From: Fodinicola acaciae
GTDB taxonomy: Bacteria; Actinomycetota; Actinomycetes; Mycobacteriales; HKI-0501
Direction: 5' to 3'
Assembly (NCBI RefSeq): GCF_010993745.1
Contig: NZ_WOTN01000002.1
Location: forward strand, 744,001 to 808,000
DNA length: 64,000 nucleotides
Shown: one piece after another, positions 1 through 64,000 of the stretch
Layout of the letters: each line of letters starts with the position of its first letter
How positions within the stretch are numbered: the stretch's first letter is position 1
The notes under the pieces: model-generated
The model's input: only the letters and a program-made list of their open reading frames with translations
The model's database searches: none
What the model was told of the DNA's origin: nothing
Position numbers and translations under genes: made by a program

Positions 1-66
1 TACAAGGAATCCGGTTATGGTCGCGAGGGCGGCCGGCACGGTCTGGAGGCTTACCTCAATGTCTGA
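1..66 (+). CDS. aldehyde dehydrogenase, C-terminal end only (5' partial)
   Basis: Reading frame 1 enters from the left edge and stops at TGA 64-66. The visible peptide (YKESGYGREGGRHGLEAYL) is the characteristic C-terminus of NAD(P)-dependent aldehyde dehydrogenases. The gene body, including the catalytic Cys, lies outside the window. The next gene starts at ATG 59 inside this gene's last codons (8-bp overlap), so the two are probably translationally coupled. In many actinomycetes a deoC plus two aldehyde dehydrogenases form such a cluster; here that is inference because deoC is not visible. Confidence 0.8.
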   Translation, partial: YKESGYGREGGRHGLEAYLNV

Positions 67-925
67 CCGGTTGGCCGTACGCAAGACATACAAGCTCTAC
101 GTGGGTGGGAAATTTCCGCGCAGTGAGTCGGGCCGGAGCTACGTCGTGACTGACCACAAAGGACGGTTCGCCGCCAACGCCGCACTCGGCTCGCGCAAGG
201 ACGCCCGCGACGCCGTTTTGGCCGCACGCAAGGCCGTCGCCGGTTGGTCCGGCGCGACCGCGTACAACCGCGGCCAGGTGCTCTATCGCGTCGCCGAGAT
301 GCTGGAAGGCCGCCGCGCGCAGTTCGTCGAGGACGTCGTGACGGCCGAAGGCATCGCGCGGTCGAAGGCGGAGTCCACTGTGGACGCCGCGATCGACCGG
401 TGGGTCTGGTATGCCGGCTGGACCGACAAGATCGCGCAGATCGTCGGCGGCGCCAACCCGGTCGCCGGACCGTTCTTCAACCTGTCGACACCGGAAGCGA
501 CCGGAGTCGTCGCGATCCTGGCGCCGCAGTCGTCGTCTTTGCTCGGCCTGGTCAGCGTTCTCGCGCCGGCGATCACCACGGGCAACGCCGTTGTGCTGGT
601 GGCCAGCGAAAACCGACCACTGCCGGCGATCACGTTGGCCGAGGTGCTGGCGACCTCCGACGTGCCAGGCGGTGTCGTCAACGTCCTCACCGGTCGTACG
701 GCCGAAATCGCGCCATGGCTGGCGTCGCACGCCGACGTGAACGCGATCGACCTCACCGGCGCGCCAGCGGAACTGGCCGTCGATCTGGAGGTTTCCGCCG
801 CCGACACGCTGAAACGCGTCGTACGCCGGCCGTCCGCCGAGCCGGACTGGACGGCCGAGCCAGGCATCGACCGGCTGACCACCTTCCTGGAGACGAAAAC
901 CGTCTGGCATCCGATCGGCGTTTAG
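59..925 (+). CDS. short aldehyde dehydrogenase-like protein lacking the catalytic half
   Basis: This 288-aa protein matches the N-terminal NAD-binding half of aldehyde dehydrogenases (YKLYVGGKFPRSESGR near the start, then KAVAGWSG and an ILAPQSSSL segment). It stops at about residue 288, before the region that would carry the conserved Glu and the nucleophilic Cys. A full ALDH is about 480 aa, so it cannot be an ordinary active dehydrogenase by itself. I chose ATG 59 rather than an upstream ATG at 17 because 59 overlaps the stop of the preceding ALDH and gives the usual N-terminus. The coupling suggests a partner or regulatory role with the full-length enzyme, perhaps in deoxyribose or aldehyde catabolism; this is inferred. 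The TAG stop lies in a short palindromic site shared with the convergent gene. Confidence 0.75.
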   Translation: MSDRLAVRKTYKLYVGGKFPRSESGRSYVVTDHKGRFAANAALGSRKDARDAVLAARKAVAGWSGATAYNRGQVLYRVAEMLEGRRAQFVEDVVTAEGIARSKAESTVDAAIDRWVWYAGWTDKIAQIVGGANPVAGPFFNLSTPEATGVVAILAPQSSSLLGLVSVLAPAITTGNAVVLVASENRPLPAITLAEVLATSDVPGGVVNVLTGRTAEIAPWLASHADVNAIDLTGAPAELAVDLEVSAADTLKRVVRRPSAEPDWTAEPGIDRLTTFLETKTVWHPIGV

Positions 926-945
926 GATCCGAAACAGGCCCTAAC
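922..945. repeat. imperfect palindrome between two convergent TAG stops, IS5-like end motif
   Basis: Only 15 bp separate the stop codons of the two convergent genes (TAG 923-925 on plus, TAG 941-943 on minus). On the minus strand the sequence reads GTTAGGGCCTGTTTC, nearly the same as the transposon-like end found at 50985-51002 (CTAGGGTCTGTTTCAAAG). It could be the scar of an IS5-family insertion at a YTAR target, or a compact bidirectional terminator. Confidence 0.45.
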
Positions 946-1555
946 AGCGGTCACGCAAGATGGCGACGCCGTCGCCTTCGAGGTCGTCGCAGAAAACTTC
1001 GCGTCCGGTCATCGCCATGATCAGCGCGATGGTCGGACCGGACACCAGCGGCCCGGAGCCGGTGGCGAAAGGACCGTCGGTCGCGGTGAGCTGGAGGCCG
1101 CGAATGCGTCCCTCGGCGAGCACGACCTGGTCGGAACCGCGGTAATAGTGGGCAAGCCGCGTCAGCGTGTCGATCGGATAGTCGCGGCGGATGCCGAGCG
1201 GCCGGCGGATGTCCTCGCCGTGCACGATCGTCTCGCCGAGCATCGCCATGACCGGCAGCGGCGGCATGGTGGTGCTGGTGATCACGCGCCGAAAACGCGC
1301 CAGCGTGTCGGCCGGTGATGTGCCGAGCTGTTCGGCGAGCCGCATTGCCACCTGTTTGTCGAAGTCGAACCGGCAGCGGATCACGCCGGCGATCCACCGC
1401 AGCGGCGTGAGACCGGCCGCCGAGGCGAGGTGCGCGAGCACTTCGCGTACGGTGAATTTTTCGCAAAGCGACCGTGTCGACCACTGCTCGTCGGTCAGCT
1501 CGGCCAGGTCGGCGGCCAGCGCGGCGCGCTCGGCGTGGATCAATGACCAGGTCAT
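941..1555 (-). CDS. DinB/maleylpyruvate isomerase-fold protein, mycothiol-dependent type
   Basis: The 204-aa product begins MTWSLIHAERAALAADLAEL and contains LCEKFTVREVLAHLA, the typical helix of the TIGR03083/MDMPI N-terminal four-helix fold with its metal-binding His. Members are annotated as mycothiol-dependent maleylpyruvate isomerase-like enzymes, but the substrate of most is unknown. Start ATG 1555 was preferred to an extension to 1654 that would overlap the divergent sigma-factor gene. It is transcribed away from that sigma gene with about 74 bp between the starts, so it could belong to its regulon (inference). A second, longer member of the same superfamily lies at 42.1-42.8 kb. Confidence 0.75.
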   Translation of the reverse strand: MTWSLIHAERAALAADLAELTDEQWSTRSLCEKFTVREVLAHLASAAGLTPLRWIAGVIRCRFDFDKQVAMRLAEQLGTSPADTLARFRRVITSTTMPPLPVMAMLGETIVHGEDIRRPLGIRRDYPIDTLTRLAHYYRGSDQVVLAEGRIRGLQLTATDGPFATGSGPLVSGPTIALIMAMTGREVFCDDLEGDGVAILRDRC

Positions 1556-1629
1556 TTCGGTACGTCCCCTGTCGCATCGGCATCGCTCGTCAACGGTAGG
1601 ACCGTGCGGATGCGGCAGAATCGTCGGTT

Positions 1630-2607
1630 GTGGACGAAGATCTCGAACTGGCACGCGACGGCGACGAGGCCGCCTTCACCCGGCTGGTGGAGCCGTTGCG
1701 TCGCGAGCTGCACGCGCACTGCTATCGGATGCTTGGTTCGAGCCACGATGCCGACGACGCGTTGCAGGACACGCTTTTGCGCGCTTGGCGGGGATTCGCG
1801 CGTTTCGAAGGCCGCAGTGCCGTGCGATCGTGGTTCTACACGGTGGCGACTCGGGTTTGTCTCGACGCGGTCGCCGCGCGCGGCCGGCGCGCGTTGCCGG
1901 TCGATCTTGGCCCGTCCAGCGAGGCGGCGGTGGTGGACGACGCGCCGCTGACGGAGGTCGCCTGGCTCGGTCCCTATCCGGACGCCGGCCTGGAGGCCGA
2001 GCAGCGCGAGGCCGTCGAGCTGGCCTTCGTCGCCGCTTTGCAACACCTGCCGGGAAACCAGCGCGCCGCCCTGCTGCTTTTCGAGGTGCTCGGTTTCTCG
2101 GCGGCGGAAATCGCGGGAATCATGAAGACGTCGACCGCGTCTGTGAACTCCGCTCTTGCCCGCGCACGCAGGGTCGTCGCGGAGAAGGCGCCTTCGCTTA
2201 CGCAGCAACAAAACTCGCGTGAGATCGGTGACACCCGGATGCGTGCGGTCGTCGCCACGTTCAGCGCCGCGTTGGAGCGCGGCGACGCGGATGCGTTGGT
2301 GGCTCTGCTCACCGAGGATGTCACGTGGTCGATGCCGCCGCTGCCGCACTGGTACGGCGGCCGGCAGGCGGTCATGGACTTCGCCGTACGCGTGCCGCTG
2401 ACCGCCTGTGGAGCCTGGCGGGTGCGGCCGGCCGGCGTGAACGGACAGCCGGCGGTTTGTTGCTATCTCCGGAAAAGTCCGGGCGGCGCGTACGATGCCT
2501 GGTCGGTCAACGTGCTGACGCTCCGCGACGACCGGATCGCCGCGATCACGTCCTTCCTGGAACCGAGCTATTTCCCCGACTTCGGGCTGCCGGCCGCGGT
2601 TTCCTGA
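1630..2607 (+). CDS. ECF RNA polymerase sigma factor with SnoaL-like C-terminal domain
   Basis: The 325-aa protein starts at GTG 1630. Residues about 10-75 hold sigma region 2 (AHCYRMLGSSHDADDALQDT, then WFYTVATRVCLD). Residues about 125-180 hold region 4 (LQHLPGNQRAALLLFEVLGF followed by the SAAEIAGIMKTSTASVNSAL helix-turn-helix). The last 120 residues form a SnoaL/NTF2-like domain (VVATFSAALERGDADALVAL). This layout is typical of the SigG/SigJ-like ECF group in actinobacteria, where the extra domain is thought to control activity without a classical anti-sigma factor. No anti-sigma gene is adjacent. The 3' end overlaps the convergent hydrolase gene by 40 bp. Confidence 0.9.
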   Translation: MDEDLELARDGDEAAFTRLVEPLRRELHAHCYRMLGSSHDADDALQDTLLRAWRGFARFEGRSAVRSWFYTVATRVCLDAVAARGRRALPVDLGPSSEAAVVDDAPLTEVAWLGPYPDAGLEAEQREAVELAFVAALQHLPGNQRAALLLFEVLGFSAAEIAGIMKTSTASVNSALARARRVVAEKAPSLTQQQNSREIGDTRMRAVVATFSAALERGDADALVALLTEDVTWSMPPLPHWYGGRQAVMDFAVRVPLTACGAWRVRPAGVNGQPAVCCYLRKSPGGAYDAWSVNVLTLRDDRIAAITSFLEPSYFPDFGLPAAVS

Positions 2608-3455
2608 GCCTGTGCCGCCGCATCGACCAGCGTACGCGCCAACTCGGCTGGATGGACCAGCGCTTTGAGGTGGCTGCTCCGGATCGCGCGTACGTCGAAC
2701 GGATTGTCCGGCGTGAGCCGGTCGGCCTCCGCGATGAACCTGTCCTGCAGCGCGATCGGCACGTCTTTGTCTTCGGTGAGCCGCACGTACGTCCGCGGGA
2801 TGCGTCCCCAGGTGCCGGCCTGGGCGCGGTCGTCGGCGCCACCAACGTCCAGGTTTTCGTCCGTGTCCATGACATTGATGAACGCCCGCACCTCGTCGTC
2901 GGTGCCGTCGGCGAACAATGCCGCTCGCAGCGCCGAAATCTCGTCAGGGCCGGCGGCGCGCCAGTTGATCCGGATCGCACCGATCTCGGCCGGATCCGCG
3001 GCGGCCAACGACATCACGCCGACCAGCGGATTGGGGCCGTGTTCCGGCTCCTGCTCGTACTCGCGTGGGGTGAGATCGACACAACACCATGCCGACACGT
3101 AGACGATCCGCGAAACCAGCTCGGGGACGGCGTTGCCGACACCGGTGATCGTGAGCCCGCCGCGGCTGTGACCGACCAGGACCACCGGCCCGTGTGCGGC
3201 GACCTGGCGGACGGTTTCCACGACGTGGCCGACATTGTCGGCCAGCCGTACGTCTGCCAGCGGCGAGGCGACGGTCGCGAGCACGGCCGGATCCTGCGGC
3301 ACCTGATATGCCGCCGGTATGGCCGGCGGAAAACCGTGTCCCGGCAGGTCAACGGCGAGCGAACGGTGGCCGAGCAGTGCCAGCTCGCGTTGCAACGGCA
3401 GCCAACTGGCGGAATTGCAGAAAGCGCCGTGCACAAGGACAAAAATCGGTGTCAT
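2568..3455 (-). CDS. alpha/beta hydrolase
   Basis: This 295-aa cytoplasmic protein has the alpha/beta-hydrolase signature: FVLVHGAFCNSASW near residue 5 (oxyanion loop), LAVDLPGHG at about 33, and the nucleophile elbow VLVGHSRGG with Ser97. A C-terminal HLKALVHPAE segment may supply the catalytic His region. There is no signal peptide. The substrate is unknown; close relatives are annotated as esterases. It converges with the sigma-factor gene, overlapping its last 40 bp, and lies downstream of the methyltransferase on the same strand with an 82-bp gap. Confidence 0.8.
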   Translation of the reverse strand: MTPIFVLVHGAFCNSASWLPLQRELALLGHRSLAVDLPGHGFPPAIPAAYQVPQDPAVLATVASPLADVRLADNVGHVVETVRQVAAHGPVVLVGHSRGGLTITGVGNAVPELVSRIVYVSAWCCVDLTPREYEQEPEHGPNPLVGVMSLAAADPAEIGAIRINWRAAGPDEISALRAALFADGTDDEVRAFINVMDTDENLDVGGADDRAQAGTWGRIPRTYVRLTEDKDVPIALQDRFIAEADRLTPDNPFDVRAIRSSHLKALVHPAELARTLVDAAAQAQETAAGSPKSGK

Positions 3456-3537
3456 GCCGCCGATCCTATCCGTCGTGTTTCTCGGTCCGTACGGCCCGGA
3501 ATCCGCGCCGGCGATAGTCTCCAGCAGCCGTCGATTC

Positions 3538-4167
3538 TCAGTGGCGTCGTGCGAAAAGAATCGCTCCTGGCGTGGGCTTGTCGGGATCCAGCAGCAGTTG
3601 CGCCTCGATCTGGAAGCCGGCGTTTCGCAGCCAGTCTGCCACTTTCTCCGGCGGTCGGTGATGGACGTCGATCCTCATCGGATGGCCGCCATAGCCCTGG
3701 GTCTTGTGGCGCGTCTCGTCGCCGACGTGAAACCCGATCTGCAGTGCGCCACCCGCGCGCAACACTCGGTGGAAATGTTTCATGACGATCGGCACCTCGT
3801 CGTCGGGGACGTGAATCAACGACCACCACGAGATCAGGCCGGCAACCGAGCCGTCGGCGAGATCCAGGTCGGTCATCGAGCCAACCTCGAACCGCACGCC
3901 AGGATGTTCGCGTTGTGCTGTCCGGACCATGCCAGGGGACAGGTCGATGCCGAACGCGTCGACACCGAGGTCGCGCAGGTGAGCGGTGATGTGACCGGGA
4001 CCGCACCCGACGTCGGCGACCGGGCCGCCACCGTCTGCCAGCACTTTTTCCGCGAACAACGCCAAAGCCGCGCGCAGGTATGGCCGGCTGGCCATGGCGT
4101 CGCGGAGCATGTCGGCATAGCTCTCCGCGACCGTGTCGTAGGAGTCCCTCGTGTCGGTCAGCCACAT
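3538..4167 (-). CDS. class I SAM-dependent methyltransferase
   Basis: The 209-aa protein carries the Rossmann-fold motif I VADVGCGPGHIT (residues 50-61), then FGIDLSPGMV for the acidic loop and a GLISWWSLIHVPDDEVP stretch typical of Methyltransf_11/25 enzymes. It begins MWLTDTRDSYDTVAESYADM, the common N-terminus of actinobacterial small-molecule methyltransferases. The acceptor is unknown. It sits just downstream of two strong hairpins (4178-4275), so it probably has its own promoter or depends on readthrough past them. Confidence 0.85.
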   Translation of the reverse strand: MWLTDTRDSYDTVAESYADMLRDAMASRPYLRAALALFAEKVLADGGGPVADVGCGPGHITAHLRDLGVDAFGIDLSPGMVRTAQREHPGVRFEVGSMTDLDLADGSVAGLISWWSLIHVPDDEVPIVMKHFHRVLRAGGALQIGFHVGDETRHKTQGYGGHPMRIDVHHRPPEKVADWLRNAGFQIEAQLLLDPDKPTPGAILFARRH

Positions 4168-4177
4168 GCCGGAAAGC

Positions 4178-4275
4178 CTAGCCCGGGTGTTTCACGCACC
4201 CCGCATGAAACACCCGGGCTAGTCGCCGCAACGCCTCGTTACTGGCATCTGGCGCCAGTAACGAGGCGTTGCGGC
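4178..4275. terminator. two tandem perfect inverted repeats downstream of the chitinase operon
   Basis: Hairpin 1 pairs 4178-4194 with 4206-4222 (17 bp perfect, 11-nt loop). Hairpin 2 pairs 4225-4246 with 4254-4275 (22 bp perfect, 7-nt loop). They start 10 bp past the chitinase stop codon on the minus strand and end just before the methyltransferase start. There is no U-tract. Position suggests a strong transcription barrier or mRNA 3' stabiliser. The length and perfection are unusual for a simple terminator. Confidence 0.8.
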
Positions 4276-4284
4276 AGAATGATG

Positions 4285-6225
4285 TCAGGACAGGGTGATG
4301 TCGTCGGCGTAGTACGTGCCGGTGCCATACCAGCCGTGCAGATAGACGGTGACCGAGCCGGCCGAGCCGCTGTTGAACGACACGGTCAGCTGTTGCCACG
4401 CGCCGCCGGTGGTGGCCCAGGTGGACGCGCCTGCGGTGATGCCGAGATAGGTGTTGCTGCCGTTCACCCAGCCCTTCAGCGTGTACGCGGTGTTCGGCTG
4501 GACGGTGATGGTTTGCGTACACTGCGCGGTGTCGCTGCTGGTCGGCGTCGCGGACAGCGCGTACGTGCCGCTGTGCTTCGTCGTGTTTTGTACGCCGCCA
4601 CCTGAACAGGTCCACGGCGACAGGCTGCCGCTCTCGAAGTTTCCGTTGGACAGCACGGTAACCGGCGGCGTCGGACTCGAGGTTGGACTGACGGTCGGAC
4701 TCGGCGACGGACTGCCGGTCGGTGTTGGTGTCGGACTCTGCGTCGGCGGCGCCGAGCAGTTCGACGGCGCCGATCCGTTGGTCGCGGTCACCGCCGCGTT
4801 GAACAGCGTGGTCGCCGGATCCAGGTCATAGAGCGAGAACATCATCGTCCCACCCATTCCGTTGCAGTGCAGGTAATCCGCCTTCGCCTGGATCGACTGC
4901 TTGCTCTCGCCCGACCAGAAATTCGTGCCGTCGTAGAAATACGAGGCCTTCGCCGCGTCGTCCCAGTAGGTGACACTCGGATTGTCCACCACACCGGAAA
5001 GTTCCTTGTACATCCGGATGCCGGCGACGTTTCCGGAGTTGGGCGCGCCGGGCGCCGGACCGGACGCCGGTTGGAACAGGCCGTGGTTGCCGCCGGCCGC
5101 CACGCCGGTCCAGCCGCGGTAATAGAACGGCACTCCCATGTTGAGCTTGGCGGCCGGAAAACCGCCGGGAATGCCATATTGCGCGTCGCCGGCCGTGTAC
5201 GCCTTGATCGCCTCGTCGATCGAGTATTTGGCGTTGCCTGGCGGCACCGGCGTCATCGGGTCGTTCGGTCCGGAATAGATCGGCGACTGGTGGTTGGTCG
5301 GACCGGTCGCCTCCCAGCCGCCGTGCATGTCGTAGGTCATGACATCGGCGAACGTGAGATATTGCCCGATCTTGTCGGTCTCCACGTTCCTGATTTTGTC
5401 CTGCCCGGCCGACACGGCCGCGGTCAGCGCGTACGTTTTGCCGTCAGCGGCGCCTTGTGCGTTGAGCTGCGAGCGAAACTCGGCCAGCAGCAAGGTGAAG
5501 TCTTGCTTGTCCGCGGCACTGGCGTGATTGCCGAGGTGTCCGCCGCCACCGGGATATTCCCAGTCGATGTCGAAGCCGTCGAACAGCCCCTTGGCCGTGC
5601 CGTCACCGCCATAGCCGCCCTGTGCCGGCAGGTTTCCCTTGATGAACATGGAAATGCACGACGACACGAGCTTCTTGCGCGAGGCGTCGGTGGCGGCGGC
5701 GTCGGAGAAGAACTTCGAATACGTCCAGCCGCCGAGCGACATCAGGATCTTCAGGTGCGGATATTTCTTCTTCAGCTTGAGCAGCTGGTTGAAGTTGCCG
5801 GCGATCGGCTGGTTCCACACGTCGCCGACACCATCGACGCTGATGTCCGCACCGAAGGACTTCTGGTAGTCGGCGAACGCGTCGCCGGCTCCGTCACCGG
5901 CGTTCGGGTCGTTTTCGTCCTGCGACGCCGCTTTGGTCGCCTCGAAACAGGTCAGGTCGGTCGGATGGACGTTGGCGAAGTCGTACAACAGATAGTCGAG
6001 CTTGCCGGCGATCCCTTGTGTGTCGAGGTTTTTCGGATAGAACGCGTTCTGGTAGATCGACCACTGGTCGAAGTAGGCGACCTTGATGCCGCCGTTGGTC
6101 GCCGGCGCTCCGGTGGTGTTGGCGGTCGCTGGTTTCGCGCTGCCCAAGACGATCGTCGTGATGGCCAGCAGCGCGGCGGCGCCAAACGCTGCCGTCGCGA
6201 TGGCCATGCGTTTGTGCGTACGCAT
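4285..6225 (-). CDS. secreted GH18 chitinase with C-terminal carbohydrate-binding module
   Basis: The 646-aa protein has a signal peptide (residues 1-35, hydrophobic core AFGAAALLAITTIVLG). A GH18 domain (about 46-485) shows LMSLGGW at 161-167 and the catalytic DGFDIDWEYPG at 216-226, with Glu223 as acid. A Ser/Thr/Pro linker (about 490-521, PTPTPTGSPSPSP) leads to a beta-sandwich module at 522-646 (SNGNFESGSLSPW through YYADDITLS) resembling CBM4/9/16-type modules. It should cleave beta-1,4-GlcNAc links in chitin outside the cell. It is the second gene of an operon; the upstream chitinase ends 17 bp before it. Two hairpins follow it. Confidence 0.95.
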   Translation of the reverse strand: MRTHKRMAIATAAFGAAALLAITTIVLGSAKPATANTTGAPATNGGIKVAYFDQWSIYQNAFYPKNLDTQGIAGKLDYLLYDFANVHPTDLTCFEATKAASQDENDPNAGDGAGDAFADYQKSFGADISVDGVGDVWNQPIAGNFNQLLKLKKKYPHLKILMSLGGWTYSKFFSDAAATDASRKKLVSSCISMFIKGNLPAQGGYGGDGTAKGLFDGFDIDWEYPGGGGHLGNHASAADKQDFTLLLAEFRSQLNAQGAADGKTYALTAAVSAGQDKIRNVETDKIGQYLTFADVMTYDMHGGWEATGPTNHQSPIYSGPNDPMTPVPPGNAKYSIDEAIKAYTAGDAQYGIPGGFPAAKLNMGVPFYYRGWTGVAAGGNHGLFQPASGPAPGAPNSGNVAGIRMYKELSGVVDNPSVTYWDDAAKASYFYDGTNFWSGESKQSIQAKADYLHCNGMGGTMMFSLYDLDPATTLFNAAVTATNGSAPSNCSAPPTQSPTPTPTGSPSPSPTVSPTSSPTPPVTVLSNGNFESGSLSPWTCSGGGVQNTTKHSGTYALSATPTSSDTAQCTQTITVQPNTAYTLKGWVNGSNTYLGITAGASTWATTGGAWQQLTVSFNSGSAGSVTVYLHGWYGTGTYYADDITLS

Positions 6226-6242
6226 TTTCCGACCTCCTCTTC

Positions 6243-7439
6243 TCAGCAGGTGCCGTCGTCGGCCCAGACACCGGCGGGACCGCCTGGCGTGTCACCGTAG
6301 GTCCACCATTTCGCGTGCCATTTGTGGCCGTTGTACGAAACGATCGCTCCGCCGTTGTATGCGGTGGTCGCGCTCCAGGCCGCCGCGGTGCAGGTGCCGC
6401 CAGGCGGCTGCGAGGTCGGCGGTGCCGTCGTCGGTGGCGTGGTCGGAGGTGTGGCACCGGCGAACTGCGTCGAGAATTTGGTGAAGTCCCAGGGATTCTG
6501 CGTGACGCTGCTGCAGACACCGGAGGTCTGGCCGTTGTTGTCCGGCGGGTTGCACTGCCGGTCGCGGTTGACTGACCAGAAGGTGAAGCGTGCCAGGCCG
6601 TGGCCGGTGGCGTAGCTCAGTACGGACTGGAAATCGGCCTGCCGGAAGTACTCGCCGGTGTCGGACCGGCCGTTCATCAGCGACACACCTTCGTGCGCGT
6701 ACGCGAAAGTGCTGTCCCAGCCCAGGTGCGACATGAGCAGGCCGTGGAAGTTTTCCGCCGCGGAGATCTGGTCGGCGGCGCCGTTGAAGCCGCCGTCGAA
6801 CGGCATGATCGAGAAATTGTCCGGCGTGAACGCCAGACCCTTGGCCTTGTCCAGCAGTTGGGTGCCAAACCAGCCGGTCCCGGCCGCGGTGGCCGGCATC
6901 GTCACCGAGACGTAAAGGCCGGGGTTGTTGCGCTGCAGGATTTGTGCGGCGCCAAGCTCGTTGTTGACCGCCGCGTCGTTCTCGTACTCCGGCTCCTCCA
7001 GGTCGAAGTCGATCGCGTGCAGGCCGTATTTCGTGATCACCTGCTGGTACGCGGAGGCCGTCGCCGCCGGTGTGCCGCAGGTCTGGCCGAGCTTCGTGCC
7101 GCCGTATCCACCGATCGACACCGAAACATCTCCGCCTTTGCCGCGGATCGTGCTGATCACCGCACCGGCCGCGGTGTCGGTGGAAATCGGCGAGTTTCCA
7201 TCCCACGACGGCGTGCAGCCGCCGGAGTCGAGGATGAACGCCAGCTGGAAAGCCTTCTGGCCGGTGGCGTCCATCACCGCGGCGACATCCGGCGGACTGT
7301 TGTCCTCCGGCATCACGTACGGCGCGGACGCATACCAGTTGCTGGTGAGCGCGGCGCTGGCCGGCTGGCCGAGGATGACGAGCGCGGTCGCGGCTAACGC
7401 GGCGGCCGAGCCCACGGCAGCAGTTTTCCATGCACGCAT
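6243..7439 (-). CDS. secreted GH18-family chitinase with CBM5/12 domain
   Basis: This 398-aa protein starts at ATG 7439 (MRAWKTAAVGSAAALAATAL), giving a clean signal peptide cleaved after ASA near residue 29; an in-frame ATG further upstream would hide it. The catalytic domain includes VSVSIGGYGG (about 105-114) and AIDFDLEEPE, where D144, D146 and E148 match the DxDxE core; the first Asp of the usual DxxDxDxE is His here. A Pro/Thr linker (about 331-347) leads to a CBM5/12 chitin-binding module (349-398, aromatic KWHAKWWTYGDTPGG). It leads the operon with the larger chitinase, and the two probably act together on chitin. Confidence 0.92.
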   Translation of the reverse strand: MRAWKTAAVGSAAALAATALVILGQPASAALTSNWYASAPYVMPEDNSPPDVAAVMDATGQKAFQLAFILDSGGCTPSWDGNSPISTDTAAGAVISTIRGKGGDVSVSIGGYGGTKLGQTCGTPAATASAYQQVITKYGLHAIDFDLEEPEYENDAAVNNELGAAQILQRNNPGLYVSVTMPATAAGTGWFGTQLLDKAKGLAFTPDNFSIMPFDGGFNGAADQISAAENFHGLLMSHLGWDSTFAYAHEGVSLMNGRSDTGEYFRQADFQSVLSYATGHGLARFTFWSVNRDRQCNPPDNNGQTSGVCSSVTQNPWDFTKFSTQFAGATPPTTPPTTAPPTSQPPGGTCTAAAWSATTAYNGGAIVSYNGHKWHAKWWTYGDTPGGPAGVWADDGTC

Positions 7440-7656
7440 GGGCTGCTCCTTTGCGGTGGTCGAAGGGTCAGGACGAGTGGCCGCAGGAGTTGTCACAACC
7501 TGTTAAGACTGGATATGACAGGTCATACGATCGCACCGATGGCCCTGGTAGAGAAGGGTTCGCATGCTTGAATGGCCGGATCCGGCCAATCGGCCTGTCG
7601 CGGTGTCGTCAATCCTGGTGACGACGCGGCGGCATGGTGACTGTCACGATGCCGGC

Positions 7657-8409
7657 ATGAGATTCGAGTCGAAGGTCATCCTCGTCACCGGCGGCAGTTC
7701 CGGAGCCGGAAAGGCGATCGTCGAGCGGTTGGCGTCCGAGGGCGCCGCCGTCGTGATCGGCGCTCGTCGCAAGGAAGCCGGCGACGCGCTCGCCGAGCGA
7801 ATCCGTTCTGGCGGCGGAAAAGCCGTGTTCGTACCGGCCGACGTGACCGTCGAGGCCGACGCGCAGGCCCTGGTACGCGCCGCGATGGACGAGTTCGGAC
7901 GGCTCGACGGCGCGGTCAACAATGCCGGCGGGGTCGAGGCGATGGGTCCGATCCCCGGCATCTCCGAGCGGGCCTGGCGCGCCGAGCTCGACCTGAACCT
8001 GACCAGTGTGTTTTTCGGCCTGAAACACCAGATCCCGGCCATCACGGCGTCCGGCGGCGGTGCGGTCGTCAACAACGCGTCGAGCCTTGCGGTCGTCGGC
8101 GCCGGCGGCATGGGTGCCTACACGGCGGCAAAACACGGTGTGGTCGGCCTGACGAAGGTGGCGGCGTTGGAGTCGGCGCCGTCGGTACGCGTCAACGCCA
8201 TGATCACCCACGCCATCGACACGCCACTTTTCCGTGGCATGGCAGGCGGAAACGAGGAGGTCATCGCGCAGGTCGCGTCGACCATCCCGGCGCGGCGGCT
8301 CTGCGAACCGGCCGAGGTCGCGGCACTCGCGGCGTTTTTGCTGAGCGAAGAGGCGCCTTTCGCCACCGGTGCGGCGATTGCTGTCGACGGCGGCTACACC
8401 GCGGCCTGA
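7657..8409 (+). CDS. SDR-family NAD(P)-dependent oxidoreductase
   Basis: The 250-aa protein is a classical short-chain dehydrogenase: TGGSSGAG at residues 11-18 binds the cofactor, NNAGG begins at 88, Ser142/143 and YTAAK (Tyr155, Lys159) form the catalytic set, and the C-terminus has the usual AAFLLSEEAPFATG..VDGGY. ATG 7657 was chosen because the Rossmann strand starts immediately after it; an in-frame ATG at 7564 adds 31 non-conserved residues. The substrate is unknown. The last 16 bp overlap the convergent acetyltransferase gene. Confidence 0.9.
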   Translation: MRFESKVILVTGGSSGAGKAIVERLASEGAAVVIGARRKEAGDALAERIRSGGGKAVFVPADVTVEADAQALVRAAMDEFGRLDGAVNNAGGVEAMGPIPGISERAWRAELDLNLTSVFFGLKHQIPAITASGGGAVVNNASSLAVVGAGGMGAYTAAKHGVVGLTKVAALESAPSVRVNAMITHAIDTPLFRGMAGGNEEVIAQVASTIPARRLCEPAEVAALAAFLLSEEAPFATGAAIAVDGGYTAA

Positions 8410-8996
8410 CGCAACCACATCTCGCGGGTGATCTCATACTCGACCTCGCCCTGCTCGGTCCCGGGCAGCGGGTCCTCGAAAACGGGGTAGTAGGTGCGTA
8501 CGTATCGCATGCCGACGGCCTCCATCACGCCCCGCGATCCGGCGTTGACCGCCATCGTCTGCGCGATCACCCGCTGCTGGCCGACCGTGTCGAACGCGTG
8601 CCGCAGCAACTCCCGCGAGGCCTCGCTTGCCAAGCCCTGCCGCCAAAACCGCCGTACCAGCCGATAACCCAGGTCGCAGACGGCCGGATCGTCCGGCTGG
8701 TCGGGGCCGTGCGCCGGCGGCAGCATCATCAGCCCGACGAACTCGTCGTCCTCGGACTGGCCGCGAAACGCCATCCAGTAACCAAGGCCATCGACCTTGC
8801 CGGCCAGCTCCAACCGCCGCGCGTGCGACTCGGCGACCTCGTCCCTGGTCAGCGCCTGTCCGCCGAGATAGCGCTGCACTTCCGGATCGGAGTCGAGCTC
8901 GACCTGCAGCCCGAGATGCCGGTCCTCCAGCGGGACGAGAAGCAGGCGCTTGGTGCGCAGGATCGGTTGAGGCACCCGTCGACAATCACATGTCAT
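8394..8996 (-). CDS. GNAT-family N-acetyltransferase (RimJ/RimL-like)
   Basis: The 200-aa protein starts with ILRTKRLLLVPLEDRHLGL, typical of Acetyltransf_3 proteins, and carries DLGYRLVRRFWRQGLASEAS, the acetyl-CoA-binding motif A loop, then VMEAVGMRY at the end of the fold. It is soluble. Relatives acetylate protein N-termini, antibiotics or small amines; the target here cannot be told. It converges with the SDR gene and overlaps it by 16 bp. Confidence 0.85.
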   Translation of the reverse strand: MTCDCRRVPQPILRTKRLLLVPLEDRHLGLQVELDSDPEVQRYLGGQALTRDEVAESHARRLELAGKVDGLGYWMAFRGQSEDDEFVGLMMLPPAHGPDQPDDPAVCDLGYRLVRRFWRQGLASEASRELLRHAFDTVGQQRVIAQTMAVNAGSRGVMEAVGMRYVRTYYPVFEDPLPGTEQGEVEYEITREMWLRQAAV

Positions 8997-9097
8997 CGGC
9001 GCGAGCGCGACCGAATTTTGCTACGGTGGCTGTCATGCGAACCAGTTGACGGCCTTCATCCGACCTGTGTTCGCCTTTCACGACGGGATTTCCCCGC

Positions 9098-9660
9098 ATG
9101 TCAACCGAGCGTGTGCTCGCCTTCGTCAACCGCCGCCACCGTAGGGACTATCGCCTCGTCGGCAAGCTGCCTGGCGGCTTCCAGTCCGGCGCCTACCGGA
9201 TCCGCGACGCCTCCGGCGGCGCCGTACTCAAGTGGACAACCAAAAAGTCGTGGGCCGGCCGCGTCGTCGGCGCCGCTCCGGTCGTCGCCGCGGCACGGTC
9301 CGCCGGGCTGGCCTGGTCAGCGAAGGGCTCGTCGCGGCGCTGCTTCCTCTCATCGAGCTGCAGGCCGGCCTGGCGCCGGATACCCACGCAAAGGTAAACG
9401 CGATCCTCGACGTGGAGTCGATCGGTCGCGGCAGCCGTTTCGTGGATGTGGCGAATCTGTTCATGCATTGCTGTTTCTGGGACAGTGAGCCTGGCGCCGC
9501 ACGACTGCTGCTCGACTATGCCCGGTCGGCCGAGGCCGGTGAGTTCGAGGTTTCGCTGGCGATGTGCATGATCGACAACCTCAGCTTCCAGATCGAAAAC
9601 GACCCGGCCGCCGCCGACGGGCTGCTGCGGATCGCGGCCACCATCCCCGATCGGTTATAG
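9098..9660 (+). pseudogene. broken aminoglycoside phosphotransferase-like gene
   Basis: Two frames carry pieces of one protein. 9098-9330 encodes an N-lobe-like start (RRHRRDYRLVGKLPGGFQSG and VLKWTTKKSWAG). A different frame, about 9330-9660, encodes LLPLIELQAGLAP, ILDVESIGRGSRFVDVANLF and a C-terminal helix bundle, typical of APH-family proteins. The catalytic HGD and DFD motifs are missing, and the total (about 185 aa) is far below the usual 280-300 aa, so a frameshift and an internal deletion are both present. Its stop overlaps the convergent broken gene by 6 bp. Confidence 0.7.
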
Positions 9661-10557
9661 CGTGAGTGCGTCGGCGATCGCTTCGGCCAGCGGAAGGCCG
9701 AGGTCGATCGCGAAGCCGTCCCACCGTGCGCGCGGATCCACACCAGTGAACACCCAGCCGGTGGAGGTGATGGTGAAATGCAAGGCACAGAAGGAAAGGC
9801 CGGAACGCATCAGATACTGCCGAGCGCCAGCCGCGACGCCGGCGGGGATGTCGTCGAGCGCGACGTACCGCTCGCCGGACAGGCTGACGCCCGAACATCG
9901 TGCCGACGCGGAGGCCGTACAGGTCGGCGAGGTGGCCGTTGGTGGTCAGTATCGCCTGTACGGTGGGAAAACCGCAGCTGGCCGCGACCGCGAGCTGGCG
10001 CACCCTGTTGTGCGCCTCGACGGCGGCGGGATGGTTCATCCAACGGTACGCGCGCGACTCCAGGACGCCTTGGATGCCGGCCCGCAACTGCCGCTGGTCG
10101 AACCGCGCCTGTCTCGTGCCGGGGACGAGTGGTTCGTAGCTGTGGAAAAACACCGCCGTGATGTCCTCGACCGGCACGCCGTTCATCTCACCGTGCGGCG
10201 GCCGTCGAAGCCACTCGCTGAGCAACACGACGAACGGACCGGTCACGACCAGGTCAGGCACGGGCCGGAGACCCAGCCGCTGCCTGGCCAGGTCGCGATC
10301 CAACGCGGCCCTTCTTCGTAGTCCTCGTTGTCCGGGTCGGTGCTCAGATCCGCCACCAACTCCTCGACCTTGTCGGCGGTTTTCAACGACCAGCGCGCGA
10401 TGAGACTCGTCGGCACGCCGATCCGGGACGCGCGATAGATCGCCATCATCTGCTCGATTTCCACGTCCTCCAGCACTCTGCTCAGCTCGCGGATGCGCCG
10501 CTCGAGACGATCGCGCTCGGTTGGTGGGGAGGCTGCCGAGTTGTCCGATTTGCTCAT
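9655..10557 (-). pseudogene. unrecognised gene with two compensating frameshifts
   Basis: Starting at ATG 10557 the frame reads a charged helical N-terminus (ERDRLERRIRELSRVLEDVE) up to WPGSGWVSGP. One base appears missing near 10255-10262, after which the -1 frame continues with DLVVTGPFVVLLSEW and PTVQAILTTNGHLADLYGLR. One extra base near 9880-9886 restores the first frame, which reads SGERYVALDDIPAG and ends in ARWDGFAIDLGLPLAEAIAD before TAA 9655-9657. The reconstructed product is about 300 aa and matches no family I recognise. Either it is a decaying gene or it has sequencing errors; the broken neighbour favours decay. Confidence 0.6.
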
Positions 10558-10604
10558 ACCCGTAGAGTGACAGCATCAGAACGCGCCGTCAATATGATGC
10601 GTAG

Positions 10605-10620
10605 AAGTTACGCGTAACTT
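10605..10620. promoter_or_regulatory. 16-bp perfect palindrome upstream of the XRE regulator
   Basis: AAGTTACGCGTAACTT is a perfect palindrome 16 bp before the GTG start of the XRE gene, followed by a CTGGAGG ribosome-binding site (10622-10628). Its position suits an autoregulatory operator for the XRE protein; binding is inferred. Confidence 0.6.
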
Positions 10621-10636
10621 TCTGGAGGTTGTCGAA

Positions 10637-11491
10637 GTGCCCAAAGTGATCGGTCCCACCATCCCGCGCTGGCGGCTCGGTGAGGAGCTGGAGAAATTTC
10701 GCAAGCGCGCCGGCAAGACCTTCGACGACGCGATGACCGCGCTCGGCTGCTCGGAGTCGAAGGTCCGCAAGATCGAGGCCGGCGACGTGGGGATGAACCG
10801 CGGCGAGCTGATCCTGCTCTTCGACCTGTACGGCATCGATGACGCCGCGGTCCGTGAGCAGCTGCTTGAGCTGCAGAAACTCGGGAAGCAGCGGAGCTGG
10901 TGGTCGCAGTACGGCAGCGTACCGGCGCAGTTTGGCACCTTCCTCAGCTTCGAGTCCGCCGCCACCGCGATGCGTATCTACGAACCTCTGATGATCCACG
11001 GTCTTGTGCAGACCGAGTCGTACGCACGTGCGCTTACTGAGTCCATCGACGTGGACCCGACGCCCGAACATGTCGATCATCAAACCCGCATCCGGATGGC
11101 GCGTCAGGAACGTGTGTTGTCGGGCGACGAGATACCGAAGGTCTGGACAATTCTCGATGAGTGCGCGTTGGATCGGCCAGTTGGCGGCGCGGAAGTGATG
11201 AAAGAGCAGCTGAACCACCTCGCCGACATCGCGAAGCAGGTCAATCTGCAGATCCTCCCGCGTTCGCACGGCGGCCATGCCGGTCTTTACGGCGCTTTCA
11301 CACTTTTCGGATTCGACGAGAACATCCACTCGCCAGTCGTCTATGTCGAGAGTCAAGCCGGCAATCTCTACCTGGAGAAGGAGGCCGATCTCCAGCGTTG
11401 CGGCGCGGCGTACGAACAGCTTCAAGCGGCTGCGCTGAGCACGAGGGAATCCGTTAAACTTCTGAGGAGTCTCATCGAAAAGATGGGATAG
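10637..11491 (+). CDS. Scr1-type XRE transcriptional regulator with DUF5753
   Basis: The 284-aa protein opens PKVIGPTIPRWRLGEELEKF, followed by an XRE helix-turn-helix (about 15-70, with CSESKVRKIEAGDVGMNRGE). The rest is the DUF5753 ligand-like domain (SFESAATAMRIYEPLMIHGL and QILPRSHGGHAGLYGAFTLF). This architecture is the actinobacterial Scr1/BldB-associated regulator that normally pairs with a DUF397 protein, and such a gene follows 25 bp downstream. GTG 10637 has a good ribosome-binding site. The palindrome at 10605-10620 probably serves autoregulation. The two unknown genes that follow may be its targets or part of the same function. Confidence 0.92.
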   Translation: MPKVIGPTIPRWRLGEELEKFRKRAGKTFDDAMTALGCSESKVRKIEAGDVGMNRGELILLFDLYGIDDAAVREQLLELQKLGKQRSWWSQYGSVPAQFGTFLSFESAATAMRIYEPLMIHGLVQTESYARALTESIDVDPTPEHVDHQTRIRMARQERVLSGDEIPKVWTILDECALDRPVGGAEVMKEQLNHLADIAKQVNLQILPRSHGGHAGLYGAFTLFGFDENIHSPVVYVESQAGNLYLEKEADLQRCGAAYEQLQAAALSTRESVKLLRSLIEKMG

Positions 11492-11516
11492 CCGACCTCA
11501 GGGGGAGCATCCCGCG

Positions 11517-11708
11517 ATGAAAAGCGACCTGACCGGCGCAACTTGGCGAAAAAGTTCGCGATCCGGCAGCAACGGCGGATGTGTCGAGGTCGCCGCGCTG
11601 ACCAGCGCCATCGCCGTACGCGACTCGAAGGACCCGTCCGGTCCGGCGCTGTTCTTCGAGCGTACGGCCTGGTTGACGTTCGCCGGTTTTGTGACAAACC
11701 GGGACTGA
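11517..11708 (+). CDS. DUF397 protein, partner of the XRE regulator
   Basis: The 63-aa protein has the whole DUF397 signature: DLTGATWRKSSRSG, GGCVEVA, AVRDSKDP, and a final helix with WLTFAGFV. DUF397 proteins are small actinobacterial partners of Scr1-type XRE regulators and are thought to modulate them, sometimes as toxin/antitoxin-like pairs. It lies 25 bp after the XRE gene, in the expected order. Ribosome-binding site GGGGGAGC precedes ATG 11517. Confidence 0.92.
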   Translation: MKSDLTGATWRKSSRSGSNGGCVEVAALTSAIAVRDSKDPSGPALFFERTAWLTFAGFVTNRD

Positions 11709-11738
11709 CTGGCGGCGGTCCGCTGCTACCGTGATCGG

Positions 11739-12344
11739 GTGGCTGCCATCATCGTCCCCGTCGGCTTCGACAACGGCCCGCGCTATGACCCCGACACGCC
11801 TGAGCGCGGTCCCGAGTTCTACGCGGTCGTCGAAGGACGCAATGTCGTTGAGCTGCCGCTGGAGGCCTATGAGGTCTGGCAGTCCGCGCACGTCGATGTC
11901 CGCAGTCATGCGAGCGGTGACTTCGCTCGCGACCGGCTGATCCAGCTCGGCGAGCGCGAGGGACGTGACACCGCCGGCATCGTCGAGAGGCTTGTCAAGA
12001 GTGGACTGCTCGCCGAGTACGAGGTAGGCACGCCGTCGGCGATCCAGTTTCTGCAGACGCACCGCCTCTTTCCGACCGGTGAAGGCATTGGTAACTCGCA
12101 GGAGCATCCGGAGCTGTTCCAGATCGGCCGCAACGGCGACGTGTTGCTTGAGGTGGTCAGCGAAGTCTTCACCTTCTGGACGGTCGCGTTCGCTTATCCG
12201 TCGATGTGGGACGCGGTGCTCGAAGACGCCAGGACGATCCCGCCGGGTCTGCCGTACTCGAACGCCGAAGAGCTCGGCTATCTCCTCGCGGCTGCTGTGC
12301 CGATGATCGTGTCCACGCGCACGGGGATGTTAATGCCGCTATGA
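11739..12344 (+). CDS. unrecognised protein with an internal duplicated motif
   Basis: The 201-aa soluble protein starts at GTG 11739, 30 bp after the DUF397 gene. I do not recognise a named family. Two segments look like copies of one motif: VVELPLEAYEVWQSAHV (about 36-52) and VLLEVVSEVFTFWTVAF (about 135-151), each ending in an aromatic-W-x-x-A pattern. Between them, IVERLVKSGLLAEYEV (about 81-96) looks like a winged-helix recognition or PqqD-like element. Its stop overlaps the ATG of the next gene (ATGA at 12341-12344), so the two are translationally coupled and probably work together. Confidence 0.65.
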   Translation: MAAIIVPVGFDNGPRYDPDTPERGPEFYAVVEGRNVVELPLEAYEVWQSAHVDVRSHASGDFARDRLIQLGEREGRDTAGIVERLVKSGLLAEYEVGTPSAIQFLQTHRLFPTGEGIGNSQEHPELFQIGRNGDVLLEVVSEVFTFWTVAFAYPSMWDAVLEDARTIPPGLPYSNAEELGYLLAAAVPMIVSTRTGMLMPL

Positions 12345-13315
12345 CTGATCCCGGAGGCTTCGCCAAGTCTGGCGTCATCGGCCGCTACGGTCAGAAGAAG
12401 CCATCGTTTTGGCAGCGGCTGAAGAAGGCGCCTGTTGTCGGTACGGCGATCGGTACGACGCAGGCGTGGCAGAAGAAGATGTGGTTCGAGCTTCTTGGCC
12501 GGGTGTCGGCGATCGGTACGGTCGCTGGGGTGTCGATGACCGTGGTGCCGCACCTCCCGCCGGCCGCGCAGGCGATCGTCATCGGTGTGCTGTCGACCGG
12601 CGCACCGGCCGGTGCGCTCGGCAGCGCCAACTCCGAGGGCCTGAAAACCGCCTGGGACACCTGGCGGAAGAATCACCGCGCTCGCAAGGAGACCAAGCCT
12701 GTCCCGGAGCCTGCGGTCGACTCGGTGGAGCGGCGGTTGTCGCGGCTGGAGACGGCCGACATGGACATGCGGCTCAACAATGCCGCCGTACTGGCCGAGC
12801 TGGCCAAGCTACGCGAGCAAAACACCGCGCTGCAGCAGTCGAATCATGCCGTACGCTCGCAGAATGTCGAGCTTTTCGACGAAAACGCGCAGCTGCGGGA
12901 CAAGGTCGCCTCGCTCTGGGAGGTGGTCCAGGCGCATTCGGTGATCCTCAAAGGCCAGGAAAGCCAGCTGGCCGACCACGACAAGACGCTCGGTCGTCAG
13001 GACCAGAGCCTGACCCGCCACGACAGCGCGCTGGCCGGTCACGGCGAGACGTTGCTGGGCCACGAAAACCGGCTCAACCAACACGAGGCGATGCTCCGCC
13101 GGCCACCGGAGCCACCGACCGGCCCGCCACCCCAGCCGACGCCGCCCTCCCCGGATCCGCTGGTCGACGCGCAACAGGCCTGGGACCTGAACGCCAAGGC
13201 TCACGAGTCCTTGGCACGCACCAAAAAACAACCCGAGGAAGAGTCGCTGGCATCTTTCGACCCCAACTATTTCCTCAACCCCAGGATCGACCCCAACCAG
13301 GGTCCGCAGCGCTGA
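12341..13315 (+). CDS. membrane protein with long heptad coiled coil, function unknown
   Basis: The 324-aa product begins MTDPGGFAKSGVIGRYGQKK at the ATGA overlap; longer in-frame starts lie inside the previous gene. Residues about 55-96 form one or two hydrophobic segments (AIGTVAGVSMTVV, AIVIGVLSTGAPAG). From about 125 to 205 a charged coiled coil follows. Residues 210-252 are six perfect heptads, each beginning with Leu and carrying His at position four (His213, 227, 234, 241, 248; Gln at 220). A Pro-rich stretch (255-275) and an acidic tail follow. No catalytic motif is visible. A membrane-anchored structural or sensing role is plausible, possibly with the coupled upstream protein. Confidence 0.7.
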   Translation: MTDPGGFAKSGVIGRYGQKKPSFWQRLKKAPVVGTAIGTTQAWQKKMWFELLGRVSAIGTVAGVSMTVVPHLPPAAQAIVIGVLSTGAPAGALGSANSEGLKTAWDTWRKNHRARKETKPVPEPAVDSVERRLSRLETADMDMRLNNAAVLAELAKLREQNTALQQSNHAVRSQNVELFDENAQLRDKVASLWEVVQAHSVILKGQESQLADHDKTLGRQDQSLTRHDSALAGHGETLLGHENRLNQHEAMLRRPPEPPTGPPPQPTPPSPDPLVDAQQAWDLNAKAHESLARTKKQPEEESLASFDPNYFLNPRIDPNQGPQR

Positions 13316-13351
13316 TCGAGTACGTAACAATTGCCTTGCGGCAAAACTCGT

Positions 13352-14020
13352 CTAGTGCTCAGGTATGCTGCGCTGCGCTTTCAGGTACGCGCCGCAGGCG
13401 AGGCCGATGACGGCGGCGATCAAGTGGCCGATGGTCACGAAGTCGGGGATGCCGGCCAGCCAGCTGCCGCCGACCAGCGGCCACACGAAAAGCAGTGCTA
13501 TCACTGGGAAACGCCACATCCGCGGCAGGTGCAGCGCGCATGCGGCCAGGCAGGTCTGGGCGCCGTAGCTGATGCCGAAGTCGAGTGCCTCGCGGATGGT
13601 CGGCGGATAATAGCCGTCGGCGATGGCGTACGCGATGACCGGCGCGGTCAGCAGGGTCGCGCCGACGTGGCCGGCGGCGAAGGTGGCGACGGCGCGCAGC
13701 TGGCCATAACGATGTTCCAGCCAGGCAAGGCAAACCACGATGCCAAAGCCGAGCGTGATGATCGTACCAACGAAATCCAGCGTGTCGATGCCGGTCAGGG
13801 TGCCGTCGAAGAAAAACGCGCTGCCAAACAGTGAGCTGATCGGATGGTGGCGCAGGTTGTCGAGGTTGGTGCTGACGGCGAGCAGCAGGCGACGCGCGGT
13901 GTCCGGCTCGAGCGCGTGGTCGACGAAGACGTGGACGGCGACGAGCAGCACGAGAAAGCCAGCCGTCACCGGACTACGTCGCGGATAGCTGGCCAGCCGG
14001 CGTACGACCCGGAGCGGCAC
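13352..14020 (-). CDS. rhomboid-like integral membrane protein
   Basis: The 222-aa protein has about six hydrophobic segments and the rhomboid-like pattern: a GIS motif with Ser151 (LDFGISYGAQTCL), a downstream GH with His199 (FVTIGHLIAAVIG) and GHVGATLL near 117. These fit a rhomboid Ser-His dyad but the overall match is to the divergent actinobacterial rhomboid-like group, so proteolytic activity is uncertain. The start is GTG 14020, divergent from the ArsR-rhodanese gene, with the palindromic operator between them; the ArsR protein may therefore control both. Confidence 0.7.
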   Translation of the reverse strand: MPLRVVRRLASYPRRSPVTAGFLVLLVAVHVFVDHALEPDTARRLLLAVSTNLDNLRHHPISSLFGSAFFFDGTLTGIDTLDFVGTIITLGFGIVVCLAWLEHRYGQLRAVATFAAGHVGATLLTAPVIAYAIADGYYPPTIREALDFGISYGAQTCLAACALHLPRMWRFPVIALLFVWPLVGGSWLAGIPDFVTIGHLIAAVIGLACGAYLKAQRSIPEH

Positions 14021-14040
14021 GACTTGAGTCTAGCGAGGAT

Positions 14041-14064
14041 CTATTCTAAAGTTCGTTAGAATAG
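14041..14064. promoter_or_regulatory. ArsR-type operator palindrome
   Basis: CTATTCTAA (14041-14049), six spacer bases, then TTAGAATAG (14056-14064) is a perfect 9-bp inverted repeat. It is AT-rich in a GC-rich genome, lies in the 55-bp divergent gap and resembles the ATTCTAA/TTAGAAT dyads of ArsR/SmtB operators. It is the likely autoregulatory site. Confidence 0.8.
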
Positions 14065-14075
14065 TGGGGGTGGCG

Positions 14076-14723
14076 ATGGGATTCGTGGAGGAGCCGGTGT
14101 ACGCGCAGCTCGCGCGGATCGGCAAGGCGGTGTCCTCGCCGGTACGCCTGCGCCTGCTCGACCTGCTTGACCAGCACGAACTCAGCGTCGAGCAGTTGGC
14201 CGAGGAGGCCGGCGTGGGGTTGAAGAACACCTCCGCCCAGCTCCAGCACCTGCGCGCTGCGCACTTGATCACCGCGCGCAAGGACGGCAATCGCGTGCTC
14301 TATCGGCTGGCCGATCCGGACGTGTCGGTCTTCCTCGGCCACCTCCAGGACTTCGCCGCCGGCCGGCTGGCCGACCTGCGCGACGCGGTCGCCGATCTGC
14401 TCGGCGAGCCGGGCGAGTGGCAGCCGGTCACCGCGGAGGAACTGCGCGGTCGCCTCGAGGACGTCGTGGTCGTGGACGTACGCTCGCCCGCCGCGTATGC
14501 CGAATGGCACATCCCTGGCGCGATTTCCATCCCTGGCAGCAAAATCGTCGACCGCATCGACGAACTGCCGAAAGGAAGGGACATCGTGGCCTATTGCTCC
14601 GGTCCGTACTGTGTCGCCTCACCGAAAGCCGTCCGTCAGCTGCGAGATCACGGCCGGCGAGCTCGCACTCTCGCCGGCGGTGCCACCCGTTGGCGCCGCA
14701 GCGGTCAACCCGTCGAAGCGTAG
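14076..14723 (+). CDS. ArsR-family regulator fused to a rhodanese domain
   Basis: The 215-aa protein joins an ArsR winged helix (about 5-95: KAVSSPVRLRLLDLLDQHEL, GLKNTSAQLQHLRAAHLI) to a rhodanese domain (about 118-215: VVVVDVRSPAAYAEWHIPGA). The rhodanese loop carries Cys174 in YCSGPYC. Such fusions are known sensors of sulfane sulfur, metalloid or redox state. ATG 14076 was preferred to GTG 14064 because the latter overlaps the operator half-site. The VOC gene follows at 9 bp and is probably co-transcribed; the rhomboid-like gene diverges across the operator. Confidence 0.88.
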   Translation: MGFVEEPVYAQLARIGKAVSSPVRLRLLDLLDQHELSVEQLAEEAGVGLKNTSAQLQHLRAAHLITARKDGNRVLYRLADPDVSVFLGHLQDFAAGRLADLRDAVADLLGEPGEWQPVTAEELRGRLEDVVVVDVRSPAAYAEWHIPGAISIPGSKIVDRIDELPKGRDIVAYCSGPYCVASPKAVRQLRDHGRRARTLAGGATRWRRSGQPVEA

Positions 14724-14731
14724 GAGGAGAA

Positions 14732-15106
14732 ATGCGCGTCGTTGCTTTCGATCATCTCGTGCTCGTTGTCGCCGATGTCGAACGTTCTTTGGACTTCTAT
14801 CTCGACAAACTCGGTCTTGAGCCGGTACGCGTGGACGAGTGGCGCGACGGCAAGGTGCCGTTTCCGTCCGTACGCGTGAGCCCGTCGACGATTATCGACA
14901 TCGTCAAGGGCGAGCGGTCGGAGTCCAATGTGGACCATTTCTGCCTGGTCGTGGAACCGCTGGACTGGCAGGACGTTGTGGACTCCGGCACCTTCACGGT
15001 CGTCGACGGCCCCGGTCCGCGCTTTGGCGCGCGCGGCACGGCGCAGTCGCTTTACGTGCAGGATCCTGACAAAAACACCATCGAGCTGCGCTATTATCCC
15101 GCTTGA
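14732..15106 (+). CDS. VOC-family (glyoxalase/bleomycin-resistance fold) protein
   Basis: The 124-aa protein starts MRVVAFDHLVLVVADVERSL and shows the paired beta-alpha-beta-beta-beta units of the vicinal oxygen chelate fold: DFYLDKLGLEPV early, then NVDHFCLVVEPLDW and a final YVQDPDKNTIELRYYPA. The His of FDHLVL and the Glu of TIELRYY are the usual metal ligands. AGGAGGA (14722-14728) overlaps the preceding stop and gives a strong ribosome-binding site, so it is expressed with the ArsR-rhodanese regulator. Lyase, dioxygenase and resistance roles are all possible. Confidence 0.85.
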   Translation: MRVVAFDHLVLVVADVERSLDFYLDKLGLEPVRVDEWRDGKVPFPSVRVSPSTIIDIVKGERSESNVDHFCLVVEPLDWQDVVDSGTFTVVDGPGPRFGARGTAQSLYVQDPDKNTIELRYYPA

Positions 15107-15136
15107 CGCGATCGGCGGTCTCGCTGCTGAGGCTGA

Positions 15137-15547
15137 CTAGCGGCAGCTGACCGGCACGACGGTCAACAGCTTGTCGAGTCCGGCGAAGTCGGCTGGATTG
15201 GTCGTATAGATCGGAAGCCGATGCGCGACGGCGACACTCGCGATCATCAGATCGGTCATCCGTCCGCGCGGCCGGCGTCCGGCGGCGAGCACCGCGGCGA
15301 CGACACGGCCGAAAGCGCGCGCGGCCTCGGTGTCGAACGGCAGCGGGTCAAACTCGGCTTCGGCGCGCTGCAACACATCCAGCCGCTTGGACCGCTCCTC
15401 CGGATCGTCCGTGTGGTGCGGTCCGGCGGAAAGCTCGGCGAGGGTGACCGCGCTGATCGACATCGTGTCCGGCAGGTCGGCGTGGTCGATCCGCCGCCGC
15501 AGGATCAGGACGTTGGTGTCCAGCAGGCCGCTGCGCTCAGCCGGCAT
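15137..15547 (-). CDS. PIN-domain toxin of a VapBC-like pair
   Basis: The 136-aa protein has the PIN ribonuclease acid quartet: D10 in LLDTNVLIL, E38 in VTLAELSAG, D99 in MTDLMIASVA and D120 in TTNPADFAG. Such toxins cleave RNA, often initiator tRNA. The start at ATG 15547 overlaps the antitoxin stop by 11 bp, as is usual; a start at 15565 is also possible. It is co-transcribed with the Phd-like antitoxin, whose product should neutralise it. Confidence 0.9.
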   Translation of the reverse strand: MPAERSGLLDTNVLILRRRIDHADLPDTMSISAVTLAELSAGPHHTDDPEERSKRLDVLQRAEAEFDPLPFDTEAARAFGRVVAAVLAAGRRPRGRMTDLMIASVAVAHRLPIYTTNPADFAGLDKLLTVVPVSCR

Positions 15548-15800
15548 ACGGATCGCGCACGTCATTGTCGACCGCCGCGTCCAGGTCGGCGCGGAACCGG
15601 TCGGCGTCGACGTACGCCGCGTTCACCGACATCGCGGCGAACTGCTCTCTGGTGACCGTCCGCTGGCGGCGCAGCGGGATCAGCTCGCCGATCGGCTTAC
15701 CGTTACGCGTCACGACAAACTCCTGTCCCTGCTCGATGGCGTCCATGATCTCTCCCGATCTGTTGCGCAGGTCGCGCTGGCTGATCTCTTCGGCCGCCAT
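15537..15800 (-). CDS. Phd/YefM-family antitoxin
   Basis: The 87-aa protein MAAEEISQRDLRNRSGEIMD with FVVTRNGKPIGELIPLRRQR is a typical Phd/YefM antitoxin: an N-terminal DNA-binding fold and a C-terminal acidic tail (VDADRFRADLDAAVDNDV) that wraps the PIN toxin. ATG 15800 was chosen over an upstream extension because the conserved fold starts right there. The palindrome immediately upstream is the likely autoregulatory operator. Confidence 0.9.
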   Translation of the reverse strand: MAAEEISQRDLRNRSGEIMDAIEQGQEFVVTRNGKPIGELIPLRRQRTVTREQFAAMSVNAAYVDADRFRADLDAAVDNDVRDPYAG

Positions 15801-15834
15801 GGCACTACGGTAGCACCGCGTGCTACTGCGTGCC
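15801..15834. promoter_or_regulatory. nested palindromic operator of the toxin-antitoxin pair
   Basis: TAGCAC (15811-15816) and GTGCTA (15820-15825) flank CGC. An outer pair, GGCAC (15801-15805) and GTGCC (15830-15834), extends the symmetry. The site directly abuts the antitoxin start codon, where Phd-type antitoxin or toxin-antitoxin complexes normally bind to repress the operon. Binding is inferred. Confidence 0.65.
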
Positions 15835-15918
15835 ACATGCCAGGCTGGCCGCCGATTTCGCGAAAATGCACGGTCGACATCGGACATATCCACTGGTGGG
15901 CGGGGCAAATTTGCGAAG

Positions 15919-16272
15919 TCAGGAAAGCGGTGCACCTCGGTACGAGGTGATGCCGCGCAAGCGTGGACACGGATTGCGTGGCGGGACGGTGACGTGCAGC
16001 GATCCGTCGTTTGTCAGCTCACGCGGCAACGGACCGCCGAAAAGGCGCAGCGCCGTCGTATGGCTGACCACCGTCCCGGCGGGAAAAGTCGCCACCAGCG
16101 CTCGCGCCCAGCTCCAGACGTCGGTGAGGTCGCACTCGAATGCGAGCTTTCCGTGTGCCAGTCGAGCAATCCGTCGGCCGCGGAGCTGCGCTCGGGTCAC
16201 ACCGTGCCGCAGTGCCTGCCGGCGGCTGAAGCCACCCGGGAGGTCCGGCGGCAGCGGCTTTTCCTTGGTCAT
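15919..16272 (-). pseudogene. truncated AbiEi-like / DUF559-type protein gene
   Basis: Starting MTKEKPLPPDLPGGFSRRQA, the frame has the winged-helix N-terminus of AbiEi-type proteins (ALRHGVTRAQLRGRRIARLA), then VSHTTALRLFGGPLP and LHVTVPPRNPCPR. It stops after GITSYRGAPLS at about 117 aa. Full-length relatives run to about 280-310 aa with a C-terminal nuclease-like or DUF559 domain, which is absent here. The remaining sequence toward the toxin-antitoxin operon shows no continuation. I regard it as a remnant. Confidence 0.55.
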
Positions 16273-16374
16273 ACGGCAAGCTTGCTCGCTGCGAGCCGTA
16301 CGACCACGACCACCGACCAAATCTGTGGACAGCGGATCGCTCTGTGGAAAAGCCGCCACCCGCGGGTTTTCGTG

Positions 16375-16403
16375 CTAGGGCATGCTTCGAAACAGACCCT
16401 AAC
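16375..16403. mobile_element. 29-bp palindromic remnant made of two IS5-like ends
   Basis: The sequence opens CTAGGGCATGCTTCGAA and closes TTCGAAACAGACCCTAA (shared centre TTCGAA). The two arms match at 13 of 16 positions and equal the IS-like terminal motif TAGGGTCTGTTTC seen at 50985. The right arm contains the TAG stop of the PPOX gene (16399-16401 as CTA). It looks like two transposon ends joined with no interior. Confidence 0.5.
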
Positions 16404-16806
16404 CGTGGACCGTACGCCGTGGACCGAAGGTGTTGTCGTGGCTGAACGGCTTGCCGTCCAGGTTCCAGCTCCACGAGATCGTCGGCGTGATCCGGATGGT
16501 GTCCGCAGACGGAAACCGGCTCTGGCGCTCGACCAGGTCAGCGGTGCCGTAAATGCGTACGAACCGCGGAGCCCACGGATCGGTGGAGGCGAGGTCGTCG
16601 ACGACCAGGCACACTTTTTCGTTGCCGGCGGCGATGTTCTTCCACTTGCGGGTGGTCGCCGGGTCCATGCCGCCGACATAGACGTACGGCCCGTCGACCT
16701 CGAAGCCCACCGGCGCGTTGTCGGGCTGGCCGTCTGTCGCGACCGTGGCGAGCCGGCCGAGTGGTTGCGAGCGCAGATAGGCGAGTTCTTCTTCGGTGAA
16801 CGACAT
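16399..16806 (-). CDS. PPOX-class F420-dependent oxidoreductase
   Basis: The 135-aa protein has the split-barrel flavin fold of the pyridoxamine 5'-phosphate oxidase family: FTEEELAYLRSQPLGRLATV, DGQPDNAPVGFEVDGPYVYV, RKWKNIAAGNEKVCLVVDDL and PRFVRIYGTADLV. This arrangement matches the actinobacterial TIGR03618/TIGR04023-like group, which mostly use F420. The substrate is unknown. Its TAG stop is embedded in the palindromic IS-like remnant. Confidence 0.85.
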   Translation of the reverse strand: MSFTEEELAYLRSQPLGRLATVATDGQPDNAPVGFEVDGPYVYVGGMDPATTRKWKNIAAGNEKVCLVVDDLASTDPWAPRFVRIYGTADLVERQSRFPSADTIRITPTISWSWNLDGKPFSHDNTFGPRRTVHG

Positions 16807-16845
16807 GCGCGCAAGAGTACAACGCTCGCGGCAACAGTTAAAACG

Positions 16846-17826
16846 CTAACTGCAAAGCAGTGCGGTCCCCAGCGGCGTACGGCTGTGCAGCATCGAGTTG
16901 CCGGCGCGGCGGCTGACGATCAGGCCGGCACGGCGCAGCACCGTGGCGTGCTGGCTGGCCGACGCCAGCGAGATGCCGAGGCGGCGCGCGAGCTCGCTGG
17001 TGCTGCAGCCGGCCTCGTCCAGCTGTCGCAGCACCTCGCCGCGCGTGGAGCCGACCAGCGCGGCCAGCGCGTCCTCCGAGCTCGCGACGCGCGAGTCCAG
17101 ACCGGCGTCGTGCTCGACCGGATAGACCAGCGTCGGTGGCAGCGTCGGATCGAGCAGCGTGACCGGATAGTGCCAGCAGAAGACCGACGGCACCAGCAGC
17201 AGGCCACGACCACCGAGCCGCAGCTCCTGCTCGACCGGATATTCGACCTCCAGCGTCGGCGGCCGCCAACGCGCCATCGGTACGAGCGACTCGAGCAGGG
17301 CCTCGGCGCCGCCGTCGAGCAGCGCTCGCGCACGTATGGCCCGGTCGGCGTCGACGAGCGCGTGCATCCGTTGCGCGTACGGTCCGATGGCCGCGCGGTG
17401 ATAGCTGGCGAGCGCGTTGGTGACGTTGTGCATGGTGTCCGCGCGCCAGGTCGGCAGGTCGCGCCGCATGTCGGCCGGCTGCTCGGCGGCGAGCAGCTCG
17501 ACCTCGTCGGCGAAGCGCTGCCGAGGCGTGCGCGCGACCGCGGCCATCCCCTCGGCCACCGGCCCGCTGTAGGCCGGCGTCAGAAAGTCCGGAAAATAGC
17601 CTTGTGTCGGGATGAGCGGCCGCAGCGTACGCAGCACCTCGGGCGACACCGTCGACGCGACCCGCGCCGCCGTACGCTCGCGCCACCGCGCGAAGGTCGG
17701 TCCGCCCTGCCGCGTCCGCAGCATTTGCAGGCTGAGGACCGTCTCCCACAGTGCCTGTGGCTCCCGGGCCACGCGCAGTCGACCGAGGTCCTCGCCGTCG
17801 AACCAGATCCGCAACACGCCGCTCAC
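16846..17826 (-). CDS. ArsR-like winged-helix regulator with large N-terminal domain (DUF5937-like)
   Basis: The 326-aa protein has an unusual order: a long N-terminal domain (LRIWFDGEDLGRLRVAREPQ, typical of DUF5937 regulators) and a C-terminal ArsR helix-turn-helix (about 250-320: STRGEVLRQLDEAGCSTSEL, ARRLGISLASASQHATVLRR). The C-terminal end MLHSRTPLGTALL fits the winged part. The ligand is unknown. It diverges from the C39-like protease gene with about 130 bp between starts and may control it. Confidence 0.85.
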   Translation of the reverse strand: MSGVLRIWFDGEDLGRLRVAREPQALWETVLSLQMLRTRQGGPTFARWRERTAARVASTVSPEVLRTLRPLIPTQGYFPDFLTPAYSGPVAEGMAAVARTPRQRFADEVELLAAEQPADMRRDLPTWRADTMHNVTNALASYHRAAIGPYAQRMHALVDADRAIRARALLDGGAEALLESLVPMARWRPPTLEVEYPVEQELRLGGRGLLLVPSVFCWHYPVTLLDPTLPPTLVYPVEHDAGLDSRVASSEDALAALVGSTRGEVLRQLDEAGCSTSELARRLGISLASASQHATVLRRAGLIVSRRAGNSMLHSRTPLGTALLCS

Positions 17827-17956
17827 CCGCCTCGTGGGGTGTTGACAAACCGCATCGGAGTTTTGGCCAGCGATGAAAGATGCGGCGCTTCCACCGCATC
17901 CGATCCCATTCTGGACGAAGCGTGATCACTGTAAAGGGGAAAGAGGGAGAAAAGTG

Positions 17957-18610
17957 ATGATGCGACGAATGACAGCGGCGATCGCGGCGGCGGTCGGGCT
18001 CAGTTTGAGCCTTTTTGCCGGGCTGGATGCGGCCTCCGCCTTCGCCGTCACACCGACCGGCGCGGTGCTGAGTCCGGTGCCGGCCGCCGCGAAGACCCTC
18101 AGCTACACGTGGCAGGGCCAGGAGCGCTATTACTACTGCGGTCCCGGCGCCGTACGGATGGCGCTGAGCGCGCGCATCTCGCCACCGTCCCAGACCACCA
18201 TCGGCGACTACATGGGGACGGACGAGAACGGCACCGACGACACCGCCAACACGGTGGCCGCTCTCAACCACTTCCTCGGCACCGGCTGGTACGAGCGGAA
18301 GCCGGTGAGCGATCCGCCCACCCAGGCACAGCGCGACCTGCTCAAGTATGACCTGGTCTTCGACGTCGACCGCGGCTACGCGATCGTCGCGAACGTGGTC
18401 AGCGGCTGGCGTCCGCCGGGTTACCCAGGTGGCACGATTTACCACTACGTCGCGGTGGTCGGTTATGCCGACGACGGTGACACCGCGATCATCGCCGACC
18501 CGGCCGGCGCCGGCGCCGGTGGCTCCAGCTGGGGCAACGTGCCGCAGCAGTACGCGATCAGCACGTACGACCTCGGCACCTGGATCGGCGTGAAGGCGTA
18601 CGCCGCCTGA
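17957..18610 (+). CDS. secreted C39-like cysteine peptidase
   Basis: The 217-aa protein has a signal peptide (MMRRMTAAIAAAVGLSLSLF, cleavage near ASA-F at about residue 28). The catalytic Cys61 is in YYYCGPGAVRMAL, His163 in YHYVAVVGY, and Asp181 in AIIADPAG, the layout of C39-like papain-fold peptidases. There is no ABC transporter, so this is a stand-alone secreted form rather than a bacteriocin processor. The start at ATG 17957, after a purine-rich leader, was chosen over ATG 17873 because it exposes the signal peptide. A hairpin terminator follows. Confidence 0.88.
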   Translation: MMRRMTAAIAAAVGLSLSLFAGLDAASAFAVTPTGAVLSPVPAAAKTLSYTWQGQERYYYCGPGAVRMALSARISPPSQTTIGDYMGTDENGTDDTANTVAALNHFLGTGWYERKPVSDPPTQAQRDLLKYDLVFDVDRGYAIVANVVSGWRPPGYPGGTIYHYVAVVGYADDGDTAIIADPAGAGAGGSSWGNVPQQYAISTYDLGTWIGVKAYAA

Positions 18611-18618
18611 CACAGCGA

Positions 18619-18652
18619 AAAGGTCCGGCTCGTCAACGCGAGCCGGACCTTT
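18619..18652. terminator. bidirectional hairpin terminator between convergent genes
   Basis: Arms 18619-18632 and 18639-18652 pair perfectly over 14 bp with a 6-nt loop, flanked by AAA on the left and TTT on the right. It lies in the 47-bp gap between the C39-like gene and the convergent subtilisin gene and can serve both. Confidence 0.85.
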
Positions 18653-18657
18653 GCCGT

Positions 18658-21600
18658 CTACTTCACCGCGTACGCACGGATTATGGTGGCGCTGCTGGTG
18701 TTTCCGGCCGTGTCGACCGCGTTCGTACGCAGTGACACGAATCCGTTGGCCGGATTGTCGACCACGGTGACCCAACGGCCGTCGCCGGCCGGCACGGTCA
18801 ACGCCTTGCGCCAGGTTTTTCCGTCATCCACGGAGTATTCGACGGTCGGCAGCGTGACCTTCGGCTTGCTCGCGCCGACCTGCCAGTTGAGGTTGACCGG
18901 CAGCACGAACCTGCCTTTTCGTGCCCGATCCACATCAGCTGCGAACCGCAACGTGAACAACGGCAGGAAAACGCCGCGATAGTCGGTCGTCTTCTGGGTT
19001 GTGAACGTCCAGGATGCGCGTACGTCCGTGGAGGTCGGGATGGCGGTCTGCGCCAGCTGCGCTTCCAGTCGGAAGCTGGCCTCACCCGACGGTCCCTCGT
19101 AGCCGAGGCCGTCCGCGCCGCGTTCGGCGATTTTCACGCCATTGCGGTAAAGAACGCTGGAGTCGGCGGTCGCGCCGGCCGCGATGCCGCCGTGATGCGG
19201 ATCGCCGTCGGACATCATTTCCAGCGGCACGATCATGCGGTCCGGATAGACGCGGGCGCTGCGGATCGCGTCGGTGACACTCGGTCCCATGATGCCGCCG
19301 AAGAACGTCTCGTCGTGTTTTCCAGCCTGGTAAAGCTTTCCGTCGGTCCACTGCTGGAAGTCACCCTGTACGTCGTAGAGCAGCCATCTCATGCCAGGCG
19401 TCAGATACTGGACGTAGTCGGCCGTGGGGTTGGTGTCCTGCCCGAAAGACAGGCCGGCGGTGGTGAGCGTGCCGTCCGGGAACATCGCCGTCCCGGTGCG
19501 CGAGGTGTACGGATCGGCGCTGACCTTCTGTTGCCGGTTGTGGACGACCGCCAGTCGCGAGGTCTTCACATGCTGCGTGAACCCGTCGTACATCGTGCCA
19601 TGCCGCTGGTCGCTCAGGTGATAGGCGTACGGCGAGTTGACGAAGTCGCCGTTGGGGCCCGGCTCGGCGAAGGTGGTGGACACCGCGGCCTCGAAACGGT
19701 CTTTCGGGCCGGCGCCGCCGAGGCTCGCGCTGCGCAGGCCGTCCAACGTGGCGCCCTGGGAACCGACGCCGACATCCAGCGCATTGGTCCGGAAAAACGC
19801 GTCAACCTCGGCCGAGGACAGGCGCGCCGTCGGGTTGTCGACGGTCACGTCGAGCGGTTTGGCCTGGCGCGCGTCGGCGTGCAGCGTGATGTCGTGGTCG
19901 AGGTTGACCACCGGTGCGGCGAAAACCGACGACGGATCGGGGGATCCCTTCGGTCCGACCAGGAACATGCCGAATCCGTAGGTGCCTTTCGGGACGCGTA
20001 CGGTCATTTTCCCGGTCTCGATGGCGCTGGGGCTGAAAAAGCCCGGCTCGGTGGCGTTGTAGTCGGCGAGCACACCGACCATCGCGTACGGAGTCCTGCC
20101 GTGCACATCGATGCCGGTGACGGTCAGTGTGTATTTTTCGGCTTCCTTGTTGACCGCGATCGGTGTGCCTACGGTCTGGTCGCCACTGGTCGCGACGATC
20201 CGGCCGGTGTACTCGCCGATCGGTGCGTCGCCCCTGGTGTTGGTGGTGACGGTGACGCTGGCGTCGCCGCCGGCTGGCACCGTCAGGTTTGTGGTCGACA
20301 GCGCGAAAGTGCCGTCCGGTGCCGGCTGGCCGCCCGGGCTGGTGGCCTCGACGGAGAGCGTCAGCAGCAGCGGACTCTTTCCGTAGTTGTGATAGCTGAC
20401 CTGACGATCGACCGGTGTGTCGTCGTTGTGTGGCCACAACTGTGTTGGTACGGAAACGCTCGGCGGACTGGCGACCAGGTTTTGGCTGACCGCCCTGCCG
20501 ATGTCGACGCGCCCGGCGCCTTGGCTGAAAACGCCGATGCCGTCGAGGGTTTTCGCCGACGCCATCAACGCGGTCTTGATCTGCTGGCCGGTCCAGTCCG
20601 GATGCTCGCCGGCCAGGATCGCGGCCGAGCCGGTGACGTGCGGTGTCGCCATCGAGGTGCCGTCCAGCGACACGTACCGAGGATTGTCGGCCGGCGTGCC
20701 GATCACGCCGTTTTTGGCTCTGGCGGCCACGATTCCGACGCCAGGTGCGGCGAGGTCCGGCTTGATCGCGTCGTCCTCGGCGCGCGGTCCGCGGCTGGAG
20801 AAGTTGGCGAGCTTGTCCTGCTTGTCGACCGCACCCACGGTCAACGCGGCGGCCGCCGTGCCTGGCGAGCCGACGCAGCCGTCACAGCCGTCGTTTCCGG
20901 CCGCCACGACGAAAAGCGTGTGCGTGCTGGCGCTGAGATCGTCGACCGCCTGCTCGATCGGGTCGATGCCCGGTGAGTCGGAGCCACCGAGGCTCATGTT
21001 GACGACATCGGCGTGTACGGTCTGCGCGGCCCAGGTCATGCCGGCCAGGATCGCCGAGTCCTCGCAGTACTGGTCGCCGCAGACTTTGCCGATGGCCAGT
21101 TTGGTGTCTGGTGCGACGCCTTTGTATTTGCCGTTGGAGGCTGCGCCGGATCCGGTGATGATGGATGCGACGTGCGTGCCGTGGCCGACTTTGTCGTCCA
21201 GGGTGGTGTCGGTGAAGTCCTTGGTTTCGCTGATCTTTCCGGCGAAGTCCGGGTGGGTGGCGTCGATGCCGGTGTCGAGGATGGCGGTGGTGGTGCCTTT
21301 GCCGGTGAAGCCGGCGGCCCAGGCGACCGGCCCGCCGATCTGCGGCACGCTCTGGTCGAGGGTGACTTTTCGCTTGCCGTCAAGCCAGATCCTGGTGGCT
21401 CCGGACTTGTCGGAGGAGGACCAGAAAGTGCCGGTCTTGCTGGCGGTCGCGGCGGTCATGCCCAGCGCCGGCAGGTCGCGGCGTACGGTGGCGCCGGCGA
21501 AGCTGGTTTTCCGGTCGTGGCCGACGATCAACGGCAGGTCGGACCGGTGCGCGTCGTCGTATCCGTCCGCGACCAGGGTTGGCACGTCGAACAACCGCCG

Positions 21601-21891
21601 GTCGAGCGAGCCGCCGGCGATCATCGGCATCGCGTCATTGGGGATCACGTATTTGTGCTGGCCGGCGGTGATGGTGCCAAAACTCACCTTCTCGCGGCCT
21701 ATCCCCGGCCGTACGCGCAACTGGCCGTTGGCCAGCACGGTGACCCTGTCGCCGGTGACGAGCGTGACGGTCTTTCCGTGGGAAGTGGCCGGTGGAGCGG
21801 CCGAAACCGCTCCACCGGTCATCGAAAGGGTGGCCGCGACGGTCATCGCCACCGTGGCGATGACCAGCGGCCGGCTGGTTCGATGTCGCAT
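18658..21891 (-). CDS. large secreted S8 subtilisin-like serine protease
   Basis: The 1077-aa protein has a signal peptide (residues 1-32), a propeptide region (about 35-190) and an S8 domain with Asp206 (ILDTGIDATHPD), His237 (VGHGTHVASII) and Ser413 (LDGTSMATPHV). Short Cys pairs (CGDQYC, CDGC) may form disulfides. Residues about 470-1077 are beta-rich domains with no named match, ending in SLRTNAVDTAGNTSSATIIR. The protein is secreted and large, and probably degrades environmental protein. It is tandem with a paralogue of 1095 aa immediately upstream. The two share a 367-bp identical DNA tract around Asp206 and His237 but otherwise differ clearly. Confidence 0.92.
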   Translation of the reverse strand: MRHRTSRPLVIATVAMTVAATLSMTGGAVSAAPPATSHGKTVTLVTGDRVTVLANGQLRVRPGIGREKVSFGTITAGQHKYVIPNDAMPMIAGGSLDRRLFDVPTLVADGYDDAHRSDLPLIVGHDRKTSFAGATVRRDLPALGMTAATASKTGTFWSSSDKSGATRIWLDGKRKVTLDQSVPQIGGPVAWAAGFTGKGTTTAILDTGIDATHPDFAGKISETKDFTDTTLDDKVGHGTHVASIITGSGAASNGKYKGVAPDTKLAIGKVCGDQYCEDSAILAGMTWAAQTVHADVVNMSLGGSDSPGIDPIEQAVDDLSASTHTLFVVAAGNDGCDGCVGSPGTAAAALTVGAVDKQDKLANFSSRGPRAEDDAIKPDLAAPGVGIVAARAKNGVIGTPADNPRYVSLDGTSMATPHVTGSAAILAGEHPDWTGQQIKTALMASAKTLDGIGVFSQGAGRVDIGRAVSQNLVASPPSVSVPTQLWPHNDDTPVDRQVSYHNYGKSPLLLTLSVEATSPGGQPAPDGTFALSTTNLTVPAGGDASVTVTTNTRGDAPIGEYTGRIVATSGDQTVGTPIAVNKEAEKYTLTVTGIDVHGRTPYAMVGVLADYNATEPGFFSPSAIETGKMTVRVPKGTYGFGMFLVGPKGSPDPSSVFAAPVVNLDHDITLHADARQAKPLDVTVDNPTARLSSAEVDAFFRTNALDVGVGSQGATLDGLRSASLGGAGPKDRFEAAVSTTFAEPGPNGDFVNSPYAYHLSDQRHGTMYDGFTQHVKTSRLAVVHNRQQKVSADPYTSRTGTAMFPDGTLTTAGLSFGQDTNPTADYVQYLTPGMRWLLYDVQGDFQQWTDGKLYQAGKHDETFFGGIMGPSVTDAIRSARVYPDRMIVPLEMMSDGDPHHGGIAAGATADSSVLYRNGVKIAERGADGLGYEGPSGEASFRLEAQLAQTAIPTSTDVRASWTFTTQKTTDYRGVFLPLFTLRFAADVDRARKGRFVLPVNLNWQVGASKPKVTLPTVEYSVDDGKTWRKALTVPAGDGRWVTVVDNPANGFVSLRTNAVDTAGNTSSATIIRAYAVK
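21026..21392. repeat. 367-bp perfect repeat, copy 1, inside subtilisin gene
   Basis: This stretch is base-for-base identical to 24360-24726, offset 3334 bp. The identity begins and ends abruptly: at 21024-21025 the two copies differ (GC versus TG), and just after 21392 they diverge (T versus G). It covers the codons from the conserved Trp-Leu-Asp-Gly-Lys segment through the Asp and His active-site motifs. Flanking paralogous sequence is clearly diverged, so recent gene conversion is the simplest explanation. Confidence 0.9.
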
Positions 21892-21970
21892 CCTGAAGTC
21901 GCTCCTTCGTCGTTGCCCCTAACGCAGACGCGTCGGCGAGGCAATCGCTTGCAGCGACGTCCGGATGCGG

Positions 21971-24900
21971 TCAGCCGATGGCGTACGCGCGGATGATGGT
22001 GGCCGCGCTGGTGTTTGCGGCAGAGTCGGTCGCGTTCGTCCGCAGCGACACGAATCCGCTGGCCGGATTGGTGACTTTCACCGTCCACCGGCCATTTCCG
22101 GCCGGCGCGGCGGCTGTCTTTTGCCAGGTCCTGCCATCGTCAGTGGAATATTCGATGGTCGGGTTGCTGACGGTCGCCTTCGCGGCGCCGTCCTGGCGGT
22201 CGACGGTCACCGGGATGGTGAACGCGCCGGCCGGTGCTTTGTTGCTGTCACTGAGTTTCGGCGTGAACCGCAGCGCGAACAACGGCAGCACGTCGCCCTG
22301 GTGGTTGGTGGTTTTCCTGGACGCGAAGGTCCAGGAGGCATCCACCGTCGTCGACACCGGCATGAAGTGCTGGACCTGGTGTGCCTCCAGCTTGTACGTC
22401 GCATCCGTCGCCGGTGCCTCGTAGGTCAGCAACGTGCCGTCGTCGCTGTGCGCGACTTTGGTGCCATCGCGGTAAAGCGTCGCGGTGTTGCTGTCAAACG
22501 TACGCGCCACACCGCTGTGGGTGAGGTCGCCGTCGGAAAGCAGCTGTGGCGCGGCGAAAATCCCGTTCGGGTATTGCACTGTGCGAGCGTCGACCGTGTG
22601 CGTCACGAACCGGAATCCCGGACCAAAGACACCGCGGTCGAAGTCCACCGTGTGCTCGCCACGCGGGTACGTCCGAGCCTGGCTGGCCTGCATGATGTCG
22701 CTGGACAGGTGGGACGCGCCGACCGTGTTGACCAGGCTCCACGGTGCACCGGGGGACAGGTACTGGTCGATGGTCGCCGGTCCGCCGTAGACGGTGCTCG
22801 AGCCGGCCGGAAGGCCGTCCGGCGTGGACAGCCACACGAAGCGATCGATGACCGCGGCACCACCGGGATTCAGTTCGCGGTTTTTCACGTGTGCCAGCTC
22901 GCTGGTCTTCGCGTGGATGGTGACGCCGTCGAACATCGCTCCGGCCTGCGCACGGCCGAGATGATAGGCGTACGGCGTGTTGGAGATGCCGCCGTCGGCG
23001 TCCCTTTTCGCGTATCCGGCCGAAACCGACGCGTAGTATTGCTTGCCGCCGCGTCCGTTGCTGCCGGTGAAAAGGCCGGCGCCGTCGCCGAAGCTGAGGA
23101 TGCCAGATGAGAAATAGCCGCCGGCGTAGTAAAACTTGCCGCTGATGTCGACGCCGGAAGCCGAGGCGTCCGGCCGGTCGACGGTGATGTCGACCGGCTT
23201 CGCCTTCCGCGCGTCGATCGTGAGCACGGTGTCGCGGGTGAGGTTGATGACCGGCGTGTCGATGTCGGTGCCGGTGGAGCGGTCGGCCGGGGCGAGGTAG
23301 ACACTCAGTCCGTACGTCCCCTTCGGCTGGCGGATCGTGAAGGTGCCGTCGCCGTCGGCATCTCCGCCGAACTGCGGACCACCGACCGCCGCGTAGTCGA
23401 CCAGCATGGTGCTGACGATGCCCGCCGGAGCTCCGGTCCGGTCGACGCCGACGATCGTGAGGTTGTAGCTCTCCACCTCTTTCTCGACCGCGATCGGGGT
23501 GCGTACGGCCTGGTTGCCGCCGGTCGCCACGATCTGGCCGGTGTACCTGCCGTCCGGTCCGGCAACCCTCGTGTCGGTGGTGACCGTGACGCTCGCGTCG
23601 CCGCCGGCCGGCACGTCGATCGTCTTGGCGGACAAGGCAAACATGCCGGCCGGCGCCGGTTTCCCGCCCGGTCCGGTGACGGTCGCCGACAGTGTCAGCG
23701 ATACGGCGCTCTTTCCGCCGTTGTGATAGCTGACCTCTTTCGCGACCGGCTTGTCGTCGTTGTGCGGCCAGTACTGTTTCGGCACCGACACGCTCGGCGG
23801 GTTGGCGGTCAGCTGCTGGCCGACCGCCTTGCCGACATCGACACGGCCGGCGCCCTGGCTGAAGACGCCGATGCCGTCGAGCTGTTTCGCCGACGCCATC
23901 AACGCCGCCTTGATCCGCTGGCCGGTCCAGTCCGGATGCTCACCGGCGATGATCGCGGCGGAGCCGGCGACGTGCGGGGTCGCCATCGACGTGCCGTCCA
24001 GCGAGACGTACTTCGGGTTGTCCGACGGCACCCCGATCACGCCGTTCTTCGCTTTGGCGGCAACGATGTTGACACCTGGCGCGGCGATGTCCGGCTTGAT
24101 CGCGCTGTCACCGATGCGTGGCCCGCGGCTGGAGAAGTTGGCGAGCTTGTCCTTCTTGTCCACCGCCGCGACGGTCAGCGCCGAGTCGGCGCTGCCTGGT
24201 GAGTTGACGCAGCCGTCGCACCCGTCATTGCCCGCGGCGATAACGAAAAGCGTGCCGGTCGCGGCGCTGAGGTCTTCCACCGCCGTCTCCAGCGGGTCGA
24301 GGCCAGGAGTGTCGCCGCCGCCGATGCTGATGTTGACGACCTTCGCGTGTACGGTCTTGGCGGCCCAGGTCATGCCGGCCAGGATCGCCGAGTCCTCGCA
24401 GTACTGGTCGCCGCAGACTTTGCCGATGGCCAGTTTGGTGTCTGGTGCGACGCCTTTGTATTTGCCGTTGGAGGCTGCGCCGGATCCGGTGATGATGGAT
24501 GCGACGTGCGTGCCGTGGCCGACTTTGTCGTCCAGGGTGGTGTCGGTGAAGTCCTTGGTTTCGCTGATCTTTCCGGCGAAGTCCGGGTGGGTGGCGTCGA
24601 TGCCGGTGTCGAGGATGGCGGTGGTGGTGCCTTTGCCGGTGAAGCCGGCGGCCCAGGCGACCGGCCCGCCGATCTGCGGCACGCTCTGGTCGAGGGTGAC
24701 TTTTCGCTTGCCGTCAAGCCAGATCCGCTGGATGCCGGCCGCCGTACGGCCAGAGGTCGTGGCGCTCGACCAGAAACCGGCCTTCTTGTCCGCGCGTACG
24801 GTCGTGAAGCCGGCCGTCGACCGGTCCTGTTTCACCGTGGCACCGGCCACTTTTGGCTGCGCGCCGGTGGTGTTTTGCAGGATCAGTGGGATGTCCGGCC

Positions 24901-25258
24901 GGTGCGCGTCGTCATATCCGTACGACCGCAGGGTCTGCAGGTCGAACAGACGCAGGTCGAGCGTGCCGGCGCTGACCATGCGCAGCGCGTCGGCCGGGAT
25001 GACATATTGGTGGTCGCCGGTCCGGTCGTGGCCGGACCGGACCGTGAACGGCATCTTCTCGCGGCCCTTGCCGGGGCGTACGCTGACCCGCCCGCCGGCC
25101 AGCAGGGTCACCGTGTCGCCGGTGACCAGCGTTATCGTCGTCTTTCCGGTGGATTGCCTGGCAGGCGCGGCCGAAGCCGGGCCGGTCGACGCCGTCGCGG
25201 CCAGTGCCAGCACCGCGGTCGTCGCGACCAGTGCGCGATTTCTCAACCGATGACGCAT
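21971..25258 (-). CDS. large secreted S8 subtilisin-like serine protease, paralogue
   Basis: The 1095-aa protein begins at ATG 25258 (MRHRLRNRALVATTAVLALA), placing a signal peptide at the start; an in-frame ATG at 25360 adds only non-conserved residues. The catalytic triad is Asp217, His248 and Ser424 (LDGTSMATPHV). The same CGDQYC and CDGC cysteine motifs and a similar beta-rich C-terminal half are present. It is the upstream member of a tandem pair, 79 bp before the second protease gene, probably co-transcribed. Residues 178-300 are encoded by the DNA tract identical to the second gene. Confidence 0.92.
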   Translation of the reverse strand: MRHRLRNRALVATTAVLALAATASTGPASAAPARQSTGKTTITLVTGDTVTLLAGGRVSVRPGKGREKMPFTVRSGHDRTGDHQYVIPADALRMVSAGTLDLRLFDLQTLRSYGYDDAHRPDIPLILQNTTGAQPKVAGATVKQDRSTAGFTTVRADKKAGFWSSATTSGRTAAGIQRIWLDGKRKVTLDQSVPQIGGPVAWAAGFTGKGTTTAILDTGIDATHPDFAGKISETKDFTDTTLDDKVGHGTHVASIITGSGAASNGKYKGVAPDTKLAIGKVCGDQYCEDSAILAGMTWAAKTVHAKVVNISIGGGDTPGLDPLETAVEDLSAATGTLFVIAAGNDGCDGCVNSPGSADSALTVAAVDKKDKLANFSSRGPRIGDSAIKPDIAAPGVNIVAAKAKNGVIGVPSDNPKYVSLDGTSMATPHVAGSAAIIAGEHPDWTGQRIKAALMASAKQLDGIGVFSQGAGRVDVGKAVGQQLTANPPSVSVPKQYWPHNDDKPVAKEVSYHNGGKSAVSLTLSATVTGPGGKPAPAGMFALSAKTIDVPAGGDASVTVTTDTRVAGPDGRYTGQIVATGGNQAVRTPIAVEKEVESYNLTIVGVDRTGAPAGIVSTMLVDYAAVGGPQFGGDADGDGTFTIRQPKGTYGLSVYLAPADRSTGTDIDTPVINLTRDTVLTIDARKAKPVDITVDRPDASASGVDISGKFYYAGGYFSSGILSFGDGAGLFTGSNGRGGKQYYASVSAGYAKRDADGGISNTPYAYHLGRAQAGAMFDGVTIHAKTSELAHVKNRELNPGGAAVIDRFVWLSTPDGLPAGSSTVYGGPATIDQYLSPGAPWSLVNTVGASHLSSDIMQASQARTYPRGEHTVDFDRGVFGPGFRFVTHTVDARTVQYPNGIFAAPQLLSDGDLTHSGVARTFDSNTATLYRDGTKVAHSDDGTLLTYEAPATDATYKLEAHQVQHFMPVSTTVDASWTFASRKTTNHQGDVLPLFALRFTPKLSDSNKAPAGAFTIPVTVDRQDGAAKATVSNPTIEYSTDDGRTWQKTAAAPAGNGRWTVKVTNPASGFVSLRTNATDSAANTSAATIIRAYAIG
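24360..24726. repeat. 367-bp perfect repeat, copy 2, inside subtilisin gene
   Basis: Identical to 21026-21392. In this gene it encodes residues 178-300, including the catalytic Asp217 and His248. No inverted repeats or transposase motifs are at its edges, so it is not a mobile element. Confidence 0.9.
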
Positions 25259-25496
25259 ATGTTTGCTCCCGTCTCCGGGACGGTCGTGCCGGTATGCCGG
25301 CAAAGTCCCGGTAACGACTCGACTTCGGCCGGGCGCGCCCGGGTTGCCCGTTGGCCGCAACAGGTCATTGCCGGCGGGACGGCCGGATGAAGTCTCGGCG
25401 AAGAGTCGGTGCCCGGGCCGGGCCCGGAGAGCGGACCGACGGCAGTGGCCGTACGGTGTGATTTGTCCGATTGTCCGTGCTGTCTGGAGCTTGCCG

Positions 25497-26735
25497 ATGT
25501 CGTTGCGGATCGCTCACTTCACCGACACCTGGCTGCCGCGCCGCGACGGCGTCGTCACGAGTGTCCAGACCCTCGACCGGCAGCTGCGCGCGGCCGGCGA
25601 GCAGAGCCTGGTCGTCGTGCCGCGGCACCGGGACGCGGTCGCCGAGGTCGGCCAGTCGTTGCACACGCTGCGGTCGCTGCCGTGCGGAGTGGCCGGCCTG
25701 CGGCTCGCGACGCTGCCGGGACGGCGGCAGGCCGACGCGATCGGCGAGTGGTCGCCGGACGTGATCCACGCGCACACGGTCGGACCGGTTGGGCTGCTCG
25801 GCGTGTACGCGGCGAAGCGGCTCGGGTTGCCGTTGGTGCTGACCTACCACACCGATCTGCACGCGTACGCCGATGCTTATCGCGTGCCGACGCGCGCGTT
25901 GCAGGTCGCGGTCGCGGCCTACCGCCGGCGTCTGGGCGCTGGACCGCGGCCAGCCGCCGACTCGCGGCGGGCGCTCGTCGACGAAGGCCTGCGCATCCTT
26001 ATGGAGCGCGCGGATGCCGTCGTGCTGCCAACGCGCGCGATCCTCGACCGCGTACGGCTGCCGGTGCCGGACGAGCGGCTGCACGTGCTGCCGACCGGAG
26101 TGGCCGGACGGTCCGTACGGTCGGCGGAGGTGGCGGCCTTTCGGCAGTGGCACGGCCTGTCCAGCCGCGACCGGCTGGTGCTGACGGTCGGCCGGGTGAC
26201 CGCGGAGAAAGGCATCGACCTGCTGTTCCGGTCCTTCGGGCAGGTGCTGGCCACGCAGCCGCGCGCGCGGTTGCTGCTCGTCGGCAAGGTCTATGACCTG
26301 CCGGCGCTGGCCGAGCTGGTGCGGTCACACGGCCTCGGCCGGCGCGTCGTCTGCACCGGTGAGCTGCCGCCGGAGCGGGTCGCCGCCGCGTACGCCGCCG
26401 CCGTACAGTCCGGCGGAGCGCTGGCCTTCGCGTCGCAGACCGACACGCAGGGGCTCGTGCTGTCCGAGGCGGCACACGCCGGCCTGCCGTGCGCGATGGT
26501 CGACGCCGGCCTGCTGGCCGCTGGTCCGTTGGCCGGTGCGGCGTTGTGTACGCCGGCCGAGCCGGTGGCCTTCGGCGCGGCGATCGAGCGTCTGCTCGCT
26601 AACCCCGTGCTGGCGACCGCTCTGGCCGACCGCGCGCGTCGGGCCGTGCTGGCGCACACGCCACAGGCGTACGTGTCGTCGATGCTGTCGGTCTACGCCA
26701 CTGCCTCCGGCCTCCGTACGCCCATCGCCGCCTGA
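25497..26735 (+). CDS. GT4-family glycosyltransferase
   Basis: The 412-aa protein opens [20 protein letters not shown], the N-terminus of GT4 enzymes such as phosphatidylinositol or sugar mannosyltransferases. It has [40 protein letters not shown] (acceptor domain), [20 protein letters not shown] (donor domain start) and [20 protein letters not shown] (Glu-x7-Glu-like region). It should transfer a sugar from a nucleotide donor at the cytoplasmic face; the acceptor may be a glycolipid. ATG 25497 was selected because the fold starts there. The upstream 238 bp are GC-rich with no recognised element. Confidence 0.88.
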
Positions 26736-26803
26736 AAGCCTGGAGGTGGCCCTGTTGCACGTGGGGAGTCCCCGCGGCCAGCCGGTCGGATACGGTGCAC
26801 GTC

Positions 26804-27439
26804 GTGAGCACTGACATGGAGACCCTCGTCGTCGACCATCCGCTGGCCGCGGCTCGGTTGACCACGATGCGCGACGCGCGCACCGACTCGGCCACCTTCC
26901 GCGCGGCGCTGGACGAGCTGACCGTGATGCTGGTGTACGAGGCGACCCGCACGCTGCCGGTGGACCGCTATCAGATCCACACGCCGGTCGCGCGTACGAA
27001 CGGCTATCGGCTGGCCAACCCGCCGCTGCTCGTACCGGTCCTGCGTGCCGGCCTCGGCATGGCGCGCGCCGCGCTCGGCCTGCTGCCGGAGGCGGCGATG
27101 GGGTTCGTCGGCCTGGCGCGAAACGAGGAGACGTTCCAGCCGCGTGCGTACATGGAGTCGCTGCCGGCCGACCTGACCGGCAAGCCGGTCTTCCTGCTCG
27201 ACCCGATGGTCGCGACCGGCGGCTCGGTGGTGCACGCCGTACGCCTGCTGACCGACCGCGGCGCCGACGACGTGACGGTGATCTGCGCGCTGGCCGCTCC
27301 GGAGGCGCTGCACACGCTGGCCGACGCGAAGTTGCCGATCCGGCTGATCACCGCGAGCGTCGACGAGCGGCTCAACGACTCGGCATACATCGTGCCGGGT
27401 CTCGGCGACGCCGGCGACCGGCAGTTCGGCGCCGTATGA
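26804..27439 (+). CDS. upp: uracil phosphoribosyltransferase
   Basis: The product (about 211 aa) makes UMP from uracil and PRPP. It contains [49 protein letters not shown], and the PRPP loop [20 protein letters not shown]; it ends [13 protein letters not shown] as in the family. Candidate starts are GTG 26804, ATG 26816 and a weak one at 26795. The lipoprotein gene begins inside its last codons (ATGA-type overlap at 27436-27439). In many actinobacteria upp is near the phosphomannomutase and PNP genes, as here. Confidence 0.95.
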
Positions 27440-27795
27440 GAATCTTCGCCGCCGCCGCGATCGCGGCGGCGCTGTTGGCCGGATGTGCCGCGCCAGGACC
27501 AAAACACGTCGTCGTGCTGTCGGTCAGCGCGCAGGATCCGGACACCTCCGCGGATGTCACGTACGCGGTCGGCGCCGGCGCCGAGTCGCACCAGGAGTCC
27601 GATGTGGACACTCCGTGGACCGCCACCGTCGACGACACGTCGAAGGGCGTCGCCAAAATCGTACTGACCGCCGCGCTCGCGGCAAATCCCGACGCGGTCG
27701 TCGCCGGTACGGTTTTCACCTGCAAAGTGACTGTCGACGGCAAAGCCGTTGTTACCAGGTCTGGCAAGGACAAAGTCAGTTGCACGGTCGGCTAA
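27436..27795 (+). CDS. MmpS-like lipoprotein, first copy
   Basis: The 119-aa protein has a lipoprotein signal with lipobox LLAGC (Cys16). The mature part reads [20 protein letters not shown], then [10 protein letters not shown] and [12 protein letters not shown] ending in VSCTV. That order, an early beta strand, a PW turn and a two-Cys C-terminal sheet, resembles the MmpS transport accessory fold. Confidence is moderate because the sequence is divergent and no MmpL gene is nearby. It is translationally coupled to upp (4-bp overlap) and followed 39 bp later by a paralogue. Confidence 0.6.
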
Positions 27796-27834
27796 CATCT
27801 CGGTCGGGGTAGGCACGGACCGAGTGAGGAGCCA

Positions 27835-28257
27835 ATGCGCAAACCGATCACCGCCGCCTGCCTTCTTGCCGCTTTGACGCTCGCCGGCTGCGGCGGCGGA
27901 CCTGCGGGACCCGCTCCGGCGCAGTCGAGTGCGGCGGCCAAAAAACATACCGTCGTCCTGAGTTTGCGCGGATATCAGGCCGGCGACCACGCCGACCTCA
28001 ACTACAGCGTGCTCGCCGGCGAGTCGCAGCAGGTCCACGACGCCGCGCTGCCGTGGACGCGTACGCTGCAAAGTCCGTTGGAAGCGCTCGATGATCCCGA
28101 GCTGACCGCGACCGGCGTCATCGCCGGCGGACACAATCCGCAGCTGGAATGCTCGATCAGCGTGGACGGCAAGGTCGTCGACAGCCACAACGCCGAAGGT
28201 GTGGTGTCGTGCAAGTACACGGTGCCCCTGGAGGGTGTGTCGCAGCCGGCTTCATAG
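27835..28257 (+). CDS. MmpS-like lipoprotein, second copy
   Basis: The 140-aa paralogue has lipobox LTLAGC (Cys19), a short GPAGPAPAQ spacer, then HTVVLSLRGYQAGDHADLNY, AALPWTRTL and LECSISVDGKVV ending near VSCKYTVPLE. It shares the PW turn and the two C-terminal Cys with its upstream neighbour; the pair is probably one operon with upp. GTG is not used; ATG 27835 has a GAGGAGCC ribosome-binding site. The 3' end overlaps the convergent mutase by 6 bp. Confidence 0.6.
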   Translation: MRKPITAACLLAALTLAGCGGGPAGPAPAQSSAAAKKHTVVLSLRGYQAGDHADLNYSVLAGESQQVHDAALPWTRTLQSPLEALDDPELTATGVIAGGHNPQLECSISVDGKVVDSHNAEGVVSCKYTVPLEGVSQPAS

Positions 28258-29871
28258 TCCAAGAGCTGTCCCGATTTCGCCGCGCAGGCGCGTCATCGCG
28301 TCACCGGTGAGCTCGACGGTTTCCAGATATGCCTTGAGTTTCGGCTCGGTGCCCGATGGCCGGACGACGACGCGTACGCCGTCGGCGCGCAGCGTGACCA
28401 CGTCGGCGTCCGGCAGCAGGTCGACGTTTCCGGTCACCGGCCGGCCGAGCAGGGCGGCCGGTGGATGGGCGCGCAGCCGTGCCATCGCGGCGGCGATCTC
28501 CGCGACATCCGTTACCCGTACGGAAAGCTGGTCGGTCTGGTGCCGGCCGTGCACGCGCGCCAGCTCGTCGAGGCGGTCCAGCAGCGTCGCGCCGGCGGCC
28601 TTCAACCGAGCCGCGAGGTCGGCGATCAGGATCGCCGCGGAAATGCCGTCCTTGTCGCGTACCAGGTCAGGCGCGACGCAATATCCCAGCGCTTCCTCGT
28701 ATCCGTAGGCCAGCGGCTCGCCGGCGCGGACGATCCACTTGAAACCGGTCAGCGTCTCCGCGTACGGCTGGCCGGCCTTTTCCGCGATCGAGCGCAACAT
28801 CTGCGACGAGACGATGGTGGTGGCGTACGTGCCGGTGCGGCCGAGCCGGATCAGGTGGTCGGCGAGCAGCACGCCGACCTCGTCGCCGCGCAGAATCCGC
28901 CAGGAGTCCGGATCCGACGCGGGACCGCGCGCCGGATCGGCCACCGCGACCGCGCATCGATCGGCGTCCGGATCGTTGGCGATCGCGATGTCGGCGCCGG
29001 TTTTCGCGGCCAGCGCGCGTACCAGATCCATCGCGCCGGGCTCCTCCGGATTGGGGAACGGCACGGTGGGGAAGTCGGGGTCGGGGTCGTGCTGCTCCGG
29101 CACCGAATCCGGCGGCCGGAAGCCGGCCTTTGCGAAGACCCGAGCCAAAGTCTCGGCGCCGACGCCGTGCATTGCCGTGTACGCGACGCGGAGGTCTTTT
29201 GGTGCGTCGGCGTCGACCAGCGCGGCGACGGCGTCCACATAGGACTCGACGAGCGACTCGTCGATGATTCTCCAACCGTGGCCGAGGCGTACGTCCGCGA
29301 GCGGGCCGACCGCGCGTATCGCGGCCTCGATGCCCCGGTCGACCGGCGGCACGATCTGTCCACCGCGTCCGTCCGCGCCGCCGAGATAGACCTTGTATCC
29401 GTTGTCCGCCGGTGGATTGTGGCTGGCGGTCACCATCACGCCGGCCGTCGCGTCCAGCGCTCGCACCGCGTACGCGAGCAGTGGTGTCGGCAGCAGTTTG
29501 GGCATCAGCAACGCTTCGCGGCCGCTGCCGGTCACCACGGCCGCGGTTTCCTCGGCGAAATCACGAGATCCGTGCCGCGCGTCGAAGCCGATCACCACCG
29601 GACCGGTGCGGCCAGCACTGTCCAAATAGGACGAAAGGCCGGCCGCGGCGGCGCGTACGACGGCGCGGTTCATGCCGTTGGGGCCGGCCCGCAGCACTCC
29701 GCGCAGGCCGGCCGTACCGAAGGCCAGGGGTTGCGCGAAACGGTCCTTGAGCTCGGCTGCGGTCCGCGGCAGGCCGTCGATCAGCGCCTGCAACTCGGCG
29801 CGCGTGGCCGGGTCGGGATCGTCGTCACGCCAGGCGGTCGCCGCTGCCGTCAGGTCGTCGTGCTGTGCCAT
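28252..29871 (-). CDS. phospho-sugar mutase (phosphomannomutase/phosphoglucomutase/phosphopentomutase type)
   Basis: The 539-aa protein begins MAQHDDLTAAATAWRDDDPD, with a phosphoserine loop VMVTASHNPPADNGYKVY, the metal loop ANDPDADRCAVA, the sugar loop TLTGFKWIVRAGEPLAYGYE and the phosphate loop VRPSGTEPKLKAY. All four functional sites of the alpha-D-phosphohexomutase family are intact. It may act as a phosphopentomutase for nucleoside salvage, given upp and punA nearby, or as PMM/PGM. It is the last gene after a kinase on the same strand, 22 bp apart. Confidence 0.92.
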   Translation of the reverse strand: MAQHDDLTAAATAWRDDDPDPATRAELQALIDGLPRTAAELKDRFAQPLAFGTAGLRGVLRAGPNGMNRAVVRAAAAGLSSYLDSAGRTGPVVIGFDARHGSRDFAEETAAVVTGSGREALLMPKLLPTPLLAYAVRALDATAGVMVTASHNPPADNGYKVYLGGADGRGGQIVPPVDRGIEAAIRAVGPLADVRLGHGWRIIDESLVESYVDAVAALVDADAPKDLRVAYTAMHGVGAETLARVFAKAGFRPPDSVPEQHDPDPDFPTVPFPNPEEPGAMDLVRALAAKTGADIAIANDPDADRCAVAVADPARGPASDPDSWRILRGDEVGVLLADHLIRLGRTGTYATTIVSSQMLRSIAEKAGQPYAETLTGFKWIVRAGEPLAYGYEEALGYCVAPDLVRDKDGISAAILIADLAARLKAAGATLLDRLDELARVHGRHQTDQLSVRVTDVAEIAAAMARLRAHPPAALLGRPVTGNVDLLPDADVVTLRADGVRVVVRPSGTEPKLKAYLETVELTGDAMTRLRGEIGTALGL

Positions 29872-29893
29872 GCTGCCATCGTGCCCGATGGCC

Positions 29894-31597
29894 TCAGGTG
29901 GCGATGATGGTGTCGGCGACCACAATGTCGAAGAGTGGTTGGTAGCGGCCGAAGTCGGCGTCCGGCGCCAGTGTGGCGAGCTGCCACGACTTGCCGTCCG
30001 AGGTCACCGCGCCGTAGAGCACGTTGTGCCGCTTGACGCCCTGGTCGAGCCAGGTGAACTCCCAGCGCGCACCGTTGTCCACCCCGGCGAAGCGCACCTT
30101 CTTGATGCTGACCAGCTGATAGCCGGACAGGTGGGAGCTGCTGCCGGTGTCGGCGCGCGCGTCGCTGCCGGCCTGGAACTCGTCGACCGCCGAGCCGCGT
30201 GCCTGGCCTGGCTGGGAGAACTGGACGCGGATCTTCTTGCTGTCCGGCTGGTCCGGCGGACCGTACGCGAACAGCTTCGGGTCGGTCGGTTTGCTGACCC
30301 AGCCGACCGGGACGGCGACCTTGAAGCCTCTGATGTCCTCCACCGTGACGGTCGCCGGTGGCGTACTGCTGGCGCTGCTGGTCGGGGTCTTCGGTGACGG
30401 AGTGCCGGTTGGGCCGGTGGAGCCGTGGCTGAGCGTCCAGACGACGGCCGTGCCTGCTCCGGCGGCTACGACGAGCGCCAGGACGATGACGACTATCGCG
30501 ATCGGCCGGCGGCGTTTGGTCGGTCTCGGCGGCGGTGGTGGTGGCGCTGGCCGGACCGGTGGCGGCGGTGTGGCCGGTCGGCCGTACAAGGTGCCGGATC
30601 GCGGTGGCGTCGAGACCGTGGCGCGGCCGATCGGTGGGCTCATCGGCAGGACCTGCGTCTGGTGCACCTGCACGGTCGACGCTTCCGGTCCGGCCGGCGG
30701 TGGCGGCACCGGGATCGGGTCGGCCGGCGCCGGTGCGGTCGGCATGCTGGTCGCCGGCAGGGGTGCCGCGCCTTCGGCTGCCTGCTTGAGGGCTTTGAGC
30801 GCCGCGTCGGCGTCGAGGCGGCGGGTCTGGTCCTTGTCCAGGAGGCCGGCGAGCAGGGGTTGGAGGGGGCCGGCGAGGCGGAAGGGGTCCGGCGGCTCGT
30901 TGAGGATCGCGGCGAGCGTGGGCAGCGGGCCTTCGCGGTCGAACGGAGGCCGGCCTTCGACGGCCTGGTAGAGCGTGGCGCCGAGCGAGAACAGGTCGCT
31001 CGGCGGTCCGATGGTCTCTCCGCGTACGCGCTCCGGTGCGATGAACGGCGGTGAGCCGATCATCAGCCCGGTCGCGGTCAGCGAGGTCTTGTCCAGCTCG
31101 AAGGCGATACCGAAGTCGGTGAGGCTGACCGCTCCGTCGGCGCCGACGATGACGTTGGCCGGCTTGACGTCGCGGTGCAGCACGCCGGCCTTGTGCGCGG
31201 CGGTGAGCGCGCCGAGCAGCGCGATGCCGATCTCGGCCACCTGCGGCGCCGGCAGTGGACCGCCGTCCATCACCAGGTCGTCGAGGCTCCTGCCGTTGAT
31301 CAGCTCCATGACGATCCAGGGGCTGTCGTCGACGGTGAGTACGTCGTACACGCTGACGATCGCCGGATGCCGCAGCCGCGCGCCGAGCCGGGCCTCCTTG
31401 AGCAGCCGGTCGGACATCTCCCTGCGTACCTCGGCCGCCATCGACGCCGGCAGCAGCAGCTCCTTGAGCGCCACCTCCCGATCCAGGATCCGGTCGCGCG
31501 CTCGCCACACCCGACCCATGCCGCCCTGACCGATCGCCGACACCACGGTGTAGCGATCAGCAATCACCCGGCTCTCGCCGGCCGGCGCCCCGACCAC
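29894..31597 (-). CDS. membrane Ser/Thr protein kinase, first of a pair
   Basis: The 567-aa protein starts at GTG 31597. The kinase domain (about 14-270) has GQGGMG (23-28), Lys45 in VALKE, HRDVKPAN with Asp143, DFG at 161-163 and an APERV segment. A Pro-rich juxtamembrane part (PPPPRPTKRRRP) precedes a single transmembrane helix (IAIVVIVLALVVAAGAGTAV). The extracellular part (about 400-567) ends in a beta-rich sensor with VAVPVGWVSKPTDP and ARWEFTWLDQG. There are no PASTA repeats. The kinase at 32.9-34.8 kb has the same overall plan and a similar extracellular domain. Confidence 0.93.
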   Translation of the reverse strand: MVGAPAGESRVIADRYTVVSAIGQGGMGRVWRARDRILDREVALKELLLPASMAAEVRREMSDRLLKEARLGARLRHPAIVSVYDVLTVDDSPWIVMELINGRSLDDLVMDGGPLPAPQVAEIGIALLGALTAAHKAGVLHRDVKPANVIVGADGAVSLTDFGIAFELDKTSLTATGLMIGSPPFIAPERVRGETIGPPSDLFSLGATLYQAVEGRPPFDREGPLPTLAAILNEPPDPFRLAGPLQPLLAGLLDKDQTRRLDADAALKALKQAAEGAAPLPATSMPTAPAPADPIPVPPPPAGPEASTVQVHQTQVLPMSPPIGRATVSTPPRSGTLYGRPATPPPPVRPAPPPPPPRPTKRRRPIAIVVIVLALVVAAGAGTAVVWTLSHGSTGPTGTPSPKTPTSSASSTPPATVTVEDIRGFKVAVPVGWVSKPTDPKLFAYGPPDQPDSKKIRVQFSQPGQARGSAVDEFQAGSDARADTGSSSHLSGYQLVSIKKVRFAGVDNGARWEFTWLDQGVKRHNVLYGAVTSDGKSWQLATLAPDADFGRYQPLFDIVVADTIIAT

Positions 31598-31680
31598 CCC
31601 GCCAGGTTAGGGCCCGACGCCACCACCCGTGAATCATCCAGCAGTCCACCACCCCACCCTTGCCCCAAAAGGCAACCGCC

Positions 31681-32076
31681 GACTACCCGCTACAGCGCGA
31701 AACTGTCGTACCCCCCTGCCAAATTTGGCCCCCACCCAGATCGGGTGGGGGGTGGGTTCGCGTGGAAACTTACCTAAGTTCGAAATTTGATCTTGAAACG
31801 TGCGTTGAGCGCTAAATGCCCTATTTGCGCAAATGTCAGATGCACGCAAGGCCCCCTTGCGTGCATCCAGCGCACGCATGGAGGCCATGCGTGCATGGCG
31901 CCATGTGTCAGGAGTGACTTCTGTGATCACAGTGGCCATTGAGTCACATGAGGCTAGCGACCAAGATCAACTTCTATGTATGTGAGTTTCCAACGCGAAC
32001 CCACCCCCCGCCCGATCTGGGTGGGGGCCCAGATTGGCAGGGGGGTACGACAGTTTCTCGCCGTAGCGGGTAAGTC
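31681..32076. repeat. 396-bp nested inverted-repeat element downstream of punA
   Basis: The outer arms, 31681-31772 and 31982-32076, are inverted copies about 90 bp long with roughly nine of ten positions matching. Inside lie two perfect hairpins: 31839-31851 with 31855-31867 (13 bp), and 31872-31881 with 31885-31894 (10 bp). The right arm ends in the punA stop codon; the left ends 84 bp before the kinase start. It contains no gene. Its outer arms share GCGAAACTGTCG with the arms at 45448-45561, and its inner part matches 39521-39557. It may be a miniature mobile repeat, a structured RNA or a terminator. Confidence 0.75.
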
Positions 32077-32872
32077 AGAGTTTGGCGACGATGGCGGCCA
32101 GGACGTCGCCCAGGGAGGTGGCGGCGGCTTTGCCGGCGGCGAGGACTTCCTCGTGGTTGGGGGGTTGGTCGCTCAGGCCGGCGGCGACGTTGGTGACCAT
32201 CGACAGGCCGAGTACGTGCAGGCCGGCCGCGCGCGCGGCGATGGCTTCCAGGGCGGTCGACATGCCGACCAGGTCGGCGCCCACGGTGGCGAGCATGCGG
32301 ATCTCGGCGGGCGTCTCGAAGTGCGGACCCGGCAGCGCGGCATAGACGCCCTCGACCAGGCTCGGGTCGATCTCTCGCGCCAGCGACCGCAGCCGTGGCG
32401 AGTACGCGTCGACCAGGTCGACGAAGTTGGCGCCGACCAGCGGCGAGCGTGCGGTCAGGTTGAGATGGTCGCTGATGAGGACGGGCTGGCCGACGTGGTA
32501 GCCGCGGTTGATGCCGCCGGCCGCGTTGGTCAGCAGGATCGTGTGACAGCCGGCCGCCGCCGCGGTGCGTACGCCGTGCACGACCGGCTCGACGCCGAGG
32601 CCCTCGTAGAGATGCGTACGACCGAGGAACACCAGCACGCGCTTGTCCGCCACCGTCACCGAGCGGATCTTGCCGACGTGGCCGAGCGCGGTCGGCGGCG
32701 CGAAGCCCGGCAGGTCGGTCAGCGGCACCTCTGCCTCGGCGGAGCCGATCCGGTCGGCGGCCGGAGCCCAGCCGGAGCCGAGTACGACGGCCACGTCGTG
32801 CCGGTCGGCACCGGTGGCGCGTACGAGTGCGGCGGCGCTGTCCGCCGCGAGCTGCGTGGGATTGGTGGTCAC
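32075..32872 (-). CDS. punA: purine-nucleoside phosphorylase
   Basis: The 265-aa protein starts at GTG 32872 ([16 protein letters not shown]). It has [16 protein letters not shown] for phosphate binding, [20 protein letters not shown], the active-site [20 protein letters not shown], and [13 protein letters not shown]. It cleaves purine nucleosides with phosphate to give ribose 1-phosphate. The frame extends upstream without a conserved start, so the GTG at 32872 was chosen. It sits between two kinase genes on the same strand, 23 bp after the upstream kinase stop. The large nested repeat lies directly downstream, overlapping the stop. Confidence 0.93.
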
Positions 32873-32884
32873 GGACGCCGAGGC

Positions 32885-32901
32885 TATAACAGACCCTAGG
32901 A
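32885..32901. repeat. IS-like end motif at the kinase stop codon
   Basis: On the minus strand the kinase stop reads CCTAGGGTCTGTTATAG. The first 12 bases match the motif at 50985-51002, and TAG is again the stop codon. The match ends after GTCTGTT. No inner transposon sequence is present. Confidence 0.4.
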
Positions 32902-34800
32902 GCCGAGCTTGAAGGTGGCGGCGACCTGGTCGAGCACCGGCCGCCGCGCGGCGAACTGGCTCTCCGGCGCGGACAGCGCCAGCTGATAGCTGCGGCCGTC
33001 CACCACGACGCCGCGATAGAGCGCGTGCCGCCGCTCCGCCTCGCCGTCGCGCTGGTAGGTCCATTCCCAGTCGACCGAGCTGAACGACCCCATCTGGGTG
33101 TTCTGGTAGCCGACCAGCTGATAGCCGGAAGTGCCGGCCACCCCGCGCTGCTGCCGCCGCGAGCCGGACTCCCAGACCTTCTTCTGCTCGGAGCTGCCGG
33201 CGTGTTCGGAGTAGACCTGGATCCACACCTTGCCGGTCGCGTCGTAGAACCGCACCGGGCTGTTGCCCTGCTGCTTCCAGCCGGCCGGCACCTTGACCTG
33301 GAAGCCGTCCTCGTCGGTGTAGAGCGTCAGCGGGATGGCCTGCGCGGACGCCTTTGGCTCCGGGTTGCCGCGGCTGAGGTTCATCCCGACGACGACGCCG
33401 GTGATGCCGATGACCAGCACGATCACCAGCGCCGCGACGCCGGCGAGTACGAGCGTGCGGCGGTTGCCGGGCTGTCGCGGCGACAGCGACGGCGCGGCCG
33501 GCGGCAGTGGGGGCGGCGGCCCGGACGGCGAGACCGGCGGGTGGTAGGTCACCTCGGTCGGCTGCTGCGGCGGCAGCTGGTATGCCGTCTGGCCCTGCGT
33601 CGTGTCGATGACCTGGTACGACCGCGGGTCGGCCACGCCGTACGAGAAACCCTGCTGAGGCGTGACCGGCAGCGCGGTCGTCGGCGACGGGGTCAGCTGC
33701 GGTTCCGGCGCCGGAGCCGCCGGCTCGGCGGCCGGCAGCGGCACCTGCATGGTCGCGTCCGGGGGTGTCTCTGATGGCGCGGTCTCGGCCAGCGGCGTCA
33801 CGCCCGGCAGGACGGCCGGCACCGCCGGCACCTCGGTCGCGCTCGGCTGCGCGCCCGGCAGCGGCGACGGCGTGTGCTGCACGGTCTGCGCGACCAGCGC
33901 GGCACGCCGGGCCGCGTCGCTGTCGGTGTCGCTGTTCAGGCCGGTGCCGAGCACCGACAGCAGGCCCTTACGCGCCTGCGCGTGCGTGAACCGCTCGGTG
34001 GGGCTCTTGACCAGCAGGCCGGTCAGCACCGGCTCCAGCGGACCCGCCTGCGGCATCGGGTCGGGGTCCTCGCCGACCACCGCGGTCAGCGTCGGCAGCG
34101 GGTCGCCGCGATCGAACGGCGGCTTGCCCTGCACCGCCGCGTACAGCGTCGCGCCGAGCGAGAACAGGTCGCTGGCCGGCCCGAAGGCCTGGCCGCGTGC
34201 ACGCTCCGGCGCGATGTACTGCGGCGAGCCGAGCAGCAGGCCGGTGCTGGTCAGCGACGAGTCGCCGGGCGCCGAGGCGACGCCGAAGTCGGTCAGGGTC
34301 GTACGGCCGTCCGGCGCGACCATCACGTTGCCTGGCTTGATGTCGCGGTGCAGCACGCCGGCGACGTGCGCCGCCTCCAACGCGCCGAGCACCGCCAGGC
34401 CGATGGCGGCGACCGTACGCGGCGGCAGCGGACCGTCCTCGCGGATGATGTCGGCGAGGCTGCGCGCCTCCAGCAGCTCCATCACGATCCACGGCCGGTT
34501 GTCGTCGTTGACCACGTCGAACACGCGGATCACCGACGGATGGTTCAGCGCGGCGGCCGCGCGCGCCTCGCGCAGCGTGCGCTCGCAGAGCATCTCGCGC
34601 TCGGCCTCCGGCAGGCCGGGCGGCAGCAGGACCTCCTTGACGGCGACGTCGCGGCGCAGCAGCTCGTCGCGAGCACGCCAAACGGTCCCCATGCCGCCGG
34701 CGCCGATCGTGGTACGCAGTACGTAGCGTCCACCGATGCGCCGCTCGCTCGTGGGGTTGCGGGTGTCCCGCTCGCCGGGGTGTGCGGTAGTCACTTCCAT
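32896..34800 (-). CDS. membrane Ser/Thr protein kinase, second of a pair
   Basis: The 634-aa protein begins [20 protein letters not shown] (ATG 34800; longer starts precede the fold). Kinase domain: GAGGMG (33-38), Lys55 in [13 protein letters not shown] with Asp153, DFG 171-173, [10 protein letters not shown] Pro-rich region and one transmembrane helix ([19 protein letters not shown]) lead to an extracellular domain (about 500-634) with [25 protein letters not shown] and a final [12 protein letters not shown]. It mirrors the downstream kinase. Its gene is followed by punA at 23 bp, and its upstream region is divergent from a membrane protein gene. Confidence 0.93.
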
Positions 34801-34967
34801 CCGTTCTACCCGATGCACCCTACCGTTAGCGAACCGGTCGGCGACCGCGAAACTCGGCCATAAAAGCCGCAAAACCGAAGATACACCGCAGTTGTCCGGC
34901 GTACTGCGCGGATTGCCGTAATTGACCGCATGAGTACGGTGTGCGGACAACGGGGAAAGGAAAGGCC

Positions 34968-36065
34968 GTGACTGGTCCGCCGACCCACCTGCGGCTGGTG
35001 GCCCGCCGGCGCGCGGTCGCGCCGCTGCAGAGTTTGGCTGCCGGGGCGGCGTTCTACGCGCTTCTGCAGGCGTATTCGGCCGACTACTCGACGATTGTCG
35101 GTCCGGTCGCGCTGATCGCGGCGGTCGTCCTGGTCGTGCTGGCGCTCGGGCTGGCGGGTTTCGCCGTGTTCCTGCCGAGGCCGGTGGTGACGGTGGAAAG
35201 TCGAGGCGTACGCGCGAAAGCGCCGTTCGCGGCGGAGCTGCGGATCGGCTGGGCCGGCGTCCACGGCTTCCGGGTCGTCCGTACGTTTTCCGGATCGCTG
35301 CTGGTTTTCGACATCTCGCCGGAATTCTGGTTCGTGCCAGGCGTGAAGCGGTGGGTCGGCCGTGGACCGTACGCCAACGCCATCACGATCGTGCCGGCCG
35401 GCATGGACGTGGCCACCGCCTTCGCGGCGACAGCGGAATTGGCGCCAGAGACGGTGGCGCGCGCGACGGCACCGGCTCCATCGGTGTGGACTCGCGCGCT
35501 ATTCGCCGGACTTCTCGCGTTTGTGTGCGGACTGTTGTTCGCGGCGCAACCAGCGCTCGGCCTGTCGGTGCGCAAGCCGCCGGCCCAGCAACCTGCCGGC
35601 ATCGCCGCCAATCCGTGTACGCGACTTTCCGCGCGTACGCTGCGCACCGCCGTCCCGGCCGCCGGAGGTGTCGTCAGCACCGGCAGACAGCAGCTCTCCG
35701 ACTCGGTCAAGTGGACGTGCGGCGTGAGCTCGGAGAGCGAGCAGCCGTACGGCGAGCTGAACATCTCGGTCACCAGGCTCGGCTCGGCGTTCCAGCTCAG
35801 CGCCGAGCGGCGAGCCCAGGAGCAGTATGTGAACTATCGCAACAGCTATCTTGTCGACCTGACCAGCGACGGCCGGGCCATGGTGGTCACCGGTCTGGGC
35901 GATGAGGCGATCGGCATCGTACGCAACAGCTACGTCCATATTTTCGTGCGGCGTGGCGCCGATCTGGTCGACGTACGATACACCGCCTCGCCGTCCACTG
36001 TGGACAGGATGTTGGCCACCTCTGCCGCCATCGTCGGTGAAGTGTTGGCCGGGCTCCTGAGATAA
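34968..36065 (+). CDS. membrane protein with C-terminal two-Cys extracellular domain, unknown function
   Basis: The 365-aa protein starts at GTG 34968 after AAAGGAAAGG. Two hydrophobic segments (about 20-60) are followed by a PH-like cytoplasmic part (VESRGVRAKAPFAAELRIGW), a third transmembrane helix (ALFAGLLAFVCGLLFAA near 195-212) and an outer domain with NPCTRLSARTLRTAV, VKWTCGVS and ending TVDRMLATSAAIVGEVLAGL. The outer part resembles small DUF3558-like lipoprotein domains (two Cys), but the match is weak. It diverges from a Ser/Thr kinase gene with a 167-bp gap, so it may act in the same pathway. A broken partial copy follows directly. Confidence 0.65.
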   Translation: MTGPPTHLRLVARRRAVAPLQSLAAGAAFYALLQAYSADYSTIVGPVALIAAVVLVVLALGLAGFAVFLPRPVVTVESRGVRAKAPFAAELRIGWAGVHGFRVVRTFSGSLLVFDISPEFWFVPGVKRWVGRGPYANAITIVPAGMDVATAFAATAELAPETVARATAPAPSVWTRALFAGLLAFVCGLLFAAQPALGLSVRKPPAQQPAGIAANPCTRLSARTLRTAVPAAGGVVSTGRQQLSDSVKWTCGVSSESEQPYGELNISVTRLGSAFQLSAERRAQEQYVNYRNSYLVDLTSDGRAMVVTGLGDEAIGIVRNSYVHIFVRRGADLVDVRYTASPSTVDRMLATSAAIVGEVLAGLLR

Positions 36066-36085
36066 CGGGGAGGAAACCGGGTGGA

Positions 36086-36496
36086 GTGCGACTGGCCGGT
36101 CGCGGTTTTGGCGGACCGATGCGGCGGCTGCCCCACATCTTCCTCATTTTCGATGTGGCGCCACGGTTCTTGCCGATGCTGGCTATTCGTGGTGCGCCGG
36201 TGCGGAAGCCGGCCGCCATCGACGCCGGTCGAATCGGCCGAACGAAACGCTCGGGAGAAATACATCGAGGACGGCATTCGCGCCTTCGGTGCGACCGAGG
36301 TTGTCCGTACGGTCGCGGTCACGGGCATCGGCGACGAGGCCGTCGCCGCCGTGCGGGAAAACGGTCCGCGCACGTCGTCGTTCGCCGTGGGACCGACCTG
36401 GTGACCGTCGACTACAGCGCGGTCCCGTCCACCGCGGACGGCCGGCTCGCCGCCGCGGCCGGAATCGCTCGTGAGGTGCTGGGAGGTCTGCGATGA
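36086..36496 (+). pseudogene. degenerate partial duplicate of the preceding gene
   Basis: Pieces in different frames match the upstream membrane protein: HIFLIFDVAPRFLPM (36133-36180, compare LLVFDISPEFWFVP), then in another frame SAERNAREKYIEDGIRAFGA and VVRTVAVTGIGDEAVAAVRE, then VVVRRGTDLVTVDYSAVPST and GIAREVLGGLR before TGA 36494-36496. At least two frameshifts and internal losses separate these pieces. It is a decayed tandem copy. Confidence 0.7.
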
Positions 36497-36672
36497 TTCG
36501 CTGGCAGATCGTCGTCGCCGTCATCGCCGGTCTGCTGCCGGCGATCGTCCTGCTGGTTTTCGCGTGGAACGTGGGAAATCCCGATCCGTTGCCGACGCCG
36601 AGCCCGGTGTGGTCGACGTATCACGCGCCGGCACCAGGACCGGTGCCGGACCCGTTCGTGTCCGGAAAATGA
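36493..36672 (+). CDS. 59-aa single-pass membrane peptide
   Basis: ATG 36493 overlaps the pseudogene's TGA (ATGA). It encodes MIRWQIVVAVIAGLLPAIVL, one transmembrane helix to about residue 24, then a Pro-rich tail (PDPLPTPSP, APAPGPVPDP) ending VSGK. It has no recognisable family. The coupling to a decayed gene suggests it was once translated with it; whether it is expressed now is unclear. The tail would face outside if the N-terminus is inside. Confidence 0.5.
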   Translation: MIRWQIVVAVIAGLLPAIVLLVFAWNVGNPDPLPTPSPVWSTYHAPAPGPVPDPFVSGK

Positions 36673-36909
36673 CCGCCGTGGCCACTGGGCGTCGACGCCG
36701 TGGCGCGTACGGTCCGGCCGGTCCGCCGGCGCGCGAAGACCCGGGAGACGGCTGGCCTCGTGCGGACATTTGGCCGATCTGCCGACCAGATCGCTGTGAT
36801 GCCTGGCTCACTAACTGTCACGCACCTAGGCTTGTGTTCTCACAGACACCGGTGTGGCGCCCCGGCGCCGCGCTGGTGTCTGTAGAAATTCCAGCGCCTT
36901 GGAGGTCGC
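36673..36909. other. 237-bp intergenic region, nothing definite
   Basis: This gap precedes the YbdK-type ligase. No long palindrome, tRNA or repeat was recognised. A CCTAGG at 36826-36831 and a TTGGAGGTC ribosome-binding site just before ATG 36910 are the only notable points. Confidence 0.4.
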
Positions 36910-38046
36910 ATGCGCATCGAGTTCAGCTCGTCACCGCGGGCCAGCCTCGGCGTGGAATGGGAGCTGGAGCTGGTCGACCTGGACACTCGGCAGCTGCGCT
37001 CCGGCGCCAGCGAGATCCTCGCCGAGATCCGGCCGGAGGGGGCCGACGACCACCCGAAGGCCAAGCACGAGCTGCTGGAGAGCACCGTCGAGGTGATCAC
37101 CGGTGTGTGTACGACGGTGGCCGAGGCGCGCGCGGACCTGGCCGAGACCGTGTCGCAGGTGCAGGCCGCGGCGGCCAGCCGCAACCTCGGCGTGATGTGC
37201 TCGGGCACGCATCCGTTCACCGACTGGTCGACGCAGGACATCAGTCCGCACACGCGCTATCAGCGGCTCATCGAGTCGATGCAGTGGCTGGCGCGGCGGC
37301 TGCAGATCTTCGGCGTGCACGTCCATGTCGGCGTACGCGCGCCGGAGAAGGCCATCCCGATCGTCAACGCGCTGACCCAGTACATCCCGCACTTCCTGGC
37401 GCTGAGCGCGTCCAGCCCGTACTGGCTGGGCAAGGACACCGGCCTGGCCAGCGCGCGCAGCAAAGTCTTCGAGGGGCTGCCGACCGCCGGTCTGCCCTAC
37501 CAGCTGTCCGGCTGGGACCAGTTCGAGGCGTACATGGAGACGCTGATCTCCACCCAGACCATCCAGACGATCCGCGAGGTCTGGTGGGACATCCGGCCGC
37601 ATCCCAACTTCGGCACCGTCGAGCTGCGGATCTGCGACGGGCTGCCGACCTTCGACGAGATCGTCGGCGTGGCCGCGCTGTCCCAATGCCTGGTGGAGCG
37701 GCTGGATCGCGAGCTCGACCGCGGCTACACGCTGCCCCTGCCCAAGCGCTGGGTCGTCGAGGAGAACAAATGGCGTGCCGCGCGCCACGGGCTCGACGCG
37801 GAGATCATCGCCGACGAAAAGGGCACGGTCGTGCCGTTGCGGCAGGCGATCACCGACCTGCTTGAGGACCTCACGCCGGTGGCGCGCAGGCTCGACTGCG
37901 TCGCCGAACTGTCCACTGTGGACCGCATCCTGAAAGCCGGTGCGAGCTATCAGCGCCAGCGCGAGGTCGCCGCCAGGAACAACGGCGACCTGACCAAAGT
38001 CGTCGACGCGTTGCTCGGCGAAATGCGCGACGGCCTGCCGGCCTGA
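36910..38046 (+). CDS. carboxylate-amine ligase, YbdK / glutamate-cysteine ligase type 2
   Basis: The 378-aa protein starts MRIEFSSSPRASLGVEWELE (GVEWELE is the family's ATP/glutamate motif) and has KHELLESTVEVITGVC, MCSGTHPF, QIFGVHVHVGVRAPEKAI, VELRICDG and GLPYQLSGWDQFEAY. The length fits the YbdK/GCS2 family (about 370 aa). It should couple glutamate (or a similar acid) to an amine with ATP, giving gamma-glutamylcysteine or a related product. Mycothiol users often retain such enzymes in place of glutathione synthesis. The gene is transcribed alone. Confidence 0.9.
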   Translation: MRIEFSSSPRASLGVEWELELVDLDTRQLRSGASEILAEIRPEGADDHPKAKHELLESTVEVITGVCTTVAEARADLAETVSQVQAAAASRNLGVMCSGTHPFTDWSTQDISPHTRYQRLIESMQWLARRLQIFGVHVHVGVRAPEKAIPIVNALTQYIPHFLALSASSPYWLGKDTGLASARSKVFEGLPTAGLPYQLSGWDQFEAYMETLISTQTIQTIREVWWDIRPHPNFGTVELRICDGLPTFDEIVGVAALSQCLVERLDRELDRGYTLPLPKRWVVEENKWRAARHGLDAEIIADEKGTVVPLRQAITDLLEDLTPVARRLDCVAELSTVDRILKAGASYQRQREVAARNNGDLTKVVDALLGEMRDGLPA

Positions 38047-38274
38047 CCCCGTCGTCCACAGCCCGGTGGACTATGCGCGCGTGGCATTTGCGACCGGAGT
38101 ACGCTGGTTGGTCAAGGCCGTTGTGGCAGATTCACCCAACGGCTGGGGGGCCTCACCAGGGTCGGACCCACGTTTTCGTTGGGGTTGAGCGCGGCGACAC
38201 CGCTCCCGGGGTCAGCGGGTCAAAAGGGGAGACGTGTGTCGTGAGCACATTCACAAGCAAGGGACGCGGTTTTT
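38047..38274. promoter_or_regulatory. leader region of the M20 gene, possibly structured, with a 20-codon ORF
   Basis: The 228 bp upstream of the M20 gene contain several short complementary GC-rich segments (for example ACCCACG..GTTGGGGT around 38168-38188 and GCGGCGACACCGC near 38191-38203). A 20-codon ORF starts at GTG 38241 after AAAGGGGAG and ends TAG 38301-38303, overlapping the M20 start (38275) in another frame. It may be a regulatory leader. I do not recognise a known riboswitch class. Confidence 0.3.
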
Positions 38275-39504
38275 GTGACGACAACGCAGTCCGCCGGAAA
38301 TAGCCGGTTGGTTTCGACAATGGCGTCGGATCAGGAGTTGCGTACGCAGCTGGACCGGTGGCTGGTCAGCCACGGTGCCGAGCTGGTGGCGCTGCGGCGG
38401 GACCTGCACGCGCATCCGGAGCTGTCCAAGCACGAGCTGCGCACCACCGCGACGGTCGCCGGCCTGCTGGAGGCGGCCGGCCTCAAGCCGCGGCTGCTGC
38501 CGACCGGCAACGGCATCATCTGCGACATCGCTGGCGATCCGGCCGGCCCGATGGTGGCGCTGCGCGCCGACATGGACGCGTTGCCCATTCCCGACGCCAA
38601 AGACGTGCCGTACAAGTCCACTGTGGACGGTGTGTGCCACGCGTGCGGCCACGATGTGCACACCAGCGTGGTGGTCGGCGCCGGCCTGGCGCTGGCCGAG
38701 CGTGGCGGACTGCCCGGCACCGTGCGCCTGGTGTTCCAGCCGGCCGAGGAGGTCTTCGACGGCGGCGCGCCGGAGATGATCGACGCCGGCGCGCTGGACG
38801 GCGTCTCGCGGATCTTCGCGGTGCACTGCGACCCGCGGATCGCCGCCGGCGAGGTCGGCGTACGGGTCGGTCCGCTGACCGCGTCGGCCGACTCGATCCG
38901 GGTCTCGCTGGCCGGTCCCGGCGGCCACACCGCCCGGCCGTATCTGACCGCCGACGTGGTCGAGGCGATCGGCCGGGTGATCACCGAGGTGCCGGCGCTG
39001 CTGGCACGCCGGACGGACCCGCGCTCCGGCGTGTCGCTGGTCTTCGGCGCCGTACACGCCGGCCAGGCCGCCAACACCATCCCGCAGGCCGCGTACGCGC
39101 TGGGGACGGTGCGGATCCTCGACCGCGAGGCGTGGGCCGGCGCTCCGGCGCTGATCAGCCAGCTGGTGCACGAGGTCGTGGCGCCCACGCGCGCCACCGC
39201 GGAGATCACGTACACGCGCGGCGTGCCGCCGGTCGTGAACGAGCCCGGCGCCACCGGCGTGCTGGCGGAGGCGGCTCGCGCCGGGCTCGGCGCCGACGCC
39301 GTGGTCGGCACGCCGCAGAGCATGGGTGGCGAGGACTTCTCCTGGTATCTGGAGCACGTCCCTGGCGCGATGGCCCGGCTCGGCGTCGGCCGTCCCGGCG
39401 AGCAGCTCGACCTGCACCAGGGGACGTTCGACGTGGACGAGCGCGCGATCGCGACGGGCGTACGGCTGCTGGCGCACACCGCCGTCGCCGCCCTGCGTAC
39501 GTAA
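38275..39504 (+). CDS. M20-family metallopeptidase / amidohydrolase
   Basis: The 409-aa protein has RRDLHAHPELSKHELRTTAT, the metal-site region CHACGHDVHTSVVVGAGLAL, FQPAEEVFDGGAPEMIDAGA and MGGEDFSWYLEHVPGAMARL. This is the M20D/HipO-like aminoacylase or amidohydrolase group, which hydrolyses N-acyl amino acids or similar amides with two metal ions. The start is GTG 38275 (TTTQSAGNSRLVST) or ATG 38320 (MASDQELRTQLDRWL); AAGGGACG upstream favours the first. A 21-bp perfect hairpin follows 4 bp after the stop. Confidence 0.9.
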   Translation: MTTTQSAGNSRLVSTMASDQELRTQLDRWLVSHGAELVALRRDLHAHPELSKHELRTTATVAGLLEAAGLKPRLLPTGNGIICDIAGDPAGPMVALRADMDALPIPDAKDVPYKSTVDGVCHACGHDVHTSVVVGAGLALAERGGLPGTVRLVFQPAEEVFDGGAPEMIDAGALDGVSRIFAVHCDPRIAAGEVGVRVGPLTASADSIRVSLAGPGGHTARPYLTADVVEAIGRVITEVPALLARRTDPRSGVSLVFGAVHAGQAANTIPQAAYALGTVRILDREAWAGAPALISQLVHEVVAPTRATAEITYTRGVPPVVNEPGATGVLAEAARAGLGADAVVGTPQSMGGEDFSWYLEHVPGAMARLGVGRPGEQLDLHQGTFDVDERAIATGVRLLAHTAVAALRT

Positions 39505-39507
39505 GTT

Positions 39508-39554
39508 CGCATGGCCACCATGCGTGCGCCCAACGCACGCATGGTGGCCATGCG
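39508..39554. terminator. 21-bp perfect palindrome downstream of the M20 gene
   Basis: Arms 39508-39528 and 39534-39554 pair perfectly with a 5-nt loop. The inner part, 39521-39557, matches 31857-31893 at 32 of 37 positions, so both belong to one dispersed repeat family. There is no U-tract. It probably ends M20 transcripts or stabilises their 3' end. Confidence 0.75.
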
Positions 39555-39670
39555 AGCGGACCTCAAGTGGCCAACCCGATACGAGCCGTTCCTGATAACT
39601 CGACCGGTACATTCAGACATATGGGGCAAGGCCTTGATCGTCACGTTACGTAGTGTCTAGACTACTTAAC

Positions 39671-42049
39671 GTGAACGAGAGTGCGGTAGTAGAACTCAGG
39701 GTGCACGGGGTGGCCGGCACGCCGCCGGACGAGCTGCTCGACCGGGCGCTGGTCATGCGGGTGGCCGGGGACAACCGCGCCGGCTTCTACCGGCCGGCGC
39801 TGGCCGACGAGAGCACCGACGACGCGCCCGGTGCCGTGCCCGGCTCCGGACCGCTGCTGGAGGGCTACAGCTGGGGCGGCCTCACCTCCGGCGCGGCCGC
39901 GCGCGCGTTCTGGCTGCTCCTGTTGCCGTTCACCATCGCCAATGTGGCGCCGCGGCTGCGGCCACCGGGACCGAGCCGGCTGCTGTGGTGGCTCTCGCGG
40001 ATCTTCGCGCTCGGCCTGACCGCGCTGATGCTGCACACCGCGACCGGCATCGGCGCCGGCGAGATCGGCTGGCGCTGTGGCGTGCTGCCGGCCGGTGGAT
40101 GTCCCGGCCTGCCGACCGTCGTCGACACGTTCGTACGCGCGGCGGCGCCCGGCGAGCGGCTGCTGATCGGCTCGGTCCTGCCGTTGCTGCTGCTGATCGT
40201 GCTGATGCTGCTCGGCCGGAGCACGGCCGGCCGGTACGAGCGCGCCCAGGCCGATCCACGCGCCGCGTACTCCGGCGACGACCCCGGTGGCGACCCGGAC
40301 GTGCCGCCGCTGACCCATCCCGACCTCTGGCGCGGCGAGCACCTGGTGCGCCGCCTGCGCCGGCTGCACCTGCTGGTCGCCGCCGCGGTCTGCGTTTCGA
40401 CCGTCGCTCTGCCCGCGTACGCCCGTGACAGCGGTGCGCTCGGCTGGTTGGGCGCGGCCATCCTCGTCGGTTGTGCGGTCGCCGTGGCCGGCGTGGCCGT
40501 GCTGCTGGCTTTTCCCGCGGTGACCAGCCGCCAGCCGACCACCGGCACGGCGGCCGGCCTCGCCGACCGCGCACACCAGCCGGCGTACGCACTCGCACTG
40601 CTGACGGTCGCCTACCTGCTGATCCCGCGGCCCGGCTGGCAGCCGGCCGGCGGCCTGCCCGGCTACAACGAGTTTTCCGTGCTGCTGTTCGGTTTTCTCG
40701 CGGTCGTCGCGCTGCTGTGCGCCGGCTCGGTCGCGCTGATGTGGCGATCGGCGAAGCTGCCGGACGGCCAGCCGAAGCCGGCGCTCGGCGGATACGGGTC
40801 GGTGTTCCTGACCGCCGCGGGCCTGCTGATCGGCGCGGGTTTCTCCGCCGGAGTCGCGATCTATTCCGGTGCGTTTCTGCACACTGGCAGCCTGCGACCC
40901 GGCTTCGACGACGTGCAGCGTGCCGTCGCCGCGCTGAACACCGCGCCGGCGGTGCGTACGGCGAGCCTCGCGTTTGCCCTGATGCTGGCCTGGCTGGCGG
41001 TCGTCGTGCTGGCCGGCGTCGCGGTGATCGCGTACCGGATGATCTGGCCGGCGAAATGGACCGGCGGCCGGCGGCTGCTCAACCAGCAGTATCCGGAGGT
41101 GCGCCGGACGGCCGCGCGCGACGAGCAGATCCTGCGCGCGTTCTGGCTCGGCCGGATCGCCGATGGGGCCGGCGGCTGGATCGTCGCGGTTTTGCTGCCA
41201 TGGATGGCATTGGCCGCGGTGGCGACCGGTTTCGTACTGGCCGCACTGTTTTCCGTCGATGCCGCTCGGTTCTTGGCCGCACTGTTGGACAGCGCCGGCC
41301 CGCTGAGCACGCTCGGCGCGTACGGCACCGTCCTCGCGTTGCTGCTGTTGGTCGCCGTCGGCGCTGCCGCGTTCCGCGCTCGTAAGACTCGGCGCGTGGT
41401 CGGCGTGCTCTGGGATGTCGGCGCTTTTTGGCCCCGTGCGGCACATCCGCTGGCCGCGCCCTGCTATGCCGAGCGGACCGTGCCCGACCTGGTGCAGCGG
41501 CTGCGCTGGTACGCCGCCGGCGCGCCGGCCGGCAACCGGGTCGCCGAGGACAGTGTGCCGGTCGTCGTTTCCGGGCACAGCCAGGGCGGCGTCATCACCG
41601 CCGCGGTGGTGCTGCAGCTTGACCCGCCGGTCCGCGACCAGGTCGCCTTCCTGGCCGTCGGAACGGTTTTACGGCGGATCTACGCGCGCTATTTCCCGGC
41701 GTATTTCGACCTGCCCGCACTGGACGCGGTCGCCACCCGGCTGACCGGCGCGTCCGGGCGCCGGCTGCGCAGCCTGTGGCGTACGACCGACTACGTCGGC
41801 GGCGCGATCGGCACCGGACCGCGCGACACCGATCCACCGGCCCCGGCCGGCAGTCCACTCGCCGGCGCGGACCGGCAGCTGATCGACCCGCAATACGCGG
41901 CGCCGCCCGGCGATCCCGTGCCGCCGCCGGTCTACGCACACAACGACTATCCGGCGGATCCCATCTATCACAGCGAACTCGCCGATCTCGCACACCAACT
42001 GCCCAACCAGCCACCACGTCCAGAACGCCGCCTCCGGCTCATCCACTGA
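39671..42049 (+). CDS. large multipass membrane protein with a lipase-like serine motif
   Basis: The 792-aa protein opens NESAVVELRVHGVAGTPPDE, the N-terminal signature of a family of actinobacterial membrane hydrolase-like proteins. About nine to ten hydrophobic segments span residues 75-590 (for example VLPLLLLIVLMLLGRS and ILVGCAVAVAGVAVLLAF). The C-terminal cytoplasmic part carries VVVSGHSQGGVITAAVV near residue 635, a Ser nucleophile elbow as in alpha/beta hydrolases, and a proline-rich end. Its substrate is unknown. GTG 39671 is preferred over GTG 39653 because a palindrome containing CTAG (39650-39665) overlaps the latter. Confidence 0.6.
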   Translation: MNESAVVELRVHGVAGTPPDELLDRALVMRVAGDNRAGFYRPALADESTDDAPGAVPGSGPLLEGYSWGGLTSGAAARAFWLLLLPFTIANVAPRLRPPGPSRLLWWLSRIFALGLTALMLHTATGIGAGEIGWRCGVLPAGGCPGLPTVVDTFVRAAAPGERLLIGSVLPLLLLIVLMLLGRSTAGRYERAQADPRAAYSGDDPGGDPDVPPLTHPDLWRGEHLVRRLRRLHLLVAAAVCVSTVALPAYARDSGALGWLGAAILVGCAVAVAGVAVLLAFPAVTSRQPTTGTAAGLADRAHQPAYALALLTVAYLLIPRPGWQPAGGLPGYNEFSVLLFGFLAVVALLCAGSVALMWRSAKLPDGQPKPALGGYGSVFLTAAGLLIGAGFSAGVAIYSGAFLHTGSLRPGFDDVQRAVAALNTAPAVRTASLAFALMLAWLAVVVLAGVAVIAYRMIWPAKWTGGRRLLNQQYPEVRRTAARDEQILRAFWLGRIADGAGGWIVAVLLPWMALAAVATGFVLAALFSVDAARFLAALLDSAGPLSTLGAYGTVLALLLLVAVGAAAFRARKTRRVVGVLWDVGAFWPRAAHPLAAPCYAERTVPDLVQRLRWYAAGAPAGNRVAEDSVPVVVSGHSQGGVITAAVVLQLDPPVRDQVAFLAVGTVLRRIYARYFPAYFDLPALDAVATRLTGASGRRLRSLWRTTDYVGGAIGTGPRDTDPPAPAGSPLAGADRQLIDPQYAAPPGDPVPPPVYAHNDYPADPIYHSELADLAHQLPNQPPRPERRLRLIH

Positions 42050-42053
42050 CCGC

Positions 42054-42821
42054 TCAGGCGTACGTGCGGACCAGATCCAGGACGGCTTCGGCGTCTGGTC
42101 CTTCGGCGCGCAGGGCGACCTCGCTCGGCAGAGCGCGCCGGCCGGCGACGTTGCAGAGGTCCTCGGCGGTGCCGCGTACGACCGTGACGGCGTTGTCCGA
42201 CGCGAAGGTCCACGGCTCGCCGGACGGACCGGTGAGCTCGAAGGTGACCGGACCGGTCAGCTCACGGCCGGCGCGGCCGAAGGCGTACGGAATGGTCCGC
42301 CAGGCCAGCCGCGCGATGTGCCAGAGCCGGTCGGTCGGTGCGAGCGGCTGGCCGATGGCGGCGGCGACGTCGCCGGTGTGGATCCAGCACTCGGAAATCC
42401 GCGTCGCGACGAGCGTACGCACGCTGAGCGTGCCGGCGACCCAGCTGAGCCGGCGCAGCGAGTCCGGGTCGATCGCCAGCAGCGCTTGCCGCAGCGCGAC
42501 CGTCCCTGCTTGCCAGCGCTGGAAAATCTCCGCACCGGCCGGCCCGCGCTGGCGCGCGACCATCCGGTCGGCGGCGTCGTCCACGGAGCTGGCGGTGGAG
42601 TCGCCGAACATCTGCGCCGACACCTCGGCGAAGCGGTCGGCCGCGCTCGCGACCGCCAACTCGTCGGTCTGCGACAGGTGCAGGACAACGTCGGACACCG
42701 ACCAGCCTTCGCAGCGCGTCGGCCGCGACCAGCCGGATTCGTCAAGCGGCGCAAGCAAAGTGGCGAGCTCGTCGTGCTGCGCCGCGAGCGCGCCGACGAG
42801 CGATCGCAGGTCGGACTTCAT
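42054..42821 (-). CDS. maleylpyruvate isomerase-family mycothiol-dependent protein
   Basis: The 255-aa protein begins MKSDLRSLVGALAAQHDELA and has TRCEGWSVSDVVLHLSQTDE, the helix with the DinB/MDMPI metal His. Its middle has ISECWIHTGDVAAAIGQPLA (a second metal-binding HTGD) and a C-terminal SCP2-like part (GPVTFELTGPSGEPWTFASD, EDLCNVAGRRALPSEVALRA). This is the two-domain TIGR03084-like arrangement. Its start overlaps the stop of the upstream GGCT-like gene (ATGA, 42818-42821), so the two are coupled. Confidence 0.85.
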   Translation of the reverse strand: MKSDLRSLVGALAAQHDELATLLAPLDESGWSRPTRCEGWSVSDVVLHLSQTDELAVASAADRFAEVSAQMFGDSTASSVDDAADRMVARQRGPAGAEIFQRWQAGTVALRQALLAIDPDSLRRLSWVAGTLSVRTLVATRISECWIHTGDVAAAIGQPLAPTDRLWHIARLAWRTIPYAFGRAGRELTGPVTFELTGPSGEPWTFASDNAVTVVRGTAEDLCNVAGRRALPSEVALRAEGPDAEAVLDLVRTYA

Positions 42822-43243
42822 GCGGTCGGCCGGCTGCGCAGCTCGGTCACGTAGTCGTTGGGCGCGCCGCCGGCCTCGGCGGCCTCGGCGAGCAGGTTGA
42901 GATACTGCGGCGTCGGCAGGCCACCCTCGTACGACGGCAACACATACCACCAGGCCAGCTGCGAGCCCTCCAGCGTCTGTACGCGCACCTTCAGCTTCTG
43001 CTCCATGCCGGTCTCCGCCTTCTCCCAGGCGTCCAGCGTCGGCTCGTCGAGCGGGCTCACGTCGTACAACCCGACGAAGACCTGCGCGCCGGTGGCCTCC
43101 ACGACCGTCGCGACCGCCGGGTCGCCGCCGAAGGTCAGCCGCCAGCCGGTGACCCAACCGGAGCCGGCCAGCGGCGACAGCGGGCAGCGCTCCAGCATGC
43201 GGGCCGGGTCGAGGTTCAGGCCGTAAGCGGCGTACAGCGGCAT
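42818..43243 (-). CDS. gamma-glutamylcyclotransferase-like protein
   Basis: The 141-aa protein begins MPLYAAYGLNLDPARMLERC, the YGxN phosphate-like loop of the GGCT/AIG2 fold, and has WRLTFGGDPAVATVVEATGA, VFVGLYDVSPLDEPTLDAWE with the likely acidic catalytic Glu, and WWYVLPSYEGGLPTPQYLN. GGCT enzymes cyclise gamma-glutamyl peptides to 5-oxoproline; other members act on different gamma-glutamylamines. It is co-transcribed with the mycothiol-type isomerase gene (4-bp overlap). Confidence 0.82.
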   Translation of the reverse strand: MPLYAAYGLNLDPARMLERCPLSPLAGSGWVTGWRLTFGGDPAVATVVEATGAQVFVGLYDVSPLDEPTLDAWEKAETGMEQKLKVRVQTLEGSQLAWWYVLPSYEGGLPTPQYLNLLAEAAEAGGAPNDYVTELRSRPTA

Positions 43244-43349
43244 GCCGTCACCCTAACCGTTCGGCCCGGTCGGCCGGTCCGACCCGCCGGTCCGCCGGCG
43301 AGTGCGCGAGGATGGAAGCGGAAGCGGAACGAGCGAGGTGGGAGCCCGA

Positions 43350-44726
43350 GTGACCCGGATCGTGATCATCGGAGGGGGACCGGCCGGGTACGAGGCCGCG
43401 CTGGTGGCGGCGCAGTTGGGGGCCGAGGTCAGCATCGTGGAGGCGGACGCGATCGGCGGCGCCTGCGTGGTGGCCGACTGCGTGCCGAGCAAGACGTTCA
43501 TCGCCTCCTCGGACGTGGCGACGACGCTGCGCGAAGGCGCGCCGCCGCTGGGCATCAAAGGCACGCTCGACGGGCGCGTCGAGGTCGACCTGGCGATGGT
43601 GCATGCGCGCGTACGCGACCTGGCGAAGGCGCAGTCGCGCGACATCGCCGGTGGCCTGGTGGCGCACGGCGTACAAGTGCTGTCCGGCACCGCGCGGCTG
43701 CGCACCGGCAACCCGCACCTCGTCGAGGTCGATGGCGGCGCGTCGTTGGAGGCCGACATCGTGCTGGTCGCCACCGGTGCGACGCCGCGCGTGGTGCCGG
43801 GCGCGGAGCCGGACGGCGAGCGGATCCTGACCTGGCGGCAGGTGTACGAGCTCAAGGAGCTGCCCGAGCACCTGGTGGTGATCGGCTCCGGCGTCACCGG
43901 CGCCGAGTTCGCGAGTGCGTACCTCGCCATGGGCGTGCCGGTCACGCTGGTCTCCAGCCGTGACCGGGTGATGCCGCACGAGGACCGCGACGCCGCCGAG
44001 CACATCGAGGAGGTGTTCGCGCGGCGCGGCATGTCGATCCTGTCCAACGCGCGCGCGGATGCGGTGCGCCGCACCGAAAACGGCGTACGCGTCGAGCTGC
44101 AGGACGGTCGCACGGTCGAGGCCAGCCACGCGCTGATGACCGTCGGCTCGGTGCCCAACACCGCGGGCCTGGCGGAGGCCGGTGTCGCGTTGGACGAGCG
44201 CGGTTTCGTTGCGGTGGACCGGGTTTCGCGTACGTCCGTGCGCGGCGTTTATGCGGCTGGTGACTGCACCGGCGTGCTGATGTTGGCGTCGGTGGCGGCG
44301 ATGCAGGGCCGGATCGCGATGTGGCACGCGCTCGGCGAGGCCGTCCAGCCGCTGCGCCGGCAGACCGTCGCCGCCAACGTCTTCACCGACCCGGAGATCG
44401 CCTCGGTCGGCCTCGGCCAGTCGTCGGTGGAGGCCGGTACGGTGCCGGCGCGTACGGTCACGCTGCCGCTGGCCACCAACGCGCGGGCCAAGATGATGGG
44501 GCTGACCGACGGCTTCGTGAAGCTGTTCTGCCGGCCGGCATCCGGCCTGGTCATCGGTGGTGTGGTGGTGGCGCCGCGGGCGAGCGAGCTGATCCTGCCG
44601 ATCGCGATGGCGGTGGAGAACCACCTGACCGTCAACCAGATCGCGCAGTCGTTCTCGATCTATCCGTCGCTGTCCGGGTCGATCACCGAGGCGGCGCGCC
44701 AGCTCATGCAGCCGGAGTTCGAGTGA
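43350..44726 (+). CDS. NAD(P)H-quinone dehydrogenase / flavoprotein disulfide reductase (LpdA-like)
   Basis: The 458-aa protein begins TRIVIIGGGPAGYEAALVAA (FAD-binding), has GGACVVADCVPSKTFIAS (CxxxxC with both cysteines), VATGATPRVVPGAEPDGERI, VIGSGVTGAEFASAYLAMGV (NAD-binding) and VRGVYAAGDCTGVLMLASVA. The C-terminal dimer domain ends FSIYPSLSGSITEAARQLM. In mycobacterial LpdA the first active Cys is lost; here both Cys are present, so disulfide-reductase activity is possible as well as quinone reduction. GTG 43350 was chosen; the extension to 43302 is not conserved. The next gene overlaps it by 4 bp. Confidence 0.88.
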   Translation: MTRIVIIGGGPAGYEAALVAAQLGAEVSIVEADAIGGACVVADCVPSKTFIASSDVATTLREGAPPLGIKGTLDGRVEVDLAMVHARVRDLAKAQSRDIAGGLVAHGVQVLSGTARLRTGNPHLVEVDGGASLEADIVLVATGATPRVVPGAEPDGERILTWRQVYELKELPEHLVVIGSGVTGAEFASAYLAMGVPVTLVSSRDRVMPHEDRDAAEHIEEVFARRGMSILSNARADAVRRTENGVRVELQDGRTVEASHALMTVGSVPNTAGLAEAGVALDERGFVAVDRVSRTSVRGVYAAGDCTGVLMLASVAAMQGRIAMWHALGEAVQPLRRQTVAANVFTDPEIASVGLGQSSVEAGTVPARTVTLPLATNARAKMMGLTDGFVKLFCRPASGLVIGGVVVAPRASELILPIAMAVENHLTVNQIAQSFSIYPSLSGSITEAARQLMQPEFE

Positions 44727-45445
44727 CCGAGGTGCCGCTGGTCGGTGGTTTCGTCAACGAGGTCGTACGCGTCGGCGACACGGTCCGGCGGGTGCCTGGT
44801 GAGCGGGCCGGCTTCGTACACCGGCTGCTGCGGCATTTCGAGGAACGCGGCTGGGAGGGCGCTGCGCGGCTGCTCGGCATCGACGAGCGCGGACGCGAGG
44901 TGTTGTCCTATGTGGACGGTCACGTCGCCTGGCGGTCGCCGACCGACGGGGTGGACGCGCTCGAGACGCTGGAGCAGGTCGCTCGGCTTGTACGCGAGTT
45001 TCACGACCTGACCGCCGGCACCGCGCTGGCCGGTGACCAGGAAGTGGTCTGTCATAACGATTTGTCGCCGCGGAACACGGTTTATCGCGGCCGTGTGCCG
45101 ATCGTGTTCCTCGACTGGGACATCGCCGCGCCGGGGCAGCGTATCCACGACGTGGCGCATGTCTGCTGGCAGTATCTCGATCTCGGTCCGTCGGTGGCGG
45201 ATGCCGGCGCGGCCGCGCGGCGCGTGCGCGCGATCTGTGACGCGTACGGCCTGGCCGACCGGAGCCGGCTGGTCGAGACGATCCTGTGGTGGCAGGACCG
45301 CTGTTGGCGCGGGATCGAGGCCAGCGCCGCCAACGGCAACGCGGCGATGATGCGGCTGCGCGACTCGGGCGCGGTGGCGTCCGTACGCGGTGCGTACGAC
45401 TGGGTCAGCGCGCACCGGGCCGCGCTGGAGGCGGCGTTACCTTAG
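44723..45445 (+). CDS. aminoglycoside phosphotransferase-family kinase
   Basis: The 240-aa protein starts at GTG 44723 (GTGA overlap with the flavoprotein stop). It has VRVGDTVRRVPGERAGFVHR, the catalytic VVCHNDLSPRNTVYRGRVPI (HND with Asp base, Asn for Mg) and IVFLDWDIAAPGQRIHDVAH (DWD, Mg-binding). It has the APH/choline-kinase fold but is shorter than most, with a reduced N-lobe, so its phosphate acceptor is unknown. It is expressed with the flavoprotein. A nested inverted repeat follows 3 bp after the stop. Confidence 0.85.
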   Translation: MTEVPLVGGFVNEVVRVGDTVRRVPGERAGFVHRLLRHFEERGWEGAARLLGIDERGREVLSYVDGHVAWRSPTDGVDALETLEQVARLVREFHDLTAGTALAGDQEVVCHNDLSPRNTVYRGRVPIVFLDWDIAAPGQRIHDVAHVCWQYLDLGPSVADAGAAARRVRAICDAYGLADRSRLVETILWWQDRCWRGIEASAANGNAAMMRLRDSGAVASVRGAYDWVSAHRAALEAALP

Positions 45446-45447
45446 CC

Positions 45448-45561
45448 GCGCCGAAACTGTCGGTGCCTGCTGGAAGAATGAGATCAGGGGTGCTTCGTCC
45501 CCTTGGGGGAAAATGGCCCCCCGACATCAAGTCTTCCGGCAGGCACCGACAGTTTCGCGCC
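45448..45561. terminator. nested inverted repeat between convergent genes
   Basis: Outer arms 45448-45477 and 45532-45561 match at all but two or three of 29 positions. The interior holds GGGG..CCCC pairings (45488-45502) and GGGGG..CCCCCC pairings (45505-45523). The outer arms contain GCCGAAACTGTCGGTGCC, sharing CGAAACTGTCG with the arms of the 31.7-32.1 kb element. It fills nearly the entire gap between convergent genes and could terminate both. Confidence 0.75.
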
Positions 45562-45569
45562 GTACGCGG

Positions 45570-46040
45570 TCACCAGCCGTGGCGGCGGGCCCGGCGTCGT
45601 TGGCGGCGGTCGCGGTCATCGCGGTCGTCGTCGTCCGGATACCAGATCTTGCCGGCGAAGGCCGACAGTCCGATCGGGATGAACATCAGCCACCACAGCG
45701 ACCAGTGCGACACGACCGCGAGCGGGATCCACAGCATCCAACTGGCCGCCGAGATGCCGGTCACGATGCGTTTGGCCAGCTCGCCGCGCTCGACGCGAGC
45801 CACTGGCCGCTCCGGTCGCTTCGCCAGGTCGACGGCCGGCGCCGGCGTCTCGAGCGTCGGATGGGGTGCCGGCAGGTCCTTGAACAGCGCCAGCAGGTCG
45901 CCGCGGGTCGTCGCGCTGGTCGCCTCGGCGCTGCGCGTGCCGTACTCGTCCAGCGTGAGCCGTCCCGCGGACAGGTGCTCACCCAGCGCGGCGATGGCGG
46001 CCTCGCGTTCGGCGTCGCCGATCCGCAGCTCGTCAGTCAT
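45570..46040 (-). CDS. DUF1707 membrane protein
   Basis: The 156-aa protein begins MTDELRIGDAEREAAIAALG, with EHLSAGRLTLDEYGTRSAEA, the DUF1707 SHOCT-like N-terminal domain common in actinobacteria, then two hydrophobic helices (ISAASWMLWIPLAVVSHW, LWWLMFIPIGLSAFAG) and a charged tail of Asp/Arg repeats. Function is unknown; DUF1707 proteins are thought to be membrane-associated regulators. A paralogue is 50 bp upstream on the same strand. Confidence 0.9.
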   Translation of the reverse strand: MTDELRIGDAEREAAIAALGEHLSAGRLTLDEYGTRSAEATSATTRGDLLALFKDLPAPHPTLETPAPAVDLAKRPERPVARVERGELAKRIVTGISAASWMLWIPLAVVSHWSLWWLMFIPIGLSAFAGKIWYPDDDDRDDRDRRQRRRARRHGW

Positions 46041-46090
46041 GAAACCGATGGTACGCAGCCGACCGGCCGGCATCCGGTACGAATGTCACG

Positions 46091-46543
46091 TCAGGACTTC
46101 TTCTTTTCCTCCGGCCACACCTGGCTGGCGAAGACGAAGAAGATCACCGGTACGAACACCAGCCACCACATGTTGCCGTGACCGGTGACCAGCAGCGCGA
46201 GCCAGCCGACGAAGCTGACCGCGCCGAGGCCGCGGACGATCCGCGGCGCCAGGTGGCCGGCCCGGCGAGCCGGCGCCGGTGTGTCCGTCGTCGGCGCCAA
46301 CGGACCGGATTTCACGATTTCCCGGCCTTTACGCGGATCGGCCGCGGCCGGATGCGGTGCCGGCAGGTCCGCGAAAAGCGCCCGCAGTTGCTCGTTCGTA
46401 CGCGCGGTGGTCGCTTTCGCGGTGCGCTCCCCGTATTCGTCCATGGTCAGCCGGCCGGCCGACAGGTGCTCACCGAGCGCACCGATGGCCGCTTCGCGCT
46501 CGGCGTCACCGATGCGAAGGCCGTGGTCGCGCGGCTCGCTCAT
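46091..46543 (-). CDS. DUF1707 membrane protein, paralogue
   Basis: The 150-aa protein begins MSEPRDHGLRIGDAEREAAI and carries the same SAGRLTMDEYGERTAKATTA domain, a longer linker, then two hydrophobic helices (GLGAVSFVGWLALLVTG, MWWLVFVPVIFFVFASQVW) and a short Lys tail. ATG 46543 is used; an extension to 46573 lacks conservation. The pair arose by tandem duplication and is probably one operon. Confidence 0.9.
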   Translation of the reverse strand: MSEPRDHGLRIGDAEREAAIGALGEHLSAGRLTMDEYGERTAKATTARTNEQLRALFADLPAPHPAAADPRKGREIVKSGPLAPTTDTPAPARRAGHLAPRIVRGLGAVSFVGWLALLVTGHGNMWWLVFVPVIFFVFASQVWPEEKKKS

Positions 46544-46623
46544 CGCTGACCACGATACGGTCGAACGCGCCACCGTGACGGTGCTTTACGGTGTTGCGTG
46601 AAAGCTGATGGTTTGCCGTGCCA

Positions 46624-48372
46624 TCAGTCGGCGATCTCGCAGATGACCGTGCCGCTTTGTACGGTGCTGCCCTGTTCGGCCGCGAGGCCACGTATGGTCC
46701 CGTCGCGGTGTGCGGTGACCGGGTTTTCCATTTTCATCGCTTCCAGCACGACGATGAGGTCGCCGGTCGAGACCTGGTCGCCGTCGCTGACCGCGACCTT
46801 CACGATGGTCCCCTGCATCGGCGCGGTCACCGCGTCGCCGCTCGCCGCCGCCGCGCCGCCACCTGACGACTTGCGCTTCGGCGCCTTTTTCGTCGCCACC
46901 CCGGCGGAAGCCGCCGCGAGGTTGCCAGGCAGCGAGACTTCGAGCCGCCTGCCACCGACCTCCACCACGACGGTCTGCCGCGGCTCGGCGTCGTCCTCGG
47001 CCGGTACGGCACCGGCGTACGGCGGGATCTGGTTGTCGAACTCGGTCTCGATCCACCGCGTGTGCACCGAAAACGGCTCGCTGGTGAAGGCGGGGTCGGC
47101 GACGATCGCTTGGTGGAACGGCAATGCCGTCGCCATGCCGTCGACGACGGTCTCGGCGAGCGCGCGCCGCGCGCGTTCCAGCGCCTGCCGGCGGTCGGCG
47201 CCGACGACGATCAGTTTTGCCAGCAGGGAGTCGAAATTGCCGCCGATCACGGTCGCCGTCTCGATGCCGCTGTCGACGCGTACGCCCGGCCCGGACGGCC
47301 ACTGCACGGTCGTCACCGTGCCCGGCGCGGGCAGGAAGTTGCGGCCGGGATCCTCGCCGTTGATCCGGAACTCGATGGCGTGGCCGCGCGGCTCCGGGTC
47401 CTCGGTGATTCGCAGTTTTTCCCCGTCCGCGATGCGAAACTGCTCGCGTACCAGGTCGATGCCGGTGGTCTCCTCGCTGACCGGATGCTCGACCTGCAGC
47501 CGGGTGTTGACCTCCAGGAAGCTGATCGTGCCGTCCGCGCCGACCAGGAACTCGACCGTGCCGGCGCCGTGATAGCCGGCCGCCTTGCAGATCGCCTTGG
47601 CGGCGGAGTGGATCTCCGCGCGCTGCGCGTCGGAAAGAAACGGTGCCGGCGCTTCCTCGACGAGCTTTTGGTGCCGCCGCTGCAAAGAGCAGTCGCGTGT
47701 GCCGACGACGATCACGTTTCCGTGCGTGTCGGCCAAAACCTGCGCCTCGACATGCCGCGGCTTGTCCAGATAGCGTTCCACGAAGCACTCGCCACGGCCG
47801 AACGCGGCGGTCGCCTCGCGTACGGCCGAGTCGAACAGCTCCGGGATCTCCTCCTTGGTGCGCGCCACTTTCAGGCCCCGGCCGCCGCCGCCGAAGGCCG
47901 CCTTGATGGCGATCGGCAGGCCGTGTTCCTCGGCGAAGGCAAGCACCTCGTCGGCATCCGCGACCGGGTCTTTCGTGCCCGGCACGAGTGGAGCGCCGGC
48001 GCCGGTGGCGATGTGTCGCGCCTCGACCTTGTCGCCGAGCGCGCGGATCGCCTCCGGCGACGGACCGATCCAGGTCAGGGCGGCGTCGATCACCGCGGCG
48101 GCGAAGTCGGCGTTTTCCGACAGGAAGCCATAGCCGGGATGTACGGCGTCCGCGCCGGCCTTCGCCGCCACGTCGAGCAGCTTGTCGATGCGCAGGTAGG
48201 TCTCCGCCGCGGTGTCGCCGCCGAGCGCGAAGGCCTCGTCGGCGATCCGCACGTGCATCGCGTCGCGGTCGGAGTCGGCGTACACCGCGACACTGCCCAG
48301 ACCGGCGTCGCGGCAGGCCCTGGCCACCCGTACGGCGATCTCGCCGCGATTCGCGATCAGCACCTTGTGCAC
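46624..48372 (-). CDS. acetyl/propionyl-CoA carboxylase alpha subunit: biotin carboxylase plus biotin carrier domain
   Basis: The 582-aa protein begins [20 protein letters not shown] and holds a biotin carboxylase ATP-grasp core ([60 protein letters not shown]). An Ala/Lys-rich linker leads to a BCCP domain at the C-terminus with [11 protein letters not shown], where Lys547 is biotinylated. It carboxylates biotin with bicarbonate and ATP. Beta and epsilon subunits at 59.2-61.0 kb and biotin ligase at 61.1 kb complete the enzyme. Confidence 0.95.
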
Positions 48373-48457
48373 CTTCGGCTCCTTCCGTTCGGTCGGAGTC
48401 TATGCGCGTACGGCTGAGTGCACCGTTTCGTGTGAGAAGGTGCGCAGTGACCTGTGT

Positions 48458-49303
48458 CTACTTGATAAGAGTCGCCAGCTCACGCCATTGCGCGCGTGGC
48501 AGTTCCTGACCCTCCGTGAGCACCTGGACGCAGACGTGGTCGGCGCCGGCCTGGTGGTGCTCGGCGATCCGCTTGGCGATCGTGTCCAGGTCGCCCCAGG
48601 CGATCGTGGCGTCCACCAGCCGGTCGCTGCCGCCGTCGGCCACGTCCTCCTCGGTGAAGCCGAGGCGCAGGAAGCTGTTGCGATAGTTGGACAGCTGCAG
48701 ATAGAAGCCGAGCGTCTGACGGCCCAGTGCGCGCGCCGTCTCCGGGTTGGTGTCCAGGATGACCTTCTGCTCGGGAGCGAGCAGCGGACCGGCGCCGAGG
48801 ATCTCGCGGGCCTGCGCGGTGTGCTCCGGCGTCGTGAAGTAGGGATGGGAGCCGCGGGTGCGGTCGCCGGCCAGCTTGGTGACCTTCGGGCCGAGCGCCG
48901 CGAGCGCCTGGTCCTCCTGTGGCACCTTCGCCGCGTCGACCTTGTCGAGGTAGTCGACCAGCGCGTCGTACGGCTTCTGGTATTCCTTCACCATCTCGCG
49001 GTGGCCGATGCCGATGCCGAGCAGCAGCCGGCCGGGATGCTTGGCGGCGACGCGGTGGTACGCGGCGGTGGTCACGTCCACCGGCTCGGTCCAGACGTTG
49101 ATGATGCCGGTGGCCGCCACCAGGTTCTTCGTCGCGTCCAGGATCTGCTCCGGCACCTGCAGGTCGGCCTTGGCGGTGCCGAGCCAGAACGCGCCGTAGC
49201 CGAGCTCGTCCAGCTCGGCGACCGCCTCGTTGAGCGCACCGGGGTCCTCGCCGAGCGCGAACACCGACCGCCAAACCCCGATCCGACCCAGGTCGGCAAC
49301 CAT
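48458..49303 (-). CDS. LLM-class F420-dependent oxidoreductase
   Basis: The 281-aa protein starts at ATG 49303, nine bases after GGAGG; a GTG at 49309 is too close. It has VWRSVFALGEDPGALNEAVA, GTAKADLQVPEQILDATKNL, INVWTEPVDVTTAAYHRVAA and a C-terminal ADHVCVQVLTEGQELPRAQW, the bacterial luciferase-like TIM barrel that uses F420 (TIGR03620-like). Its substrate is unknown. The gene is followed after about 85 bp by the carboxylase alpha subunit on the same strand. Confidence 0.9.
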   Translation of the reverse strand: MVADLGRIGVWRSVFALGEDPGALNEAVAELDELGYGAFWLGTAKADLQVPEQILDATKNLVAATGIINVWTEPVDVTTAAYHRVAAKHPGRLLLGIGIGHREMVKEYQKPYDALVDYLDKVDAAKVPQEDQALAALGPKVTKLAGDRTRGSHPYFTTPEHTAQAREILGAGPLLAPEQKVILDTNPETARALGRQTLGFYLQLSNYRNSFLRLGFTEEDVADGGSDRLVDATIAWGDLDTIAKRIAEHHQAGADHVCVQVLTEGQELPRAQWRELATLIK

Positions 49304-49383
49304 CGTCACGTACCTCCAGTTTTGTTCGTCACTCCCTCTCTCCCGATCCCAACTCCTGGCCCCACCGCGGTGTTCCCGGCCGG

Positions 49384-50298
49384 TCAGTTGGCCAGCAGCC
49401 GCACCTGTGTGCCGTCCGGATGCACTTTGGCGACATGCCAGAAAATCCTGCTCGGCCCACCGATCAGGCCGTTGTCGTCGAGGAAACTCCGCAGCTTCTC
49501 GAATCCTTCCGCGCGGATCTGCTTCAGGTGCGGGTTCTTCCTGGCCGCCCTACGAGCCTCGCGCACGTCCAAGCCGGCGCGTTCGTACATCTCCGGCCGC
49601 GCCAGCACGGTCTGCAGCAACACCGCGCCGACGGCCGCGACGATCCGGGAGAACTCGCGTCCCCACCAGGTCGTGGTCGTCATCCGGCGTACGGTGTCCT
49701 CGCGCGCATAGCGGATGTGCCGCGCCTCCTCGATGACGTGAATGCTCATCACCTGGCGTACCAGCGGCTGCAGCTCCTCGTCGTGCATCGTCGCGCGCTG
49801 GATCGCGTCGAAGATCTCCTCGCCGATCAGCGCGGCGACCCACACCGACGGTCCACGCAGCGTGAACGGCAGGATGCGGCCGAGGTTGTGCAGCACGAAC
49901 CCCTGCCTGTATGGCTTCTCGCCGAGCCGGTCGATCAGCTTGCCGAACATCGTCATGTGCCGGCACTCGTCGGCCAGCTCGGTCAGCGCGTAATGCACGT
50001 GCTGGCGGGTCGGATCCAGCTCGTATGTCATGCGCAGCAACAGCTGGTTGAGGATGTTCTCGAACCAGATGCCGACGCTGATCGCGTTGACCGTCTGCTG
50101 GCGGGACAGCTCGACGCGCTGCTCGTGCGTCATCCGGTCCCACATCGGCGTGCCGTAGAGGCTCAACGTCTTTGGTGGCGCGAAAAACTTGCCTTCGACC
50201 AGCGGCGCGTCCCAGTCGATGTCGACGTCCGGGTCGTACGAGCGCCGGACCGAGCCGGTGAGCAGGCGCTGCGCGGTGGTTTCCCGATCTGCGACCAT
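49384..50298 (-). CDS. AurF-like diiron oxygenase
   Basis: The 304-aa protein begins MVADRETTAQRLLTGSVRRS. It has the two four-helix-bundle iron motifs of the AurF (p-aminobenzoate N-oxygenase) family: ALTELADECRHMTMFGKLID (ExxxH-type) and IHVIEEARHIRYAREDTVRR, with further acidic helix AALIGEEIFDAIQRATMHDE. AurF oxidises arylamines to nitro compounds; actinobacterial relatives without pathway genes have unknown substrates. It diverges from a TetR gene with 60 bp between starts, so that regulator probably controls it. Confidence 0.88.
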   Translation of the reverse strand: MVADRETTAQRLLTGSVRRSYDPDVDIDWDAPLVEGKFFAPPKTLSLYGTPMWDRMTHEQRVELSRQQTVNAISVGIWFENILNQLLLRMTYELDPTRQHVHYALTELADECRHMTMFGKLIDRLGEKPYRQGFVLHNLGRILPFTLRGPSVWVAALIGEEIFDAIQRATMHDEELQPLVRQVMSIHVIEEARHIRYAREDTVRRMTTTTWWGREFSRIVAAVGAVLLQTVLARPEMYERAGLDVREARRAARKNPHLKQIRAEGFEKLRSFLDDNGLIGGPSRIFWHVAKVHPDGTQVRLLAN

Positions 50299-50358
50299 AC
50301 GCCTCAGTGAAACGCATGTAACAAAGACAGTCAAGTTGTAAAGCAGTAATCTGGAGCG

Positions 50359-50988
50359 ATGGCGGATGACCTGCTGCGACGGGCGTACGCGGCGGATCTG
50401 CCCACCGACGAGACCGCCGAGCGGATCCTCGGCGCGGCCATCCAGCAGGCCGAGGACTTCGGGTTGCGCCGGTTCACCATCGACGAGGTGGCCCGCCGGG
50501 TCGGCATCTCGCGGGTCACCGTTTACCGCTATTTCCCCAAGAAAGACCAGCTGCTCAACGCGTTGCTGATGCGCGAGCTGCGGCGCTTCCTGACCAAGGT
50601 CGACGCGGTGATCGCCGCGCAGCGTACGCCGGAGGACAAGCTGGTCGAGGGTTTGGTGTTCTGCCTGGATTTCCTGCGCAACCACCGCGTGCTCAACCGG
50701 CTGCTGCGCACCGAGCCGGAGCTGATCCTGCCGCTGCTGACCACCAAGGCCGGCAACGTCCTCGCCGCGGCCCGCGGCTGGATCGCCGGCCACATCCGCA
50801 CCGAGATCGCCGCCGGCCGGCTGTCGATGCCGGACGAGGACGTCGAGGGGATCGCCGAGCTGATCGCGCGCAACGTACTGTCGCTGGTGCTGACGCAGGA
50901 CACCACGCTGCCGATCGACTCACCGGACTGGCGGCAGCGGGTCAGTGACCTCTACCTCGGCCCGATCGTCCGAGCCCTGCGGCCCTAG
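50359..50988 (+). CDS. TetR-family transcriptional regulator
   Basis: The 209-aa protein has an N-terminal TetR helix-turn-helix (about 20-70: AERILGAAIQQAEDFGLRRF, VGISRVTVYRYFPKKDQLLN) and an all-helical ligand domain. The ligand is unknown, but its divergent arrangement with the AurF-like gene suggests it represses that gene and senses a related molecule. The 60-bp intergenic region is AT-rich (GTAACAAAGACAGTCAAGTT) with no perfect palindrome. Its TAG stop is embedded in an IS5-like end. Confidence 0.92.
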   Translation: MADDLLRRAYAADLPTDETAERILGAAIQQAEDFGLRRFTIDEVARRVGISRVTVYRYFPKKDQLLNALLMRELRRFLTKVDAVIAAQRTPEDKLVEGLVFCLDFLRNHRVLNRLLRTEPELILPLLTTKAGNVLAAARGWIAGHIRTEIAAGRLSMPDEDVEGIAELIARNVLSLVLTQDTTLPIDSPDWRQRVSDLYLGPIVRALRP

Positions 50989-51170
50989 GGTCTGTTTCAA
51001 AGTCGTAGCCACTCGTTGGTGGTCGCTATGTGGACTGTTGCCTCGTAGCGAACAGCGAGTTTGTCATAGCGAGTGGCGACGGCACGGTTGCGTTTGAGTC
51101 GGTTGATTCCGCATTCCACCGCGTGACGTTGCTGGTTTGCCAGGTGTGCGAGTGCCGGCTCGTGGCGGCG
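50985..51170 (-). mobile_element. IS5-family transposase remnant with one intact end
   Basis: The terminal inverted repeat CTAGGGTCTGTTTCAAAG (50985-51002) begins at the TetR TAG stop. On the minus strand, the residues [20 protein letters not shown] and [15 protein letters not shown] are the characteristic C-terminus of IS5-group transposases, ending TGA at 50997-50999. Only about 60 residues remain; the catalytic DDE part is gone. The other end was not found. It adjoins HNH-gene debris. Confidence 0.75.
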
Positions 51171-51281
51171 GTTCATGCGAACCGACGCGAGAGATGCCAT
51201 TCCGACCGCGGACGAACACGTTTCCGGCTGCCGTAGGCAGCGATGTCCACCGTGAGCGTGATGTGCGACGCAGGGGTCGGC

Positions 51282-51974
51282 TCAGCATTTCATGCTGTAG
51301 CGCGCGTGCCGTATCGGCGTGCGGGTCGGGTCGATGAACGCTGGCGGGATGAAATACGGGATCCCGCCGCGCATTATGATTTTCCATTGCGAATGGTGCA
51401 CGATTTGGTGATGTGCGAAGCACAGCAGCACGAGGTTGTGGAGCTTGGTTTCTCCGCCGAAACGGCCGCGTGTCATGCGGCAACACACCAGCACAGGTGA
51501 TGCCATGGAGAATCAGCTCCGCCAACCGCCCATCATCATCATCGTCCTCCGGCGGCGGTGTTTCCTGCTCGATCCGATCCGCGATCACCTTGCCCAGCTC
51601 TTTGACATCCTCCGGGTAGCCCGACCGCGCCAACCCCGCCAACGACCGATCAAAACCCTCACGATCCGGCCAACCCGGCGGCACCACCGACATCGCCTTC
51701 ACGATCTCCCGCACATGCCCCGGAGTGATCCCAACCTCAGCCAAAGCAACAGCGGTGGCCGGCAACTCCGCATCAGCGAAACACGAGCCGCCGGTAGCGC
51801 GCTGACTGGTCAACCGCGCGACCTTCACCAACCACCGGCAATCACCAAGCGACTGACGGGTCAACTGCTTCACCAACTGCGCCGTCTGCCGCGGCAGGTA
51901 TCCATCCGCGGCCGCGATACACTGTCGGACAGCGCGTCGACCAGGCTGATCGCATCACCCATAGTCGAACGCAT
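51282..51974 (-). pseudogene. decayed DUF222-HNH endonuclease gene
   Basis: Three frames hold pieces: MRSTMGDAISLVDALSDS near 51974, then in another frame CIAAADGYLPRQTAQLVKQL through LGKVIADRIEQETPPPED (DUF222 region), then in a third frame HNLVLLCFAHHQIVHHSQWK and GGIPYFIPPAFIDP (C-terminal HNH). The central 150-200 residues of a normal DUF222-HNH protein and the first part of the HNH motif are missing, so frameshifts and a deletion are present. These repeated genes are common, mobile-like elements in actinobacteria. IS5 debris lies at its 3' side. Confidence 0.75.
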
Positions 51975-51986
51975 GTTCCCACGATA

Positions 51987-52124
51987 TCACCCCGCGAACA
52001 CCGACTCCAAATCGATTTTTGGCTCTCCGCCTCGAAAGGTCGACGGCTTGTGGGCCTCCGCCAGCTCATCGAATCGGTCTTCGACGCCGGCAAAGGTCAG
52101 CTCCCCCTGGAACACTACGGCCAT
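51987..52124 (-). CDS. 45-aa small ORF next to the DUF222-HNH remnant
   Basis: ATG 52124 opens MAVVFQGELTFAGVEDRFDE, then LAEAHKPSTFRGGEPKIDLE and a TGA at 51987-51989. It is helical and acidic. No family is recognised. It could be a small independent peptide or the original N-terminal part of the decayed HNH gene cut off by a frameshift. I cannot decide. Confidence 0.35.
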   Translation of the reverse strand: MAVVFQGELTFAGVEDRFDELAEAHKPSTFRGGEPKIDLESVFAG

Positions 52125-52158
52125 GAACCCCGACGGCCTCTACGCGTCGGGACATTTG

Positions 52159-52224
52159 TTGTTGACCACGGGGTTTTCGCGCACGTCGAGGTCAAAACGT
52201 GCGTGATAATCCCATGGTCAACAA
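52159..52224. terminator. nested palindrome downstream of the CGNR gene
   Basis: Outer arms 52159-52172 and 52211-52224 match at 13 of 14 positions. Inner arms 52180-52186 and 52197-52203 (CGCACGT / ACGTGCG) pair perfectly. It begins 9 bp past the CGNR stop codon on that gene's strand, so it may end its transcripts. Its nested build resembles the elements at 31.7 and 45.5 kb. Confidence 0.6.
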
Positions 52225-52232
52225 ACGCGGAT

Positions 52233-52769
52233 CTAGGAGCGGCGCGCGCGGCTGACTACGGCATGCGCGCGGTTGGCGCATCTGGTCGAGCAAAACTGGC
52301 GGCGGCCTGGCCGGCTGCGGTCCAGGAACACGTCCTCGCAGGGCGCCGCCGCGCAATGATGTACGCGATCCCAGTCGCCCGCCGCGGCGATCTCCAGCAA
52401 CTCACGCAACGCGCGTACGCCGAGGCGAGCCGCCAGGTCTTCGGAGGTCGCGACCAGCTCCAGTCGCGGCACGTCGTCGCCGGCCACGACCGCGGCATGT
52501 GGCAGACCGGACGACAATCGTACGAGCGCGGCCGTCCGTTCCTCCGCCGACCCGATCACCGCCGGCCGCAGCCGATCGCGCAGCGCCCGTACGGCCTCCA
52601 GATCGCCGGCCGACACCACGGAAGGCTCGCCGAGCTCACGACAAAACCGCCGCAGCTCGACGTTGTTGGTCAGCCGCTCGGGGTCGGGCTCATACACGTC
52701 CCAGGTGTTGACGAGGTCCAGTGCCACCAGGCCGGTCTCGGCGAACTCTCGTACGTCCACACCGGCCAT
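52233..52769 (-). CDS. CGNR zinc-finger domain protein
   Basis: The 178-aa protein begins MAGVDVREFAETGLVALDLV with VNTWDV, typical of the ABATE/CGNR domain. The C-terminal zinc finger reads HHCAAAPCEDVFLDRSRPGR then FCSTRCANRAHAVVSR. The signature CGNR is CANR here, so the Cys ligands remain but Gly is Ala. Such proteins are likely DNA-binding stress regulators. It diverges from the arginase-family gene with only 15 bp between starts. Confidence 0.88.
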   Translation of the reverse strand: MAGVDVREFAETGLVALDLVNTWDVYEPDPERLTNNVELRRFCRELGEPSVVSAGDLEAVRALRDRLRPAVIGSAEERTAALVRLSSGLPHAAVVAGDDVPRLELVATSEDLAARLGVRALRELLEIAAAGDWDRVHHCAAAPCEDVFLDRSRPGRRQFCSTRCANRAHAVVSRARRS

Positions 52770-52784
52770 GGTAGCGTCAGGAGT

Positions 52785-53681
52785 ATGAGCAAGTTAATCA
52801 CTGACATGGCCATCCTCGACGCACCGTCCAACCTGGGCCTGCGGCCGCCGGCGACCGATGTCGTGCCGGGTTGCTACAAGGCGCCGTGGGCTCTCCGCGA
52901 CGCCGGCATCCTCGACAAGCTCGACGCGCGCGACGCCGGAGCGGTGGTGCCGCCCCGGTACGTGGCGACGTGGCGGCCTGGCGACGGTGTCCGCAACGGC
53001 GAGGCAATTGCCGCGTACACAAGGAAACTCGCCGACCGGGTCGCCGAGATCCGTGCGGCCGACGAGTTTCCGGTGCTGCTCGGCGGTGACTGCTCGATCC
53101 TGCTCGGTCCGGCGCTCGCGCTGCGCCGGCAGGGCCGCTTCGGGCTCGCGCACGTGGACGCGCACTCCGACTTTCGCGAGCCGGCCAACTCCCCGCACGT
53201 CGGCGCCGCCGCCGGCGAGGACCTGGCGCTGGTCACCGGCCGCGGCCACGATTACCTGACCGACATCGACGGCCTCAAGCCGTACGTGCGCGACGCCGAC
53301 ACGATCCAGCTCGGCGTCCGCGACCAGGAGGACCTCGCCGACTTCGCCGACACCGGCATCCGCTATCTGACCAGCGCGGACATCCACTCCAAAGGCGCGC
53401 CCGCCGCGGTGGAAGCCGCCCGCGAGGTGCTGGTACGCGACGACCTCGACGGCTTCTGGATCCACCTCGACGCCGACATTTTCGACCCGTCGCTCGTGCC
53501 GGCGGTCGACACGCCGACGCCCGGCGGGCTCGACGCCGAGCAGGTGCGTGACCTGGTCCGCGGCCTGGCCCGGCTGCCTGGCGCCGCCGGCCTCCAGATC
53601 GCCATCCTGGACCCCGACCTCGACCAGGACGGCCGGCAGGCCGCGCTGATCGTCGACGTGCTCACCTCGGCGCTGGCCTGA
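52785..53681 (+). CDS. arginase/agmatinase-family ureohydrolase
   Basis: The 298-aa protein has the three metal motifs of the family: VLLGGDCSILLGPALAL, AHVDAHSDFREPANSP (DAHxD) and FWIHLDADIFDPSLVPAVDT (DxDxxDP). Its N-terminus (DAPSNLGLRPPATDVVPGCY) and TPTPGGLDAEQVRDLVRG fit arginase-type enzymes. It hydrolyses a guanidino compound to urea and an amine; arginine, agmatine or a formiminoglutamate-like substrate cannot be told apart here. ATG 52785 was selected because longer frames are non-conserved. Confidence 0.9.
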   Translation: MSKLITDMAILDAPSNLGLRPPATDVVPGCYKAPWALRDAGILDKLDARDAGAVVPPRYVATWRPGDGVRNGEAIAAYTRKLADRVAEIRAADEFPVLLGGDCSILLGPALALRRQGRFGLAHVDAHSDFREPANSPHVGAAAGEDLALVTGRGHDYLTDIDGLKPYVRDADTIQLGVRDQEDLADFADTGIRYLTSADIHSKGAPAAVEAAREVLVRDDLDGFWIHLDADIFDPSLVPAVDTPTPGGLDAEQVRDLVRGLARLPGAAGLQIAILDPDLDQDGRQAALIVDVLTSALA

Positions 53682-53782
53682 CATCTGTCACCAATCGCTG
53701 GCCGGCTTCGGCGTAGCGCGGCCAACATCTGGCGTTCCGGGATTTTCCACGGTTTTATACGTATCTCGGAAGGAGCGTCACG

Positions 53783-55087
53783 ATGAAGTCGATGCTGCTG
53801 TGTCTCGCGGTCACCGCGACCGTGCTCGGCGCGACCGCGCCGGCCGTCCACGCGGCGACGGTCGGTCCGTCGCTGGTCATCAACCAGGACTTCCCCGACC
53901 CGGACGTTTTGCAGGTCGGGTCGACCTTCTACGCCTATTCCACCAGCAGCGGCGCCGGTCGTACGCCGGTGGCGTCGGCGCCGTCCGCGACCGGCCCGTG
54001 GACCATCCGCGGCGATGCCCTGCCGACGCCACCGAGCTGGGCCGGCGGCGGCGGATTCTGGGCTCCTGACGTGTCGAGGCGGTCCGACGGCACCTACCTG
54101 ATGTATTTCACCGGACCGAGCGCGGCGGTCGGCCGCATGTGCGTTGGCGCGGCGGTGTCCACCAATCCGCTCGGACCGTTCACGCCGGTCGGCGACGCGC
54201 CTTTGGTGTGCGACGGCGGCGAAGGCGGCGACATCGACCCGTCGAGTTTCGTCGACACCGATGGAAAGCGTTACCTGCTCTACAAAAACGACGGCAACGC
54301 GATCGGGCAGGCGCCGGCGCTCTGGCTGCAGCCGGTCGCCGCCGACGGCGTCACCTTTACCGGCTCCCGCACGGCATTGCTGCGCGCCGACCGCGCCGAC
54401 GAGGCCAACGTGATCGAGGCGCCGGTGTTGGTGCACCGGCCGTCGCAGTACGTACTTTTCTATTCTGCCGGCAATTACGGCGGCAGCGGTTACTACACCT
54501 CGTACGCGGTCTCGCCATCGATCACCGGCTCGTACTCGAAGGCTTACCGGCCGCTGATCACCACCGACAGCGTCGACGGCGCGGTCGTCGGACCCGGCGG
54601 CGAGGATGTCGTGGGGGACAGGATTTTCTTCCACGGCTGGCTCAACGGCGGGCGGGACGCGCGCGGCATGTACGTCGCCGATCTTGGCTGGGCCAACGAC
54701 TATCCGGTCGTACGCGGCAGCCGCGTACGCTATGAGGCCGAGCGCGGCACGCTCAACGACTGCCGGGTGCGCACCGGCGCGGCCGGTGCGTCACAAGGTG
54801 CGGTCGCCGCGTACATCGACAACGACGACTCCTGGGTCGACATCACCGTTTTCGCTCCGACAGCGGGGAATTACACGGCCCACGTCGCGTACGCCGCCGG
54901 ATATGGCGACGCACAACATCAGCTGACCGTCAACGGCTCGGCGCAGCAGGTCGTCGACTATCCGGACCATGGCTGGGACAACTGGACGCAGGTCGGTGTC
55001 GGCGTCGACCTCAACGCCGGCTGGAACACGTTGCGGTTCCAGCATCTGACGCGCTGGGCCGAGCTCGACTTCGTGGAGATCGCCTGA
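53783..55087 (+). CDS. secreted GH43 glycoside hydrolase with CBM6
   Basis: The 434-aa protein has a signal peptide (1-24, cleavage after VHA). The five-bladed GH43 domain (about 28-312) has QDFPDPDVL with base Asp39, FWAPDV, IDPSSFVDTDG with Asp152 and VIEAPVL with acid Glu212. A CBM6-like beta-sandwich (about 315-434: RYEAERGTLNDCRVRTG, DDSWVDITVFAPTAGNYTAH, WAELDFVEIA) follows. It should act outside the cell on arabinan, xylan or similar beta- or alpha-linked pentose polymers. A hairpin terminator follows. Confidence 0.9.
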   Translation: MKSMLLCLAVTATVLGATAPAVHAATVGPSLVINQDFPDPDVLQVGSTFYAYSTSSGAGRTPVASAPSATGPWTIRGDALPTPPSWAGGGGFWAPDVSRRSDGTYLMYFTGPSAAVGRMCVGAAVSTNPLGPFTPVGDAPLVCDGGEGGDIDPSSFVDTDGKRYLLYKNDGNAIGQAPALWLQPVAADGVTFTGSRTALLRADRADEANVIEAPVLVHRPSQYVLFYSAGNYGGSGYYTSYAVSPSITGSYSKAYRPLITTDSVDGAVVGPGGEDVVGDRIFFHGWLNGGRDARGMYVADLGWANDYPVVRGSRVRYEAERGTLNDCRVRTGAAGASQGAVAAYIDNDDSWVDITVFAPTAGNYTAHVAYAAGYGDAQHQLTVNGSAQQVVDYPDHGWDNWTQVGVGVDLNAGWNTLRFQHLTRWAELDFVEIA

Positions 55088-55091
55088 CGGT

Positions 55092-55121
55092 GGCCGTGTC
55101 CTCGACGCCGAGGACACGGCC
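55092..55121. terminator. bidirectional hairpin terminator
   Basis: Arms 55092-55104 and 55109-55121 pair perfectly over 13 bp with a 4-nt loop. It lies in the 41-bp gap between the convergent GH43 and FG-GAP-repeat genes. Confidence 0.85.
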
Positions 55122-55128
55122 GGCTTTG

Positions 55129-56499
55129 TCAAACGATCGTGGTGAAATTGTTCCAACCGTGACCGATTTCGCTGTGTGCGCTGTAGGGCACGGCGTGGTT
55201 TGCCTTGTAGTTTCCGGGATATAGCTCCATCTCGCCGGTCGACCTGATGCCGAGCAGATCGGTGTAGCCGTCGCCGTTGGCGTCGGCGGCGACAATCCGG
55301 CTGTAGGCATTCCAGCCGTGGCCGATCTCGATGTGCGCGCTGTATGGCACGGCGCTGTTGCCGCGGAAGTTGTTGGCGTACAACGACATGTCGCCTGTGC
55401 TGGTGACGCCGAGCAGGTCGGTGTAGCCGTCGCCGGTCACGTCCGCGGCGATGATCCGGCTGTAGGAATTCCAGCCGTGACCGATCTCCAGATGTGAGCT
55501 GTACGGCGCGGCGTGGTTGGCCTTGTAGTTGTTGACGTACATCGTCATGACGCCGTCCGGCGTGAGTGCGAGTAGGTCGGTGTAGCCGTCGCCGTTGACA
55601 TCCGCGCCGAGGACCCGGTCGAAAGCGTTCCAGCCGTGGCCGATTTCGCTGTGTCCGCTGTAGGGAATGCCGTCGTTTGCCACGTAACTGTTGGCATACA
55701 ACAACATCGTGCCGTCGGTCTGGAAGGCGACCAGGTCGGTGTAGCCATCTCCGGTGACGTCGGCCGGCACCAGTCGTTTCATGTCCTGCCAGCCGTGGCC
55801 GATCTCCTTGACCACGCCGTACGGCACGTCGTTGATGAGGATGTTGTCGGGATACAGCAACATCGTGCCGTCGGACTTGACGCCGAGCAGGTCGGTGAAG
55901 TTGTCGCCGGTGACACTGTGACCGTCCGGCGAGCCGACGACGGCCCACACAGCGTTGGCGATCGCGATGCCGTCCGCCGTCGCGTCGTAATAGCGCTGCG
56001 GAAAGGCCGACCCCTGGACTTTCTGGCAGATCTCACCGATCGGCGCGGTCCGCCAGTCGCTGATCCGCAGCATGTGGTCGACGAACTGGTTGGTCGCGTA
56101 GATCGGATCCATGATCTGTTCCGGCGTACCCCAGCCGGCCGACGGCCGCTGCTGGAACAGGCCGAGGCTGTCCAGGTCGCCGTAGGTCAGATTCTGGATC
56201 AGCGACTCGACGATCACCGTGGTGATGGCGATGTGCGCCGCACGCACCGGCAGGCCGCGCTGGTGGATCCGGTTGGAGATGACTCGCGCGCACGACACGC
56301 GATAGGCGGTCATCACGCCCTTCATCGAACCGGTCAGGCTTTTGTTGAGAGAGCTGGCGATCGAGGCGTCCGAGGCGGTCGTGCCGGCCGGGTCGCACGG
56401 TCTGGTGCTGGCGGCCTGAGCCGGGGTGGCGCCGAGCGCCGCGGACGCCAGCACCACCGCGCTGGCCGCCACCGCCAGCCGGAAGAACAGTCTTTTCAT
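55129..56499 (-). CDS. secreted lysozyme-like domain protein with five FG-GAP-like repeats
   Basis: The 456-aa protein has a signal peptide (1-29). Residues about 30-190 form a lysozyme/transglycosylase-like domain (AITTVIVESLIQNLTYGDLD, with likely catalytic Glu98; LGLFQQRPSAGWGTPEQIMD). From about 197 it has five repeats of 52-53 residues, each starting (T/N)GDGYTDLL and ending EIGHGW, a beta-propeller-like FG-GAP/VCBS unit possibly binding Ca or ligand. The repeat part is nearly identical to that of the upstream gene, which has a different catalytic domain. The two genes are 20 bp apart and in one operon. Confidence 0.85.
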   Translation of the reverse strand: MKRLFFRLAVAASAVVLASAALGATPAQAASTRPCDPAGTTASDASIASSLNKSLTGSMKGVMTAYRVSCARVISNRIHQRGLPVRAAHIAITTVIVESLIQNLTYGDLDSLGLFQQRPSAGWGTPEQIMDPIYATNQFVDHMLRISDWRTAPIGEICQKVQGSAFPQRYYDATADGIAIANAVWAVVGSPDGHSVTGDNFTDLLGVKSDGTMLLYPDNILINDVPYGVVKEIGHGWQDMKRLVPADVTGDGYTDLVAFQTDGTMLLYANSYVANDGIPYSGHSEIGHGWNAFDRVLGADVNGDGYTDLLALTPDGVMTMYVNNYKANHAAPYSSHLEIGHGWNSYSRIIAADVTGDGYTDLLGVTSTGDMSLYANNFRGNSAVPYSAHIEIGHGWNAYSRIVAADANGDGYTDLLGIRSTGEMELYPGNYKANHAVPYSAHSEIGHGWNNFTTIV

Positions 56500-56519
56500 G
56501 TCGTCACGGTTCCGTTCGG

Positions 56520-57926
56520 CTAGACGATGGTGGCGAAGTTGTCCCAGCCATGGCCGATCTCGCCGTGTGCGCTGTAGGGCACCGCGGCGTTGGCCTTGTA
56601 GTTTCCGGGATAGAGCTCCATCTCGCCGGTCGGCCTGATGCCGAGCAGGTCGGTGTAGCCGTCGCCGTTGGCGTCGGCGGACAGGATCTGGCCGTAGGTG
56701 TTCCAGCCGTGGCCGATCTCGGCATGTGCGCTGTACGGCACGGCGCTGTTGGCCTTGAAGTTGTTGGCGTACAAGGACATGTCGCCTGTGCTGGTGACGC
56801 CGAGCAGGTCGGTGTAGCCGTCGCCGGTCACGTCCGCGGCGATGATCCGGCTGTAGGAATTCCAGCCGTGACCGATGTCGATATGCGAGCTGTACGGTGC
56901 CGCGTGGCTGGCCTTGTAGTTGTTGACGTACAACGTCATCACGCCGTCCGGCGTCAGCGCCAGCAGATCGGTGTAGCCGTCGCCGTTCACGTCGGCGCCG
57001 ATCACCCGGTCGAATGCGTTCCAGCCGTGGCCGATTTCGGTGTGTCCGCTGTAGGGAATGCCGTCGTTTGCCACGTAGCTGTTGGCGTACAACAACATCG
57101 TGCCGTCGGTCTGGAAGGCGACCAGGTCGGTGTAGCCATCTCCGGTGACGTCGGCCTGGACGAGTCGTTTCATGTCCTGCCAGCCGTGGCCGATCTCCTT
57201 GACCACACCGTACGGTATGCCGTCGTTGATCAGGATGTTGTTGGGATACAGCAACATCGTGCCGTCGGACTTGACGCCGAGCAGGTCGGTGAAGTTGTCG
57301 CCGGTGATGCTGTTGCCGTCGGCCGGACTGGTCGTTTCAAGGACGTTCTTGTAGCGCAGCGGCTTGTAGTCGCCGGTCGGATGGCCGGACAACGTGGCCT
57401 GGCTGAACGACGCGCCGGTCACCTTCCTCAGCGGCGTCGAGCCGAAGCTGTAATACCAGAAGGTCGTCTTCGCGCTGTTTTCCCAGCCGCCGAAGAGGAT
57501 CGCGTGATAGGGATAGCCGCTCTCGTGGTCGACCGTGTCGTCGAGCAGGTCGCCGGGCAGCAGTTGAGCGCGGGTGATCGACGTGGTGTACGTCGAGTCG
57601 TCGAGCCCGCCGGTGTTCGGGTCGGCGCCCAGGTGCCAGGACATGTCGACATATCCCGAGCAGTCGCGGCGATACTGGCGCGAATGCGTGCCGTCCCAGG
57701 TGTAGGCGCTCTGGTCGTAGGTCAGGTCGGAGTCGTTGCGGCGCAGATACCAGTTGGTCGCGCGCTGGATGATCTCGGTGCGAGTGATCTTGCCGCCGAT
57801 GGTCGAGGCGGCCTGAGCCGGTGCCGGCGCGACGGTGGCCACCAGCGCTGTGCTGGCCAGCAGTCCGGCGACGGCGAGCAGTCCGGTGACGGCGGACCGG
57901 CGCCGTCCTGAGCGAGTTCTCCGCAT
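56520..57926 (-). CDS. secreted NlpC/P60-like domain protein with five FG-GAP-like repeats
   Basis: The 468-aa protein starts at ATG 57926 (MRRTRSGRRRSAVTGLLAVA) with a signal peptide to about 39. Residues about 45-200 form a papain-like amidase domain: RRDCSGYVDMSWHLG with Cys89, and YPYHAILFGGW with His141. Such enzymes cut peptidoglycan peptides or lipoprotein-linked amides. From about 208 the same five FG-GAP-like repeats follow as in the next gene (SITGDNFTDLLGVKSDGTML). It leads the operon, preceded by 11-bp direct repeats and an AT-rich segment (58080-58170). Confidence 0.85.
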   Translation of the reverse strand: MRRTRSGRRRSAVTGLLAVAGLLASTALVATVAPAPAQAASTIGGKITRTEIIQRATNWYLRRNDSDLTYDQSAYTWDGTHSRQYRRDCSGYVDMSWHLGADPNTGGLDDSTYTTSITRAQLLPGDLLDDTVDHESGYPYHAILFGGWENSAKTTFWYYSFGSTPLRKVTGASFSQATLSGHPTGDYKPLRYKNVLETTSPADGNSITGDNFTDLLGVKSDGTMLLYPNNILINDGIPYGVVKEIGHGWQDMKRLVQADVTGDGYTDLVAFQTDGTMLLYANSYVANDGIPYSGHTEIGHGWNAFDRVIGADVNGDGYTDLLALTPDGVMTLYVNNYKASHAAPYSSHIDIGHGWNSYSRIIAADVTGDGYTDLLGVTSTGDMSLYANNFKANSAVPYSAHAEIGHGWNTYGQILSADANGDGYTDLLGIRPTGEMELYPGNYKANAAVPYSAHGEIGHGWDNFATIV

Positions 57927-58081
57927 GCCGATCTCCATCTCTGTACGCGGAACGCGCACGTGTGGACGGCGGCTTTGGCCCTGGTCGGGACAAGGTCCGC
58001 CGAGATGCACGACGGTTGGTCGTGTGGAAGGGTCGGAACTCAGGCGTTCGCGCGACGCGCTGGTGAGCATGGCGACCGGCG

Positions 58082-58118
58082 CTATGTCGTCACTATGTCG
58101 TCACTATGCGTCCGTCAC
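58082..58118. promoter_or_regulatory. 11-bp direct repeats with GTCAC cores upstream of the FG-GAP operon
   Basis: CTATGTCGTCA occurs twice in tandem (58082-58092, 58093-58103), followed by a partial CTATGCGTC and CCGTCACCCC. The GTCAC cores recur every 11 bp, roughly one helical turn. This resembles the direct repeats bound by actinobacterial MtrA, which controls cell-wall hydrolases. It lies about 155 bp before the NlpC/P60-type gene. Binding is inferred. Confidence 0.4.
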
Positions 58119-58170
58119 CCCAAAGCGGCCATCGTCGCATATGGCAACTTTCGTTACATATATCGAAAAT

Positions 58171-58788
58171 CTAGGCCAACCGCCACAGATCGGTGATGCG
58201 TACGCCGACCTCGGCGAACAGCTTGCGCAACAATGGCAGCGAAATGCCCACGACGTTGTGCGGGTCGCCGTCTATCCCGTCGATGAACGTGCCGCCGAGG
58301 CCGTCGATGGTGAACGCCCCTGCCACCGCGAGCGGCTCGCCGGAGCCGACGTAGGCGTCCAGCTCGGCCTCGGTCGGTGTGCCGAACCGTACGGTCGTCG
58401 TCGCGGTCTCGGCGCTGGACTTGCCGGTCGACGCGTCGATCACGCAGTGACCGGTGTGCAGCAGGCCGGTGCCGCCGGCCATGATCGACCAGCGCGCCTT
58501 GGCCACCTCGGCGGTCCCCGGCTTGCCGTACGCCCGGCCGGCCAGTTCCAGCATCGAGTCGCAGCCGACCACCAGGCCATTGTCCACAGTGGACGCGACG
58601 GCCTCGGCTTTGGCGCGCGCCAACGCGAGGCAGAGCTGCGCCGGCGTCGGCTCGGTGAGCGTGGCGGCCACCGCGTCCTCGTCGACCCCGGAGACCAGCA
58701 CGTCCGGCGCGAAGCCGGCGCTGCGGAGGGTGGCCAGCCGGGCCGGCGACGCGGACGCGAGGATCAGGCGAGCAGTCACAACCGTCAC
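58171..58788 (-). CDS. maf: Maf-family nucleoside triphosphate pyrophosphatase
   Basis: The product (about 202-205 aa) begins with [20 protein letters not shown], the Maf signature, and has [39 protein letters not shown] and [20 protein letters not shown] with IVGISLPLL-like end ([14 protein letters not shown]). Maf proteins hydrolyse non-canonical or pyrimidine NTPs and prevent their use. Starts at GTG 58788 or GTG 58779 are both possible. It lies in the conserved carboxylase neighbourhood. Confidence 0.93.
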
Positions 58789-58928
58789 GCTAGTGGCTGC
58801 GCCGGACGGTGCCGTTACCGGTCACGCCAATAATTGCCAAGGCGAAGAACATGTCTGGACCTTTTTACCGGCCGCGTCTACTCTTGCGCTCGGTTTTCAC
58901 CGGGGCAGGTCGGGAAAAGGAGGAACGG

Positions 58929-59159
58929 ATGAGCTTCAGGCGGATCGCCGTGACCGTTTTCGCCGGTGCCGCGCTGGCCACCGGCGCGCTGGTCGCCACG
59001 GCCGCGCCGGTCGCCGCGTTGCCGGTGCCGGGTTGGGACACCATCGACTCGTATCCGACGCACGCGGAGTGCGACCAGGGCGCCATCGACCACGGCGTGC
59101 AGGACAACTACCGGTGCGTCTTCTTCGAAGGCGTCTGGGACCTGAACGTCCCGGCCTAG
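58929..59159 (+). CDS. small secreted two-Cys peptide
   Basis: The 76-aa product has GGAGGA nine bases before ATG 58929. A signal peptide (MSFRRIAVTVFAGAALATGA, cleavage near residue 32 after VAA) leaves a mature peptide of about 44 residues: LPVPGWDTIDSYPTHAECDQ onward, with Cys at about 50 and 62 of the precursor that may form one disulfide. No family is recognised. It looks like other small secreted actinobacterial peptides of unknown role. A hairpin terminator follows. Confidence 0.7.
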   Translation: MSFRRIAVTVFAGAALATGALVATAAPVAALPVPGWDTIDSYPTHAECDQGAIDHGVQDNYRCVFFEGVWDLNVPA

Positions 59160-59167
59160 CGCCGAAA

Positions 59168-59209
59168 AGCCGCAGGGTCGCCCTACGCACGCAGCGCGAC
59201 CCCGCGGCT
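59168..59209. terminator. hairpin between convergent genes
   Basis: Arms 59168-59181 and 59196-59209 match at 13 of 14 positions with a 14-nt loop. It lies in the 51-bp gap between the small secreted peptide gene and the convergent accE gene. Confidence 0.75.
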
Positions 59210-59210
59210 G

Positions 59211-59420
59211 TCAGCGCGGCAGGCCCGATGCGCGCCAGGAGCCCTTGCCCGGCAGCAAAGGCGCGTGCAACAACGCCGTCCGGTCCGTCCACAATGGACG
59301 CGCGCGCGGCGGTGGCGGAGACGGCACAGCAGCGAGTGCCGCGACCACCGCCGTCACCGCGGCCAGCTCCTCGTCCGTCGGCGTGCCGCGTACGATCCGC
59401 AGCAGCGGTCGCTCGCTCAC
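59211..59420 (-). CDS. accE: acyl-CoA carboxylase epsilon subunit
   Basis: The 69-aa protein reads [20 protein letters not shown] then [17 protein letters not shown], ending [20 protein letters not shown] and RASGLPR. The [18 protein letters not shown] core and the [18 protein letters not shown] end are diagnostic of the small epsilon subunit that stabilises actinobacterial AccA-AccD complexes. It overlaps the beta-subunit stop by 4 bp, so the two are coupled. Confidence 0.93.
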
Positions 59421-61047
59421 AGCGGGATGTTTCCGTGCTTCTTCGGCGGCAGCGTCTCGCGTTTTCCGCGCAGCGTACGCAAACCCCTGATCACCGCGGT
59501 ACGCGTGGTGCTCGGCGGGATGACCGCGTCGACATAGCCGCGCTCGGCCGCGATGTAGGGGTTGGCCAGGTGGTCCTCGTATTCGGTGACCAGCCGCGAC
59601 CGCAGCTCATCGGGCCGGTCCGCCTCGCGCAGCTCCGAGCGATAGAGGATGTTCACCGCGCCCTGCGCACCCATCACCGCGATCTGCGCGGTCGGCCAGG
59701 CGAAGTTGAGGTCGGCGCCGAGGTGCTTGGACCCCATCACGTCGTACGCGCCGCCGTACGCCTTCCGCGTGATGACGGTGACTTTCGGGACGGTGGCCTC
59801 GGCGTAGGCGTAGATCAGCTTCGCGCCGCGCCGGATGATGCCGTTCCACTCCTGGTCGGTGCCGGGCAGGAAGCCAGGCACGTCAACGAAAGTCAGCACC
59901 GGGATGTTGAACGCGTCGCAGGTGCGGACGAACCGCGCCGCCTTCTCCGACGCGTCGATGTCCAGCGTGCCGGCCAGCTGCAGCGGCTGGTTGGCCACCA
60001 CACCGACCGAATGTCCGTCGACGCGGCCGAAACCGCAGAGGATGTTGGGCGCGAAAAGCGGATGGATCTCCAGGAAGTCGCCGTCGTCCAGGACGTGCTC
60101 GATCACCGTGTGCATGTCGTACGGCTGGTTCGGCGAGTCCGGCACGAGCGTGTCGAGCTCCAGGTCCTCGTCGGTGACCGAGAGGTCGCTGTCGACCTCG
60201 TACGACGGCGGCTCGTCCAGGTTGTTGCTCGGCAGGAATCCGAGCAGCTGCTTGACGAACTCGACCGCCTCGTCCTCGTCCGGCGCCATGTGGTGCGCCA
60301 CGCCGGACTTGGTGTTGTGCGAGCGCGCGCCGCCGAGCTCCTCGAACTCCACGTCCTCGCCGGTGACGGTCTTGATCACGTCGGGACCGGTGATGAACAT
60401 GTGCGAGGTCTGGTCGACCATCACGGTGAAGTCGGTGATCGCGGGCGAGTAGACCGCGCCACCGGCGCACGGGCCCATGATCAGCGAGATCTGCGGGATG
60501 ACGCCGGACGCGCGTACGTTGCGGAAGAAGATCTCGCCGTAAAGCCCGAGCGACACCACCCCTTCCTGGATCCGCGCGCCGCCGGAGTCGTTGATGCCGA
60601 TCACCGGGCAGCCGGTCTTGGCGGCCAGATCCATCACCTTCACGATCTTCTCGCCGAACACCTCGCCGAGGCTGCCGCCGAAAACCGTGAAGTCCTGCGC
60701 GAAAACCGCCACCGGGCGGCCGTCGACGGTGCCATAGCCGGTGACCACGCCGTCGCCGTACGGCCGCTCCTCGGCCATCCCGAATGCGGTCGACCGGTGC
60801 CGCGCCAGCGCGTCCAGCTCGACGAACGAGCCGTCGTCGAGCAGCTGCTCGATCCGCTCGCGCGCGGTCTTCTTGCCTTTCTTGTGCTGGCGCTCGATCG
60901 CGCGCTCCGAACCGGCGTGTACGGCCTCGTCGTCGCGGTGCTTGAGGTCCGCCAGCTTGCCGGCGGTGGTGTGGATGTCGATGCCGGCCGGCACTTCGGC
61001 CGCTCCGACCGCTTCGGCGGGGCTGTCCGCCACCGGTTCCGCGCTCA
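59417..61047 (-). CDS. acyl-CoA carboxylase beta subunit (carboxyltransferase), AccD/PccB type
   Basis: The product (about 543 aa) has [100 protein letters not shown] and a C-terminal [20 protein letters not shown]. These are all the crotonase-fold carboxyltransferase motifs of propionyl/acetyl-CoA carboxylase. GTG 61047 has an AAGGGG site five bases upstream; GTG 61054 is the alternative. It is divergent from birA with about 84 bp between starts, and coupled to accE. Confidence 0.95.
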
Positions 61048-61131
61048 CAGGCACCCCTTCCTACTCCGCGGTAAGACTAGTCGTGACCGCCAGCGGACGC
61101 GCCGGCCCGCGACTTTTGCCACACTCGCGGG

Positions 61132-61956
61132 GTGAGCAAGTACGCCGACCTGGATCGGCCGCCGCTGTCCGAGACAAACCTGCGCCGCGCGCTGCAGCGC
61201 GACTTCTGGACCGACGTACGCGTCGTCGCCGAGACCGGCTCGACCAACGCCGACGTCGCAGCGCTCGCCGACACCGGCGCGCCCGAGGGGTTGGTGGTGC
61301 TCGCCGAATACCAAGGCGCCGGACGCGGCCGGCGCGACCGTACGTGGGTCAGTCCGCCGCGCGCCGGCATCAGCGTCTCCATGTTGTTGCGGCCAGCCGC
61401 TCCGGCGCCGCGGTGGGGATGGCTGTCGCTGCTGGCCGGCGTCGCCGCGGCGCGGTCGGTACGTGAGGTCGCCGGCCTGGAGGTGTCGCTGAAATGGCCG
61501 AACGACCTGCTGGCCGGCGCGGGGAAGGTCGCCGGCATCCTGGCCGAGGCGCACGGCGCCGCGGTCGTGCTGGGGATCGGCCTCAACGTCACCAATACGG
61601 CCGCTGAGCTGCCGGAACGCGCCGGCGCACCGGCCAGTTCGCTGCGGCTGGCCGGTGCGACCTGCACCGACCGGGACACGATCGTGCGCGCGCTGCTGCG
61701 TGCGGTCGCCGAGGACTATCGCGACTGGTCCGACGCGCACGGCGATCCGGACGCCAGTGGCCTGCGGGTCGCCTACCGGACGATGTGTCGCACGGTCGGG
61801 CAGCGAGTCAGCGTCGAGCTGCCTACCGGCCGTACGTTGGACGGCGAGGCCACCGACATCGACGCCGACGGCCGGCTGGTCGTACGCACCGCCGACGGCA
61901 CTCTCACCCCGGTCGCCGCCGGCGACGTCACGCACGTCAACCCGGCGCGAGGGTGA
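61132..61956 (+). CDS. birA: biotin-[acetyl-CoA-carboxylase] ligase
   Basis: The 274-aa protein starts at GTG 61132. It has VVAETGSTNADVAALADTGA, VLAEYQGAGRGRRDRTWVSP (GRGRR adenylate loop), LKWPNDLLAGAGKVAGILAE, VVLGIGLNVTNTAAELPERA and a C-terminal SH3-like part (VELPTGRTLDGEATDIDADG). It attaches biotin to the BCCP Lys of the carboxylase alpha subunit. There is no N-terminal DNA-binding domain, so it is a monofunctional ligase. It diverges from the beta-subunit gene. Confidence 0.95.
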   Translation: MSKYADLDRPPLSETNLRRALQRDFWTDVRVVAETGSTNADVAALADTGAPEGLVVLAEYQGAGRGRRDRTWVSPPRAGISVSMLLRPAAPAPRWGWLSLLAGVAAARSVREVAGLEVSLKWPNDLLAGAGKVAGILAEAHGAAVVLGIGLNVTNTAAELPERAGAPASSLRLAGATCTDRDTIVRALLRAVAEDYRDWSDAHGDPDASGLRVAYRTMCRTVGQRVSVELPTGRTLDGEATDIDADGRLVVRTADGTLTPVAAGDVTHVNPARG

Positions 61957-62033
61957 GGTCCTGACGGTGGCCGCCGGCGTGTCGACCGGCAAAACGTCAC
62001 CCTCGCGGCGGTTGAAAAGCGTTAGCGTGGTGC

Positions 62034-62639
62034 GTGCGGTTTCCGGAGAAATTGCTGGATGAGGACGAGCGGCTGGTGCTGCATCTGCATCCGCACTGGA
62101 AGACGCTGGTGCCCGCGGTCTTCGTGCTGCTGCTGACCGTCGGCTTGGCGTCGTACGCGATCGCGGCCTGGCCGTACACCTCGCTGCGCGTGCTCGTCGC
62201 GATCATCGCGGCCGCGGTGATCGTCTGGTACGTCGGCCGGCGGCTCGTCCGCTGGCTCACGACGCACGTCGTCTTCACCAGCGAGCGGGTCATCGTGCGG
62301 GTCGGCCTGATCCGCCGGCACCGCTGGGAACTGCCGCTCGGCGCCATCACCGATGTCGCGTACGCCGGCTCGATCGTCGGCCGCATGGTCGGCTGCGGCA
62401 CACTGATCGTGCAGGCCGCCGGTGACGACGAGAACGAAGGCGGCCAGCTCACCCTCGTCGATCTCCCGCGCGCTCGAGAAATCCAAACAATTCTTTATGA
62501 ATTGATGGAGGAAGAAGACGAGCGCGCTTTGGCCGAGGATGAAGAAGAAGACCTGGGTGATAATGGTGACGATGAGTTTCCGCACTTCGGGAATCATCGC
62601 GGGCCTTCACCCGTCGTAAGGCTCGACCAACCAGAATGA
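62034..62639 (+). CDS. membrane PH-domain protein
   Basis: The 201-aa protein starts at GTG 62034 with RFPEKLLDEDERLVLHLHPH, two transmembrane helices (TLVPAVFVLLLTVGLASYAI, VLVAIIAAAVIVWYVGR) and a bacterial PH domain (TTHVVFTSERVIVRVGLIRR, DVAYAGSIVGRMVGCGTLIV). The acidic C-terminal tail is EEEDERALAEDEEEDLGD. It is the bPH2-type membrane protein common next to birA and a two-component system in actinobacteria. The role is unknown. It overlaps none of its neighbours. Confidence 0.88.
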   Translation: MRFPEKLLDEDERLVLHLHPHWKTLVPAVFVLLLTVGLASYAIAAWPYTSLRVLVAIIAAAVIVWYVGRRLVRWLTTHVVFTSERVIVRVGLIRRHRWELPLGAITDVAYAGSIVGRMVGCGTLIVQAAGDDENEGGQLTLVDLPRAREIQTILYELMEEEDERALAEDEEEDLGDNGDDEFPHFGNHRGPSPVVRLDQPE

Positions 62640-62683
62640 TCGGCGGAGCTTCCAATGATCACCTACGAACGTGGGGTGTGACC

Positions 62684-63361
62684 GTGTCCACCGTGCTGCT
62701 GGCGGAGGATGACGCCGCCATCGCTCAACCGCTGTCCCGTGCGCTCGAGCGCGAAGGACACGACGTCATCGTCCGGTCGGACGGTCCGTCCACGCTGCAG
62801 AGCGCGCTCTCCGGTGTCGCCAACCTGCTCGTCCTGGACCTCGGCCTGCCGGAGATGGACGGCCTGGAGGTCTGCCGCCGGCTGCGCGGCGCTCGCTCCA
62901 CGCTGCCGGTGCTGATGCTGACCGCACGCCGCGACGAGGTCGACTATGTGGTCGGCCTGGACGCCGGCGCGGACGACTACGTCGGCAAGCCGTTCCGGCT
63001 GGCCGAGCTGCTCGCGCGCGTACGTGCGCTGCTGCGGCGCTCGGCGGCCGGCGAGCTCTCGGCCGCCGGCGTACGCGTCGACGTCGCCTCCCGCCGCGCA
63101 TACGTCGACGGCGAGGAAGTGCACCTCACCAACAAGGAGTTCGCTCTGCTGCAGCTGCTGCTGGAGCACGCCGGTGAGGTGGTCGGCAGGGAGACCGTCG
63201 CCGAGCAGGTGTGGGGAGACGCCGGCGCGGCCTCCTCCAAGACCATGGACATGCACGTGTCGTGGCTGCGCCGCAAGATCGGCGACGACGCCAGCGCTCC
63301 GCGCCGGCTGGTCACCGTACGCGGGGTCGGCTTCCGGTTCGAGCGGGACGCGGAGAAGTAG
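62684..63361 (+). CDS. OmpR/PhoB-family response regulator
   Basis: The 225-aa protein starts STVLLAEDDAAIAQPLSRAL. The receiver domain has acidic pocket AEDD, phosphoacceptor Asp in LLVLDLGLPEMDGLEV, Thr in LMLTARRDEVDYVV and Lys in ADDYVGKPFRLAELL. The winged-helix output domain has EVHLTNKEFALLQLLLEHAG, TVAEQVWGDAGAASSKTMDM and LVTVRGVGFRFE. Start GTG 62684 or GTG 62678 are close alternatives. It is followed 9 bp later by its sensor kinase, so they form one operon. Confidence 0.94.
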   Translation: MSTVLLAEDDAAIAQPLSRALEREGHDVIVRSDGPSTLQSALSGVANLLVLDLGLPEMDGLEVCRRLRGARSTLPVLMLTARRDEVDYVVGLDAGADDYVGKPFRLAELLARVRALLRRSAAGELSAAGVRVDVASRRAYVDGEEVHLTNKEFALLQLLLEHAGEVVGRETVAEQVWGDAGAASSKTMDMHVSWLRRKIGDDASAPRRLVTVRGVGFRFERDAEK

Positions 63362-63370
63362 CCTAGGAGC

Positions 63371-64000
63371 ATGCGTCGGCGCATTGTCGCGGCCACTCTG
63401 CTGGTCGCGCTCGTTGCGATCGGCATCCTTGGCGTACCACTGCTGGTCATCACGCAGCAGGAGATCACCACCTCAGCGCAGGACCGGCTGACCACGGATG
63501 CCTATCGCTACGCCATCGCGATCGAGCCGTACGTGGCGGACGGGACGCTGACCGCCAAGCGGCTCGACGACCTGGTGACCGACACGCCGTACGTCGAGGT
63601 GATGCTGGCGGACGGCCGGCGGCTGGCCACCGGCGCGCGTCCCGGCGGCAATCCACTGCGGGCCACGATCAGCATGACCGGCGGCCGGCTGCTGGTCGAG
63701 CGCTCGCCGGGCGACTACTACACCGAGCGCGTGGAGTCCGCGGCCGTCGTCATCATCGCGGCTGCCGTCGCCATCGGCGTGGCCGTGCTGCTCGCCGGCC
63801 GCGTCTCGCAGCGGCTGACCACGCCGCTGTCCCGGCTGGCCGACGACGCCGGCCGGTTCGGCGACGGCGACCTGCGGCCGTCCGGTCAGCGCTATGGCAT
63901 CCCCGAGCTGGACGATGTCGCGCGCGTGCTTGACGGTGCCGCGTTGCGGCTGTCCGACCTCGTACGCCGTGAACGCGAGTTCGCCGGTGACGTGTCGCAT
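63371..64000 (+). CDS. sensor histidine kinase, 3' partial
   Basis: The visible 210 codons from ATG 63371 run off the window. They encode a transmembrane helix (IVAATLLVALVAIGILGVPL), an extracytoplasmic sensor part (about 30-118), a second helix (VVIIAAAVAIGVAVLLAG), a HAMP domain (GRVSQRLTTPLSRLADDAGR) and the start of the HisKA domain, REREFAGDVSH. The window ends exactly on the phospho-accepting His of the H-box. The ATP-binding domain lies outside. It follows its response regulator and shares its operon. Confidence 0.93.
   Translation, partial: MRRRIVAATLLVALVAIGILGVPLLVITQQEITTSAQDRLTTDAYRYAIAIEPYVADGTLTAKRLDDLVTDTPYVEVMLADGRRLATGARPGGNPLRATISMTGGRLLVERSPGDYYTERVESAAVVIIAAAVAIGVAVLLAGRVSQRLTTPLSRLADDAGRFGDGDLRPSGQRYGIPELDDVARVLDGAALRLSDLVRREREFAGDVSH

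Follow-up and report, generated by a model that had tools for sequence, protein, structure and literature searches.

MITEs, exemplified by the Correia elements of Neisseria and RUP of pneumococcus, are small, geneless repeats with inverted ends and many dispersed intergenic copies; they stay under about 600 bp, and Correia elements carry TA at their ends. Repeats at gene 3' ends are also represented by ERIC (IRU), which we take to be unrelated to the repeat described here. BIME, REP, and REPIN sequences form mosaics of short palindromic modules downstream of genes, and the accessible parts of PMC3733652 divide REPs into two super-families, with a GTAG or a CGTC tag at the palindrome end, and report them mostly downstream of coding regions. 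The pneumococcal repeats SPRITE and BOX are likewise small and become inserted in each other, and the accessible parts of PMC10969869 describe SPRITE as terminator-like, report RNase III cutting of Correia elements, and record ERIC inserted at gene 3' ends in Yersinia enterocolitica, with transcript levels affected.

The repeat that we describe here, from Fodinicola acaciae GKU 173 (8.86 Mb in 4 contigs, N50 2.35 Mb, 68% GC), resembles each of these systems in part. Like MITEs, it has inverted ends, no coding capacity, short length, and presence or absence between relatives; like REPs, it contains short palindromes in inverted pairs (a 53-nt unit in 32 elements), and its core resembles REPIN. 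It departs from MITEs in its two joined arm types, nested twin palindrome, many single arms, and frequent start at a stop codon, a set of unlike and nested parts that is, to our knowledge, unusual among known families, and in lacking an autonomous partner transposase with the same ends among the Y1 and DDE_3 families searched. It differs from BIME, REP, and REPIN in its long conserved non-REP arms and in that no RAYT was found in either Fodinicola genome (that of F. feengrottensis being 74% complete). With SPRITE and BOX it shares a small size and the insertion of one repeat into another; it differs from them in having no T-tract terminator and in its host group. The literature search found no title on MITEs at stop codons in Actinobacteria, and the accessible part of the F. 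acaciae genome paper (PMC7232338) contains neither “repeat” nor “transpos.” We interpret the copy behind the gene punA as one member of a genus-restricted, non-autonomous, MITE/BIME-like mosaic mobile repeat, an arm of which may now serve as a transcript end, and we assign this reading a probability of about 0.6.

The element behind punA

The element occupies positions 31681..32076 of the window, the whole 64-kb stretch of DNA that was analysed, and lies between punA and a Ser/Thr protein kinase gene, both on the minus strand. The product of punA (32075..32899) was recognized as a purine-nucleoside phosphorylase by TIGR01698 (312.8 bits, cut-off 302.6) and PF01048 (154.3 bits); these coordinates delimit the stretch searched and do not fix the start codon. 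The kinase gene (29894..31597; PF00069, 149.9 bits) has its called start 83 nt past the left arm. A first-pass annotation, made from the letters alone, had described a nested inverted-repeat element directly 3' of punA, enclosing two smaller palindromes and no gene, and too large for an ordinary terminator. The analysis bears out this description. The inverted arms (31684-31768 and 31988-32072) are 85 nt each, 91% complementary, and spaced 219 nt apart; the punA stop TGA (32077-32075) overlaps the first columns of the right arm (distance -1); and the codon-model ORF caller kept no gene inside the element, which is crossed by ORFs (e.g., 31634-31939 on the minus and 31976-32899 on the plus strand), none of them convincing as a gene. 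The element folds to -273.4 kcal/mol (z -21.5) on one strand and to -270.0 kcal/mol (z -22.2) on the other, and none of 100 shuffles on either strand folded as low. No stem followed by a T-tract was detected within 31450-32250 (0 sites; shuffles, mean 0.5), nor did any Rfam model match at its gathering score in the 64-kb window.

Inverted repeats, folding of both strands, copies elsewhere, and arm typing together define the whole as an A+A two-arm copy. The family profile widens its arms, both of type A, to 31682..31796 on the plus strand (nhmmer, 115.9 bits) and 31957..32074 on the minus strand (108.1 bits). The outer end TACCCGCTAC lies at 31684-31693 in the left arm and at 32072-32063 in the right arm, which abuts the punA stop. 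Farther inward, the sequence of the left arm contains a GC stem, CCCCCACCC-AGATC-GGGTGGGGG (31729..31751), and the inverted-repeat search located a left inner repeat, AATTTGATCTTG (31784..31795, plus strand), which borders the core, and a right one, CAAGATCAACTT (31962..31973, minus strand), both also covered by the count of TTGATCTTGG-like motifs. Within the core lie a small palindrome, AGCGCTAAATGCCCTATTTGCGC (31808..31830), with the block AGCGCTAAA present in most of 23 aligned cores, and the two larger inner palindromes (31842-31864 and 31872-31894), which together form one 53-nt, REPIN-like twin unit (31842..31894) marked by paired changes.

Two further sites in the window share segments with the element, as had been noticed at first pass. 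A twin palindrome like that in the core (39508..39557) stands by itself and starts 3 bases past the TAA of an ORF at 38275-39504; its second half is matched by the family profile. A short arm-end fragment, GGCGCGAAACTGTCG (45547..45570, minus strand; 24 nt, 13.7 bits, E 0.0013), lies at the stop of a minus-strand ORF at 45570-46073. Three other genome sites (L202, L207, and L211) have GCGAAACTGTCG in common with this fragment, followed by a different, GGGG-rich sequence, and perhaps represent a second, related family. Elsewhere in the window, two blocks of repeats at 159-nt spacing (55133-57300) probably lie within repetitive coding sequence.

A family of modular copies

The repeat is dispersed over about a hundred places in the F. 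acaciae genome, often starting from the end of a gene's stop codon. The genome-wide search for the arms that the first-pass annotation had proposed, absence of any other copy counting against it, found GGGGTACGACAGTTTC, the motif of the arms, at 77+73 sites when as many as 2 mismatches were allowed, against 1+0 for the reversed control, and BLAST against the same genome produced at least 121 matches (40 of 283 candidates scored). Profile searching of 90 fetched regions recovered 139 arms, 5 of them weak (<30 bits), and 14 further sites of a shorter motif added another four arms (67.7-102.5 bits) along with four fragments that scored weakly; the regions were chosen from motif sites (100 of 150 listed) plus other searches, and all arm counts are lower bounds. 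Pairing of the 139 arms gave 46 elements with inverted ends, of which 12 are compact (192-260 bp) and 34 are long (325-663 bp), and left 49 arms single; these single arms fit poorly with a simple two-ended transposon. All paired elements but one (663 bp) measure 192-504 bp (45/46). An ordinary bidirectional terminator or a chance palindrome, for which the intergenic position could speak, is almost certainly wrong as an explanation of the punA element, being already refuted by the modular copies (the motif at 150 sites, its control at 1) and disfavored by the size and the missing T-tract.

The element regions are spread unevenly over the contigs (C1, 3; C2, 35; C3, 38; C4, 14; chi-square 51), and the largest contig, C1 (3.2 Mb), holds only 3 of the 90. 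A division into chromosome core and arms was rejected as the cause, the tRNA positions giving no clean split.

A full element comprises two inverted end modules (arms) of ~115 bp around a core of ~150 bp that carries the 53-nt twin palindrome. From the outside inward, an arm consists of the outer end TACCCGCTAC, the motif GAAACTGTCGTACC, a GC stem of the pattern CCCCCxCCC...GGGxGGGGG, a stretch that distinguishes type A (...TTCGCGTGG...) from type B (...GAGAGG...), and the inner repeat TTGATCTTGG. Long elements with both arms typed number 32, with 27 A+B, 5 A+A, and no B+B combinations, and 0 of 20,000 shuffles matched the 27 A+B, whereas 10 of the 12 compact elements are B+B. Within long elements, 33 of 39 A arms and 16 of 27 arms of type B carry the TTGATCTTGG-like motif (up to 2 mismatches), and none of the 24 arms of compact elements does. 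In the 90 regions plus the window, the end motif, with 1 mismatch allowed, stands beside an arm in 99 cases and elsewhere in 12. Alignment of 111 outer ends revealed a conserved TA (T 94%, A 96%) preceded by A-rich columns, with no target duplication beyond TA seen in these ends; the outer TA may just belong to the conserved end itself. The idea that elements insert into a TACCCGCTAC palindrome already in place was rejected, neither Fodinicola genome containing an exact uninterrupted one.

Mean pairwise identity reaches 0.86 among 26 A arms versus 0.58 among 23 cores. That A arms are kept while cores drift suggests that the arms matter, whether they help the element to move or act at gene ends. 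The twin palindrome itself is 53 nt long in all 32 long elements where it was found, and paired changes exceed slid controls whether it is folded as two hairpins or as one; columns 2-3 covary with columns 51-52, which is compatible with the one-hairpin, REPIN-like form only, and a few inherited subtypes could be the source of this joint change. The check for covariance suggested at first pass thus showed paired changes in this inner unit. Core-type palindromes occur at 315 genome sites, of which the 33 long elements can hold only about 66. This excess, the coordinated ends of the two inverted palindromes, the free copy at 39508-39557 starting 3 bases past a stop, and the position of REPs mainly downstream of coding regions (accessible parts of PMC3733652) would all suit a REP/BIME/REPIN population in which RAYT moves the palindromes and the arms are carried along. 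We nevertheless regard such a population as a highly improbable source of the element, and RAYT was rejected as the mover: no Y1 transposase (PF01797) was found in either Fodinicola genome (that of F. feengrottensis being 74% complete), whereas 5 of 14 genomes were positive in the control search, the long arms do not belong to the REPs, and F. feengrottensis has only 3 palindrome sites despite its many arms.

The first-pass annotation had further predicted that RNA transcribed with punA would form one very long hairpin. The punA copy does fold end to end on both strands, which accords with a Correia- or ERIC-like element that is co-transcribed with punA and acts through RNase III cutting or another effect on mRNA stability, and the accessible parts of PMC10969869 report both RNase III cutting (Correia) and effects at gene 3' ends (ERIC). 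Such a role is very unlikely; end-to-end pairing is not kept in the family. Across the 33 long elements, arms of the same element match at 0.71 on average versus 0.75 for arms of different elements, and 5000 of 5000 permutations were at least as high as the same-element mean, ruling out a conserved long hairpin; moreover, 27 of the 32 typed long elements combine two unlike arms. With a value of 0.85, the punA copy, one of the five A+A elements, exceeds the other 32 in self-complementarity, and it was because of this exceptional symmetry that the long hairpin drew notice.

For the arms, the covariance check turned out negative. Six pairs predicted by RNAalifold over 87 aligned arms (58 of 100 suitable F. 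acaciae arms plus 29 F. feengrottensis arms; alignment A1) showed no compensatory change. In the GC stem of the left arm, eight of nine pairs are kept in 81-87 of the 87 arms, and the ninth varies, mostly uncompensated; a covarying arm stem was accordingly rejected, G-C and C-G each occurring once among the 87 arms at the one variable pair of the nine-pair drawn stem. Single arms fold modestly better than shuffles (z -2.1 and -1.5).

Compact copies at unrelated sites are 94-99.5% identical over about 181-208 bp, and copies that are alike internally can differ in their outermost 15-20 bp. Two 504-bp nested elements at unrelated sites (2257-2760 in both L056 and L122) are 98.4% identical over 489 bp and diverge in the outermost left 15-17 bp; in each, a long A-type element without its own far arm is followed by a compact element. 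At L109 (about 2415-2620), three tandem repeats of ~67 bp each contain GAAACTGTCGTACC, the third copy being altered, but none of the other parts of an arm.

Stop codons and a possible role at transcript ends

Gene ends were taken from an ad hoc codon-model ORF caller rather than from annotation. By these calls, 138 arms have a gene on their outward side, 86 facing its stop and 52 its start. Among the stop-facing distances, a single value of 102 kb is artefactual, and 85 count. Thirty of the 86 stop-facing arms lie at distance -2 or -1, where the stop overlaps the first columns of the arm, leaving 1-2 bases between it and the conserved TA; the abutting stops are TGA in 17 of 17 cases at -1, and TAA (7), TGA (5), or TAG (1) at -2. 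No start-facing arm comes nearer than 22 nt, three negative values aside.

This abutment agrees with a reading that puts function first, in which a conserved 3'-end RNA or terminator was spread by selection and gene conversion, without transposition. The better conservation of A arms than of cores points the same way, as do a slightly better profile fit of stop-facing than of start-facing arms (compact elements excluded; Mann-Whitney p 0.009) and the ratio of stop- to start-facing arms, 46:19 for A versus 22:22 for B (Fisher p 0.043; arms within an element are not independent). A hairpin also takes the element's place in the sister species F. feengrottensis, where a perfect 12-bp hairpin, absent from F. 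acaciae, directly follows the punA stop (-25.4 kcal/mol, z -4.6). Spread by selection and gene conversion alone is nonetheless unlikely, even if it has more in its favor than the other alternatives: near-identical compact copies at unrelated sites require a copying step, the predicted arm stem shows no compensatory change, 52 of 138 arms point toward the start of a gene, the T-tract is missing, and A+B elements that have one stop side show A at the stop in 13 of 18 cases, which is not a significant excess (p 0.096). A terminator or other 3'-end role of the arms is plausible but unproven, given the missing T-tract, the weak folding of single arms, and the lack of covariation in their predicted stem.

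The sister species and the proposed spread of the repeat

The family also occurs in F. feengrottensis HKI 0501 (genome 74% complete). The arm pattern was present in 2 of 61 genomes, BLAST matched 3 of 150, the third over merely 25 bp, and an exact-pattern scan of one genome per species returned six F. feengrottensis loci and one match in Nitrospira. The latter, a single exact match in surroundings that resemble coding DNA (unannotated), was judged to be due to chance. No match was found in viral contigs (exact pattern) or in plasmids and phages (blastn). Judged from these searches, the family is restricted to the genus Fodinicola within the genomes covered.

In F. feengrottensis, punA has an unchanged stop but is not followed by the element. 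Orthologous spacers were compared at eight of nine sites (L071 left out). Four have no family member in F. feengrottensis (punA, C2:939358, L059, and L074), and the other four contain family members of different form in the two species, so that swapping of modules, or else hot spots, is also likely. The compact element at C2:939358 starts at the TA of the stop codon, which is TAG in F. feengrottensis and TAA in F. acaciae. The stop position is the same as in the ortholog at four touching sites (L064, L073, L075, and L077; distance -6 to 0, compared by eye, with L059 at distance -20 excluded from this reading), and these proteins were therefore not shortened by the element. The sample from F. 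feengrottensis comprised 40 stretches, each 20 kb long, and six 8-kb loci, with contigs mostly chosen for holding arms; in it, the closest stop-facing distances were 27 nt, 33-53 nt (42 and 53 nt among them), and more by rough gene calls; arms in this sample do not abut stops, and abutment is therefore a feature of F. acaciae.

Taken together, the near-identical compact copies and the sites without the element make copying by transposition most likely, and mobility is in this sense inferred from sequence. In the mosaic mobile repeat that we favor, an enzyme acting in trans would spread the copies into TA-containing, AT-rich sites, as the outer TA and the A-rich flank suggest; in a genome with 68% GC, such targets would often be stop codons. 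Once inserted, an arm would become the 3' end of the upstream transcript in place of the original terminator, and at the gene end it would perhaps limit decay or read-through into the next gene, which at punA is the kinase gene. Among the Y1 and DDE_3 families searched, no candidate for this enzyme emerged: neither Fodinicola genome yielded a Y1 transposase, and no transposon sharing the ends of the element was found. The TA at the arm ends invites comparison with MITEs derived from IS630/Tc1-mariner; the three DDE_3 matches in F. acaciae all lie far from the listed arms. Widely opposed single arms were also considered as the ends of an autonomous element and rejected: two pairs were inspected in the sequence, and the genes between them look ordinary, with no recognisable transposase.

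A bolder version would make the modules mobile, interchangeable 3'-end cassettes that insert exactly at stops and replace native terminators, two kinds of arm being joined around a core that flips between the inner repeats. The flip is suggested by the conserved inner inverted repeat bordering the core and by the occurrence of both core orientations relative to A->B (14:10). We consider this version quite unlikely; if true, it would mean that a selfish repeat remodels transcript ends genome-wide. A tie between core orientation and transcription was rejected, the orientation being random relative to the gene (10:11). Copies of the repeat that start at stop codons provide dozens of natural replicates in which a transcript end would have been swapped; the F. 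feengrottensis sites without the element offer controls, a hairpin standing in its place at one compared site.

Arms of F. feengrottensis at L169, L177, L178, and L179 often carry another end, GGGTGCGGCGC..., and several of them have a common flank similar to TCCGATTGTGCAGCTCTACATA, as if set in a second repeat.
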